Under the pieces are notes generated by a model, which saw nothing but the letters and a program-made list of their open reading frames with translations, was not told the origin of the DNA and searched no databases. This document shows, one piece after another, positions 1-64,000 of a DNA stretch of 64,000 nt. A program made the position numbers and the translations under genes. The DNA comes from Mesaphorura yosii. Lineage: Eukaryota > Arthropoda > Collembola > Poduromorpha > Tullbergiidae. Numbering within the stretch: the first letter of the stretch is position 1; every line of letters starts with the position of its first letter. The stretch covers positions 1 to 64,000 of the forward strand of contig WIXG01000017.1 in NCBI GenBank assembly GCA_009869945.1. The letters are read 5' to 3'.

Positions 1-2022
1 TTGAGTGATATTTGCAAAAGATAGCTTCTCAATGACCTGATTCGTTGAAAATCTTTATAAAGAGACTAAATTATGCGCGAAATGCGATATTTTAGCGTTT
101 TTGAAAAAATCAAAAAAATCCTGATTTTTTCCAACCCCGCAGCAGGAGTAATTGCATCTTTCTTATGATCTCACCTCTAACGTAAGATTCAAGGGACTTC
201 ATCAGCTTTTCATCGACAAGGCGAAGCTCAGAGGCAATATGATATAAATCCAAGTTTACAGTTGTCAACTCTTTTCGTTGGTTTTCATGCGTTGCAAAGT
301 ACGGCAAGTCAGTTAAGAAATACTTCTTCAAGTTCTGGCCGTGATCCTTCCTCAAGACCCGAATCTGCATATTAGAACAACACATGTTAAGTTAGCACGC
401 TGGTATTGCATGTTTGCTGACGTTGATTGTTTATTGAAGGCATAAATAATGTATGATTTTTTTTGCCAGTGATTTACGGGTTGTGAAGGGGCATCCACGT
501 GCCGGAAATTACACTTACTAATTCATTTCTTCTTTCGTCCACGTGCAACTCCGTTTGCTCACAACCTTTTTGGCACAGGACAAGACGGCTCATGACTGTC
601 ACAATGCATTTCAGATACTCAACTGCTAACGAAGACAACGACGAGTTACCTCGACCTCCCGATTCTGCAACATTTGTAATAAATGGGTAATAATAGAAGG
701 ACTGAATAACAATTAGGCTTCCACAAATCACATACCTAATTTAATACTGTGACTTTGACCTCGATCAGCATTCTCGTCCTTCAAAGAAGGTCTAAACTCA
801 AGCCAGGTCTCCCACAAAACTGGTAGGCAAGACTGGACAAAGTTGGGCCAAAAGTTACTCGGTCCGTCGTTGAAACTTGTTCCACACAACGAAGCGTCAT
901 TGAAGCTCAATTTTAAGCGCTGTCCGTTATTTTCAAATTCTTGATATCCGTGCGGGAAAAAAATGGAGCTTCCGTTAAATTTGTCATAATCCACGTGAAG
1001 GGTTGGACCATCTGAGGACAAGGCCTGAGTCATTGTTTTTTTTTCTAGGTCAAGGCAAGAGGCGATTAAGGACAAAACTCGCAGTCTTTCACTTGAGTCA
1101 TTGTGCTGGTTCGAAATTTCCACTTTTAGCTTCGATTTGCTTGACGCTGGCGTGGGTTTTGAGGCAGTCGCGCTTGACCCTTGTTGCATTGAGCCGCTTG
1201 TGGAAACTAAGCTCAATAGATTCGGTAATATGATGTGCTTTGAATTTGCCGTCAGATTTGGAAAGTATGATATCAAGAGCGCCAAGAATGATAGACAACC
1301 GTAGCGAATACTGGGACTAAGATTTGTTAAGGTACACTTCACATGTGTCAGGAGTAAATTCCAGAAAGGCTGAACTTGCTCCTCCTTAACCTGGAAAAGA
1401 ACAAATTCCATTTTAACCGACTGCCGACAGCATGTGCTCCAAAATAATTTGGACAGAACACTTACTTGTGCAAATATAATTTCACTGACGCGTAGATTTT
1501 CTTTTCTTACAACTCCTTCCAAGTCTGAAGTCAAAGCTCCCAACTTTTCCAAGATTCTATCCAAGTTAGCACCAAGCAGTGTGCTTTGGCTGGTCACAAT
1601 TTCTATCAGGCCGTTCAGTGCGTCCCTCTTGATATTCTTATTGTGATGATTAAGGGAGCCAAGGACGTCCTGCATCAAATTAACATCAAACGTCTTAGTT
1701 AAATATTACCGAAGAATTGATATGTTCATGCTTCGCTGACTCCGCTTTCAATCGAATCAATTACCTGAAGACTTTGCTTCTTCTTTGTAGTGGCCTCGGC
1801 CTCAACAGTAACTTCGTCGATTTGAACTTCATCATCTGAATCATACTGGCCACTTGGAGCAGAAGACAGTGTCGATTTTAATTGTTCTCGAATAAGTATC
1901 TTCTTCGCTCTTAACTTTGGTTCCACCACATTTTGCGCCTTTGCTAGCGTTTTCCTTCCTTTCAGTTGTGTCTTGGCCTTTTCTTGCTTGCGCAGTTTCT
2001 TGTGTCGACCACTTTTAGCCAT
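1..2022 (-). CDS. TEX10: TEX10/IPI1-like ribosome biogenesis protein (5' part; continues past left edge)
   Basis: TEX10 (yeast Ipi1) is a nucleolar HEAT-repeat-like scaffold of the Rix1/PELP1-TEX10-WDR18 complex, which acts in 60S subunit maturation. Exons on the minus strand by splice consensus and phase: 2022-1765, 1669-1466, 1390-736, 664-519, 364-175, 52-1 (partial). The start is ATG at 2022. The first exon encodes a lysine/arginine-rich tail followed by an acidic stretch. Exon 2 opens with DVLGSLNHHNKNIKRDAL, which aligns with the family block around human KDLLSQMHHYNAGVKQSAL recalled from memory. A later block, IRVLRKDHGQNLKKYFL, resembles the human LRKNYLIDFKHHF region. About 500 residues lie in the window; human TEX10 is about 929, so the 3' half is probably outside. 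The last exon (52-1) is inferred from an AAAG acceptor with an open frame and is the weakest part. Confidence 0.8.
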
Positions 2023-5000
2023 TCTGGCAGTCTAATTAAGAAATAGTTCTTATAGTTCATTGGAACATAAGAGGAATATTGTTGAATTCACATTTCTTCA
2101 ACACACGAGGAGCCGCATTCGCAGTCCACATGTTTTCAAATTCTGAAGTTCGTCCCTCATCTGACAGAGTCGGTTGGTGGTCTTTGTGCTGTGTACCATT
2201 CCTGATGCTTTAAGCGTGGTTACTGCTCAGGTACAAGAACAAGTAGATGGATACCACGTACGGCCAAGATGACGGTGTTTTAATCTTATGACATGATACG
2301 TCACTACCTTAAATGCTATCGCCATCCGAATTTTTATGATTAGGCGACCGAATGATCCGAATTTGATTTTTGCAAATCCGAGCCTGATCAACTCGTGCCA
2401 CGCACAAGTGTGGGAGAGCAATTTTCTTCAAATTTTTTTTACCACCCATGAATTCATCAAATATTCAATTAGCAAGTAGTGGTCTGATCTTTGAATTTCA
2501 CTTTTTGCTGATACAATTAGCTTAGAATATAGATTTTGATCACTAGCATTCATAAAATTCAAGCAATCTTTAGAACAACCGTTAGCAGGTCAAGCTATAA
2601 TCAAAATTATTCCCCAAGTTCAGTGGTCAGTGGCACTGACTCAGTGTCGTCGAATATTGTAAAAATTCCTCATTTCGCCTCACACAGCTGTAAGCAACGA
2701 TAAGTAACTGATGATAGAAGTTTCCAGTGACATTCGAAAAAAATAAGGTGAACTACGGACCTGACCACACCAGCGACCAGCGGTCAAGGCATAAGGCATA
2801 AGCAATAATAATCATATCAGAGCAGTGGTATTTGCTATCCGTTTAGTACTTACATGATCGATTCAAGGATTTAAACAATTTTTTGCCCATTTAATTCCAC
2901 AATTTTCATTCATGACTTCTTTATCTGGGGTATTACGCATATGGCATGTGATATTGGCTATTTACGTTATGATCCACATATGATCCGCAGTCAAGTTGCA
3001 AAAAGCAGTAGTGATCTCATCGTATTCACCGCAGAGAACCTCATTCATAATATATTTCAGACTAGTTTCTTTCTACATTTGAAACCTTTACTAATTGACT
3101 TGTGAGTTCGGGTCAGGCCTTTAATTATTATTTAATGCTGAATTATTTTGCAAAATTGCCTCATTTCTACTAAAAATGGAGCAACAGCAATTTTCATGTT
3201 AAAAATGTTAAACAATGTCAGGTGAAGCAAATCTCTGTCCTCCCTTTCTATAAATGGTGACCGTGAAAGCTATGAAAATAGAAATAAGAAACTGACCACG
3301 ACAATACCGGATATAAAACGTAAGCATGTGCAAATTTCCTTGTAAGAGAAAACTTGACTTGGTGATTGACAACCGAGCCAATGAAAGACAAATCTCAGCC
3401 ACACTTTGCAGTAGTATTTCCTATTTCCCATCTTTCGTAATCGAAAATCAGTGAATCAATGAATCAATGAAGTTCCACTTCCTGTAACATTGAATTTGCG
3501 ATAAAATTCCACTTACGGTACGTGAATTCGTGAATTCATTCATTCCAGCAGCACGTAGAAGAAAAAAGGTACATCACTCAGTCATTCTTCTTCTTCGTGT
3601 TTATGTTTCCTTTAGCAGACAATGGCAATAAATTTCTCGAGCCAATGTCGCCAACGTTCTCTTATGCTCTTCTTCACTCGAATTCGAAATCAAAATCGCA
3701 TAAATTATGCCCCAACATAACATAACATAAATAAACATTTTGGCTACTCGGCTCATTTCTTTCTCACACAACGCTTAATTTATAAATTTCGAAATATACT
3801 TCACACTTCGGCCATGAGCGAAAGGCAAGGCGAAAATTGACACATGAGAAGTCAAATCGTCGTCGTCAATTTCATTCATTCCAAGAATTATTCCATTCAT
3901 GAATTTCATTCACCAGGCGTCAGATTTTCTGCAACGAGCTTCCAAATTTATGAATTCTGACAATTCTGCGAGAAGAGCAAAAAAAGTCCAATCTCACGCC
4001 ACGAACGACGCCAAGACCAAATAAAAATAGGGTAAACAACACGCAAAAGATCCATACATTCAAATGAATGATTCCGCGGATGAATAATTTTGGAATAAAT
4101 TTATTGTATTTTTAAGAGCCCGTAGTACAGAAGGAAAGGACTGTGGCTCTATTATCTGGTTTGAGATCAGGAGTCGTACTTCCTTTACAACAGTTTCTCA
4201 ACTGATTGATTATGCATTCATGCATGCATAAAACAAGATGCGAATTTAATTTACCATTTGGAGTAAATAAACTCTTCTACCAAGAATTCGCTGTAAACTT
4301 AGCCGAATTTGATTTCTGTGTCGATGCCATATACCTGAACATTCCCCGAACACTGAATTCGCGATTTTGTCGAGTCCGAGTCGAGTCGAGACCACAATCA
4401 ATATTGATTTAGGAACACAATCCCTTCGAAATCATTTCCTGTCTTTTCCCACGTTGCCTCATTGTTGCTGTCCCGTTCTGTTAATCCTGAGCAAATAAGA
4501 AATTGTACGACCCGAACTCGACTCGGTTCCTTGTCCAGGTTCCAAAGTTCCAGTCGTCCAGCGACGTGACGTGCTGCTGTTCATGCTGATGTTGTCCTAG
4601 TCCGTTCGCTCGCCTGTCCATTGAAGGGATGGACACGGTTTAATTTATTGTATCTAATTATTTAAATGCTCGTGAATTGAATAAATTAATTCCACATTCC
4701 TCATTCATGTATTCACGTTCGCGTTTGCGAATCGCAATGAAATTCATTTTTTTCAGGCTCGTGTTTTTACGTGTGACATCACGACACGCCAACCACAACC
4801 GCCAATTGTCGAGTCTCCACTCGCTCCCTTTAAATTGTTCAATATGACATGCAGGCGCCAAGCCAAAGTATCGGTCGAGCCGAGGGTCGAGGGCGAATAT
4901 TGAATTGGAATTGAATCAATTCAATTCGATCATTCAATTCAAGCTGAAGCGTTTCCTCTCCAATTTTTAACAATTCTAAAATATTTCAATTTATGCAGTG

Positions 5001-5806
5001 CATTCCGTAATGCCTGACATGGCAGGGCGAAGAAGGGGCGATACATTCATTCGTCGTAATCCAAGCGAAGGCATTTAGCATTAGCTAACTGCTTAATGCT
5101 TATGCTTATGGGTACGAAGTCAATGCGCGGTTCCATACAATGAATGTACTTAAATTCGTATAAATTCTTGGTCCGTCCACCGAATCCATTCATTCTCACC
5201 TCAGCGAGCTCCAAGTCAAAATCACTAGGAACTGAAAGTGGACCAGCCACACTCTGAACTCTTAGCTCAGTGTCTCTTCACTCTTCTCTTGAGTTTAACC
5301 ATCACAGCTAAGCTGCAGAACAGTCGAGCAATTAAAATCACGACTCGCACTCGTACTCACAGACGAGACAGTTGTTGAGTTTGTCCCTTTCTGCCTGCCT
5401 GTAAACGAAAAAGTCTCAAGTGTCGCGTTTTGATTCTGATTCTCAAAGTGATACTGCAGTGACATTGTAGACAGTACAAAAGTTCATGTCATAGATCACA
5501 AATTAAGAAGCAAAAAGTGGCTGACTGACGAGAAGCAAGTAAAAGACTTTCTGGCCTTACGCTTCGTGTTCGTGTGCAGTTGCTATCTTCTCTGGCGGTC
5601 ACTGGTCACGAATTAAGAGTACCAAGCCTCTTGCGTGCTGGGTCTCTTGAACTTTGAAAATTCAGAAAAAATTCTTCAAGAAAAAAGCAGCAGCATTTGG
5701 TCAGCGACAACGGCAAAGATCAAGTCAACAAAAAAGTGAGAGATTATCAACGATCGAGCGTCAACTTGCTTCCCGACAACCTCTGAACGTCAGAACGTTT
5801 CGTTCT
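2023..5806. other. Intergenic region between TEX10 and myoglianin
   Basis: This is about 3.8 kb between the TEX10 start and the first credible ATG of myoglianin, so it should hold promoters of two divergent genes. I see no convincing coding exon. From roughly 3440 to 5240 the sequence is dense in ATTCATT/GAATTC-type words, giving a degenerate simple repeat. The stretch 5260-5806 probably contains the myoglianin 5' UTR. No TATA box or other promoter element stood out. Confidence 0.5.
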
Positions 5807-8800
5807 ATGGTCGTAATGGCAATGGCTTCAAATTTGCACTCCGCACCAGCCACACACGCCCAGCAAAGGACGTGTCGAAGAGCGACACTGCTTGCAATTG
5901 GATTTCTAGTTTTCTGGAATGTACTTATGGTGAGTAGTTTACCTGACCCGAGGCACAGCAATTATGAAGACTCCTCCACGGCCACGGGGAGAATGTACAA
6001 TCCTTTCTCGTCGTCGTCGTCGAATTCCGCGTCTTCGTCAAGTACTTCAAACTACGGAAGGGGAAGCAACGGCGGAGGTCGCATGTCCAATTATCAGCAG
6101 CACAGTCAGATGCAAATCCCGAGCTCTCTCTTCCGCAACGGTTCCAGCACAGCAACAACCGGCAGCGGCGGCGACGGCGGCGACGGCGGCGCCGAGCAGC
6201 TGTGCACTGACAACGGCAGCGGGGCTGCGCCAGGCGGCTGCAAGGCGCTTGGACTCGACATGAAAAAACTTAGCCTGGAACTCATCCGCCACGACATCCT
6301 CCGAAAACTTCGCATGGACGAGAACCGCCTGCCCAACATCACCGCGAAGGACTACCTGATTCCACCCGCATACTTGAGCGAGCTCTACCTGCAAAACGAC
6401 ATGCCGACGGACGAGTACTTGGACGATGAACACGCGACCACGGAAAAGATCATCGCGTTCTCCAGAATTCGTAAGTCCCACTTTTTTTTACAGATTTTCC
6501 TGTCTGTCATCTTTCTTTGAAGCATATTCCTTTCTTGCCTTCAAGTTCACCTTTTACTCGGCATTTCACCTTGTTTGGCTTAACTCGGCGTGGCACGGCG
6601 TATCTTTTATTAGATTCCATTTTTAAATCAAGCCTATTTTTAGAAAATGAGCAGAAAATATAGAAATCGAGGTCCATTCCAGGTTGCAGGCAGACATTGC
6701 ATTAATAAGTCATAACTGAAGTAACATAGCATAGCAGTAACGCTTAGTGATAACGATAAGAGCGGAGCAGGGCTATTCTTTCTTAAGATAAGTGTCCAAA
6801 GAGTAAGTACATCGTACAACTCACATCTGAACAGCACCACGCACTCGTCAGTACAGAAAAGCAGCAAGAAGATAGGAGGCAGAGCATTTTATTTGTGAGT
6901 GATTGAAAAGTAAATACGAGGCAGTCGAGTCCGAGGCTTTAACTTTCTGGCTTCATGGCATGGCTGCAGGACACAGGAGTAGGAGGCTGGCTGGCTGCTG
7001 TCTTTGTTTGTAAATGGGTGTCAATAACAAATAATTAATTCCTTGATCCTCGTATTTACTTTGTGCAGTACTTTGCACCAATCATGCAATGCACTGCACT
7101 GCAGCAGCCGGTTCGTCCGAATCCAGACTGCAATTGTCTCCAGAGACTCGCGACTCCAGTCCAGTGACATCACAAATACGAATACGAATGCGGTTTACGT
7201 AATACCAGTCTGGAAGTCTAGACTCTTTACTCGGGAATTTAAATTCAATTTAAGCAGAGTACGTATCATTGCAAATTGCATTGCACTCGGGATTCGATTG
7301 CGGGACGATGACTCAATGAAATTGTCCATGGCACCCACGGCTTGAAGAACCGTTAAATTAGCAGTAAAGGCATGCAGTATTATATACAAAGATTAGTGCA
7401 GAGATTCACAAAAAACAGACTAGACTTGATAGTTGATGGTCCGCAAGTAAAAAAAATCACAAAAGATTGAATTAGTCTTAATTGATGACGAGACTCGGGA
7501 CTGACGGCTGACGCTGTTGCGTGCTATGTGGGTTTTATTAAGAGAACGCAGCAGCTAGGGCACCGTAACCAGTTTAAATTGGAGTCGGCACTCATGGAGA
7601 ATTGTGAATGCTGATCACGTGTTTAATTGCTATTCGGTGTATTAAACTCTAAACCCTACACCGTACACTTATCCGGCCTTGGCGAGCGTATTGTGATTGC
7701 CAAGCAAGTAATAAATGTCCGTGGCTGGGTTGAGAGTGGTCATGTAGAAATAGAAAATACGAAAATAGGAAAACAAGTAAATGTATTTCGGACGCGGAAC
7801 GCGGAATCACATTCGCCACGTTCACGTTCGCGTTTTTGCGCGGTCTCGGCCTACGTGTTTTTATTGCGTAACACATCGAGTCCAGAGAGATTAATGATAA
7901 TATTTAGATCTGAAGATGATATGCACGTCGTAGCCTCAAGTGACACTGACACTTGCACTTTTTGGTACACGACTCACGATTCAGAGTCAAATGTCGAGTT
8001 GACCTACTATGCTTGTGTAATTGTAAGTGCGTCACAAGCAGGCAGGCACAGGCATGAGGCGACTGAGGCTTCGATAATTAAAATGGACATGGAAAAAAAT
8101 AATAACCAACAAATGTGACGTAAACAGGAGGATTGAAAACCAATTAATTGAGAATTTGATTAGTAATTCTTAGAAATCTGTACAAACGGATGCGGCACTT
8201 GCGACCTTTTGACTTCTGACTTTACATAAGTGCGGATGGTTACAAATGAAAATATGATTTTAACTTAATGACATTCAAAATTCAGCACTGCTTTCGTGAA
8301 AATCCGCCTCATTTTGTATGCGTGGGTCTGTCATTACATTTTAATCATCAGTCGATCTGGTTTGTCACTCGAATTTCTGCATGCACGCGTGCAAGTGTGA
8401 ACTCCAAAGTCCGGCATTGCGTACGCTCCACAGTTTATACCTTTTCAGGCTCAAATACACAAACTAAACCTTGGAGAAACAGAGGGTCAATTACTTGATA
8501 GTTCTACGTAGGCTTTTAACGTACAACGCCAGTAATTTGACCTGTTGACCTTTTAATATCATTAGTAAGGTACAATTAATATGTTTCCTACAAGCGCTAT
8601 CGTAATTCACTTTCTAAAACTGAGTACCGTTTCTAGAGGTCGATTTCTTTCGCTTTTGATTACTTAATTCTGGAGCACGAATTCATCAAGTGTGCTTGCT
8701 TATCCTGAGCCTATAATTCGATCGACGTGCCTACACTATTTTTGACCTCCAATTCACATTCCTTGTGTACATTTGTTGCGTTAATATTTCCTAATCAGTA

Positions 8801-10470
8801 ATCAGGGAATGGATTGATGAATGAACTCTCAGATTTTGGATTCAAAAAGAGGTTAAAATTACAGAAATATCAGAAATAACGTGCCACCAGGCAAGCTGGC
8901 AGGCAAACTGCAATCACACAAGATACAATAGCCATTAGCTGGACGTGGACACGCATTGCTACGGTATGTATGTACTGGCACTCCACAAGCACGCGCACGC
9001 GGAATTCGCATGAACAGGCAGGCGAACAATAACCATTAACACGTTTGCAGGGAAAGAATTAATGTTAAAAGGATTTTAAAGTTGGAACGACCGAGCCTGA
9101 CAGCTTTGTTGAAATTTATGAGAATTTGTCGTTAGCACTGTCAAATGCAATTGCGAAAGGATGCAATTGGCTAAAGTGCCTTGAAATTTATGTGCCTGGG
9201 CCGCCTGCGCTGCGCCTGGACCTGTTGCATGGTTACAGTTTGACCTACAGATCCTATGTGCTGGAAAATTGGCGCATGAGTCATGCTTCTCGAATGCACC
9301 ATGAAACTCTTGCCCTGTGCTTTGATTGATGGATCTCACAAATCTAACCAGCACTTTCGTCTCTTTTTTGCACGCAGAGTCCTTTAGAACTGCCGGAAGC
9401 GATGTGACTGGAGCCCACTCCTTTACATTCTCCGACAAAATGTCCAACATGCGCATCGACAGTGCAATTCTCCACGTTCACGTCAGACTTAACCAAAGAC
9501 ATCATCACGGGACCAACAAACCAGTTGCAGTTACAATTAGAATCAAGGAATACATTCCGCCAAAGAAGAGGGAGTCGCCCATTCTGAATGACTATGGGTA
9601 AGTGAAAATCAATGCACCACGCGCCGGCGCTGATCTGTCAGTTGGCTAACCGCCGTCGGCAACAACGGTCGTTCTCTTCTCGGTTGCAGTACATTTACAA
9701 CAATCATCACTCCCGGTACAACCGACTACGACAGAACTGCAAACAGCATCTGGGTCCAATTTAATGTTCGTGACTCACTCACGAAATGGTTGGCTAGTGT
9801 TCCAAGCCCTTCACGAAAAATCAGCCTTGTTATTGAAGCAGTGCATTCTGGCCGCAGCCAAGAATTCACGGTTCTCAGAAGCAATGACTCGAACGTGAAT
9901 TGGGTAAGTTATGCGTGAAGCTTAATTATTTCACTGTATTCATTGGTGTGTTCTGTGCTTTACTTTGACTAACTATCTGCTTGTTTCTTCAATCTGAACA
10001 GAATCCGTTCTTTGAAGTTCAAGTCAGCGAGAAAGGAAAGTCAAGGCCAGCACGTAACATTGGAATGGTTTGTGATGAAAATTCAAAGGAGACTCGATGC
10101 TGCAGATACCCACTCACCGTTGACTTTGACGATTTTGGCTGGGACTGGATTATCGGTAAGTATTTTGACGCTTTATCAAGACCCCGACTTTAATCATTCT
10201 GCAATCAAAAATTCATGGCCTCACTTTTGTTTTATTGCAGCTCCCAAGAAATACGATGCCAATTACTGCTCTGGCGAATGCCCGTACGCCTTTCTTCAAA
10301 AGTACCCGCACAACCACATCGTTCAGCAAGCCATTCCAACCGGAGTCGGTGGCCCTTGTTGCGCTGCGAGGAAACTTTCGCCCATCACGATGCTCTACTT
10401 TGACGCGGACGGAAACATTGTCTTCAGCGTTCTTCCCGGTATGGTCGTTGACAAATGCGGATGTTCATAG
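5807..10470 (+). CDS. myo: Myoglianin (GDF8/GDF11-type TGF-beta ligand)
   Basis: Secreted dimeric ligand of the myostatin/GDF11/myoglianin group, which in arthropods signals through Activin-type receptors and dSmad2 in muscle, glia and ecdysteroid control. Exons 5807-6470, 9378-9597, 9690-9903, 10002-10155, 10241-10470; phases join cleanly to 493 residues. The start is taken at ATG 5807, just before a hydrophobic signal segment ([18 protein letters not shown]); the frame is open upstream but has no better ATG. The prodomain has a Ser/Asn/Gly-rich low-complexity stretch (about residues 60-130). An RPAR furin site (residues 381-384) releases a 109-residue mature domain, the same length as vertebrate myostatin. 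It has nine cysteines, including [22 protein letters not shown] and a C-terminal KCGCS. Intron 1 is 2.9 kb, the others under 100 bp. The gene converges with the ADMP gene. Confidence 0.95.
6471..9377 (+). other. Large intron 1 of myoglianin
   Basis: This 2.9 kb intron splits a phase-1 codon between the prodomain N-terminus and the rest. It has a consensus GTAAGT donor and a GCACGCAG acceptor. I see no nested gene; a 163-codon open stretch at 7627-8118 lacks an ATG and any recognisable motif. A long first intron in a developmental ligand gene often carries enhancers, but nothing here proves it. Confidence 0.6.
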
Positions 10471-11968
10471 GCAAAAGTATTCTTTAACAGAGGATTTGAC
10501 TTTCAAATTAATGTATTATTATTACTCACGATTAACGATAACGAAACCGAAGATTCCTCCTTGAACGAAGTTCTACAAAAATCTCATCTCATTTTTCTTC
10601 ATGAAAATCCATTCTCGATAATTTGACCCAAAGTACAAAGGCATTTACATTCTGAGAACGAGCATGAGGGAAAGCGAAAGCTGCGAGACTTTACTTTTAC
10701 TTTATTCCTGTTATCTATCAGACTATTTTACTGAAGACTACTGATTTTAGGTTAAATTGTAAATATATTTTAAGACTTGAGCCGGTCGACAGACGATCGA
10801 GTTTATAGAAAATAGAAAAGCACCCAAAAATATATATTTTTCACGTTGCTTTGAGCTTGTAGCAATTAACACTAATAATTAATATTTATTCGATATTAAA
10901 GTGTAGTGTCTGTAGACATTCTTCTTGTGTATAATTTATTTGGAGTTCTGATCACGATTGTAACTTGTGCTTTCACTTTTGCATGTACTACGCGTGATAC
11001 GCACGATTTTATCCTAAAATGTAAAGTGCAAGACAAAGAAGCAGAAGCAGGAGCAGGACAAGTGATTTACTGATCTTTACACAAATCAGCTATAAGTGAA
11101 TAAATGATAATGCTAAGTCGCAGTCGTGGCCATAAATTAATAGTTAATCGAAGTTTGAATGAAATGACATGCGAGCGATCGTGTAATTTGCAAAAGTATG
11201 TGGCAGGCGTGTTTTGGCGATATTGTAATGCGATATTCTGCAAGTTACACAAAGGAAGTCGAGTTTGTACCATAATTTTCGTTGTTCATTCAAAATTTTA
11301 CGAGTCTGTGGGAAGGTAAAGTTCTTCGACGACGTGCCGACATGCGGCGGCTCCGGCACGCATGAATCACATGCCATAGTTCTCAAATTACAACACACAT
11401 TTTGTTGAAGCTACATTAAAAATGTAAGGCGCAGCGTAGCATTGATAAAAACTTTTGTACATTTGTTTTTATTTTTGTTGATCCTTCAATTTTTGTTTAG
11501 TTTACAAATGATTTACCACTACGCAGGGGTTGAAATGAATGAATTGTGAATTTGCGACTTGTGAGTAGTGCGAAGACTCACACACGACGTAATGTGATCA
11601 AAGGAAGCTGTTAATTGTTATTGTTCTTATGTGATCTTAACTTAAGATGACAGTTCCAATGTTACGTAGCATTACTGATACTTGTGATAGGTTACGTAAC
11701 TTGTAAATGACATAATTTCGTTGAAGACTAATTTCTGAGACTACGAAATAAATGTGTGTTAAACGTGAAGATGAAGGACGTGTGCAATGATTTTCATTCA
11801 ACATCAGTTGAGACTCTCAAGCAGCGGAACAGTCTCAACCACATTCTTGGAATAGCTTCGAATTTGCTGGCGGTTGCACAAATTCTTTAGAGTTCAATTG
11901 TAACGTGAGGCTGTCTGGACATTTTATTACCTCAACTCAGTTTCATACACTTACAATTTACTACGCAA
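10471..11968. other. Convergent 3' region of myoglianin and ADMP
   Basis: Myoglianin (plus) and ADMP (minus) end facing each other with about 1.5 kb between stop codons. A plus-strand ATTAAA at 10895-10900 is a candidate poly(A) signal for myoglianin. AATAAA on the minus strand at 11923-11928, about 40 bases past the ADMP stop, is the candidate for ADMP. A second minus-strand AATAAA lies at 11468-11473. No coding exon is apparent. Confidence 0.5.
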
Positions 11969-13880
11969 TTAATGGCAGCCACATGATTCAGCGACCATGT
12001 CAAAATACTGTTTGAGTACAACATTATCGTGATCATCATAGAATAGAAGGGTGATTGGCAAGAGCCTCGTCGGGACGCAGCACGGCTGTCGAACGTTGCT
12101 TGCCAATTTCAATTCGTGGACAAAGCTTTGTACTGTCGCGTGGTTTGACGGTTTCACCTGAAAAACCAAAATTGGCATGAAGATCATGAATAGAAGATTT
12201 ACTACTTGCCACATGCCTGTTGCCCCAACGGGAATACGCAGGCTCCGTCACAGAAAAATGCGTTGTATCCTTTCGGTGAAATTATCCACGATGACCAGCC
12301 GATTGCTTCAAAGCTCACGAACAAATCATGGCGTGTGCATTCAGCCACGCCTTGGCGGACTCTCGCCCTCTCCTGTAGGACGCTGTTGACATCGGTGTTT
12401 GGAGAAGTCGTGCTCGATGTTGGCCCGGGATCAGTCGCATTTTTGGATCGTCGACTCCGAAATCGATTGACTGAATTCGGATGGCGAATTGAATCCTTGT
12501 ATAGCAACGAGTGATGAAATCTCGGATTCTCTAAACCTTAGAAAATAGGAAGCTAATAGAAAAAAGTGAAGTCGACAAGAACATTTTATCGAAGGGCTTT
12601 TACTTGATGTAGGAATTTGCAGCAATTGCTCGTTGTCCTCGTCGTTCTCAAAAGATTCGGTCCCATTCTCACTTTCCCCGGCCGGCCTCGTTAGTTTCTT
12701 CCCGTTTCTACTGACTTTGAGTGTGAGAGGAGGCTTTGTGGGTAATAATTGCTGCTGAATCTCTGAGTCCTCATTAAACAACACCAGAATCGGCTGCTTA
12801 GAATGATGCGACGTCTCTCCTCTCCTTGAAAATCGAATTGGAACGCGTTCGCCGCTCAAACTGGTGGCTGCGATCAGAAAACCATGATTTGGACGCTCTC
12901 CTTTGATCCATTCAAGCACGGCCTGCGAAAACACAGTAATTGTAATACAATCCGCGTGCCTAATCACATAATTGCAGAATTGTGGATTTCTTACCTGCTT
13001 CACATTAAAAACTTCCCACCCGGATCCCAACGCCGGGACGTAATTCACAGCAATCAGTTTATGCAGGTCTGGAATATGGAGCTGGCTCGGATCGTGGACT
13101 TGGTACAGGCTCAGAATATAGAAAGGCGTGAGATAAAGTGATGGATGCAAATCTTCGTGTGTGGTCCGCATCCTGTGAAGGTGCAATTCGGCTTCCAGCA
13201 CGCCCTCACTCACACTCATTCCGGCCGACACATTAAAATAGAAGAAGTCATTCAACGAATTGTTGCGTTCGATGTACGAGCGCACGATGTGTGCGTTGTA
13301 TGGATTTCGGGCTCTCGTCACCCCGTGCGAGTCTGTGATCGTGTCGTACAAGTCAATCATGAACTCAGGCGCGGGACCCAATTTCTTGCTGATTTCATCA
13401 CGGCGAAGGATCGATTCAGTTGATGCGATGCCAAATATCTATGGCAAATATGGGTCAGGCCAGATTAACGATCCTCATGCAGCCACGCAAATGACAGACA
13501 GATTCACGGACTTCTACGTTTACCTTCATCAAATTCTCCACGGCCCTTTCCCTCAGGTTCTGGGAAGAGTCCAGTATTATTTCATCGACTGTTGCCACTT
13601 GGTCTTCATCTTCTTGCGACGGGATCAGCAACAGCTTGCTTTCACGATGCGATGTGACCTCGGACTCCGACTCCGACTCGCTACTACTGAAATTGGTCAC
13701 TGAACTCCCATTTAAATTGGGATATACAAGCTGCCCAACTACGGTTGTTGAGTTTTTATCGACGTCGACGTCGAGAATTTCCTCAATTTCACCTGCTGGA
13801 GTTGAAATGCAGGTTGGAAGTGCAAAGAGAAGAGGACTAATTAAGAACAGCCCAAGATAAATGCACGTTAGGCAATTCAT
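11969..13880 (-). CDS. admp: ADMP-type BMP ligand (anti-dorsalizing morphogenetic protein)
   Basis: Secreted BMP-family ligand. Exons 13880-13524, 13438-12995, 12922-12604, 12530-12217, 12157-11969 give 540 residues in one continuous frame. The N-terminus is a signal peptide ([19 protein letters not shown]). Exon 2 begins with IFGI, the usual start of the BMP prodomain core. An RSRR furin site (residues 398-401) precedes a mature domain of 139 residues with seven cysteines. It is assigned to ADMP rather than Dpp/BMP2/4 or Gbb/BMP5-8 on two blocks: [20 protein letters not shown], and a C-terminus with [18 protein letters not shown], where ADMPs also read NVVLKQY-DMV--CGCH. The tandem Pinhead neighbour supports this. 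The last intron appears to use a GC donor. ADMP is absent from Drosophila but retained in several other arthropods (recalled, not checked). Confidence 0.9.
12158..12216 (-). other. Probable GC-AG intron in the ADMP gene
   Basis: This 59-base intron separates FPLGQQ from [10 protein letters not shown]. The acceptor is a strong TTTTTCAG. No GT lies at a phase-0 codon boundary before the in-frame TAG, whereas CAG|GCATGT does, and that join gives exactly the spacing of ADMP and BMP family members between FPL and NHA. Confidence 0.7.
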
Positions 13881-14882
13881 GCTTAAGATTAAGGATCTAA
13901 ACTAAACAGGTTGTTGTTTGATTTCGGCGCGGACTGACAACTCCGCTCCGCCAAGGTTTGGTACGATTTGACGCCGAATTTTCGAGCTTCGGCCCATATT
14001 TATATCATTTTTCATGTCAGACGTCTTTGGGGGCCGAAAGTGGTAAGAAAAGGCTTTTGAGTTCCACAGGAATGCAAGAAATTTCAATTGGACCACAAAA
14101 ATGAGGAGGAACAAGGCTTTGGTATTTCTAGAAGTTTGTGTAGGATTAAATTACATGATGATGAAAAAATTATGTCAATAAATCTACTTGGCGTCATTTT
14201 AACTACACGAGTCGCGTCGTGTGTCATCACACCATCATTTTGCCAAGAAACCAACACAGACTCATTTAAAGCCGTGTTGCTCGATGGCATACGAACTTTG
14301 GCTCTACGCCCAGTCCGTAGAAAATCCAATTTTATGCTAATTTTACAAGATAACAGCAAAGCAAGGCAGTTTTGTTGGGAAATTCCATCCAGCCAGCCAG
14401 CTTGCGGATCTGCATTCGCGGAACCGGCCGTCTGGTCGTCATTTTTGGGCAAAAAAGTAATTAATGCGTGCAGCGAATTATGCAAATGGACAGGACACGG
14501 GTGACAATTTGAGTTATTGACTGTCCTTGCCCCAGACAAACGCAAATCCTACGCGTGTGGTGAGTGAGTGTGGTAGACAACAAAATTCTTGATGCGTGTT
14601 TTTAATTTCGCTTACACGCGCTTCGACTTCGACGCGATTCCAATCTCATCGCCCGTGTTTACATGCCCGACGACAATTAGCAGTGAAATTTATTGATTCA
14701 AAACGTATGAAACCGGACTTGGTCTAAACTATGATTTTATTAAGACAAAGGCACAGTATCAATAACATGAGTATAGCTTAATTGCTAAAAGTCTTGCACA
14801 TTGTTATGTTGGTATTTAAGCAACTAGAATCAGAATTTCTAAACTCAGTCGCAGTCTGCGCCCGGCGTCAGTGTATCAAACT
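13881..14882. other. Spacer between pinhead 3' end and ADMP 5' end
   Basis: This 1 kb segment must contain the ADMP promoter and the pinhead 3' end. A minus-strand AATAAA at 14736-14741, about 140 bases past the pinhead stop, is a candidate poly(A) signal. No coding exon is visible. In Ciona the close spacing of these genes matters because pinhead transcription interferes with the Admp enhancer, so this spacer is the obvious place to look for a similar arrangement. Confidence 0.6.
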
Positions 14883-16740
14883 TCATCTACAGCTGCAGCT
14901 CAGGACTGAAAACACGGAGTGGCGATGCCCAACCTTGTCGGTATAATAATGTGACAAGAATTTAGTTGGAATGCACTGATTTTGACCACCCGTCAGTGAC
15001 GAGAGGCATGTCGCGTTATTTACAGACCAAAGCGTACATTTTGAAGTCACGTGCGCACTTCCACAGGAGCCGGCGCATCGTCCAACGTCAATCATCTTAA
15101 TTAAGAGGCAGAAAATGTTCAATAATTTAAGGTGACACGAGTCTTTAGCAAGTTACAGTTGCAGTAGTTGAGTTACCTTAATCACAGGCCCCTTGAGCAG
15201 CTGCACAGCTTCGAGACTCTCAGCATTCTCATCCACGTCCACGCTCGCATTCGTCGCATTACTCGACTCGTCTTGCACGCTTTCATCAACCATGACCGTG
15301 TAATCGTAGACTTTTAAGAAATCTCTTGCCCGAAAACATTCGCCAACGCACTGGCACTCGGCAATCGTCTCAATACACTCGGCTCCGTTTGGTCCGTCAA
15401 TCGTAATGCTTTGATTGCGAATTGGTTTGCAATTTGACCTGTCATTATTGCCGTTGCATGGCCCGGCGCACTTACCAACATCAATAATTTTCTCATAAGG
15501 AGTCGCTGGATGCATTGTGACCTTCAGCGGAGTTCGCTGGCAAGCGGCTGGTGGAATTACGCAATCACAAGACTCGATAATGTCGATCGTATTCTTCTGA
15601 AAGCCTCCAGCCAGAGTGAAATGACTCTCACGTCGCAGCATTGTCGGGCTGCACGTAGACGAAATGCAGGAGGACGTCGTCGATTTGCTGGTTAAGCGAA
15701 AGGGCTGAGCCGTGCCGTTTAATTTTGCAATCCCAGCACTGGAACCGCCAGTGCCAGTGTGCATTGGAAGGATAAATCGATCTCCGCCGTTGCCGTTTCC
15801 ATTTCCATTCATGCTGTCGTTGTTATTGCCATTGCCATTTTGTGCGTGCTGATGTTGTAAACTCAAAAATATCTGGAATGAATGAAGTTGAAAATTAGAC
15901 ACGGACGCAGTCATGTACAGTTAAAACTCTCGAGAATACATAAAATTATGAGTTTGAGATAAGAAATTGGTTATGAAAGTATTTTAGAGTCGACTCGTAA
16001 TTTTCAACAAAGGCAAAGAGTCATCAAATGAATGAAGCGACCATATTAGAATGAAATAATTAATTTCGTGAACATAAATTCTTGCTCTTTATCGAATCTG
16101 TCAATGCAAAATTCCTTTGGAATGCTTTTACTGCTTCACACCGTTTATATTTTGAACAATACGCGCATTAAAGCCGTCTGTAAGATAGTTCAGCTGAACA
16201 CAATTTGTGGTGACGCAAATGTAAAATTACATTGTTTACCTGAATTGGGTCCATATCGGGATACTTCTGCAGGTATTGGTCGAATTCTTCCCTCTTCAGT
16301 GGTCTGATTCTTGTCGTATGGCATGTTTGTCTACAATATCCAACGTCCACTCGCAATTCGTCAGAGTCCAAACCTATCAAATGGAAAAAATTCTGATTAA
16401 ATCAAGAGTAACTGCATACTGCAGCACACTAAGTCTGGACATCCTAATTTTTCGTGAAACTCACCGTAACCAATTGTCACGAACTTTGGCTCTCTAACGC
16501 AGCACTGATTGGTCATTTCTTCTGAATTTTCTCCCGACTCCAGTCTTTTAAAGCTCAAATCTATTCAAAGTATGAAAAAAACCGTGTAGTAAAATTAATT
16601 AATGCGCCTTCAAGAAAGGAATTCTAAAAAATTAAAGAAAACGAACCGCTTGACGGTGAACTCGTTGCTGGACTTGGAAAGCAGCCTATATTGTGAAAAC
16701 TGGTGGACAAAATCAGGAACACAAATGCAAATATGGCCAT
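14883..16740 (-). CDS. pnhd: Pinhead-like secreted cysteine-rich protein
   Basis: Pinhead is a secreted cysteine-rich protein that antagonises ADMP in ascidians. Exons 16740-16647, 16560-16465, 16373-16240, 15872-15177, 15095-14883 give 410 residues. The ATG at 16740 sits in a GCCATGG context and opens a signal peptide (MAIFAFVFLILSTSFHNIG). The body carries three copies of a [VI]DVGxCxxxC motif: residues 73-81 (VDVGYCRQTC), 238-247 (IDVGKCAGPC) and 342-351 (IDVGRCAGSC). The last module ends in CIPTKF and SCSCR, as in cystine-knot-like domains. A Gly/Asn-rich linker (residues 119-138) separates the first two. The intron 1 donor (GTTCGT) is weak; the others are ordinary. The identity rests on the cysteine pattern plus the tandem position upstream of ADMP, so it is an inference from family knowledge; the gene structure itself is well supported. 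Confidence 0.78.
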
Positions 16741-18144
16741 GGCGGAAAAATTCAGTGCCAAAATTGCTCCTGTGACAAAAGGAGCGACGGAGCGCGTCAA
16801 GACTTTAATTGTCGTCCGAAACGAGGAAGGGTCTTTCATGATTGAGGAAAGATACGTGAAATCTAATGAATGAACGCGAACGTTGAAAGATTTGCGTAGT
16901 AAACACGACGCGAACACGTAAGCGATTTCGTAGTAATTTCTTAATTGGTTTTTTACTGCCTACTAATTCAATCTGCACCATTCGCATGGGTTACTTATAA
17001 ACTTTCCTCACCGTTCGTGTTGGCAAAATTCATTCATAAACGTTCGTACCTGATGACCGTGTAGTAGTTTGCCATGCCGAGTCCAGTTTCACAGGTGGTT
17101 GATTGTCAGTGTCAATGTCAGTGTCACTCATTATGAGTTATTACGGCAAATTATGCTCAACAAGATTTTCTCAATTTATTCATTCATAAACACTCAAGGT
17201 GCAAGAAATTTAACAGATTTATAAGCTTTCATAAATAAAAACAACGGTCTGGCCTAAGCCAATGAGCCAACCGTCGAAGGAGCAGCCAGGCGAGTTGCTG
17301 ATGCCCTCCTTTGGCTCGCTGCGCCGGTTTGGTTCACTTGCACGCCTGCCCTGCCTCGTTTATGCGGTTCTGCGACCCTTGCCTCGACGAATTCAACACG
17401 ACGGGAGACTTTTCGCTAGCGATTCATCAAATTACACCATCTCAACCGGCCGGCCCTCACATCTGCACTTCTTATTCCTCGGAATCGTATTGAATCGCCT
17501 ATCGCCATTGCCTGTAGATAAGGCACAGATTACAGATAAAATCTGTGAACAGATGCATAAATCTACGTGGCCTGGCGTTGGATGTCATCATTTAATTTTT
17601 CGTTGTTCTGTTTGTTTAGGGTGTCAGGTTCTTTGCAGGTGCACAAATGCGAATGCGAGCTAAGAATTGTGTCCATAATTCACGATAAAATGCAAATGCA
17701 AATGCTGAGATTGCTGTGCCCTGCCTGTCGTGTCACTTGTGTGGGTGTTCGTGCTCTCATCGTAGAAATTACGATCCCAAGTTTTTTGCTTGAATGATAC
17801 CTTTTGTGGAGACGAGGCGACATACAGTCTCTGGCGAACGCGAGTTGTTTAATGGAACTTGCATGCTAATTAGAAGTGCTGCGAAGTTGATTATGAAAAT
17901 ACGCACGCTGGGTGTTCCATTATTAATTGCGCATAATTTGTCAACTTGTTTTACAATTTGTATGGCACGGCGGAGCGCCAGGTCAACGCATGCGAACAAT
18001 GAGCGCAATCGCTTAAATAACCTCTGCTGTACCCGTGCGTGTTTGGAATGACTAAGATTTATTCTGGATCACTTTAATCAATTAGCACACTGGAGTGAAC
18101 CAATTTAGTTCATTGTAATTAAAAGGTGAAACATTTGATTCTCT
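16741..18144. other. Intergenic region, pinhead 5' side and CFAP91 3' side
   Basis: About 1.4 kb between the pinhead start and the CFAP91 stop, both minus strand, so it holds the pinhead promoter. A minus-strand AATAAA at 18058-18063 is a plausible CFAP91 poly(A) signal, about 80 bases past the stop. Open stretches on the plus strand around 17262-17797 look like chance. Confidence 0.5.
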
Positions 18145-21665
<3,521 letters not shown>

Positions 21666-21949
21666 CTTGATCTCTGAGACGTCCCACTGGATCCTTGGAA
21701 AACGCCAAAAACTTAACGATTACACTTATTCTGGACGTGGAGATCAAACGTCCGAAATCCGAATGGGTCAACGGATCGACCGTTTCAGTTTCAACCAGAC
21801 TTGTGGTTGCAATTTCAAGTTCAATGGCCAGGAGCATTGTTGAAGATGGATCTTGGTGTCATATCCATGGAGATGTTTGATCGATAGACTAGTGAGGCCA
21901 TTTCAGAGTCGCATCGTATCATGTGTGATGGGCATCAGCCCATTGCATT

Positions 21950-22051
21950 TGGGAACAAATGTCTGGGAACAATTGTCTAAGAACAATTTCCTGGGAACAA
22001 TAAATTGTCTGGAAACAATTTGCCTGGAACAATTCTCTGGAAACAAATTCC
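21950..22051. repeat. Degenerate minisatellite, about seven units of 14 bp
   Basis: Consecutive units approximate TGGGAACAATTGTC, with small length changes, in the 700 bp between the divergent CFAP91 and CYTH starts. Each unit carries AACAAW, which resembles the core of SOX/HMG-box sites. The repeat is seen directly; any regulatory role is a guess. Confidence 0.8.
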
Positions 22052-22365
22052 CTTTACTTTTTGTCTATATCGCATAATTCATGTCATCATCAGTCGAAGT
22101 ATCATCCGCCGTTTCTTATAAAAGAAAGGCATAAAAGTAACAGAGTCCCACAGTTATGAGTGGCCCAGAGCAACATTACTTCTTTGTTGTCTCCAGTAAC
22201 CTCAAGCTGGAGGAAATTGTGGGAATTCAGGTTTAAAGGTGCTTTCAAACTTGCGAAAGCGAACGAACGAACATCAGTGGAAATTCTCAAAAGGTTGACC
22301 AGATCAGGTTCAATTATTTCGCCCTCATCAGTAGTTCCAGAAAGTGAGCTCAATTCCCAGTCAAC

Positions 22366-22981
22366 ATGTCAGGCCACAACATTGAAATTAAGGCCAAGAT
22401 TCCAGTCACGATGGATAGAGCCCGTGAAACTGCTCTGCGGCTTGCTGATCCAAACCACAAACCGGTGATTTTGCATCAGTCGGACACATTCTTCAATGCA
22501 CCACTTGCTCGTCTGAAACTTCGACAAGAGAATGGCCACACTACGCTCATTGCGTACGAACGGCCTGACGGTGTGACTGGGGCCAAGATCAGCAACTACA
22601 TTAAGATTGCGATTCCAGATCACGATAACATGCATGACGCACTCCAAAAGGCGCTGGGAGTCAAGGGAAGAGTTGTCAAGACCCGTGAGCTCTACATGGT
22701 TGAATGGAAGGGGCTTACGTCAAGAATTCATTTGGATAACGTTGAAGGTCTGGGGGAATTCATAGAATTTGAGGTAATTTGACTAGTGCTGTGCCTTAGT
22801 ACGAGAAATTCTAATCGCCGGACAGTTCTCATGTGTGTCTTCTCGTACTGTACAGGTTCTGATTTCTGATTTGTCACAAGTATCAAATGGGGAAGCCATG
22901 GCCAAGTATTTGATGGAACAATTTGAACTGAAGGAACTGCTCGACGGTGCTTACATGGACAAAATCGCTGCACAATCATAA
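22366..22981 (+). CDS. CYTH-domain protein (triphosphate tunnel metalloenzyme fold)
   Basis: CYTH (CyaB/thiamine triphosphatase) proteins bind triphosphorylated substrates in a beta-barrel tunnel with metal ions. Exons 22366-22773 and 22856-22981 encode 177 residues. The N-terminal strand reads NIEIKAKI, the ExExK-type signature with Asn at the first position, as in many CyaB-like proteins of the RNVEIKA form. Further support comes from alternating charged strands (LARLKLRQENG, NYIKIAIPD, VVKTRELYMV, IHLDNVEGLGEFIEFEV) typical of the fold. The length fits a single-domain member, nearer to invertebrate class-IV-cyclase-like proteins than to human THTPA. The substrate cannot be told from sequence. 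AATAAA follows at 23030-23035. No signal peptide, so probably cytosolic. Confidence 0.85.
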
Positions 22982-23087
22982 ACCTTTTCTTCAATGGTGT
23001 TTTTTTGTATGATCAAAATATACAGTGGAAATAAATAATGTCTTGTGTTGATGATGACTGGCTCATCTGTATATGAATGTAATGTAA

Positions 23088-23626
23088 TTAGTTAAACTTA
23101 TCCGGCTCTGAAAGGCGATTTGCAGCTTCGGTCCGAATGGCGATGGTGTCGTCAATAAATCTTTGCACTTCACTCGTTATTTTCCGAAAAGGTGCTGACT
23201 GCACCAATTTTAATGACAGAAATCAGTCAACTAACGATTTAACTAACGTAGCAGTACGAAGACAGAGCAAAATAAACTTGTACTTAATGACTAGTGACTG
23301 ATTGTACAACTTTTTAGAAGATAAATTGAGAATCGAACTGTGAAGACAAAGAAAACGAACGAATACGAATACACTTTTTCTGACGTAATTCTGAATGTGA
23401 AATCAACCGGTTTCCTTCCACGGCGACATCTTGATTTTGGTCGAATGTTATGGTGGATTTCATATCACAATCTAATATGTTCATGGCTCCTCCCGGAGGT
23501 GATCGAATCACACCTGAGTGTCTTTATCGACGAGGTTCGGCGGTCGAGAAATGAAAACGGAGACGAATACTGATTAGTACTTGAACAGCTCATTGATTCT
23601 GACTGACCGCTTTGGTCGCCCTCCAT
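23088..23626 (-). CDS. Possible small unidentified gene on the minus strand
   Basis: Two protein-like pieces lie here on the minus strand. From ATG at 23626 a 37-codon segment begins MEGDQSGQSESM and ends at a possible CAG|GTGTGA donor at 23514. A terminal piece (about 23198-23088) after a GTGCAG acceptor reads FRKITSEVQRFIDDTIAIR and stops at 23088. A strong CTTCACAG acceptor around 23330 could open a middle exon. I could not join all pieces with certainty and do not recognise the product. It would converge with the CYTH gene, about 100 bases between stops. It may be a real short gene, or chance. Confidence 0.25.
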
Positions 23627-24061
23627 TGTATTCACATCTCATTATTCCATAACTCATCAATCACCTCAAGACATTTCGCGATATTCATGTGTCCAAGAAC
23701 TGCAAAGCAAAAAATGAGAATTTCCAAGAGTACAATGGCTGACGCGAAACCAGTTTCTTGTTTATGGTTTTTATGGCAGTGGAAGAGTAGAAGACGCACG
23801 GAACGCATCGGGACTGCATTTTTTGTTTTAATCTTTTAATTATGGCAATTCACAAGTAGCAATTTATGAGTGAAAAATTCTGACGCTACGCTTCTTTGCG
23901 TCTTGCGTGAAATTCGCAAATTCTCACATCAGTCGCGAATCGTGAATGCTAGTGCTGACAGCGAGAATCAAACCAAGCGACAGACGCAGCCGCAGTGCAG
24001 CAATTGTCGAGATTCTTTTGACGACGTGACGTGGTACTTCGTCCTTGTTAACGTCTTAACA

Positions 24062-27000
24062 ATGCTGCAGCATTTCAAGCTCAGCGTTGTAATCCTCTTT
24101 TACGTCTTAAATTCTGTCTACTCAAAAGAAATTCCGAAATGTGAGCCGCTGCATCCGCCCGAGGTAAGAAATTGCGTACACGTAATTCTACAGACGAGAG
24201 GCGGTCATGGTATTTTCATTTTCGCACATTGAATGCTCAAATTTTTGATTCTTCTAGCATGTTGATCTCGTCTGCACTCACTCGAACCAAACCAATTCCT
24301 GCAAGGAGCGCCAAAGCGTAGACACGATTGCCCACTACAAATGCACGCAGTATTACATTCCAAGCAACACGCGCCTTTCCGCGCGTGGGGACGCGGTGAG
24401 GCTGGATCTTCGGTGTCGGCAAAACGGAACCTGGGCTAAAATCGAGGAGTTTGAGTCTTTCACGTGTTCTGAAGGTAAGTATAATTATTCGTCTATTTTT
24501 AAAGTATTCGCTAGTAGGTACTGTGATTTTCAATTCCAGACTGCGGAAAGCGTTTAGTCAACTCCAAGCCACTCATCGTGCACGGAGTCTCGTCCAACCG
24601 GACGGTGTGGCCTTGGCACGCGACGATTTACATGCGCCGTGGCCAGCAATACGACTACATTTGTGGTGGAACGCTGATTCGTCGCGGAGTCGTTCTCACT
24701 GCTGCTCATTGCGTCTCGACGGATGACGAGAGGCCGGTGCCGTTGAATGCAGACTGGTTCAAAGTGTTTGTGGGGGCCGTAAGTGTGAAGCATGACGACA
24801 ACATGCAGGCGGAGGGCGCACAAGGCTTCCAGGTTCGGAAAATTTACATCACAGAGCACTACGACGCGAGGAAAGACTTCCACGCTGACATTGCGATTCT
24901 GCACTTGGCTGGGACGATGCGATTCAGCGACAGCGCACTGCCTGTTTGCCTCCCCAATGATTTGGCGATTGACGTGAATGCGATCAAGCCTGGGAAATTC
25001 GGAGATGTAAGAAATGTCGTAGGCGAATAAATTACAAACTACTCAAATGCCGGCCAGGCCAGTAATTTCGAATCTGTGACAGATTGTCGGATTCGGCATT
25101 GACGAGACTGGAAACAAATCCAAGGCTTTGAAACATGCGAAATTGCAAATAATGTCCAACCCGGAGTGCCTCCACAGCCTGCAGCAGATACTGACAGAAT
25201 CCCAGTTTTGTGCGGGGAACCGCTACGGTCAGAGCAATAACTTTACAACAGTTTGCAACGGTGAGCAGAAAACGTGCACATGCCGGGAAATCTGTTTTCT
25301 TACGATGTTTTATATTTTTTTATATTTCACGGCGCTTGCACTGACTGCTGATGGCACATGAACTGAAAGGTGACAGCGGAGGGGGATTTGTGTACCCATC
25401 GTCCGTACTCGGAAAGTACCACATTCACGGCATCGTGAGCACTGGGGGCCGGGTCAAAGGCCAAGTCTGTCAAAACTACGGAGTCTTCACGCGTGTATTT
25501 AATTTCCTTTCCTGGGTCCGTGACGTCCTGGAGCGAATCAGCGGAAACGTAATCAGAGATCTCGCAGCCAATGTGAAGTTCCCATTTGTGCTTCGGGGGG
25601 CGGTGCGTCCAGACGGCGAGATCGACCGTTTCCGGTTTGTGGGCATCCCCCGCGACTGGGATTCCCGGATCCTGACCGTCGAGTTCACGAATGTGGATCT
25701 GGATCCAGGGCTCCTGCTGGAGAATTTGGAGTACAATGCGAAGACGATTGAAGTGCTGAACCTCACGCTGGTCAAACTGGACACGCTCGTGATTGAGAAG
25801 CGAGTGCGGCTTCCTTTTCTGGAGACCTTCATCTTGGACGTTGTGGAAGACGATCTTGAAGTGAAGCCTGGACACCAGTATCCCGAATCTATCACGAAAG
25901 AGTACCTCAAGTCGCTGCTGTTTTTCGAGAAAGACTTTGACGAACACCCGGTCACTTGGAGAATGAAGCACTTGACCCAACTGGGCACGAATATTGAGCT
26001 GACTGTCGGAATTTTCAAGCTCGTCAACGTCCGACACGACGAACGAAGAATTGCACTATCACAAATCCCATTTTATCACGAGATTCTTGAGCATGTTTCT
26101 GCTAACTTCAAACTCAAACATTTGGCGCTTAATCAGGGGTACGACTTCGTTTTCGAGACGCTGCTTCGGTTCGCGCCCACGCTCGAGCATCTGATTATCA
26201 GCAAAATGCAGCTCAAATCAAAGGCGCAGACCTACGGGGAGTTGGATTTAAGCAGCGTACTCTCTAAACTGAAACAACTCACCGAGTTGAGGATCGTGAC
26301 TCCGAGGGAGTTTGAATTTGGTACCGGGCCGAACGTGGCACTGGACAAGCTTCCTTCGTCTCTGAAACAGCTGGCCTTCGCCGGTACTGAAGTGTCCTTG
26401 TACTTGACGCGGCCGACTCCGAAAGGCTCAGAGAAAGTTCGACGTAAGCAGCAGCGACGATTTTATTTCCCCAATCTGGAAACGTTCACATGCGATTTTT
26501 GCGGGATGGACGATAAAATTCGGGAGAACTTTCATTGGGTATTCAAGACCATCAGCAAACTCGTTCTGAAAACGCCGCGCATGGCTTTCAACGTCAAACG
26601 ATTGGTGGATCGCATGGAGAACTTAGAGTTTATTCACATCAGTGACCGGGACGTTGACAATTTAACGGGCGCCAAGTTGAACGGGACCAAATTCTACGGT
26701 CTGACACAATTTGAGGGGTACGACCGCATTCCTGAAGGTACGGACAGTTTCATTCTCGAGCGTGTGGTCCACGGAAACTCCACAACGTGGAAGATACGAC
26801 CTTCTTCAGCTGAAGAAGAACGGCGGAAAGAATTTTTTGAACACGGGCTCGGTAACTTCTGGACATCTGCCGAAGAGTACGAAATCTTATCACGACTGAC
26901 GCCGAATGAGCTGAAAGCGAAACAGACTGGTGAGTACAAGTTTAACGGGAGCACTGCGGACCCGGACCAGTTCCACCCAATCAGAACGATTCCCAAGCTC

Positions 27001-28284
27001 CTGCAGCCGTACCTGAAAAGCATTGAGATGAGCCACGCTCAAGTCGTGCCGGAAGTGATGCAATTTTCCATTCGTCACTGCGTCAATCTGGAATCGCTCA
27101 CGATGACCAGTGTGAAGGTTCTGGGCCTATTTGACAACCGCTTGGTGGAGCTGCCTAAGCTTAAGCACTACAAACTCAGTCGCAAGCTGTTTTCTTCGCA
27201 CTTGTCGCAGCAGCCCGCAGAATACATGAAAGACTTGGACGAAATACAGTACGTCGCCAATTTCCCGTTTGAGGAGTTTGAGCACGACCCGGAAACGGGC
27301 GAACGCGGTCAATTTTTGCACTACGCATCAAATATATTTCAGAGTGTTCATCTGCTCAGTGTTTTCATGGACTACGGTGGTTGTGTGATAATCAACCTCG
27401 ACAGAGAAGAAGGCGTTCTCACCTCTGCGCTTTCTTTCACATGGTGGATGCTGGAAGACTTGGTTAAGAACACCGACAACGATCCGCCACTAAAACGGCT
27501 CAGTTTGCGGGGTCAGAAGCTGAACAAGATCACGACCTTTATCCCGGAGACTTTGACCCATCTTAATCTGGAATATAACAGTTTCTTCGACCATGGCGAA
27601 GTTTCACAGCTGCTGACGTCTGGGAATCTGACTTACCTGAAGGACGTGCGCATGGCTCACAATTATATCAGTGACTACTCTGCCCTGCTCACCCTCAACT
27701 TGTCCGATTTCAGGGACCTGGCAGGAACTGTTGAGTACCTGGAGCTCAATAATGTGAATCTAACACACTCCGGAGACAGTTTTGTGTTTGGCGACCAATT
27801 GAAGTTTGTGCGTCTGGAGGCTTGCTCGTTTGCGGACGCGAACAAAAACAAATCCATACTGACGAATTTCACCAGAATCTTCCCGACCCCAAACTTGGTC
27901 CTGGTCGGGAAAGCGACTGACGACAGCGCTGAATGGATTGAAGAAATCCTGGTTAGCGTGTGGGACGACGCGAACACGACCACAAACTGGATTTACGTGG
28001 GGCAGTCTTCATTCCACTGGAAAAACAAGCAAATTCCCAACACATTGCATGCGATCGGAGTCCCACCGTTCGATAAATTCATAATTGTGAAAAAGAAGGG
28101 GACTTGGTCTTGGCTCGACCCCGGCCACGGGTTTGATGAGGAGTCAATTGTGCAAGCGCTTGAATCTAAATTGGCATCATTGCCTGATAAGCTCACGACT
28201 GAGGCTGATTTTGGGAAGCGAACGACGGGAGCCGAATTTGGAAAAAGTGGGTGCGAGCCCCAAATTAATTCACTGCGACGTTAG
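24062..28284 (+). CDS. Secreted CCP-like / chymotrypsin-fold serine protease with long LRR C-terminus
   Basis: Exons 24062-24163, 24258-24474, 24540-25006, 25083-25260, 25370-28284; 1292 residues. Signal peptide (KLSVVILFYVLNSVYS), then a six-cysteine complement-control/wonton-like module (residues 27-105) ending with a linker Cys (DCGKR). The protease domain spans about 107-378: activation site PL|IVHG (Ile119), His163 in TAAHC, Asp223 in DIAIL, Ser324 in GDSGGG. The residue at chymotrypsin position 189 is Thr, so trypsin-like Arg/Lys specificity is unlikely. This layout recalls initiator proteases such as ModSP and HP14. Residues about 390-1240 are irregular leucine-rich repeats (LKRLSLRGQKL, LTHLNLEYNSFF, VEYLELNNVNL). 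No membrane segment follows. The LRR part is one 2.9 kb exon while the protease part has four introns; the intron before exon 5 splits the Gly codon of GDSGG. AATAAA at 28303-28308. I know no standard name for this architecture; an immune or clotting role is inferred. Confidence 0.85.
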
Positions 28285-28580
28285 TTTTCATTGTTATGTA
28301 TAAATAAATATCTATAAGACTCAATAATTTCCATTTTGATTTAATTTTCGTGAACGTTCTTTAATGAATACTCGTCAGTCGCCACCCTGACGTTTATGAT
28401 GCGAATTCGAAGAACCGACCGCAGAATTAATTTCTCATAACCGAGCCGAACCTCAGGCAGCTAATTTAAGTTAATTAGCAAGGCGAAGGAAAAATACCCA
28501 CTGGACATAACTTCGTATGAATTGCTTTGGTGCATCACCAGTCAACACAAGTGAGGTCATTATTCTTTGACGGGCACAAT

Positions 28581-29758
28581 ATGGAAACCTCCGAATTCAT
28601 CGACGGATTCTTACTCTCCTTCTTGTGCGTGTTTGGACTGATTGGAAACTTGCTCAGCGTGGTCGTGCTTCTTCACAAGGAGATGAGGTCTTCGACCAGC
28701 TGTTTACTCATCGGATTAGCCGTGTCAGACAGCGTATTCCTCGCCGTTGAGTTGTACCAGGTTGGAATTCCAAACGTGAAGGAGTACTACGATATTTATC
28801 CATTCCTGAATTTTTCCACGTCGATTCTCGACGCGTACGTCAGAACGTACTGGTTTTTCATCGTCAACGTTGGTAAGTCCTTAAGCTTTTAAATCCGCCT
28901 TCTTTGTGACTGTGACTTGACTTAATTATTGATTGTATTGAATTATTCACATTCCAGCCCAATCAATCTCCATCTTGCTCACTATCGCCATCACGGTCGA
29001 ACGCTACATCGCCGTCGTCCACCCGTTCTCAGCGCGCGAATACTGCACGGTCCGAAAAGCGTTGCTGGCACAGTGCATTGTTGTCTCCCTGGCCGTGGCT
29101 GGTTCCTTTCCGGACGTGTACGCATTTTCATTTTGGAAGCAGGGCTCCGGTGACGACGTAGAGTACTACAACAGGCGAACAGAGTACTTTGACAGCGACA
29201 CGTACCAAATATTCCATTTGACGGCACGGCCAATCTATCAGTATTTGGTTCCATTCGTCGTGATCGCTGTGCTGAATACGAAAATTTACTTGCAGGTAAG
29301 GAGTTAATTGTTACTGAATAGTTGTGGACCAAATTGACTGATTTTGAACTTTGGGCTCCCGCCTGCAGATTCGTAGGGCTCAAGCCCGCCGTGCTGAGAT
29401 GACACAGTCACATAAGGACCAGCTGCAGATTGCCGTCATGCTTCTTGTTCTGGTGTTGGTCTTCGGAATCTGTACCCTGCCCAGGATAATCCACTACGTG
29501 CTGTATATCATTTACCATGACTACAGAGTGCGGTCGTACGCGATAGGCGAGGCGCTCGAGTTCTTTTACACAATCAGCGAAATCCTCATTGTCGTCAACT
29601 CCTCCATGAACTTTGTCATTTACACGACGAAAGGAGCCAAATTCAGGACCGTGCTGCAAAAGATGGTTTGCTGTAGATACAAATTCTGCAGGAGAGAACG
29701 CCGGACGACGCTGACGTACACCGCCAAGAAAACCAGCTCTATTGTGACGGCTCTCTGA
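28581..29758 (+). CDS. Rhodopsin-class GPCR, FMRFamide-receptor-like
   Basis: Seven-helix peptide-receptor-like protein of 339 residues. Exons 28581-28872, 28958-29295, 29369-29758. The ATG at 28581 leaves only about six residues before helix 1, which is unusually short. Family marks: GNLLSVVVLL in helix 1 (Asn1.50), LIGLAVSD in helix 2, ERYIAVVHPF at the end of helix 3 (ERY for DRY), a helix 6 with GICTLPR in place of CWxP, and NSSMNFVIY in helix 7, where NPxxY has lost its proline, as in several FMRFamide-type receptors. The basic C-terminal tail contains CC and C residues that could be palmitoylated. AATAAA at 29873-29878. The ligand cannot be inferred. The gene follows the protease-LRR gene by 300 bp on the same strand and ends about 300 bp from the exn stop. 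Confidence 0.85.
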
Positions 29759-30056
29759 AATGAGCTTTAATTTGTGATTTTAGTTTTAATCAGTCAAGAT
29801 TATTTTGATTGCAAACTGGGCTGCTGCAAGCCACCGAAGCACAGTGAGACCAGAAAAGGTACAAAAAAAACTAATAAAGTAAGAATTCGTATTTCATATG
29901 ACTAAAATTGGCACAATCAATCGCGTATTGCGTGTCGCGTCTCTTAATCTCAATTAACTAATAAATGCAGCTCAATGCTAAAAAATAAATAAAAAACTGT
30001 TAAAGTCTACGAATGCCTGAGAAAAAGGAAGGATGTCATGTGCTCAGGCTGGCAGT

Positions 30057-33000
30057 TCAGCTGCACTCGGCACAATAATTTCCAGGAAACCAGCCCGAGA
30101 CTCCGCTCGCATTGCTTGAGAGCTGTCCCGTCTTCGTTCCGTAATACCATCCTGAAATTTTAGAATACGCACAGGAGTAAAAATTCACACTCAGTTGTCC
30201 AATCACTCTTCCGTTTTAGCGCTTACCATCGGGCTGCATTTGCTCGACGCGGATAATCTCGCCAACCTCAAAGGATAATTCGTCCGGGCGCTTTGCGGCG
30301 TACGGGAAAATTGCTTCGACCTTGAGCTCCTTCGTATTTTTGAGTTGGTCCAGCTTCTGTCGCCATCTTTCCACTTCCGACTGGGTTCTGGCTGCGAGGA
30401 ACTGCACATTTCGCAAAAAAGGCATTATCATTGATCCTTGCAGGTATCACGCTCACGCTTTCAATGGCTACTTGGCTAATTGAGTTCGACACTTACATAA
30501 ACGGTATCTTTCCTATCAAAATGAAGCATGAAATAATGCTGAAAATCCTTCGACAATCCTTCGAGGTTTGGCAGTGGCTTGATATTTGCGTCGAGTGGCG
30601 ATGCCATTTCAATCACTTCGAATTTGTCAACACTGCAAGGTAAAAACAATTGATTTAGATAAGAATCCGAGCCCAAATGCATTGTAATTAGATGCAATGC
30701 AAGTGAAGATGTGTTCGTTACCTTTTCTTCTTCGTGACCAGCAGCTGATTTGTGAACAAGATAAGCCAGTACACGACTCGCTTATTCTTTTGAAACGTCC
30801 AATTGATTTTCGCCACACCACCCTTGCCTTGATGGTCGAAGGGATTTCGCATAAAGTCGCCTTTGAGCATGAGCTGTCCGAAGCTGCAATTTGTGGCCGG
30901 TTTCGTGCCTTTCGGGAACTCAATCTTCTCGAGGATGGCCGAAGTCTCTTCTGCGTCTTGACTTTCCCTCGCCGCTTCATTGCATTCAATGACGAGCTGT
31001 TCAATGACAATGCAAATGGTAAATGCAAAACGGACGGTAAAGTAATCGTAATCAAGACTGGTAAAGCTTGCAGTGTGAATTATGGTTGACAATGTGACAT
31101 GTGACGTGACGGACAATGGCAATAAAATAAGAAAATTCCACTTTGCAGGTGCTCACGTACGATAATGACATCATTATCGGACACTGACTTGAAAGCTGGG
31201 CGTAAAACACGTTATACGTTATTTTACAGAATGCATTGCAATCAAGGCTGCATTGTAATTAGACAATTTGTGCAGTTGGGAGTTGCAATGTAAAATGGCC
31301 AATTCTGAATGTAATTATGTGCAATACGAATAAGTAATTAGTATTTGGCAGCTACAAGCATTGACTTACATTTGTCAGGCTCTTGAGCGCATCTTCACAA
31401 TGACATTTCTCTTTTGGCGACTGAGTTCGTTGGATGATTGCGTTCACGAGGAGTGGGAGCCGTGTGATGCGCTGCATTGGCAACATTAGGAACGAATCCA
31501 TCTGCAGAAGCTGGCATTTTGGATTCTCTTCGATGGACTTGACCACATTCACGAATTCGTCACTTGTGCTTCTGTCAGCAAAAAACAGAAGGGAGGCACA
31601 GTAAAAACTAAGTTCTTGCCAATATGCATGTTTTTATAGGAATACCAGAATCTTGGCGTATTTCGTACCTGAGTCGCTGCAGCGTTTTATCTTGATAGGG
31701 TTTATTCCTGCAGTAGTCCTTGTACACGCCAAATCTGGTGTTTGCATTCTCGTGAATGACTTGGCCAACTTCTTGAATGTACCACGATTTCTCCCACTTT
31801 GAGAGCAGTTCAGTTAGAAACGTCTGAGCACAGTCTTTCACTTAACGGCGCATTGAATAGAGATAAACACAAACACAGGATTATGTAATTGTAATTGCAG
31901 GCCAATCCAAGCCAGGTAATTGGCAATTAGAGCATAGAGGGCGTAAAGCCAAAGCGTAATTGTCTAATTGTGCATTGTAGCACTTAATTTACCGTATGTA
32001 ATGTTGCCAAACAGTGCCGCGCGGTCATTCTCAGTCAGAACTTGAATAAGCTGATCATTCTCGTAAAAGAGCGTGATGAGGACATCGAGCGATTTCAAGT
32101 AAGAGACTTCTGACGTCAGGATCTCAAATATGGCTTCTTGCAGCTGCTTCTGCTTGTCGGAGAGGATGGTCAGAATCCCGGACGACACGACTTCAGGCAG
32201 TTCGCACCAAAGTGTGCGTTGACCCGTTCTGTTCACAACAGTTTAAAAAACAAAAATGTAACATGACTCGCGGCAGTGACATTTGAAAAACTTGTGATAT
32301 TTCAAGCACATGTCCTGCATTGCATTACTTTGTTCTTCACTATCATTTTTTGGGCGCACTCTACAAGCACACAACTTTCTTTCACTGATTGGTAAAATTT
32401 CAGTATTAATGATGATTAAAACCTGTGCGGTGGCATTTAAAGTCTCTGTCTGACGTCAGTAATTTCGTACCATCTTTGAATGTAATTTATTTGTTCTTCA
32501 GAAAATCTTTCAATTTGCTCAAGCAAGATGAAAGACGTGTCGATCACATCTGGACCTACATTTTCCAAGATACGGCAAACATTTCCAGATCATGTGATGC
32601 TATCCAGGTTCGATAAAATCTCCGGAATACTCACGTTTTAAAACTTAATGAAGGTTACAACGCGTATCAAGTTTATGTAGAGAAAATCACCTCTGGGTCT
32701 CGACTACAAAATCATGCCGAGGTCAAGAAATTGGAATCCATCTATCAGATTCCTCCTACCTCTTAATCTAACAAAATTAGTAATTATATTTTACATATTG
32801 TATTCATTTCCAGCTTTACGGTGTGGGGTGTGGCAAAACGGAACACGTTGCCGATATTGGTCATATGCAATGAGAAAATTGAGGAGCAGAACATCAACGA
32901 CTACGTTTCCTTGGATGAAGACTACAAGGCTTATCTAATAGGGCGCCGTATAAACAACACCCTAATTTGTCTGGTAGAAAACTGTGGAGATAAGCACGGC

Positions 33001-36000
33001 AAAGATGAAACATTTCCTTTCCAAACCAGACTTTATCTTGATCTCAACGGAGTGCGACGTATCATCTTCGACTAAGAAACCGGCTTTCGAAAATTATTTT
33101 GTTTACAGGTTACAAAATTCCTAAGTTATTTCCCTTGTTTCATTGTTTGCTTTCATTTCTGATTTTTCTGATTGAAGTTCAAGCTTAACCACACTTAAAC
33201 TGGATAACTAAAATCAAAATATTAAAAAGCTTACCTGGGAACGAGCATGTCCAACGTCAGCCCGAGATTTTTGGGTATGATGGGCTGGTAGTCGTCTTCG
33301 GGCTACGCACGTAAGAATTACGGTTATTAAACTCTCCCTTTTACGGGCAGCGAACTAATTGGAATTCAGCACAGCGATTCAGCGAATCAGCAATTCAGCA
33401 CTCACCTGTAATGAAATGCCGTACGTGTAGTACTGGTAAAGTGGTTCTTCCTCCATTGAGTAGATTGGCTGCACAGCTGCGACGAAATTTCTTATGAGCT
33501 CCGAGTCCGAGTCATAAAAGTCCGAATCGTCAAAGTCGTCGTCGTCTTCGTCGTCTGGTGGGATTTGTGACTGTGACTGTGATTGGTTTTTCATCGCGGG
33601 TGGCAGTGCGAACGATTTCGTGTTCGGACCAGCAATCCCGTTCGTCGGTGGGTTGGGAAGTGGCAATGGTGGCGGTAAAGGCGGTGGGATGTTGGGACGA
33701 GACACTGACCTCTTCATGCCCGGGCCAGGCCCGATTCCACTGTACAGATTACTGCCGCCGCTGTACAACGTTGACGACGAAGCTGCCGGCGCCATCGCGG
33801 ATGGCACAGTCGAGATCCCATTGCAGCTAATGTTACCGATGCTCAGGCTCCTGGTGCGAATGTGCTTTGGCTCATTGTGACTGATAATACTGGCGCTGCC
33901 GCTTCCGGAGCTGTTCATGCTAATTCCATCATGCGCATACGTGTACGCATACGTATTCGTGTTTGTTTGTTGATTGCCATTGGCGCTGTTGTTGGCCGAC
34001 GTTGCCGAATTTCCGATTCCATTAAAAATAGACAAGCTCGACGGGAGTTCGAAGCCCTCCAGCCCGGTCTTCGACAGCCTCCGAATGTGTTGGAGCTTCT
34101 TGACTAATTTCTTCCCCGCGGATTTCGCGATGGTTGAGAACTTTCCGGTCGCGGAGCCGGTGGAGGACGGGATGGGCGGCAGTTCGGCGCTTGACATGTC
34201 GTAGTAGGACGAGGAAGGGCAGGGAATCGGCGTGGGAGGGTCGGGCAATGGCGACTGCTTCTTGTGACTGTAGCTGAGGCTGTTCTTGAGGGTCTTGTAA
34301 ATGGATTCAGACTTGGCCGCGTGCGCGTGTGCATTTTCATCGGTTAAAGTATTTCGACTCTGATTGTACATTGACGAAGTCGGAGTCCAATACGACGCAC
34401 TCCCACTTTCACTGACGCTGCCGCCACCACTGCCATTGCAATTGCCATTGCTGCCGCTCCGGCTGCCTGACCCTGCGCTGTCATTATTCATCTCGTTGTA
34501 CACCGGCTCGGCGTACACGGACTCTGATTCGTGCTCTCCATTCGCCATTGCATTTGCATTCGTCGTAGGCGGACGCTGTCCTCTGCCCACCGTCGAGGGT
34601 GGACTCGATATCGATTTGACCTCATCTGTGCAAAAACGCAAGCAGAAAAGAGAAAGAATGTGATCAGTGGTCAAGTTCATCAAGTCTTTATTATATTTTA
34701 ATCACTCTCGACGCATTCTGTAACGTTTTCATTTTCAATTTCATCGAAAGTGCGAGTGCGAGTAGATGAATTATAAACACGCAACATTTCACGATTCAGA
34801 TTCAAACTTAATTATTCACACATCACACTTAACCACATTAAGGAGCAAGTCGTTAGCGTCTCCGACTCGCATCGCTTCGTGTTTACTACAGTATTTACAT
34901 TTACTCATTTACTCTAATCAAGTCAGCTTAATTGAACCGAGCTTCGCAGAACAGAGCAGAGGCTTATGAGTTGTTGATTGTTGATGTTTTCAAACGCGTG
35001 ATCACGGCTTGATTTCATATCACATCAGGCTATCAGATATCAAGTACGAATGAATTCTCTTCTGATTTCATTGCAATTCACTGCGCTGCTCTGATTAACA
35101 TCATTCTCACGGTGCCGTGTTCTGAAAGAGAGAGAAATCAGCAGAGCAGAGCCACGACTGCGACATGATAGCGAAGGAATTAAATTAAAACGGCAGTAGC
35201 AACAAGCATGAAAACCAGAAATCTCACTCGTATCACATCCTTATTACGAGTATGTACAGAGTACAGAGAAAATGTGAACCCATTAACCTATTACCATTAA
35301 ATACATTAAAGTTATGAATTATTCGCCCTCACCGTGTCAGAAACTTAATTCGCTTGTTTTACTAATCCTGTCCTGAGCTTTCAACAATAACAACAACAAT
35401 AACAGCAGATAAGCTCCTGGAGCATGAAAACGAAACGAGATAATGCGATAACAATGAAATGCTCGAATTATGTCGAAAGTCAGAGCAGATCAAATGCGGA
35501 TCAAGAAAAAGTGAAGCTGTGTCGTGGCCGTCGCCCGTCGCGTCCATTGTTTGGCAATTAGCAATTATTCTGTGAACATGATTAATTTTATGGAAGAGTG
35601 CGTGGACGGATGTGTGATTTTAGCTGGGCATGGGCTTGGAATTGATTAACAATCAGTTAATCAGCATGTAAGCTTTCATAATCAAATCACGTCACACTGC
35701 TTCCATTTCATTCGTACTTTGTACCGTACGGCAATTCAATCCAAGTCAAATGAGTCAAGTCAAGAGGATTACAATCTAATTTGACTCCTACACGAAAAAT
35801 GAAATGAGAAATGACAGAACAGCATTCAGTGAGTCAAAGACAACAATCTGAATCTGAGCCGGCCTATCGAGTCGAGCAGAGCAGAGTTACAACACAGGAC
35901 GATTGTGAAAGAAGCAACAGGCAGTGGTTAAAGTTAACTACCATTTACAATCCAATCTTTGAATGAATCTTTGAGCCAACACGTCGCAATCTCTTAAATT

Positions 36001-39000
36001 CACCACTCGCAATTCGCGTCTTAAATTTGCACTCTGCACGACATGCTGGCATCTGATTTGGCAATTCGCGACTTGCGACTTGTGACCATTTTTGGCCATT
36101 TAATTCAAAAACCACAGTCTGCTGTGAATTTTTGTCAGCTGTCGTGAGTCTTCGTGCTAAAACACGATATGAGACGAGGAATGGAAACAAAGACCGCGCT
36201 CTGCAGGCAGGCACTTACAAGGGAATTCCTTAACAAAAGCGATTACTTCCTGCTCTTCTATTTCATCACCAGAATCTTCACGATCGTCATCGTAATCATC
36301 TGCGACGTCGGCCTGCGGCGTACGTGATAGCGTCAGCGTGCAATTAAAACCGTCCCCATTGTTCCCGTCGCCGTTGATGTGCCTGCTTAACCTTGACTTG
36401 GCACTTGTACAACCGAAATGGAAATCTTTCTTCTGCTCTTGAATCTGCAGCAGTCTCCTTCGTCTCCGTCGTCTTCGCTGCTCTTTCTTGAGCCTTTGTC
36501 TTTTTCTCCATTCCTCAAAGCTCTTTATTTCTGGCGGAGGTGTCACAATCACAAGACGCGTTCTCAAGTAAAGACACTGACGCTGGTCCCGTTCTTCGTC
36601 CTCGTCCTGGTTCTCATCTTCCAAATTCGTGTAGTGGTCAGTTTCACTGTCGCCATTCACATCCACATCAGTTTTTGTCCCCGTCCGATTTCTGCTTGTG
36701 CCCAGTTTCACGGAATACGTCACGTCACTGAACGAATCGTACGAGTCGTAAAATGCATCGGTTTCACTGCTGCCGCCTTTCCTGCCGCTGGCGCTGCTGC
36801 CGTTGTACTTTGCTGACCCACCGCCGCTGCCGCATCCGCCACACGTTGTGGAAAAGGACGAGTACGCGGAAGAAGACGCTGACGAGTGATTCTGGCCAAA
36901 GAAGCAACCGGAACCTGAACCGGACCCACACCCGGACCCGGATCCGTTACACTTACTGGGGTTCAGTGCGGGAAGCGGCGGAGGCGGGACGAACGAACTG
37001 ATTTCTATAAACGTTTTGTTGCGGGATGACGAGACAATTTCCACCATGATTGCGTCGCGTCAAGATTACGATTGCAATTGCAGTCTTAATTAATGACTAT
37101 AACTTGACTTAACGGAGCGTTAGCGTTTGCCTGACGCACACACGACCTGAACACATTTCGCGTTGCCTTGCCTTGCCTTCCGTGCTCGGCTCGGTCACGT
37201 CACGTCGCCTTGAACAAAGTGCAGCAGCACAAAAACGAATGGATTCACTTTTACTGCCTGCACTGCACTGCACGACATGCGCACGCACGGATCGAGAACC
37301 AGAATCAGACTACTAGCAAATCGTAATAGCAAGTGAATACGGAATCCTGAACTGTAATCTGTATTGTATTGAATTTAGAAAAGGAAAGACAAACTCAAAA
37401 TTACCTGCAATGCACTGCACTGTAGTGACTTCACTGCACTGCATACAATTAAAAGAGAATGGGTTTACCTTGCCAAGACCCAAGACTAATTCTATTCTAT
37501 TCTAACCCATTACCGTATTGCACAAATGGCAATAGCAATAGCAATAACAGTACAGTTAACTCGAAAATGCTGCCTGCATTCTGGCAAGTAAGAAAAATTA
37601 TGGGCAAAATGGCAATGGGCAATGGTTTGGCTTGGGTTGGCAATAATGATACGTGTACGTGAGTGTCCAATTCCAATACATTGTAGCATTACTGTGCGCA
37701 GTGCAAAGTGCTAAGGAGGAGGCAATAATACCATATTTAAAAATAAATAAGATGCTTCGTACTTCATACAGCTTGTAGCATACTATAACAATGTGGCTCA
37801 AGAAGTGAAAGTACGTACTGTGTTGTGCTGTTGCTCGTTTTAATCTCCAACTGTTAAGTAACTCGAATGCCAGCACAGCGCATGAAAATGAATGACGATG
37901 ACGATGACGACCGTCGTCGTGCCCGTTGTTCGTGAGTTGAGGGGATTAACTTACCCCTTTTGGGTCAAAATCATAATCATCCCTTCAGAACGCGTATTGA
38001 ACTGTGCTCGCCTAAATAAGGAACTCAAGACCAAACGTGGAATTTTTCATCTCGTTCTTGTTCTTGTTCGACTTCAAGGTGTTCTTTTTGTCTAACATTA
38101 CAACAATACACTGCACTGCACTGCGCTGTCTTGCTTTAAGTGTTTAAGTACGTCTGGGCTGGCTGCTGGCATTATTTGCATTTGCATAAATTCGCTCATG
38201 GTAAATATGGTTAGAGTAAATTATTGGTGTGCCGTGCTCTGCCACCATAATCAAAACCATGCATCAAGTGCCCGTCCGTCCAAATTCTTGATTATGGTCA
38301 TTGTAATCGTGTACGAGACGTAATGAGCACTGAGTAGACAAAAGTTGATTAAATGTTGACGTGTGCGATTAACCTCACCCTCGCGTCTCACGTCTCGCCC
38401 CGCAATGGCAATTTCGCATTGCATTTTGATAAGCCTCGAATCTTGACTTTCTTGACAGCACGAGGCAAGCTGCGAGCCGTCAGGCAATGGCAATAAAAGG
38501 TCTATGATCCTAAATTGGCCGGACCAGACCGAATCAGACGAGTCAGGTCATTAAAACCGGGATTCTGAGTGTTACTACATGCAAATTGCAAATTGCCCTG
38601 TGAGTTTTGTTGTGCAGGACAGGGAACCAAGCCGCTCAGAGTTCAGAGACCAACATTTTGCACTCGAATTAATGGGCTTACGGGCGTACGTCTTGCGTGG
38701 CTTGGTTAATTAAGGAATGCATGAAATTGCAAATGCCAATGGCGAAATGGCCAGGGCAGGCAAATTAGTGGTTTGAAATTAAATTGGTTCCTCTCCATAC
38801 TTCCTTCATTATGAACATGAACTCATTCAATGACTTGCCATTTGCTTCTGCGTCTGCCTGATCAGAGGCTTGGCTCTTTCGAATTTTTCCGTTCCCTGTC
38901 GTTAAGTGTTAACAATGCAAGGTGAATGGTGGGCCACATTCTTCATGGAGTTTATGGCTTGTTTTTGTCCTGTTTGTAGCTCGTTGTCGTCATCACCAAA

Positions 39001-41920
39001 AATCGCCAGAATCCCTGAATTGTGAGATTTTGTAATCTCGAGTCGAGTCGGTCGTGCGTTCACGCGTTTGCGCATGTGTCGTGCCTCACAAATCACAAAG
39101 GCATTTTTCCGCCATGCGATTTGCTTTATTGCTATTCTTTTGTCATCGCCCGTCGCCGCTGTTGTATTCGCTTGACTTGAGCTTGAGCTGCCCCATGACC
39201 TTGTCCATGCAGGCATAAGCTTAATATAATTATGACACGACACAATATGCTAGCTATATAATTAATGAGGCAAGATCTCATCTCATGACACCAACCATCA
39301 TTGAATTGTTTGTATTGCATTGTCCTGGAATACGATATGCCATACGACGAGGCTCATGACGCGTGCCACGCCAGAATTTGCATGCATGATCTCAACTCAA
39401 TCTGACAGCCCATCAGCATTGCTTTGAAGTAGAAGAACCAAGCCATCAAGCCTCAATGTAAATGTTTCCTGAATTACCAAAAACATTATCAAACGCTCGG
39501 CCATTAAGGCCGTTATCATTATGTGTTATGATTCATACCCATGGCTATTACCATGTTTAATCGTAGCCGCGTGCGGTGTGTGGCGTGCCGTGCCAAGTCG
39601 AGCGGAGCAAATAACGGATTAAAAATTAACCGATTCCTTTACTCATTCACAATTTAGCACACATTCTATTCAAAAGTATGCTGCGCGCACGTGTAAATAT
39701 TTTTACACGTAAATTGATGATTGACTAAGTGAACAAGGCGCTCGCCCATTCAACGGTACGGGCTCGACTCAAGCATCAAACCATACTTGCTCATACCGGT
39801 GAGAAAAACCTCTCCTTGCATAAGGCTGTGAGATTCTCCTCAAACAAATGGCGTTGCTTGTTCTCATTGACGTTCTTGACGTTGACCGTCAATTTGGAAT
39901 CAAAACTCACATTCTTATCAATGCAATACAATAAAACATAAGAATTAAGAATTTTAACTCGCGATCGAGTGTAACAAGAATAAACAATAAATCAATGCAG
40001 TTAATATGTTGGCGTTGGCGGGCCGGGCATGATTTCTTAACAACCAAGACTCTACAATCGTAATCGTGCATTGTACACATTTTACAAGTTACGTGTTACA
40101 ATGTTATGCATAAAGCATAAATCGTGTAGGGCGTGACTTGCTGTGCTGTCTACTGTTGTTAAGCTGTTGATGTTTACAGTTTAAAATTCTTGTATCACGT
40201 TGTGGTATTCCACATCAAAATAGCGGTTCTTTATTTTGTAAAGTGCCTCACTCAATAAGATGCGTATGCGTTCATGTTTCAGAACAAAATGTCTTGTGTC
40301 TTGCTGGTTTGGCTGTTCTATTTTATTTAATCTTTAATGTTTGGCCGTTGCGCTGCGTTGTTGCAATTGCAAGCAAGCAGTAAATAAGTAAATTGGGCAT
40401 GGTCGAATGGTGCATGCAGGCCAGGCATGAATTATGTATTATGATTGTTTACATATAATGCTGATTTCTGACAGCCATGCCTTGCCTAATTCACGACGGA
40501 TCGCTACAATGGACACAACAATAGTCATGCCATGGTGAATGGACCATCGTGCCATGCCAGCAGCTTTTTTGTGGGTTTGTATGCAGATTTCACACCGTAA
40601 AGGGTCAATGGGTCGGTCGGGCGTTCTCTTCCCAATTCCGAGATTGAGATTTGCCAGTTTATCGTAGCGAGTAAGCAAGGAAATTAGCAGTGACTTACTT
40701 TCTTTGCTCGTCGTCCGATTTTGGACTGCTACAGCGGGCAGTGTCGGGCCCTTCGCCTTGGGTTTGCCTTTACTCCAAAGAAATGAGCGATTGTAGCCTC
40801 CGTCTTCGGCAGCTGCAGCGGCATCGTCGTCAGCTGTGCCTGCGTCTACCTGTCCATTGCTGTGGCTGTAGTTATCCAACTCCTCGTAGAACGGCTCCAT
40901 TTCGTATTGGTCACTATTTCGAACACTGGCGCCTGTGCTCTCGCGTTCGCTCTTTTGACCCTCGCCTTCGCCTTCATCGTCACCGTCTTCCGCGTCGGCA
41001 TCAACGTCCGGTGAATCCAACCTAATTTCACTGAATTCAACGAGCTGCAGGTGCCCAGGGACGATGGGCAAGGAGAAGCTTTGATAACAGTCTTTAAGGC
41101 TGAGGCTGCGACCCTCACTCATTAATGAGTCTTTAATTATTCCCTGTTGCTTCGTCTTTGATGCCCATTTCTTCTTCGTACTCGTGCTCGTGCTCGCTGC
41201 ATTTGAAATCAATGTCATCGTTGACGAATTGCAATCAGGCACGTCTACGCCCACGTCCATGTTATTGTCATTATTGTAGATTCTGTTAGCTAAATTCGCC
41301 TTTTGATTGTAATAATTACTGCTGTTATTGCTCGAGTAATCCGACTCAATCGAGGAACTTTGGTACAGTTCGAGGTCGTGGTCGTGGTCCGTCATTGAGG
41401 ACGAGGAACGCGTCGAAGTCGAAGACACCGTGCCGGCGCTGGGTTTCTTAGTTGTAATCGCAGCACGAGTACGATTGTGATAAGGATCGTAGCAATCTGG
41501 AGACGGAGCCGATACTGAATTCGAGGTTGGCATACGAATGTAGTCATCCAGTAAAGAATGCAGCTGCCCGTTGCTGTTGCCCGAGCCGGAATCGCCACCG
41601 GACGAGTAGCAAGACGAAGCAGGAGAATTGGCGGTGTCGTACTCTTCTAACGAGTACACCGACGTTGAGGTCGATGTCAAGGAATTCGATGTAGATGAGG
41701 CCGAGTTGGGTGACGGTGACGTTGAATGTTTTTTCCGTTTTATCGCGTCTTTTCGGTGGAGGATGACCGAAGCTGAATTCTTTGTGATCGAAGTCGCATG
41801 TGCGTTTGCATTTGCGGGTGAGTCACAGCCACCTGTTTTGATTCCAGTGAAAGCAGCTGCTGCTGGAAGAGGATTCGGCTCAAAGAGCGCAATTTTTTTC
41901 GCGACTCGCCCTGCACTCAT
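30057..41920 (-). CDS. Exn: Ephexin-type RhoGEF (DH-PH-SH3), long isoform
   Basis: Ephexins activate Rho GTPases downstream of Eph receptors and act at synapses and growth cones. Exons 41920-40699, 34625-33406, 33302-33235, 32228-31993, 31840-31669, 31571-31370, 30996-30722, 30632-30497, 30401-30227, 30151-30057 give 1266 residues with matching phases. The N-terminal 800 residues are low-complexity, Ser/Asn-rich, with proline runs and tyrosines (VYAEPVYNEM, SIYKTL) that could be phosphorylated. The DH domain (about 850-1060) starts at KLQEAIFEILTSEVSYLKSL-like sequence and holds LLPMQRITRLPLL-type CR3 (read here as FLMLPMQRITRLPLLV). PH covers about 1075-1200 and includes VYWLILFTNQLLVTKKK. 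The SH3 (about 1200-1262) has AIFPYAAKRPDELSFEVGE, GWYYG and GWFPGNY. Introns in the catalytic part are short; those after the first exons are long. A second first exon is listed separately. Confidence 0.9.
32814..33075 (+). CDS. Possible nested reading frame in an ephexin intron, opposite strand
   Basis: After a TTCATTTCCAG acceptor, an 86-codon plus-strand frame runs to a TAA at 33073-33075. It reads like protein (for example NEKIEEQNINDYVSLDEDY and FQTRLYLDLNGVRRI). Upstream, 32512-32766 holds two shorter protein-like stretches (ITSGPTFSKIRQTFPDHVML; YQVYVEKITSGSRLQ). However, the frames do not join cleanly through a consensus intron, so this may be a decayed gene copy. I do not recognise it. 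It lies inside the intron 32229-33234 of exn. Confidence 0.3.
34626..36218 (-). other. Ephexin intron between short first exon and common exon
   Basis: 1.6 kb of intronic sequence with a GTAAGT donor at its 5' side and a TTTTTGCACAG acceptor at 34626. I see no exon in it. Confidence 0.5.
36219..37047 (-). CDS. Exn: Alternative first coding exon of the ephexin gene (short isoform)
   Basis: An open exon from ATG at 37047 to a GTAAGT donor just below 36219. An in-frame TGA lies upstream of the ATG and there is no acceptor there, so it looks like a transcript start rather than an internal exon. It ends in phase 1, as does the exon at 41920-40699, and both fit the shared acceptor at 34625. Joined to the common exons it gives 1135 residues. 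The exon encodes Gly/Ser/Cys-rich and acidic sequence with a basic arginine run ([14 protein letters not shown]) and FEEWRKRQRLKK. No known domain. Confidence 0.75.
37048..40698 (-). other. Region between the two alternative ephexin first exons
   Basis: 3.65 kb, intronic for the long isoform and containing the presumed promoter of the short one. Simple repeats include (CCTTG)n at about 37164-37180 and a GACGAT run meeting its inverted GTCGTC at 37894-37920. No coding exon is seen. Confidence 0.45.
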
Positions 41921-44900
41921 TTTACTTCACTTCATGGAACAGCACTTAATTGTTGGCAATGGCAAAGTGTTTACTATTTACTGTCGGGTCTTTGTGATTT
42001 GACGTATAAGGACTTCTTAACGCGTGCACTGCCAAATTCGTATTGAAATGATGACTCAGGCGGCAAGCCAAAGCCGCTGCCTTGTCCGAATCACGAAGCC
42101 AGCACGTTTGCTCACCAGAAGTCAGAAGTATTATATCACGATACGGCGATTTACGAATTACGATGCGATTTGGTAGTCTTTTTATAAACAGTTCCTGCTA
42201 ATAACAATACACAGTAGTAATGACACATTTATTTAGCAGCGACTGTCGCACTCGTACGCACAATGGCAGAGCGCAATGAAATGACAAATGTTTAATATCG
42301 TTGTTTATGATAATTTTGTTATCATTGCTGGTTGTTCGATTTCGTCTTTGTAATTTGTGAGTTCTTAACTGATTAATCATTTACTTGTCACTGTAATGGG
42401 CTCGTTTAACAGATGCTGGGACCGTTGTTGATTGTTGATACTTTCTTACTTTAACCAATTTCTTTATGCACGCCGGTAAGAATTTTGTGCACTTTAGTAT
42501 TAATACAAATCGAATTTATCAAAGTTGACTTCTCGCTGGCGTGCTGAGTCTTCTTAAACACTGTTTACATCACGACGCCAATCTTGACGACAAAAATACT
42601 GATAACACTTACATGCGTGTATTCATGCGTAGAGGTCAAATTCTCGTGGCTGTGGCGTGGCCAGAATCAAGTCAGAGTCAGTGAATCTTACACACTAAAC
42701 ACACTAAACGCAATAAACTGCACTCTGCACTGTTCCGTATTAATTGAAGCAAAAGAAAAGTTTAACAAAGGTCATTGAATACCAGCGTCGCCGCGTCTTC
42801 GTCGTCGCCGTCTGTCCACTGCGCCTGTGACTTTGACTGTGACTTCCTTCCTTCGTTAATCCAAAGATACGGCACAGCACGGTCGGTGTTGGTCAGTGGC
42901 CCGTCCGACCAGATTCGTGTTTCACAAGTAAGTGCTGAGTGCTGTGCTGATGATTAACTGTTCACATTTCGTTCATCATCATCGGACACCACGACCACGA
43001 ATTTTCAACTTGGCTCAAGTCTCAAGCAAAGCCAAGCCACGTTATGTACACAGCCGAAACTCGAAATCGTGTCCTCGCTTCGTATTTCGTTATACGTATC
43101 GCATATTCGGACGCGTCGGACGGTCTTCTTCAACTTCTTCCTGTTAAGTACATAAACTTGTACTTGTACTTGTGCAGAAAATGCAGTGCAGATGTTAATG
43201 CTGAGTCAAGGCAAGGCAAGGCAAGACCAAGTCAACAAAGCAAGTAAATAAACATGAAGATGAAAATCAGCATCACTTTTACCTCCTCAGCACTTCACCG
43301 TGTCCGTGTCCGTGTCCGTGTGTATGATTAACATTTTTCAAGAGACAACAAGAACAGAAAAGAAAAGAGCACAGGCAACGAAGATTCGATTCTTCTTTAA
43401 GTTTTTGCATTTTGCATATGATTCGAATCATCATTCATGATTTTCTCAGACTACGATCTGGTCGGTAGAGAAAACAGGCCTTGGCACTTGCCACTTGGCC
43501 CGGCCCGGTCTCTGGTCTCTGGTCTTGTTCTTCTCAGCAAGAGGCACGAAAAAGATGAAGATGCACACAAAGAGTAGGAAGAGTCGCAAAAACAGTTTGT
43601 CTTGTAATTTTTCACTTTTTCAATAAAACCGTGTTTAGCAGCCCGTATTAAAGTGATCTCCACCGAAATAACCTGTTCGTTAGCACGATTAAAGCCAAAT
43701 CAAGTTGTTAATGCAGCGACTCTTGGCTCTTGAGTGTCAAACACATGGTTTTAAGTTACAGTTGCTCGTACGCTGTTGCACAGATGCAGGATTAAAGCAG
43801 CTGTACTGGGAACGTGCTCAAGATTCTCATCTGTCTGCATCCACAATGCAATGGCAAAAAATTGCCCAATAAATAAACAATTCACAATTCAAGCTATGCC
43901 GTGCCGAGTCAGCAAAATACGACCAGGCCAGACTCACAGTCGCGTTGCTCCAATCCAAGTCTCAAGACTCAAGACTCTGAAGCTTAAACGTGTTTTAAAT
44001 CACAGTTACAGCGAAGGCGAACCAGGCAGAGTTTTGTAATTTTATTGAGAATGATAAACCAGAGTCACAGTCACAGACGGAGAAATGAAACCAAACCAAA
44101 TCCAATCAAACCAGAAACGCGAGAAGAATTTAAAATTGACCTAATTGATACATTAAGATAAATAAACAGTGAGTCTTGAATTTTGGCTGAGACTTCCTTT
44201 TCAAGTCGTTCTTGCCTGATGTCATCAACTGATAGTTTGATCAGGCCACGCGAAGCCAGATTTATTATAATTAGTTAATTGCACGAATGTGGAGCACACA
44301 CGAATTTATTCTGCTGCTTGATAAGAAAACAAGCACGACACGAACACGAATGCAAACACGCCAGGACACGCCACTGCCGTGATTTGGGAATTTCACAGCT
44401 TTTCACTCGTAAATTATCGGGATATTTTGCTTGACAAATTCGCGATTCTCGACTCGTCTCGTGTGTAATTAATTATACAAATTTGCAAACGTCTTGACTC
44501 GACTTGGCTCCTTGCTGGCTGTTGCTCACTGAATTTGAAGTTGTACTCGCCGTCGTAATTTAATTTATGACCAACTCCGTTTGCTCATTCTTCTTCCTAC
44601 CAAGCGCGTCCGAGTCCGCTTCTGCGTTCACGTCCGCGACCGTCACCGTCAACAGTCAACAATGAAGTCCTCGTTTGCGTTTGTCTTCGCAATTTGAATT
44701 TGCAACTGCAAATTGGCAACTGCCGTGCGTGAAATGCGCGTATTGGTATACAAGATTCGTTATGAAAAGAGAAATGAACTTATACCACTGCCACTGAATT
44801 GTGAATTGCGAGTTTCGAGTGAATAATTGCAATGGAACTATTTTCATGCGTCCGACGCGACACGCGAGGCCTTGCGATTCGCGAATTGGATTCTTATTCG

Positions 44901-47900
44901 AAGTCGTAATTCTGTGTACAATGCTCATAATCACATAACCATTCAAAATTCACAATGGAATGCGTAAAATGCTTGCAAATCGAATCTCAGCTCGCGCTCG
45001 TGGCCATTCTAAACGACATCGCATCGGAGTGTGTTAAATATGAAGCCAAACACCAACACCTGGCAAAAGGCAAGATTAAATATGCTAAAATTGCCATTGT
45101 TCCGGTCCAAAAGGCAAGCCAAACAAAGCCACACAATCGAAACGGCAAAGAATCAAAGAATGAATAAGCACTAGGAGTTTGTCGGCTGCTGGTCGTGATG
45201 AAGATAAGAAAATCAGCAGCGAAAGGGCTCTGAATTCTGTGTGACGATGACAAACTTAATCTTCATAGTGCATTCATTCAACGGAATTTCGAAGGTGACT
45301 TCACCGTCAACGTTCATGAATAAACCATGACTTTTTTCGCGATTCTCGTCGTGCATTATGTTTATTGTAGCTGGAAGGCATCAGACATCAGGCAGTGTGG
45401 TCTGTGGTCCTACGCAAGAAAAACCCCAGCGAGTACTGCAAAATGGGTTAAAAATGATAATTATCAAAAACATTAAGGCAGTAGACAGTTTTTGTGACGC
45501 GATGCGAATTACGCGACTCGACGCTGCCTTCGAGCCATTTCATTAAAAATATACTTAACAGCCAACTAAACCGTCAGGAGAGTCTGAAAGCTCTTTGTTC
45601 TCAACCAAGAACTTGAAAGCCAGCAGGATCTCACCTTAATTCTTAATTAGTCCCTGAAATTTGGTAAGAAATCAGCTTACCACAATAAAGCACCGTACCA
45701 TCTTTAATTAGCATTTCAGCCCCAACTTTCAGGAACCCTAACGTCAGTCGCAGCATTGAAAAGAAGTGAAAAGTCAAAGTCAAATTGCTACAGCCAAATT
45801 GAGTCTACGTGCAAAGAAAAGAAAAGATCTTCTGCTTCTGCTTGAGCTTAATTCAATAATCATTAAAAAGCAATAATTCCTTCTCCTGCTTCATCATTCA
45901 TTCAATCCTTTCAACACAGTTTGTAATTTGCACGTAATTCCTGCAATTTAACTTGCAATTTGTGGTATAGAAAGTTTCACGGCCCAGCCGGGCCGGGCGG
46001 GCCAGGCCCTTGAGTGATAAATCAATGCTGCGGATGCGAATTGCGAATTGGCATTGCAATTTTCCTTTTGTTTCGATGCATTAGCCACAGCCATACAATT
46101 GAGTGTACAATGTAAAGAAAGGCCGGCAGACATGAATTATCGCCGTAAAAAGTGAGGAACAGCAGCAGAAGCCAGAAGCACGTAAGGCATTGCAAAGGCA
46201 AATGGCTGGCAAATAGCCTACTTTTACCATAATTGCACGAAAAAACTCTGTGGACTGTGGTTAATGTAAAATTGCCATTCGCATTCGAGTAAGAATGTAA
46301 AAGAAAAGTGATGGAAAGCAAATAAGCAAATAACTTATTAATTACAACGAACGAGGAATTTGCGTTTCGCATCGCATGAATGCTCCAAAAACTAGTTTAC
46401 AAACGAGATTTATGTGAGTCACTTTTGTCAGTTGTCCTCTCACACAAACGTAGCGCAGGCCAAGAAAGAAAATGGCATGGGAAAATCGAGAAAGATTCGC
46501 GCGACGCGACGTGGCTACGTGTGGCACGGCCTGAATGGAATCTGCTACGTAGATTGTAGATTTATGACAGTGCTAACAATGCGTGGCAGTGACAACAATG
46601 CACGACACGCATAGACGCGTAGAGTAAACAAAAGATGAGAGTTTATTTATGCCATTCAGGAACGTCAACAAGTGTGAAGAAGTCTTTGGCGAATTTTATT
46701 AAGGAAATGCTTGTGAAAAGATTCTTCATATTGTCGTTAGTCGTAGTCGTTAGGCAGATTGTTATTTCAGCGCAGCGTCGCATCAATCATAATCCTTAAG
46801 ACTTCAGCTTCAAGTATTCGATTGAATGAATGAATGAACTCGAATATGAATACGAAAAGAAATCAGAATCACCAATCACAGTCACGTCGAAATACCGACC
46901 ACCAACCAAATTAACACCAAGATTCATAAAATCCAATCCACACCACTTCGAGCTGCAACTGTGATTTCTGCCTCGCAATTTATGCTAATCAGTTAAGCAT
47001 GGATGCCAAACGGAGTCTCTGCGCCTGTGAACACGCATAAATCGAGCAAGATGCAGGAATTCAGGAAGTAACACAGAATAACACGGCTGGGATCCAAAAT
47101 ATTGACTTTAGCTTCATTAATTATTCAATACAGGGATTTTCAAGCGCATTTCATAGTGCGTTGGCATTTACAGTCTGCGCCAGCGTCTGCAATGAATTGA
47201 TTAGCACGCACTCGTAAAAGAGTAAAAGCATTAAACCAGGTTGAAGACCTCACCGCAGTGATGTGATGCAGCAGCTTGATTATAACTTAATAAGTATCTT
47301 GTTTCCGTAATTTACAAGAACCAATTGCCCATTGCAACTGCATATTAAACCTGCTGCAGCTACTGAATCTTGTATCGTGTACTTGATTTGTGCAATTACC
47401 GCACTTGTACTCATTCTCGTACAATTATGACATGGGAAACAGCCAAACAGCGGAATGAGGAATCAAGTTCAAATATTCAACTCTTCATCTTCATCTTCAT
47501 CAGCCCGTCATTCTCATTCTCATCATGAGCACATTGCGATATGCAATTGTGTGAAGGCAAGGAGGCAAGGCAAGAACAAGATTACGAAATCGAGATCATC
47601 ATCATTGAGAGCGGCGAGTGGTTAAATTGCATTGGCATAATTACACACATTTGAAACCTCTTTAATTACGAGTTGTAGCTTGCGATGAACGATGGACCTT
47701 GCAAGAGCCGTGCTTCTACAAAAGTACTCTTATCTTTGGTCATGCTTCATGAATTCAGAATTACAAATGAAGCATGAAAACACGAACATGATCGTTGCTC
47801 ATGAAAGGCCGGCCCCGACCATGTGAAAAATGAATGCCAGCTGCGACCTGCCTCTGCCGTCTTCGTTTGCCACAAAACAGCGTTTCATTCCAATATTTAT

Positions 47901-47904
47901 TGCA
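41921..47904. other. Gene-poor region upstream of ephexin
   Basis: About 6 kb with no exon I can support; open stretches are short and of biased composition. It contains a (GTCCGT)n tandem at about 43300-43323. It should include the promoter and 5' UTR of the long ephexin isoform. The words TGGCAAT and CATTGC recur often here and in other noncoding parts of the window. Confidence 0.45.
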
Positions 47905-48060
47905 ATGTCTTTGGAAATGGAAGGAAATAATGACGATAATAATTTGGGTAATGGTAATTTCAAGCTAGATTCGATTAAAGCGCTGCAGTTATCAAGTCAT
48001 GACATTGTGAAAATAGTTGCTCAATGTAATACTACCATAGATAAAGCATTTAAGCATTAA
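47905..48060 (+). CDS. Possible micro-ORF of 51 codons
   Basis: ATG at 47905 opens a 51-codon frame with protein-like composition (for example FKLDSIKALQLSSHDIVKIV). The same frame is open back to an ATG at 47830, giving 76 codons. It ends about 100 bases from the stop of the convergent ACBP gene. No family recognised and no splice context; it could be chance or ACBP antisense. Confidence 0.2.
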   Translation: MSLEMEGNNDDNNLGNGNFKLDSIKALQLSSHDIVKIVAQCNTTIDKAFKH

Positions 48061-48161
48061 CATTGTCATCAAATATAAGCTATTCTGTTCACAGTTTAAG
48101 TTTAAGTTAATTTGTGATGTCTTCAGGCTTCAAGGCGTGAACGTCTGAATAGTCTGGAATT

Positions 48162-49515
48162 TTAGACTCCGTACTTGGTGACCAGCGTCGCGACGTAGTC
48201 GACGTACTTTTGTTGAGCATCACCTTGAGACGTGCCCTTCCTTCCGTTCCAGGCGTCCCACTTCGCCTTGCCTTTCAAGTCCAACATTCCGGGACGGGCT
48301 GCAAACAAAACGAAAGAGCATTAGCATTGTCATTAACTAAAATATACGCCCTCGCATGTCGCGAGTGTCGTCTGAGTGAAGTGAGACGAGACGGAGACGT
48401 CTGTTCAGTGGCCATTTATACAAAGTTTATTCAAAGTAGAGTCCTGCAGTCAGTTGTCATAATTTGAAGTGCACTGATTATGTCGTCCCCTGGCAATCCC
48501 ACATGTCCAATGCATTCACACAACACAGCGAGATGGAATGTGTGAGTGGTGATGCCATTTTTCCATTCAAACAATTACTTAATCACATAATACTGCATTG
48601 GCTCACACTAGAGAGAATTGTATTCGTATCAAGTGCAATATTGACCCAATGATGGTAATGCAATAGTTTTTCAGCTTCTTATCGCTGGTGGCCTGACTCT
48701 GGTCTGACGGGAAAGCTGAAAGCCCTTTTTCATGTCGCGTGGTACAAATTATAACACCTGTAATCTGTGGTAATTGAATAGGAAGTGAATAATCACGAGA
48801 CTAATGAAGGGGCGTATCGTCAGCGTCCTGCGTGGCTATCAGCATAGGATAGCATCTGGGAATTTGAAGATGAAATGGGAAATGTGCACTTTTCTGCCAC
48901 TATGAATCAAATTAATACTGCGAGAATTGTTTTGGAATGCTTCCAACAGAAAGGAAAGGTCCTGCCTATGACAAGTCACACTTTAAGATGCAAGTTGCCA
49001 ATTTTTGTGCACCGCCTTCGAAGAACTTTTTCGTATCAGACATACTACTAAGAACTTTGTAATTAATTTGTCCCGGCCTGGCCAACTGCTAACTTTTAAA
49101 ATTACCCATTCTTGACCCAATCCTACATTTTGCACGCTTGTCATCCAGCCATTGCTCTGTTGTGCTCTCTGATCCTTGGCCATGATATGCATGACAGTCT
49201 TAAAGAACACATTTAATGTTAATTACCAGTGTCCACATCCCCGACGGTTGCTTGCTTGAACAATCCATACAGGTCCAACAATTCAGTATCATTCGGCTTG
49301 GTCTTCAGTACCTTGACTTGCTCAGCAGCAGCGTTGAATTTCTGAACAATAAAATATCCACGATTAATTTCCACTTCATCAGCACTTTATATTTCACATG
49401 ACTGACATTATTTTGAGACACGAAGGGGCAACGATGCGACACGTCAGTTCTTTACTGCACTATAGTCAATACCATCAATATTAAATTAATATTGACTTAC
49501 CTCCGTCAAAGACAT
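48162..49515 (-). CDS. ACBP: Acyl-CoA-binding protein (diazepam-binding-inhibitor family)
   Basis: Cytosolic four-helix protein that binds and shuttles medium- and long-chain acyl-CoA esters. Exons 49515-49501 (only MSLTE), 49341-49227, 48298-48162; 88 residues, the usual length of the family. Key blocks: [18 protein letters not shown], the [18 protein letters not shown] stretch holding the YxxFKQ acyl-CoA-binding motif, and [18 protein letters not shown] with the conserved KAKWxAW. Intron 2 is 928 bp. The gene is head to head with RPL37A, 553 bp between start codons. Confidence 0.97.
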
Positions 49516-50068
49516 GTTGTGTTTTCTTGCAGAAATTAGTTCCCGGAGTTGATTTCAGTTAGTTGAGCTTGGTTAAAGTGGAGCTTGAGATCGGAGGTGG
49601 TCCGGTCGACTGAATTCAGAACCTGCAACTGCAGCTGAATTAGATGGACAATTCAAAGGCACTTGACTGACTTTGTGAGTCGTGAGAACAGAAACCGGCA
49701 ACAGATTTGATCACACAATTCGTACGCAGTCGACGCAGTGTAGCTTTGACCATGCAACTGTCGTACCACTTCTCATAACGTACGAGTTGTGCTGGCTTAT
49801 AATTGGCCTTCGACCCTCGCAAAGCAGTGCTGCGGTACCACACAGCATTGAATTGAGTGCTAAACTTTCCTGTTACGACTTTACGAAACAGGACTCGCGC
49901 GCACTCTTCCACCCAACCGGCTCACTAAACGCCGCATTGCCTCTCATTACGAACTGAACCAGCCATCCATATTTCGGCCACCACATTGTCAATTGTACGG
50001 TACGTGCATTGGTGTATTAGAAATCGGCAGATTCAATTAAGAAGAGGATTGCTAATTGATTATCAACA

Positions 50069-50751
50069 ATGGTAAGTGATTTTTACATTTATCCCTGGGG
50101 TGGACATTGTCTGCCGGGGAGACAAAGTCTGACGGGCAGTGGACATTGTCTACCGTTTATCGGTACACGATTGACCCGACGGCAGCGGCGCCTTTGCCTT
50201 GACCAGAATTCACGATTCAAGGCTGCGTCAGATTCGATTAAACTAATGCTATGTTAATTTTCAGGCAAAGCGCACAAGAAAGGTTGGAATCACCGGAAAG
50301 TATGGTACGCGTTATGGTGCCTCATTGCGTAAGATGGTTAAGAAGATGGAAATTACCCAGCACGCCAAATACACCTGCACATTCTGTGGAAAGGTGAGTT
50401 GACGCCTTGCCTTGACGCTCTTGAATCGGCTAGGATGCTTCCGAAAGTAGAAGCAACTAGTTTCCAGAAAGCGTGACAAGTGAAGTGACACGACATTTTC
50501 TGTTTCAGGATGCTATGAAGCGCTCCTGTGTTGGAATCTGGAGCTGCAAGAGGTGTAGAAGAACTGTTGCAGGTAAATATTGATAGCATGGCTGGTTTTA
50601 TTTCGTTTTGCTCCTTAACAACTGCATATAGCATATGTCTAAACCATTGGTCATTGCAATTGTTGCAGGCGGTGCATGGGTTTATTCCACAACAGCTGCT
50701 GCTTCAGTAAGATCAGCCGTCCGGCGATTGAGGGAAATGAAGGAGCAGTAA
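50069..50751 (+). CDS. RpL37A: Ribosomal protein eL43 (RPL37A)
   Basis: Small zinc-finger protein of the 60S subunit. Exons 50069-50071 (the ATG alone), 50265-50393, 50509-50572, 50669-50751; 92 residues, the standard length. The sequence is nearly invariant: [18 protein letters not shown] at the start, the zinc ligands in CTFCGK and CKRC, and a C-terminus reading [10 protein letters not shown]. The single-codon first exon is usual for this gene. AATAAA at 50799-50804. I saw no clear pyrimidine-tract transcription start. Confidence 0.98.
50099..50155 (+). repeat. Short direct and inverted repeat in RPL37A intron 1
   Basis: TGGACATTGTCT occurs at 50101-50112 and again at 50140-50151. The TTGTCT of the first copy (50107-50112) can pair with AGACAA (50120-50125) across a seven-base loop. 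A miniature repeat or intronic hairpin; no known family. Confidence 0.6.
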
Positions 50752-51174
50752 ATAGGTTTAAAGTAACGAGTAAACATCATTGTCATTTCGTTTAACCTAA
50801 TAAAGAGTTTTCTTATTAAGAACACGTGTCTTGACTGTGACTTACTGTATTTGTGTGTGTACCGTCACTGTTGCTTCCTGGAGTCGAGAAAGTTACTATA
50901 TTGAAGGACAGCACCATAATGTTGTCAAGCACGTTGATCCACGTCCTCACGTCCACAGAGTATTGGGCTCGACAGGCAAGCGTCAATAATTCGGACACCT
51001 GCCGACATTGACCTTTATGGTGTTGTGACAATTGCGATCGTCAATCGCTGAATGAATTATCAGTAGACGGGAGGCAACTTAATTTGATTCGAACACCTGT
51101 CGTTCGCCATGCCGAATGTCAGTGTCAAGTTCAAGGTCGCAATTATCAGTTTAGACTGCTAGCTCAACACAATT

Positions 51175-51417
51175 TTAGACCACGGCAGGCATAACTTTCT
51201 CCATTTCCACATCGCAAGTTTCGGAAGCCTGTGGGATTCCATAAAGCGATTTAATTAACGCCAATGAGTCTTTTAATACAACGTAGCCTTTACGTAATCT
51301 CCCTATCAGTTGTGCAGTAGCGTCTAGCCCCTTATCTAAAGCAGGCATTCCATTGATGCTGGTAAGTTGGAAATCGATAACATCTTCAACCCCAATCCGC
51401 CAACGCAATGTACACAT
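51175..51417 (-). CDS. Unidentified reading frame, possible terminal exon or gene remnant
   Basis: An 80-codon minus-strand frame from ATG at 51417 to a stop at 51175 has protein-like composition, with segments such as ALDKGLDATAQLIGRLRK and LIKSLYGIPQASETCDVEM. A GTCAG acceptor just upstream would allow it to be a last exon. A second protein-like stretch on the same strand (about 50847-50998, SELLTLACRAQYSVDVRTW) lies between GGCAG and AATACA|GTAAGT splice-like sites. I recognise neither. Confidence 0.25.
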   Translation of the reverse strand: MCTLRWRIGVEDVIDFQLTSINGMPALDKGLDATAQLIGRLRKGYVVLKDSLALIKSLYGIPQASETCDVEMEKVMPAVV

Positions 51418-51429
51418 TTCCTTCGGTCT

Positions 51430-53329
51430 GACTTATTTTGACGCAGCTGCAGGCAGTCAAAGTCAAATCTCTGAATCTCTCATTCTGTCTTCCGAGCACA
51501 GGAAGACATGAACTGTAATCCCATTGCCATTGCCATTTACTGCCAAAAAAACACCAGCCACCAAGAGAATGAAGACCTGATTCCGATTTTCATTCCAATT
51601 TTCTGCTACAGCAGACACAGGAAGGCACACGACGAGGGGAAAGTGAATCAGCTTAACTTTCCATCCAATTTTCTCCCTGCTCTTTCCATTCTGTCAATAA
51701 GGACTCCTCTCAATGAGATTCAGCTCAATAAAAGTCATGTAGCTTTCATTTAACGTCGCGTCCCGTCTTGTTGGGTCCGTCATCTCATTCAAGACAGGCA
51801 GGCAGGCGGAGAAATGATCAATATTCATTCATTCATTTATAGCTTTATTGAGCAAAGCAAAGAACAAATGAGCTCCCGCTGCTGCTGCTCCCGTTTTCCA
51901 TTCTCCTTTGACTTTTGCACTTATCCACTGCTCTCCATTGTGGGTTGTGCAACTGCTCAAAGTGAAGCAGCAGTTGATGAGTTGACGAATTAGGCGTGAA
52001 TTGACCCAATAAACCCATTTCCAGCTTCTTTCTCTATTCTATTCTATTTTTGTCGCCATTACTAAAGAAGTCAAGTCACTCAAGTGCAAGATACCAAGAA
52101 AGAAAGTTTCCACTTCCATTTCCCAGGCAATAACAGTAAGCGAATGAAGTACGAGCTCAGAATTTCCATGATAAACGAACCGGGACCGAAAACAAGACAC
52201 TGCGCTGGACTCTTTTGGCAGTTTACAGGCTTCCAAGTGCCTGGAACTCTTCTGGAATGCAGTTGAGTGGATTCAGCAATTCGGCTCACAAGTCATAATA
52301 ATAACATTATTTCAAATTCCAACAACCTCTCAACTCTCGAGAGCTTTTTTGCTGTTTTTCGTGTTACACAACCGCTTTTCGAGCTTAATATAGCCATAAA
52401 GCCATATATCACTTCGCTGCAGTATTTTTGTGTTCCTAGTAAACTATCAAACCAGGAGAGCCGTGCCGCGCGTGGCGTGTAATATGCTTGCTGTTTCCAT
52501 GATATGCTAGGGTTATCGAGTATATCGGGCACGGGACATGAACGTTGAAGTTCCATGCATTCAACGAACACGGCAAGAAGTTGGATCAATAAGAGTCTAG
52601 TCTTTTGGCTTGGCTTGACTCGCCTTTCTCCTGGCCTGGCCATTCATAATGCACAATACCCGTACGTCTTTCTCCATCTCTGTAGTCCGTATTACACAAT
52701 CATCATGCCTCCCTTTTCTGGTGCTGGTGTGGTGCTTACGCTTTTGCTTTCTGCTTTCTCTTGCCTGGCTTCTTTCCTTTCCACCTCAAGAATGCATGCG
52801 CCACGCCACGCCAATGCCAATGCAATGCAGGGCAGCGCAGGAGAGAAGCACGCAAAGGGCATAGGCGATCCCGTCTTGCAGCCAACTGCCTCTGCCTTGC
52901 CTTTCTTTTCTTTTGATTAAAAAGAAGACGCAGCCATTTTGATGGAAGAGCTTTCCCCAGCTCGCTAGTCCTGTGCTACTACGCTACACTGCTGCTCCTA
53001 CGTTGGGTGCTTTCTTTCTATCTCTACAGGAAGCACAGTTATTGTTTGCTGGGGCGAGCATCATCATTCGTCATTAGCAGCATCCATCCAGCAAGAATTG
53101 ACGAATTTATAATCGCAGTAGTCGTAATGAGTCGTTTATTTTGCTAAAACGTACCGAGTCGCGGGTACGTAACTCGCGAGTGGAACGGAGAAAGCTTACT
53201 CAATTTGCCAAATTAGCTAAATAGCATAACAGTCAGAGTGCTCGAGTTCTTTCGTAGTAGTATTTGAGTAGTGCCCTGTGCAGTCAGTGCAGTGCTGTGC
53301 CCCTTCAGTCCGTCAAGACGAATTCAACA
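51430..53329. other. Noncoding region upstream of p35
   Basis: I see no convincing exon here. The last few hundred bases should contain the p35 promoter and 5' UTR; the frame is open from 53264 but the conserved MGTVLS start is at 53330. Trinucleotide CTG runs occur near 51877-51890. Confidence 0.45.
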
Positions 53330-55254
53330 ATGGGCACCGTTCTAAGCTTTTCACCAAAGTCCACCACCATTCCAACCTCGCACAGTTACTGTGCGAATGG
53401 CAGCATCAGTCTCGGTGGGCTCGGTGACCCCGCAAACCTCAACCGCCTGAATCCACCGCCAGACATCCTCCTCAACAATAACAACAATTCGAATTCGAAG
53501 GAGAATCACGCTCTCAAAGATAGCAACGGAAACAATAACGGCGGTGGCCAGCAGCAGAATCATGGGCACGGGAGTTTCACGAACCTCAAAAAGCACGCAC
53601 AGTTCCTGAACGCACTTTCCTGGAAACGGCTCAATAGCAGAAACAAGCAGACGGTGACGACGACGACAGCCACGGCCACGACGACGACGACGTCACTCAC
53701 GGGCGGCAGTGGAGGCGGCAACACGAAGCATTCCGGGGCGTGCTGCAAAAACCACCACCACCATCATCTGGTCCCGAACAATCACGTGAACAACAGCAAC
53801 GGGAATCACACAAACTTCAACCTCAACAACAATATTAACGCGAATGGGCATCACAGGCTTCCATTGAACGAGCAGGCGTTCCTGAACAATCAGCACAACA
53901 TCAACGTACACAAGAATCAGCAACTGAACAACAGCAATGCAAACAATCTTAACTTGAAGAACCTCAACATTCACGGTGGCGGTGGCTGTGGGAAAGGCCA
54001 ATCTGGACCAGTACTCTCGCACCGTGGGCTCGATTTAGTGCGGTGTCCCTCCTCACACCACGGAAGCAACCGTGTGGATAGTTTAAACTTAAACAGTACT
54101 TGCATTAGCAGTAGTAACAAGTTCGCTCCCAAAGCGATCCTCACCACCGGTCCACTGGTTGGGCGAAGAACAGTCATCCAGGCATCAACGTCAGAGTTAC
54201 TCAAGTGTTTAGGCGTGTTCCTCAAACGAAAATGCACTAAGCTTAAGGACTTTCAACCCTCCGACGCAATCCTGTGGCTCAGAACGGTGGATAGGAGTCT
54301 TCTGCTCCAAGGATGGCAGGTAAGGGCCGGAAATTCTTAATCAAGTCACGAAATGTAACGATTACGTTCAAATTTCGCCATTCAATTCAAAGAGCGTCAT
54401 TGGCGTTTTACAAATAGAAACAATTCAGGCAGATTAGAACTGCAGCTGCGACGTTTATTTTTAAGCATTTCATTCAATCTGCAGGACATTGGCTTCATCA
54501 ATCCAGCCAACATTGTCTTTGTGTATCTGCTGATTCGCGAGGGTCTCTGGTTCGGTCCAAATTTCAATGCAAATAACCACGGCTCCAGCAGCAGCGGAAG
54601 CTTTAGCATTCTAAGCAAGAGCAGCAGCATCAACAACTTTCTCCACCGAAGCTCCAACACCCCGAATAATTCGAACAATAACCAGAATCAGCCGTTGTCC
54701 GCCAGCAACTGTAACAGCACCTGCACGAGCACCACGACGAGCCCCAACAGCAACTCTGTGGACTCGGCGAGCAACAGTAGCCTCTCCAGCAGCGACTCCA
54801 ACGGGAACTTCAGGACAATGTCAAATTCCCACTCAACCTCTTCCGGACTGAACCGGGTAGCAAATTCCAACGACGGCGGTGGCGTTGGCGGGCGTGGCGC
54901 TGCTGGACCGAAGACGTTCTGGGACTGCATCGAGACTGAGCGAGATTTACACGCGTACGTTCTGACCTGCCTCTATCTTTCATACTCGTACATGGGCAAC
55001 GAGATTTCATACCCACTCAAACCGTTTCTTGTCGATGACAACCGCGAGAGATTCTGGGACAGGTAAATGAAGAAGTTACAGGCTTAATTAGCGATATTCA
55101 CTGCTTCATTTACTCACGGGCCATGTGTGTATCTATTTTCAGGTGTCTCAACCTTGTGAATGGAATGTCTCGCGACATGCTACGAATTAATGCTGAGCCA
55201 GCATTCTTCACCGAAGTCTTTTCCGAGCTGAAGTCAGTTGGTGTGACTCTGTGA
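53330..55254 (+). CDS. Cdk5alpha: Cdk5 activator p35 (CDK5R1 type)
   Basis: Cyclin-fold activator of the neuronal kinase Cdk5. Exons 53330-54319, 54485-55062, 55143-55254; 559 residues. The start at 53330 gives MGTVLSFSP, the N-myristoylation sequence of p35 (human MGTVLSLSP), so it is preferred over an in-frame ATG upstream. A long Asn/His/Ser-rich region fills residues 30-270. The activator domain begins at about 280 with [14 protein letters not shown], then [20 protein letters not shown], and ends with [20 protein letters not shown] and [20 protein letters not shown]. Between IREG (about 350) and TFWDC (about 474) there is a Ser/Asn-rich insertion of roughly 120 residues that human p35 lacks. 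Human p35 is 307 residues. A distant AATAAA at 56958-56963 would imply a 1.7 kb 3' UTR. Confidence 0.96.
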
Positions 55255-58200
55255 GGGAAATGAAGGGCGTAAGCATAGACGCGACGCATAGAAAGCGTGC
55301 AAAGACTCAACAAATACTCGTTTGCTCGACTTTTATTGTTAGTGTTAGATTGTAGAGTAGATTAAACTATAAATTATGCTAGAGAACTAGAAATTATGGT
55401 CTTTATGCCATTCCAGCCATGCCGTAGCCGTAGCCGTGCTCCTCTGACCTTAAGCCAGTAGAGTTATGACTATGACATGACTTAGGCCTAGGTTTCTAGC
55501 ATTTAGCATACTTAGAATTGTTGCAAAACAATACCGTGTAACTTCATCATGCCATACTAACCATAACCATACAGGATATACGATAAGGAACTTTTACTTG
55601 TACTGGTACACCTTTTTTAGAGTAATTAACCAAATTACTGCAAAGAAATGCAGACATGCAGAGGAAAGCAGTAGCAGCCAGCAACCAGAGAATGCCATTA
55701 AGTAAGTTGTACTTGTAATGTAACAAATGCGAAGCGCAGCATGCGAACACGACAAAATTAGCTTTTTAATTTGGAAATATTTCAAGATTCGGATCTCTTC
55801 TTTTCGTACGATCGTACGGGAACCGTGCAAAATTCTGTAGTCTTTTGCAGTAGACTTTTTTACATGTTGCGTCGCGAAACGCGAAAGTTGGAGAAAGAGA
55901 AAGCCAGAGCTACTTTTTTGATACGAAGTAAGAGAACGCGCATTTAATTAGGTGAAAGTTCAAGAAATCTCTCGTTCGTAGTCCAGTCCAGTCCAGCCCA
56001 GTGCAGTGCAGAGCAGAGAAAGTTAGTCCAAGAGTTAAGCAAGAGTTGGCTTGCTAGCTGCTGACTTGTAGAGCTTTTCTAATTACTGGAGGCAAGGCAC
56101 AGGCTTTGCTTTGGAAGTTTTCTTCTTTCTTAATTCTCCTGAAGTTTTACATTAATTAGACAGGCGCCGGAGGAGGGAGAGAAGGAAGGTGAGTTCCAGT
56201 ATCCCGTAATTAAAACAATTTATTGATCGTCAATGCAGTAATTTTAGGCCCTTTCAATAATTAATGTAAGCAAACTCAACCTTCATGGATAATTAAGACT
56301 AGAAATAGAATCCACATTGCTGCTGCGTGCGAGCAAGTGTGTACGAATCTTAACCTTTTAAGGACCAAACCCACACAAACACGTGCAAGGAGTCCAATTA
56401 GAAGCTTTAGCCATAGCATTTAGGGCTAACGGTATCAAAATCGATTGCTTAACCATTCCAAACCATTTTTGTCAACAGTAAACATTAAACGTGGCAGTCT
56501 TATCGTGCAAGTGAAGTAGAGTATCAGCGTATGACTGACGTAACTGATAATCATTTAAAGTATCATTTTCTCTGTGTGCTGTAACCTGTAACCTCCAAAT
56601 CAAGAATCAAGAAATCGTCAATCATGTTTATTGAATGTTGGAAAAGAAACCAAAGAATATGTTCAACAATCAGCGAGAAATGTGGACGCTGTGCAGCGAA
56701 GTCCAGTCCCTGTTTTCAGTGGTGCTTATTCTCTCTCTGGAATTAATTTCGGATTTCATGTCAATATGTCAAATACTCATTCGTATTATGTAAATTAGGC
56801 TTAGCTGTCTCTTGTCCCGCCTGTTTGCGTGTGATGTGAATCTTGTTCGTGCTTGCAGGCAATGTAAGTTGAAATTACCTTAAATCAGTGATTAGAACAA
56901 TACTTTAGTAAGTTCGTAATTAGAATTTTTAGTTAGCGTAGGCGATTTACTTGTATGAATAAAGACAACTATTGTTGAGTTTTGTTCATTACACTTGGTG
57001 GTTATTCGTTTCTTGTTTGTTTTCAATGCTTGTTCGCGAATTCTTCCGTCAAGACGATCGAGAGTTGGATTTCTTTATCATAATCGTTCATAGTTCATGA
57101 TTTCATAATCTTTGCCAATGGGCATGGCCACTGCTGCTATAAATAGAACGACGATTTCATAAATAATTCCTTCACGACTTGAGCAAGTTAAACAAAAGTC
57201 CCGTCGGCTTGAATGCCTACTTGCATACGTTTTACTGAAATTAATGATCCACAACCACACTCAATCCTAATCTCAATCTCACTTTGATTCATTTGTTTTC
57301 TCGCATCTCTGGTCTGTTCCGAACACGAATAACGAGTGCGAATAAATGTCAATTGTGCTTTATGCTTCGCAATCCGCTGTACTGTACTGCAAATTCTCAA
57401 CTCAATTCGGATCTTTGACAGCTTGAGTTTGCACTACCGTCGTACTGTCGTAAATTATGTTGCACTCGCAGCAGAGCCGAGCCATGCCCATGTCGTGAAT
57501 GAAAGTGCCGTGCCGTGCCAAGAATAAATACACGAGCACAAGTGCCAATATCAATACTTAATGAGCCGTGCCCGTGCCTGCCGTGCCCGTGCCCGCGTAG
57601 AAAAATCTCATTTCCTAAATTATTGATCGGAACGTTACACGTGAGACGTGAGAATATCAGTAGGAAAGCAAAAGGCAACAATCGCCCTTTCTTCGACCGT
57701 CTGCATGTCTACATCGAACGAATTTATTGCATTCCTGCATCGGTTGTGACTTTTGATGCCTGCAGACTGCATTCGGACGTCAACGTTCATCAGTTTCAGC
57801 TCCATGACGGTCACGACACGCGCGCTCGGGTATTGTGTATCGATTAAACAATCCAATCCAATCCATCGCCATTTCATGCCCGAAACACGTAGGAGAACGT
57901 GGACGATGATTGATCATTTGTTTGAAGAGGCCAGGTTTCTATGATGGAAGTCAAAGGCAAAGGCACTAATCATACACCGATGTCGAAAGTGAACTCTAAT
58001 CGCAGCGCAATGAGGACTTGGCTTGGATTTGTGAATTGGAACACAAATTATCTGCATGCGTACTTTATTACAATGATGATACGCGAGAAAATTATGACAT
58101 AACGAGCTGTGGCTGTGAAGCTCTGTTTGCTCTCGCTTTTCGGGATTTATCCCAATTCGGGACGGAAATTGGGGTAGGTAAATGAACTGAATTGAACCAG

Positions 58201-60291
58201 GTTCAGGTGTCAGGTCCAATTTAAATTACCTGTCGCTGTAGTGTCAGTCGTGTGCGTAAAAGTGCAGCCTCAATTTCTCATCCTCATTTCGAATAAGTGA
58301 ATCATGCACTTATTGACTGTCCCGTGTTTGGGACGCGATTAGCTCTTTAATCTGTGCAAATATTTGTTGGTGATGTGCTGAACTATGAATGCTGATTTAC
58401 AATTTCGAATTCGGGGAATTTGAGAAATGCAAACTCACACGCACATTCTGATTAAAGGCTGCTTTGCTGGTTGTTCAACAAAAATTCACCTTTTTCACAG
58501 TAAACCAAATTCCCAGAATCTGAAACGTGTTTTTGCATTAAAACTGCAATTATTAGATAATAGGCAGACGGAATCGTATGACCTGAATCATCGCTTCATC
58601 GAATACACACCTGTTCAACTTGATCCTTCTGCTTGCTTGCTTTCCCATATACCATTAAATTAACGTCCATTCCTTTTCAATTCACCGCACCGTTTTTGTC
58701 GTCATCCACTTCCATTCATCTACTTAATTAGGATTCAACCTATTATCCATTCAGTACAGGAGTGTGAACAAGCGTCAGTCATGAGAGTGATCCAATAAAT
58801 CACGTATTTAACTATTTACGTTTACGCTGGCAATGCAAAGGACATGACGAATTGAATCGTGAACTGCGAATCAGTACCAAACCCAAACCGAGTCGAATTC
58901 AGTTTGTATTTGTGTTTGGTAAGTTAATTCAGCTATTCAGGATTCATGTGCGCATTGTGTTTGTGTTTCTGCTTGGCTGGTGTACATTTTCATTAATGAG
59001 ATGCATGATAGTGGAAGATCATCTTATTTCTCGTATCTCGTTGCGTTGAGGGATTTTAGTCGTACATTTAGCAAAGCAAACAAGGAACCTCCGTGCTCGT
59101 CGTCAGTTCACTTGTATTGTTGTGGTGTTATGAATGCACTGCAACTTGCAACTCCAACTCCCAGCCATGCCAAGCCAAGTCAGTTAAGCGTTCAAAACCC
59201 TTTCTACTAGCATAACAGTCTGCAGTACTGCCGCGCTGGTGCCAAATTGAAGTGGTTAAAAAGGTTCCTCCGTCCATTAGCCCATTAGCAAGTGAGTCAT
59301 CATCTGGCAACGCCGCAACACTCATTGCATTAACCTAAACTGAAAGCTGGTGTGTTATTCATCATTTGACAGGCTCCTTGTGCGCTGGCACTGGTGAGTG
59401 TTCTGTACAGTGTACAGCCTAAGCTGAAAACTGCCTGGTACAGTACAGAAAGTCCTACGCCAGCATCAGCAGAAGAATCAAGTAGGAAAATACCATCACA
59501 TCCACATCAGACACAAACAGACAACAATACACCTTACTTTGCTTGGCAATTGGCTTGTAACAAGAAACGATACAAAATCTGTGCTGTGCTGTGTTGAAAA
59601 TCCATCCATGTTCCTTTTTTACAACGCTCCTACAACAATACAACAACAATTAGAAATTTTTGGGTACTACGCAAGCCATTCTCTTCAAGGAAAGCGATAG
59701 CAATAAAGGTGTATTTGTATTCCTGCCCTGCATTCTCCTTCCAGAAGACGCATTCTGGATTTTGGTGGTTCTCACTGGACTGGAGCTTGATTCTTCTACT
59801 TGCCATTGTTTATTGCACTACATTGTTGTGGTTTGAATCGGAGGACATTAATGAAATCCTATCCTTCAGTAATACAAAGGACCAGATCACTACTAGACTA
59901 GCTTACTAGCTAGCCATAGGCATTGGAGTAGTTAACCTGCCACGAATTAATTACTTTTACTGCCAAATATGTGCATCACTTAAATCCTCTTTGTGTGGTT
60001 CGCCAGTAGATTGACCTTTCATCGGTGAATAATCATAGGTAAATACCCAAGACTGCACTGCAAAATGTGAACTCCAACTAAAGCGCCTAATCAGCTTCAG
60101 CTCGGTGAAATGTGAATTCTCCTGTGATTCATCCATAATCAGCCATTTAAACACGTCACCAGAAGAATAACAAATGCGAAGGCTCAGTGATAACTGCAGG
60201 ACGTTGTGCTATCATCGATACTTAAGCCTTAATTAATAGTTTCTTGATACTTGGATCGTCCACCATAAGTGTATGGTGATTTACCACGCAA
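55255..60291. other. p35 3' flank and ARL4 5' flank
   Basis: About 5 kb without a supported exon. It includes the likely p35 3' UTR up to about 56.98 kb. A GCCGTGC-type tandem repeat lies at 57564-57597, with looser copies from about 57480. CAGTCCAGTCCAG and GTGCAGTGCAG repeats occur near 55980-56012. The ARL4 promoter should lie near the right end. Confidence 0.45.
57564..57597. repeat. GCCGTGCC-type tandem repeat
   Basis: A GC-rich run of CCGTGCC/CGTGCC units in otherwise AT-rich noncoding DNA; similar words are scattered upstream to about 57480. No function inferred. Confidence 0.6.
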
Positions 60292-63200
60292 ATGGGAGCA
60301 AATTTGGCGAAAGGGGGAACAGCGTTACTGGAATCACTCCCTGGTGCACAGGTAAGAATGACATCAAATTATTTGTACCCTAAACCGTTTGAACTTCGAC
60401 ACACGCTTAATTACTTAACATTTTCATAATCGAAGCAACGGCGTCGCATCAGAATTTCCGTGCTGCTGCACTGAACCGAAATGAACTTCTTTCTGTGAAA
60501 GTAAATTAAAGGTTGACTTATTGTTGCATTATTGTTAGTCAAGACTGAAGACGGAAGCTGTGACTGATCTTGAAACTGAGAGTTCATTAAGATGAACGGA
60601 TTATTGAGCTCGCCTTGGTCTGTCGGTCACGGCACGGCGACGGTAGTTCATTACAGTTCACGAATTGCGTGTGCCGCGACGCGACGTGGTCGTGAATTTA
60701 ATTACAACATTCAAATTAAGAATTTCGACGATTTCGGTGGAATGACTGAAGGCCTGGCCTCTTGTCCTGGTGTCAGTGTGGTCGAACGGGACAGCAAAAG
60801 GCAGGCAGGTGTTTAATGTTTATTGACACTCGGCACAGAATTTTAATGCAGCAATGTAATCAGGCACGGGAAAGATTCACAGCCCAACCAGGGCAGACCT
60901 GTGCGGGACACACCAGTCAATCATGTCAACAGCATTAGCTTCAGTCTGGCTTGAGCATTTAGCATTTGCAGATGTCCATTCACATTCATTATTCATCAAT
61001 CTGCATGAATATGCGAATGCGAATGTGAAAACCAGACTCTACGGTAATCGCAACTCGCGAGTTTCAGTGATAAATAAGTTGACCGACCCACTTTGCATTG
61101 TTAAAACCCAGTGCTCAGTACAGTAGTGTGCAGGCTTTTAGTTAGTTTAACCATCTTCTTCTGCATTAGGACAGGGCATTACTGCCATTGCGTGGTTGAA
61201 TTGTGAATTTATGTGCACATTGCAAATGGCAATTGCAATGTGATTGGGGGTTGAGCCGTCGTCGTGCGTATAATTTATGCGCATGACACGCCGAGTAACT
61301 CTCGAGTAACATCTTATTTGACTAAGCTTTATAATTACACATTTATATGCCAAATGCTAATTACGATGCGCGAATTTGTATACTAAACTGCCAAGAGCAC
61401 TTCCTTTTCCTCGTGCTGTGCAGTTCATTTTAGTGGTCCAAATTCAGCGCTGAGTTGATGGCCTCCAAGAAACTCTGACTCGCCTTGTCTTGCACTCCAC
61501 TCCATTTTGGGACATTTCGTTAATTAATTGCCTGCGTATGTATGTATTAATTTCAGAGTCCTCATCATGTTGTGATGGTCGGATTGGATTCGGCCGGGAA
61601 GACGACTGCCCTGTACCGTCTCAAGCTGGACTCCTACCTAAATACAGTAAGTAAATGCCAATGCCATCGCCATCCTGCAATTGCAAGGAACCTTGAAAGG
61701 CAGACGAAGCTCGTAAATCGCATTAATTTAATATCATTGCAAGAATTTAGTCATGTAGTAATTCCACAGCCTAGCATGCTCGTTTATTACGGCACGGCTG
61801 ATTGAATAATAACGTGTTTGTGTTTTGATGTTCATTTTTGTAACTTGCACGAGTTACGAGTACGACAAAATTACTGGCTCGCTTGTATTGATTTCTGCAT
61901 TATCAATGCACGTGGTGGGTCGAGCTCGTTTACGTCAGAGTTATAAACATTCTTTCTGTTTTGACATTCGATTTTTACGGTTCGATATTGCGTAAAGCAG
62001 AGCAATCAACTAAATTGACATTAGAATGAGAATTCGACAGTCGAGAAATGACGCTGTTCGAGTAACCATTAGCGAGTAATAAACTACATCATATTGCTTT
62101 TACTTCACAGGTTCCCACCATCGGCTTCAATTGCGAGAGGATACGAGGGTCGAAGGGCAAATCGAAAGGAGTCAATTTCATTGTCTGGGATGTCGGTGGC
62201 CAGGTAATTATAAATGACAGGCTGTAACTCTAAGAAATTAATGGGCATTGATTTTAAGCGGTGCTTGCACGTGGACGACAATAAAGTCATTGTGCTGTCG
62301 TTTCTAAATGCAAGTGGAAAGCAAAGGTTTTAATTTGTAGTCAGTCCGTGATGTAAGCGCTTTGAAGGTGAATTTAGTCGGAATTGCAACCGATTTTATC
62401 CAGAGTCAGAGTTAGAATCAGTTGCTTCGTCGTTTTCGAGCTCAAGTCCAGTACGGATCGCAAACGAAACGTACGGTGTTAACGAATATAATGTAAAGTG
62501 ATGTCAGCAGCAAAAAAAGCAGCAGATGATTTTATGCATTGCTCATCATTCAGCCAATATAAAGATGAGCTCGTGTATTTGTCGCCGTTCGTTTGTGATT
62601 TCCCGCAGTGTTGCTTTGCTGCCGATGCGATGCGATGCATGAGATAATTATTGTGCAACTTGGCTTTTGGCTAGCTGTAGTGTGGTGTGTTTTTAGATTT
62701 TAGATGACATTGGCAAAGAAGACGAGTCATGAGTCACCACACCTCGCGCTAAATGTTTGGTCGATTAACTGCGACAAGTCTGCAGTCTACGCCGTACCTT
62801 ACCCATACTGTAGTTTTTAAATTCATCTTGCATGTCGAGTTAAATCTGCTCGGACTGGCGAACAAGTGCACATACACACAGAAAGAAGTGGGCAACTTGT
62901 ATAGAAAGTTGGCCGGCCGTTTTTGTGATCTTTTGATCTGACGACGTCGTGATCGTGATCATGGTTCTCTTCCTGCACGCGGTGCGATATGAACTTGATA
63001 TAGGAGGAAGAAGATGACGAAGAGACCTGCTGAAGTATAAGATTTAAAAAAACAAAGTCGTGATGCTTTTGTTGGGCCCGTCTTAATTTCAGGCCGGCGC
63101 GGCAGCGGCAGGCACAATGCACGTTCCGATATTTATAATTTTCGCTCATCTGTGCGCCAGATGCCTGCCGTCTGCATGTGTACGTTTGCGTTCCTTTTTT

Positions 63201-64000
63201 GCACGATATTTTCCAACTCGTGCCATGCCACTTGCGACTTGCTGCCTTCACTGCCTTGTTTGTTTTACAAATTGATTTCTCTTGTGTCACATTAGCGTAG
63301 CGTGTATAAAGTGTAGTATGCATTCTGATGAAAGATGCAGACGGGTGTAATGGTTAAGAGTTAATTAGGCAAGGCATTGTTATGAATTGGGTACTCGACT
63401 GAATTGCTCTCGAGAGGAAGTAGTTAAAGACAATGCAAGCGCGCGCCGCACGTGCCGCGAAGCTTAATCCCTGAATTACCACTTGATGCTGAGGAAGGCG
63501 CAGGCGATTCACGACTAATTCTCGTCATTGTCTTTGCACGCTATTTCAGGAGAAACTGCGGCCCCTGTGGAAATCCTACACTCGTCACACAGACGGCATC
63601 ATTTTCGTCCTAGATTCGCTCGACGAGGAGCGATTCGAAGAAGCCAAAGTCGAGCTCACTCGCACCGTGCGATCCAACGATAATCTCGGAGTCCCGCTTC
63701 TCATCCTCGCTAACAAGCAAGACTTACCAGGGGCCAAGGAGCCCCATGAAATTGAGAGCATTCTGCAGCTGCGGGAGACGCTGCACAATACTCTGTACCA
63801 TGTGCAATCGGCGTGCGCAATCACAGGTAAATGAGCGGGCAAAATTATTCAAAATGCAACGGCAAATCACGCGTACGGGTAATTTTTGCTAATCTTTGAC
63901 GTATTTTTTGACATTTTCAGGTGAAGGCCTAGACGAAGGAGTGGAAGTATTATACGAAATGATATTAAAACGAAGAAAATTACGGAAACGAAAAAAGTGA
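60292..64000 (+). CDS. Arl4: ARL4-type ARF-like small GTPase
   Basis: ARL4 proteins are ARF-family GTPases at the plasma membrane and nucleus that recruit cytohesin and affect the actin cytoskeleton. Exons 60292-60351, 61557-61646, 62111-62203, 63550-63826, 63921-64000; 199 residues, normal for the family. MGANLAKGG carries the Gly2 myristoylation site. Nucleotide-binding motifs: G1 GLDSAGKTT, the G2 threonine in [10 protein letters not shown]3 [19 protein letters not shown]4 NKQDL, G5 around SACAI. The four-residue SKGKSKG insert between strands and the basic tail [10 protein letters not shown], a nuclear localisation and membrane-binding signal, mark it as ARL4 rather than ARF or other ARLs. 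The TGA is the last three bases of the window. Intron 3 is 1.35 kb. Confidence 0.95.
62204..63549 (+). other. ARL4 intron 3
   Basis: A 1.35 kb intron after the VGGQ codon with a GTAATT donor and a CTATTTCAG acceptor. A 166-codon antisense open stretch inside has repetitive Ser, His-Asp and Cys-rich composition and no recognisable motif. I see no nested gene. Confidence 0.6.

Follow-up and report, generated by a model that had tools for sequence, protein, structure and literature searches.

A collembolan gene for an HP14/ModSP-like serine protease with a long, partly leucine-rich-repeat-like C-terminal tail

Described initiator proteases and hemolymph leucine-rich-repeat proteins

In the insect cascades described in PMC10732536 and PMC11818254, recognition (PGRP, GNBP/betaGRP) is separate from the first protease, HP14/ModSP, and autoactivation with recognition proteins and ligand is reported there for ModSP (PMC10732536) and for HP14 (PMC11818254). 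The LDLa part of HP14 gains affinity for a recognition protein (PMC7215089), and the protease is the last domain of ModSP and of honey-bee SP49 (PMC10036332, PMC1761132). Table 1 of PMC1761132 gives SP49 as the HP14 orthologue, with DIAI, GDSGGG and the activation site SKTL/IVNG (slash, point of cleavage), and lists it as elastase-like with the pocket SSS. Of the 57 honey-bee genes in that table, SP49 alone has DIAI plus GDSGGG, and no other is listed with at least two of DIAI, GDSGGG and P1 Leu; SP24 and SP29 carry DIAI and no predicted activation site (PMC1761132). In Helicoverpa, putative sites are given as VDVL for the initiator SP41 and as TDKL for its substrate, the clip protease cSP1 (PMC7215089). 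Since both of these sites end in Leu, one Leu-cutting enzyme can perform self-activation as well as the next step.

Sensor modules and initiator protease are joined in one chain in horseshoe crab factor C and in MASP/C1r, where CCP-type modules are N-terminal; their sensor modules stand ahead of the protease and are not known to include leucine-rich repeats (LRRs). The mosquito LRR proteins LRIM1 and APL1C are not known to have a protease domain. Both are hemolymph proteins operating around serine protease cascades, encoded separately and joined as a disulphide-linked heterodimer, which stabilises cleaved TEP1, and knockdown of LRIM1 depletes CLIPC9 and CLIPA28 from the hemolymph (PMC7580898). 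Here we describe a gene of the collembolan Mesaphorura yosii in which a protease with marks of the HP14/ModSP type is followed, in the same chain, by a long tail that is LRR-like in part.

One gene for protease and tail

The gene occupies positions 24062-28284 (+ strand) of the window, the whole 64,000-nucleotide stretch of DNA that was analysed (contig WIXG01000017.1), which is free of any N. From an ATG at 24062 to a stop codon at 28282-28284, five exons splice into a frame of 1292 codons plus stop that contains no internal stop, and all four introns (94, 65, 76 and 109 nt) are of the GT-AG type, which bears out the preliminary description of a single, well-phased gene. Exon 1 (24062..24163) encodes a likely signal peptide (~residues 1-21) and the first Cys of an N-terminal module, and exon 2 (24258..24474) the remainder of this six-Cys, sushi/Wonton-like module (residues 27-104). 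The linker Cys108, the predicted activation site (Leu118/Ile119 codons, 24572-24577), His163 (24707-24709) and Asp223 (24887-24889) all lie in exon 3 (24540..25006), followed in exon 4 (25083..25260) by Thr318 and the second beta-barrel as far as the first base of the GDSGGG Gly codon. This codon is split by the exon 4/5 junction (25260/25370), and retention of intron 4 would end the frame ahead of Ser195. Exon 5 (25370..28284) then carries GDSGGG with Ser324 (25375-25377), the protease end (~25539), the entire C-terminal tail and the stop; it is 2.9 kb long and lies inside a single 979-codon open frame. Because Ser324 and everything downstream of it occupy one stop-free exon, the fusion of protease and tail is independent of any splice junction.

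Protease and tail are thus almost certainly encoded by one gene. It is highly improbable that two adjacent genes, or two transcripts, for a protease and an LRR protein have been misread as one, and we rejected this reading since the tail and the protease end share an exon. Donor-like GTAAG/GTGAG sites do occur within exon 5 (25435, 26444 and 26930), so shorter isoforms are possible. Against two genes, however, AATAAA/ATTAAA occurs just twice in 24001-29000, once at 25026 in intron 3 and once, as an AATAAA at 28303..28308 (+ strand), directly 3′ of the stop, and never inside exon 5; GC3 shows no step across the protease/tail boundary; and the codon usage of protease and tail correlates at 0.78, within the range spanned by chunks of the tail compared with the rest (0.62-0.84). 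Upstream of the ATG, a TCAGT at 23929..23933 (+ strand) is a weak candidate, by pattern match only, for an arthropod initiator; the stretch 23001-24062 has four TCAGT/TCATT matches in all.

A tblastn search for paralogues within the window returned the gene's own exons plus three chance-level matches (E 4 and worse), and neither a tRNA nor an Rfam match at gathering score lies in the window. The neighbouring gene families indicate an animal. No relatives were found in viral contigs or in bacterial/archaeal genome contigs, a null result that is silent on conservation because arthropod genes are not expected there.

Protease domain and N-terminal module

The protease domain is complete: the Pfam Trypsin model matches residues 119-371 with an E-value of 7.9e-40 and all 220 of its 220 positions covered, and the spliced translation places the catalytic triad at His163, Asp223 and Ser324, exactly where it had been claimed. 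A solved-structure search with the protease recovered 537 distinct sequences at E ≤0.001, with thrombin as the best match (E 2.6e-28) among the 60 of these 537 that were listed. The Cys residues of the S1 disulphides are present (148/164, 291/305 and 320/355, with 108/243 for the linker), the pairing being assigned from S1 numbering.

Several marks of the HP14/ModSP type were found together in this domain, namely DIAI, GDSGGG, a predicted activation site SKPL/IVHG with cleavage after Leu118, and a pocket 189/216/226 of T/G/G (189 being Thr318) as opposed to the D/G/G of trypsin, which makes it non-trypsin by residue only. An S1 protease with DIAI, GDSGGG and a non-trypsin pocket is likewise found in the HP14/ModSP/MSP proteins (SP49, Manduca HP14, Drosophila ModSP and Tenebrio MSP), and SP49 shares the Leu activation site in an SKxL/IVxG context. 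The pockets of SP49 (S/S/S) and of the present protease are of a similar kind, though not identical, and T/G/G is listed for none of the 57 genes in the honey-bee table (PMC1761132). HP14/ModSP carry Sushi plus Wonton modules before the protease, a place taken here by a six-Cys sushi-like module; unlike them, with their LDLa array, the present protein showed no LDLa repeat in a Pfam scan of residues 1-420 and no match to a simple LDLa-like pattern in the six frames of the window, and a single sushi-like module was all that was found. Taken together, the marks of the HP14/ModSP type make it rather likely that the protease is such an initiator, a likeness drawn from motifs, with the motif criterion for the initiator group taken from the table of one species, the honey bee.

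The N-terminal module had been described as CCP/wonton-like. Its six Cys (27, 40, 49, 63, 87 and 104) and, by eye, its YxC and CxxNGxW motifs, which resemble those of sushi modules, uphold a sushi-like reading, but the family assignment found no counterpart in Pfam: the CCP model gave no match, no Wonton model was among the matches, and the sole match, to HRM (E 0.013), fell under its cut-off. Solved structures searched with the module alone likewise gave nothing meaningful (six matches, E 1 and worse). CLIP-domain serine proteases resemble the present protein in their S1 protease and in the linker Cys to an N-terminal module, and differ in that module itself, since the Pfam CLIP model was unmatched here. 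Adjacent Cys form the hallmark pair of clip domains, and no such pair was seen.

An N-terminal signal peptide, part of the preliminary description and called here by eye, is likely: its region has the highest Kyte-Doolittle score in the protein (1.42), albeit one that is barely distinct by this measure because a hydrophobic stretch at residues 980-998 scores 1.38. The mature chain furthermore has 16 N-glycosylation sequons versus 7.7 expected, a number reached in 15 of 5000 shuffles. Such an excess is compatible with secretion, and the protein would be secreted.

The C-terminal tail and its possible roles

Behind the protease lies a tail of 914 residues (379-1292), previously described as about 850 residues of LRRs. 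Two stretches of it sustain that description. Every one of the eight solved-structure matches (E up to 10) of residues ~859-945 (26980..27240, + strand) is an LRR protein, three of them, all TLR2-VLR hybrids, at E 0.0046-0.014 and five at E 0.74-1.3; for residues ~1027-1105 (27484..27720, + strand) the count is 24 of 25 at the same limit, mainly internalins, with a best E of 0.0063. Together, 32 of 33 matches, in two of the three thirds of the tail, are to LRR proteins, and the residue-shuffled last third, used as a control, returned no solved-structure match. The families matched are TLR2/VLR, LGR5, a plant resistance protein, internalins and TLR7, of which TLR2-VLR and internalin alone come under E 0.1.

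For the tail as a whole the description was overstated. The first third (residues 379-685; 25540..26460, + strand) contains several LxxLxL motifs but matched no protein family and, with E up to 10 allowed, no solved structure, and the piece 555-770 has four matches, none to an LRR protein (best E 0.14). With the entire tail as one query and E up to 1, two matches were obtained, a TLR2-VLR (E 0.051) and a tRNA methyltransferase (E 0.77). No Pfam LRR model reached its cut-off anywhere in the tail, the best being LRR_1 at 15.8 versus 20.6 bits, and in scans of short pieces three parts of the tail matched unrelated families at E 0.12-0.32, as well as most of the LRR matches scored; an NCBIfam scan of the tail returned nothing. 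Generic LRR patterns are modestly enriched by count, with 40 LxxLxL versus 29.3 expected (reached in 103 of 5000 shuffles) and 7 LxxLxLxx[N-like]xL versus 3.5 expected (260 of 5000). A strict LxxLxL pattern occurs 13 times versus 2.4 expected (0 of 5000 shuffles), a count that is not independent because the pattern was designed after inspecting the sequence, and position +10 of these strict anchors is hydrophobic in 9 of 13 cases versus a background of 0.32 (binomial P 0.0065). Among the 40 loose anchors, hydrophobicity at +10 is no higher than at +19, +21 or +26, and Asn is rare (0.07) at the LRR position +8. AlphaFold, run on single sequences, gave no usable model either of the tail (mean pLDDT 32.9) or of an LRR-like piece of 213 residues (39.7), and 11 repeat pieces aligned with MAFFT left too many gaps for a profile of any use.

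A leucine-rich fold unrelated to the LRR solenoid, or a repeat that has decayed, would fit the sub-threshold models, the matchless first third, the non-LRR matches of piece 555-770 and the unusable structure predictions; yet this reading accounts poorly for structure matches that fall, in the middle and last thirds, almost wholly on LRR proteins of several families and that, for the last third, vanish on shuffling, and we regard it as improbable. The matches to solved LRR proteins are weak, and the tail nevertheless very probably contains LRRs. Its weak matches to chains of TLR2-VLR, LGR5 and TLR7 liken it to TLR ectodomains and other extracellular LRR proteins; it differs from TLRs in that Pfam and hydropathy showed neither a clear transmembrane segment nor an intracellular signalling domain in the tail, and the output would be proteolysis.

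The gene structure, the domain order, the catalytic, activation-site and pocket residues and the partial LRR similarity of the tail are read from sequence; secretion, self-activation, a tail acting as recognition or docking part, and an immune role are inferred. The product would be a secreted zymogen of ~145 kDa comprising signal peptide, six-Cys sushi/Wonton-like module, chymotrypsin-fold protease and partly LRR-like tail. Clustering or a conformational change at a target surface would raise the local zymogen concentration, and the zymogen would cleave itself or a neighbour after Leu118; the freed Ile119 would form a salt bridge with Asp194, and the active enzyme could then cleave a downstream zymogen whose P1 residue is Leu or otherwise hydrophobic. 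Cys108-Cys243 would keep the short N-terminal chain tethered, and the tail, joined to the catalytic chain by a peptide bond, would keep the active protease at the place of binding. The recognition modules of HP14/ModSP, in contrast, are N-terminal to the activation site and on the other chain, and no domain follows the protease of ModSP or SP49 as the tail does here (PMC10036332, PMC1761132).

Our preferred reading, that the protein is a modular initiator protease with a recognition or docking part C-terminal to the protease, is in our judgement evenly poised, and that the tail is such a part and controls activation is put forward tentatively. In its most specific form, the protein would be an initiator whose LDLa adaptor array was lost or never present and whose catalytic chain carries an LRR solenoid for recognition. 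It would bind a ligand of microbial or damage origin by itself, somewhat like a Toll ectodomain but with proteolysis as the output, and would set off a Toll, melanisation or clotting cascade in which separate PGRP/GNBP recognition proteins are dispensable; we consider this self-contained trigger rather unlikely. A possible, if doubtful, alternative is that the tail senses no microbe and serves as a scaffold to dock or stabilise partner proteins of the hemolymph (a thioester protein, a downstream zymogen, a clip-domain homologue or another LRR protein), comparable to LRIM1/APL1C-TEP1 in mosquitoes, with the trigger coming from elsewhere. Cys-rich caps are a feature of extracellular LRR proteins, and such caps are not obvious in the tail, since it has only 6 Cys in 914 residues, which favours a scaffold. 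A precedent exists in LRIM1/APL1C as secreted LRR carriers around serine protease cascades (PMC7580898), a likeness by description; the sequence itself does not separate docking from ligand sensing. Dorsoventral patterning in insects likewise uses S1 cascades (PMC1761132), and the ranking of thrombin first among the listed structure matches, which may mirror PDB content, would suit an extracellular protease that acts outside immunity (in development, clotting, egg or cuticle), whose tail binds matrix and whose HP14/ModSP marks are superficial. DIAI, GDSGGG, P1 Leu and the six-Cys sushi-like module, however, point to the initiator group, and a non-immune role is unlikely.

CLIP-domain serine proteases are not known to carry a C-terminal LRR tail. 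Literature searches aimed at trypsin and LRR in one chain, partly judged by title, returned no such architecture, and neither "LRR" nor "leucine-rich" appears in the main text of PMC10036332 and PMC11818254. If true, the reading of the protein as an initiator with its own C-terminal recognition part would mean that one recombinant HP14-like protease-LRR chain could show whether ligand-driven clustering suffices to start a cascade; to our knowledge, how recognition switches on the HP14/ModSP zymogen is not fully settled. LRR sensors would then occur on proteases as well as on membrane receptors.

Gene structure and integrity of the protease–tail fusion

Upon reassembly of the gene model from the raw sequence of the window, the protease-LRR gene (24062–28284, +) was recovered as five exons (24062–24163, 24258–24474, 24540–25006, 25083–25260 and 25370–28284, all +) separated by four GT-AG introns (94, 65, 76 and 109 nt), with a spliced product of 1292 residues and no internal stops, confirming the single continuous gene of the preliminary description. 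Exon 5 sits within a 979-codon open frame, and splicing of exon 4 to exon 5 re-forms a Gly codon of GDSGGG; with intron 4 retained, the frame terminates ahead of the catalytic Ser. Because Ser324, the protease end and the entire 914-residue C-terminal tail share one exon (exon 5), the protease–tail fusion is independent of splice predictions. GC3 and codon usage pass from protease to tail without a step, the window contains 0 N bases, and an AATAAA lies directly 3′ of the stop codon, with none inside exon 5. An assembly join within exon 5 is conceivable, but nothing observed points to one. An AATAAA is also found within intron 3 (25026) and a donor-like GTGAGTA inside exon 5 (26930); these could yield truncated isoforms.

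Among neighbouring genes, a CYTH-domain gene (22366–22981, +; E 4.5e-15), whose one relative among solved structures (E cut-off 0.001) is the protein PH1819 (1.8e-08), lies upstream, and a rhodopsin-type GPCR (28581–29758, +; three open frames with 7TM matches) begins ~300 nt past the gene's end. The window also holds a TGF-beta superfamily ligand domain (10021–10470, +; 1.8e-19), a TGF-beta superfamily propeptide on the opposite strand (12434–13438, −; 2.3e-13), a CDK5 activator (p35-like) domain split across two open frames (53261–55063, +) and a piece of the cilium/flagellum-associated protein CFAP91 (20428–21210, −; 2.2e-34), which suggests a host with flagellated cells, e.g. sperm.

Protease, N-terminal module and probable secretion

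Residues 119–371 match Pfam Trypsin over the full model length (E 7.9e-40) with the catalytic triad His163, Asp223 and Ser324 in position, so the complete chymotrypsin-fold protease described earlier stands. Solved structures matched it with 537 distinct sequences at E up to 0.001, the first among the best 60 of these 537 being a thrombin. Under S1 numbering anchored on Ser195, Cys191 and Cys220, the pocket reads Thr189/Gly216/Gly226, where trypsin has Asp189 instead. The activation site is SKPL|IVHG (P1 Leu), and this Leu together with the non-trypsin pocket would be compatible with self-activation. Directly N-terminal to the protease, a six-Cys module (24140–24467; Cys spacing 12, 8, 13, 23, 16) showed no Pfam similarity to CCP and resembled only the hormone receptor domain HRM, sub-threshold (E 0.013).

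On visual inspection the N-terminus resembles a signal peptide. N-glycosylation sequons number 16 in the mature chain (7.7 expected; matched in 15 of 5000 shuffles) and 11 in residues 381–1282 (5.5 expected; 79 of 5000). The strongest internal hydrophobic stretch (980–998, Kyte-Doolittle 1.38) comes close to the putative signal peptide (1.42), and both fall below the usual transmembrane threshold of 1.6. With a predicted mass of ~145 kDa before glycans, the product fits a secreted soluble protein, which these features do not prove.

Probable leucine-rich repeat character of part of the tail

No Pfam LRR model reached cut-off in the tail, searched whole, by thirds and in nine pieces (top score LRR_1, 15.8 bits vs 20.6); unrelated Pfam families scored E 0.12–0.32 in three of the nine pieces, and NCBIfam gave no match. 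Against solved structures, the whole tail matched a TLR2-VLR (0.051) and a tRNA methyltransferase (0.77). Searched at E up to 10, the first third had no match, the middle third matched LRR proteins only (8/8; best TLR2-VLR, E 0.0046) and the last third did so in 24 of 25 cases, mainly internalins (best internalin B, E 0.0063), while a residue-shuffled control, covering the last third only, returned none. Piece 555–770 had four matches, all non-LRR (E 0.14 and worse).

A strict LxxLxL pattern, composed after inspection of the tail sequence, gave 13 anchors; at +10, chosen as an LRR consensus position beyond the selected motif, 9/13 were hydrophobic (background 0.32, P 0.0065), and +19 was as hydrophobic as +10. 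Across 40 loose anchors Asn at +8 was infrequent (0.07), and 20 loose-anchor pairs lay 20–28 residues apart (8.1 expected; matched in 57 of 3000 shuffles). Two AlphaFold runs on the tail from single sequences produced no usable model. The tail thus probably contains LRRs over part of its length, irregular ones and fewer than the ~850 residues initially proposed.

Relation to HP14/ModSP initiators and a proposed mechanism

Honey-bee SP49, orthologue of the modular initiator HP14, has the activation site SKTL|IVNG (PMC1761132). In that paper's table DIAI and GDSGGG occur together in SP49 only (1/57 genes), which is also alone among the 57 listed in having at least two of DIAI, GDSGGG and P1 Leu; SP24 and SP29 have DIAI but no predicted activation site. 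Like SP49, our protein carries all three. For Helicoverpa, VDVL and TDKL are listed as putative cleavage sites in the initiator SP41 and in cSP1, its substrate, respectively (PMC7215089). Unlike HP14, whose LDLa repeats are described as the part gaining affinity for betaGRP2 upon glucan binding (PMC7215089), our protein lacks LDLa repeats (Pfam scan of residues 1–420; simple pattern in six frames of the window), and whereas ModSP (PMC10036332) and SP49 (PMC1761132) are listed with the protease as final domain, it continues into the tail. Because of these two differences we do not count it as an HP14/ModSP member; it probably works like them and may be related by descent. A literature search of incomplete coverage found no trypsin plus LRR architecture, which may already be present, unremarked, in springtail or crustacean databases.

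Autoactivation with recognition proteins and ligand is reported for ModSP (PMC10732536) and HP14 (PMC11818254), and mosquito hemolymph LRR proteins are described as organising complement upstream of serine proteases (PMC7580898). We tentatively propose, at somewhat less than even confidence, that the tail is the recognition or docking part controlling activation; by sequence, it could be either sensor or scaffold. The favoured reading of the protein is a modular initiator zymogen with its recognition or docking part C-terminal to the protease: zymogens would gather on a surface and, once clustered, cleave after Leu118, and the active enzyme would relay the signal by cleaving a zymogen with a hydrophobic P1, its light chain kept attached via Cys108–Cys243 and its LRR tail remaining part of the catalytic chain.
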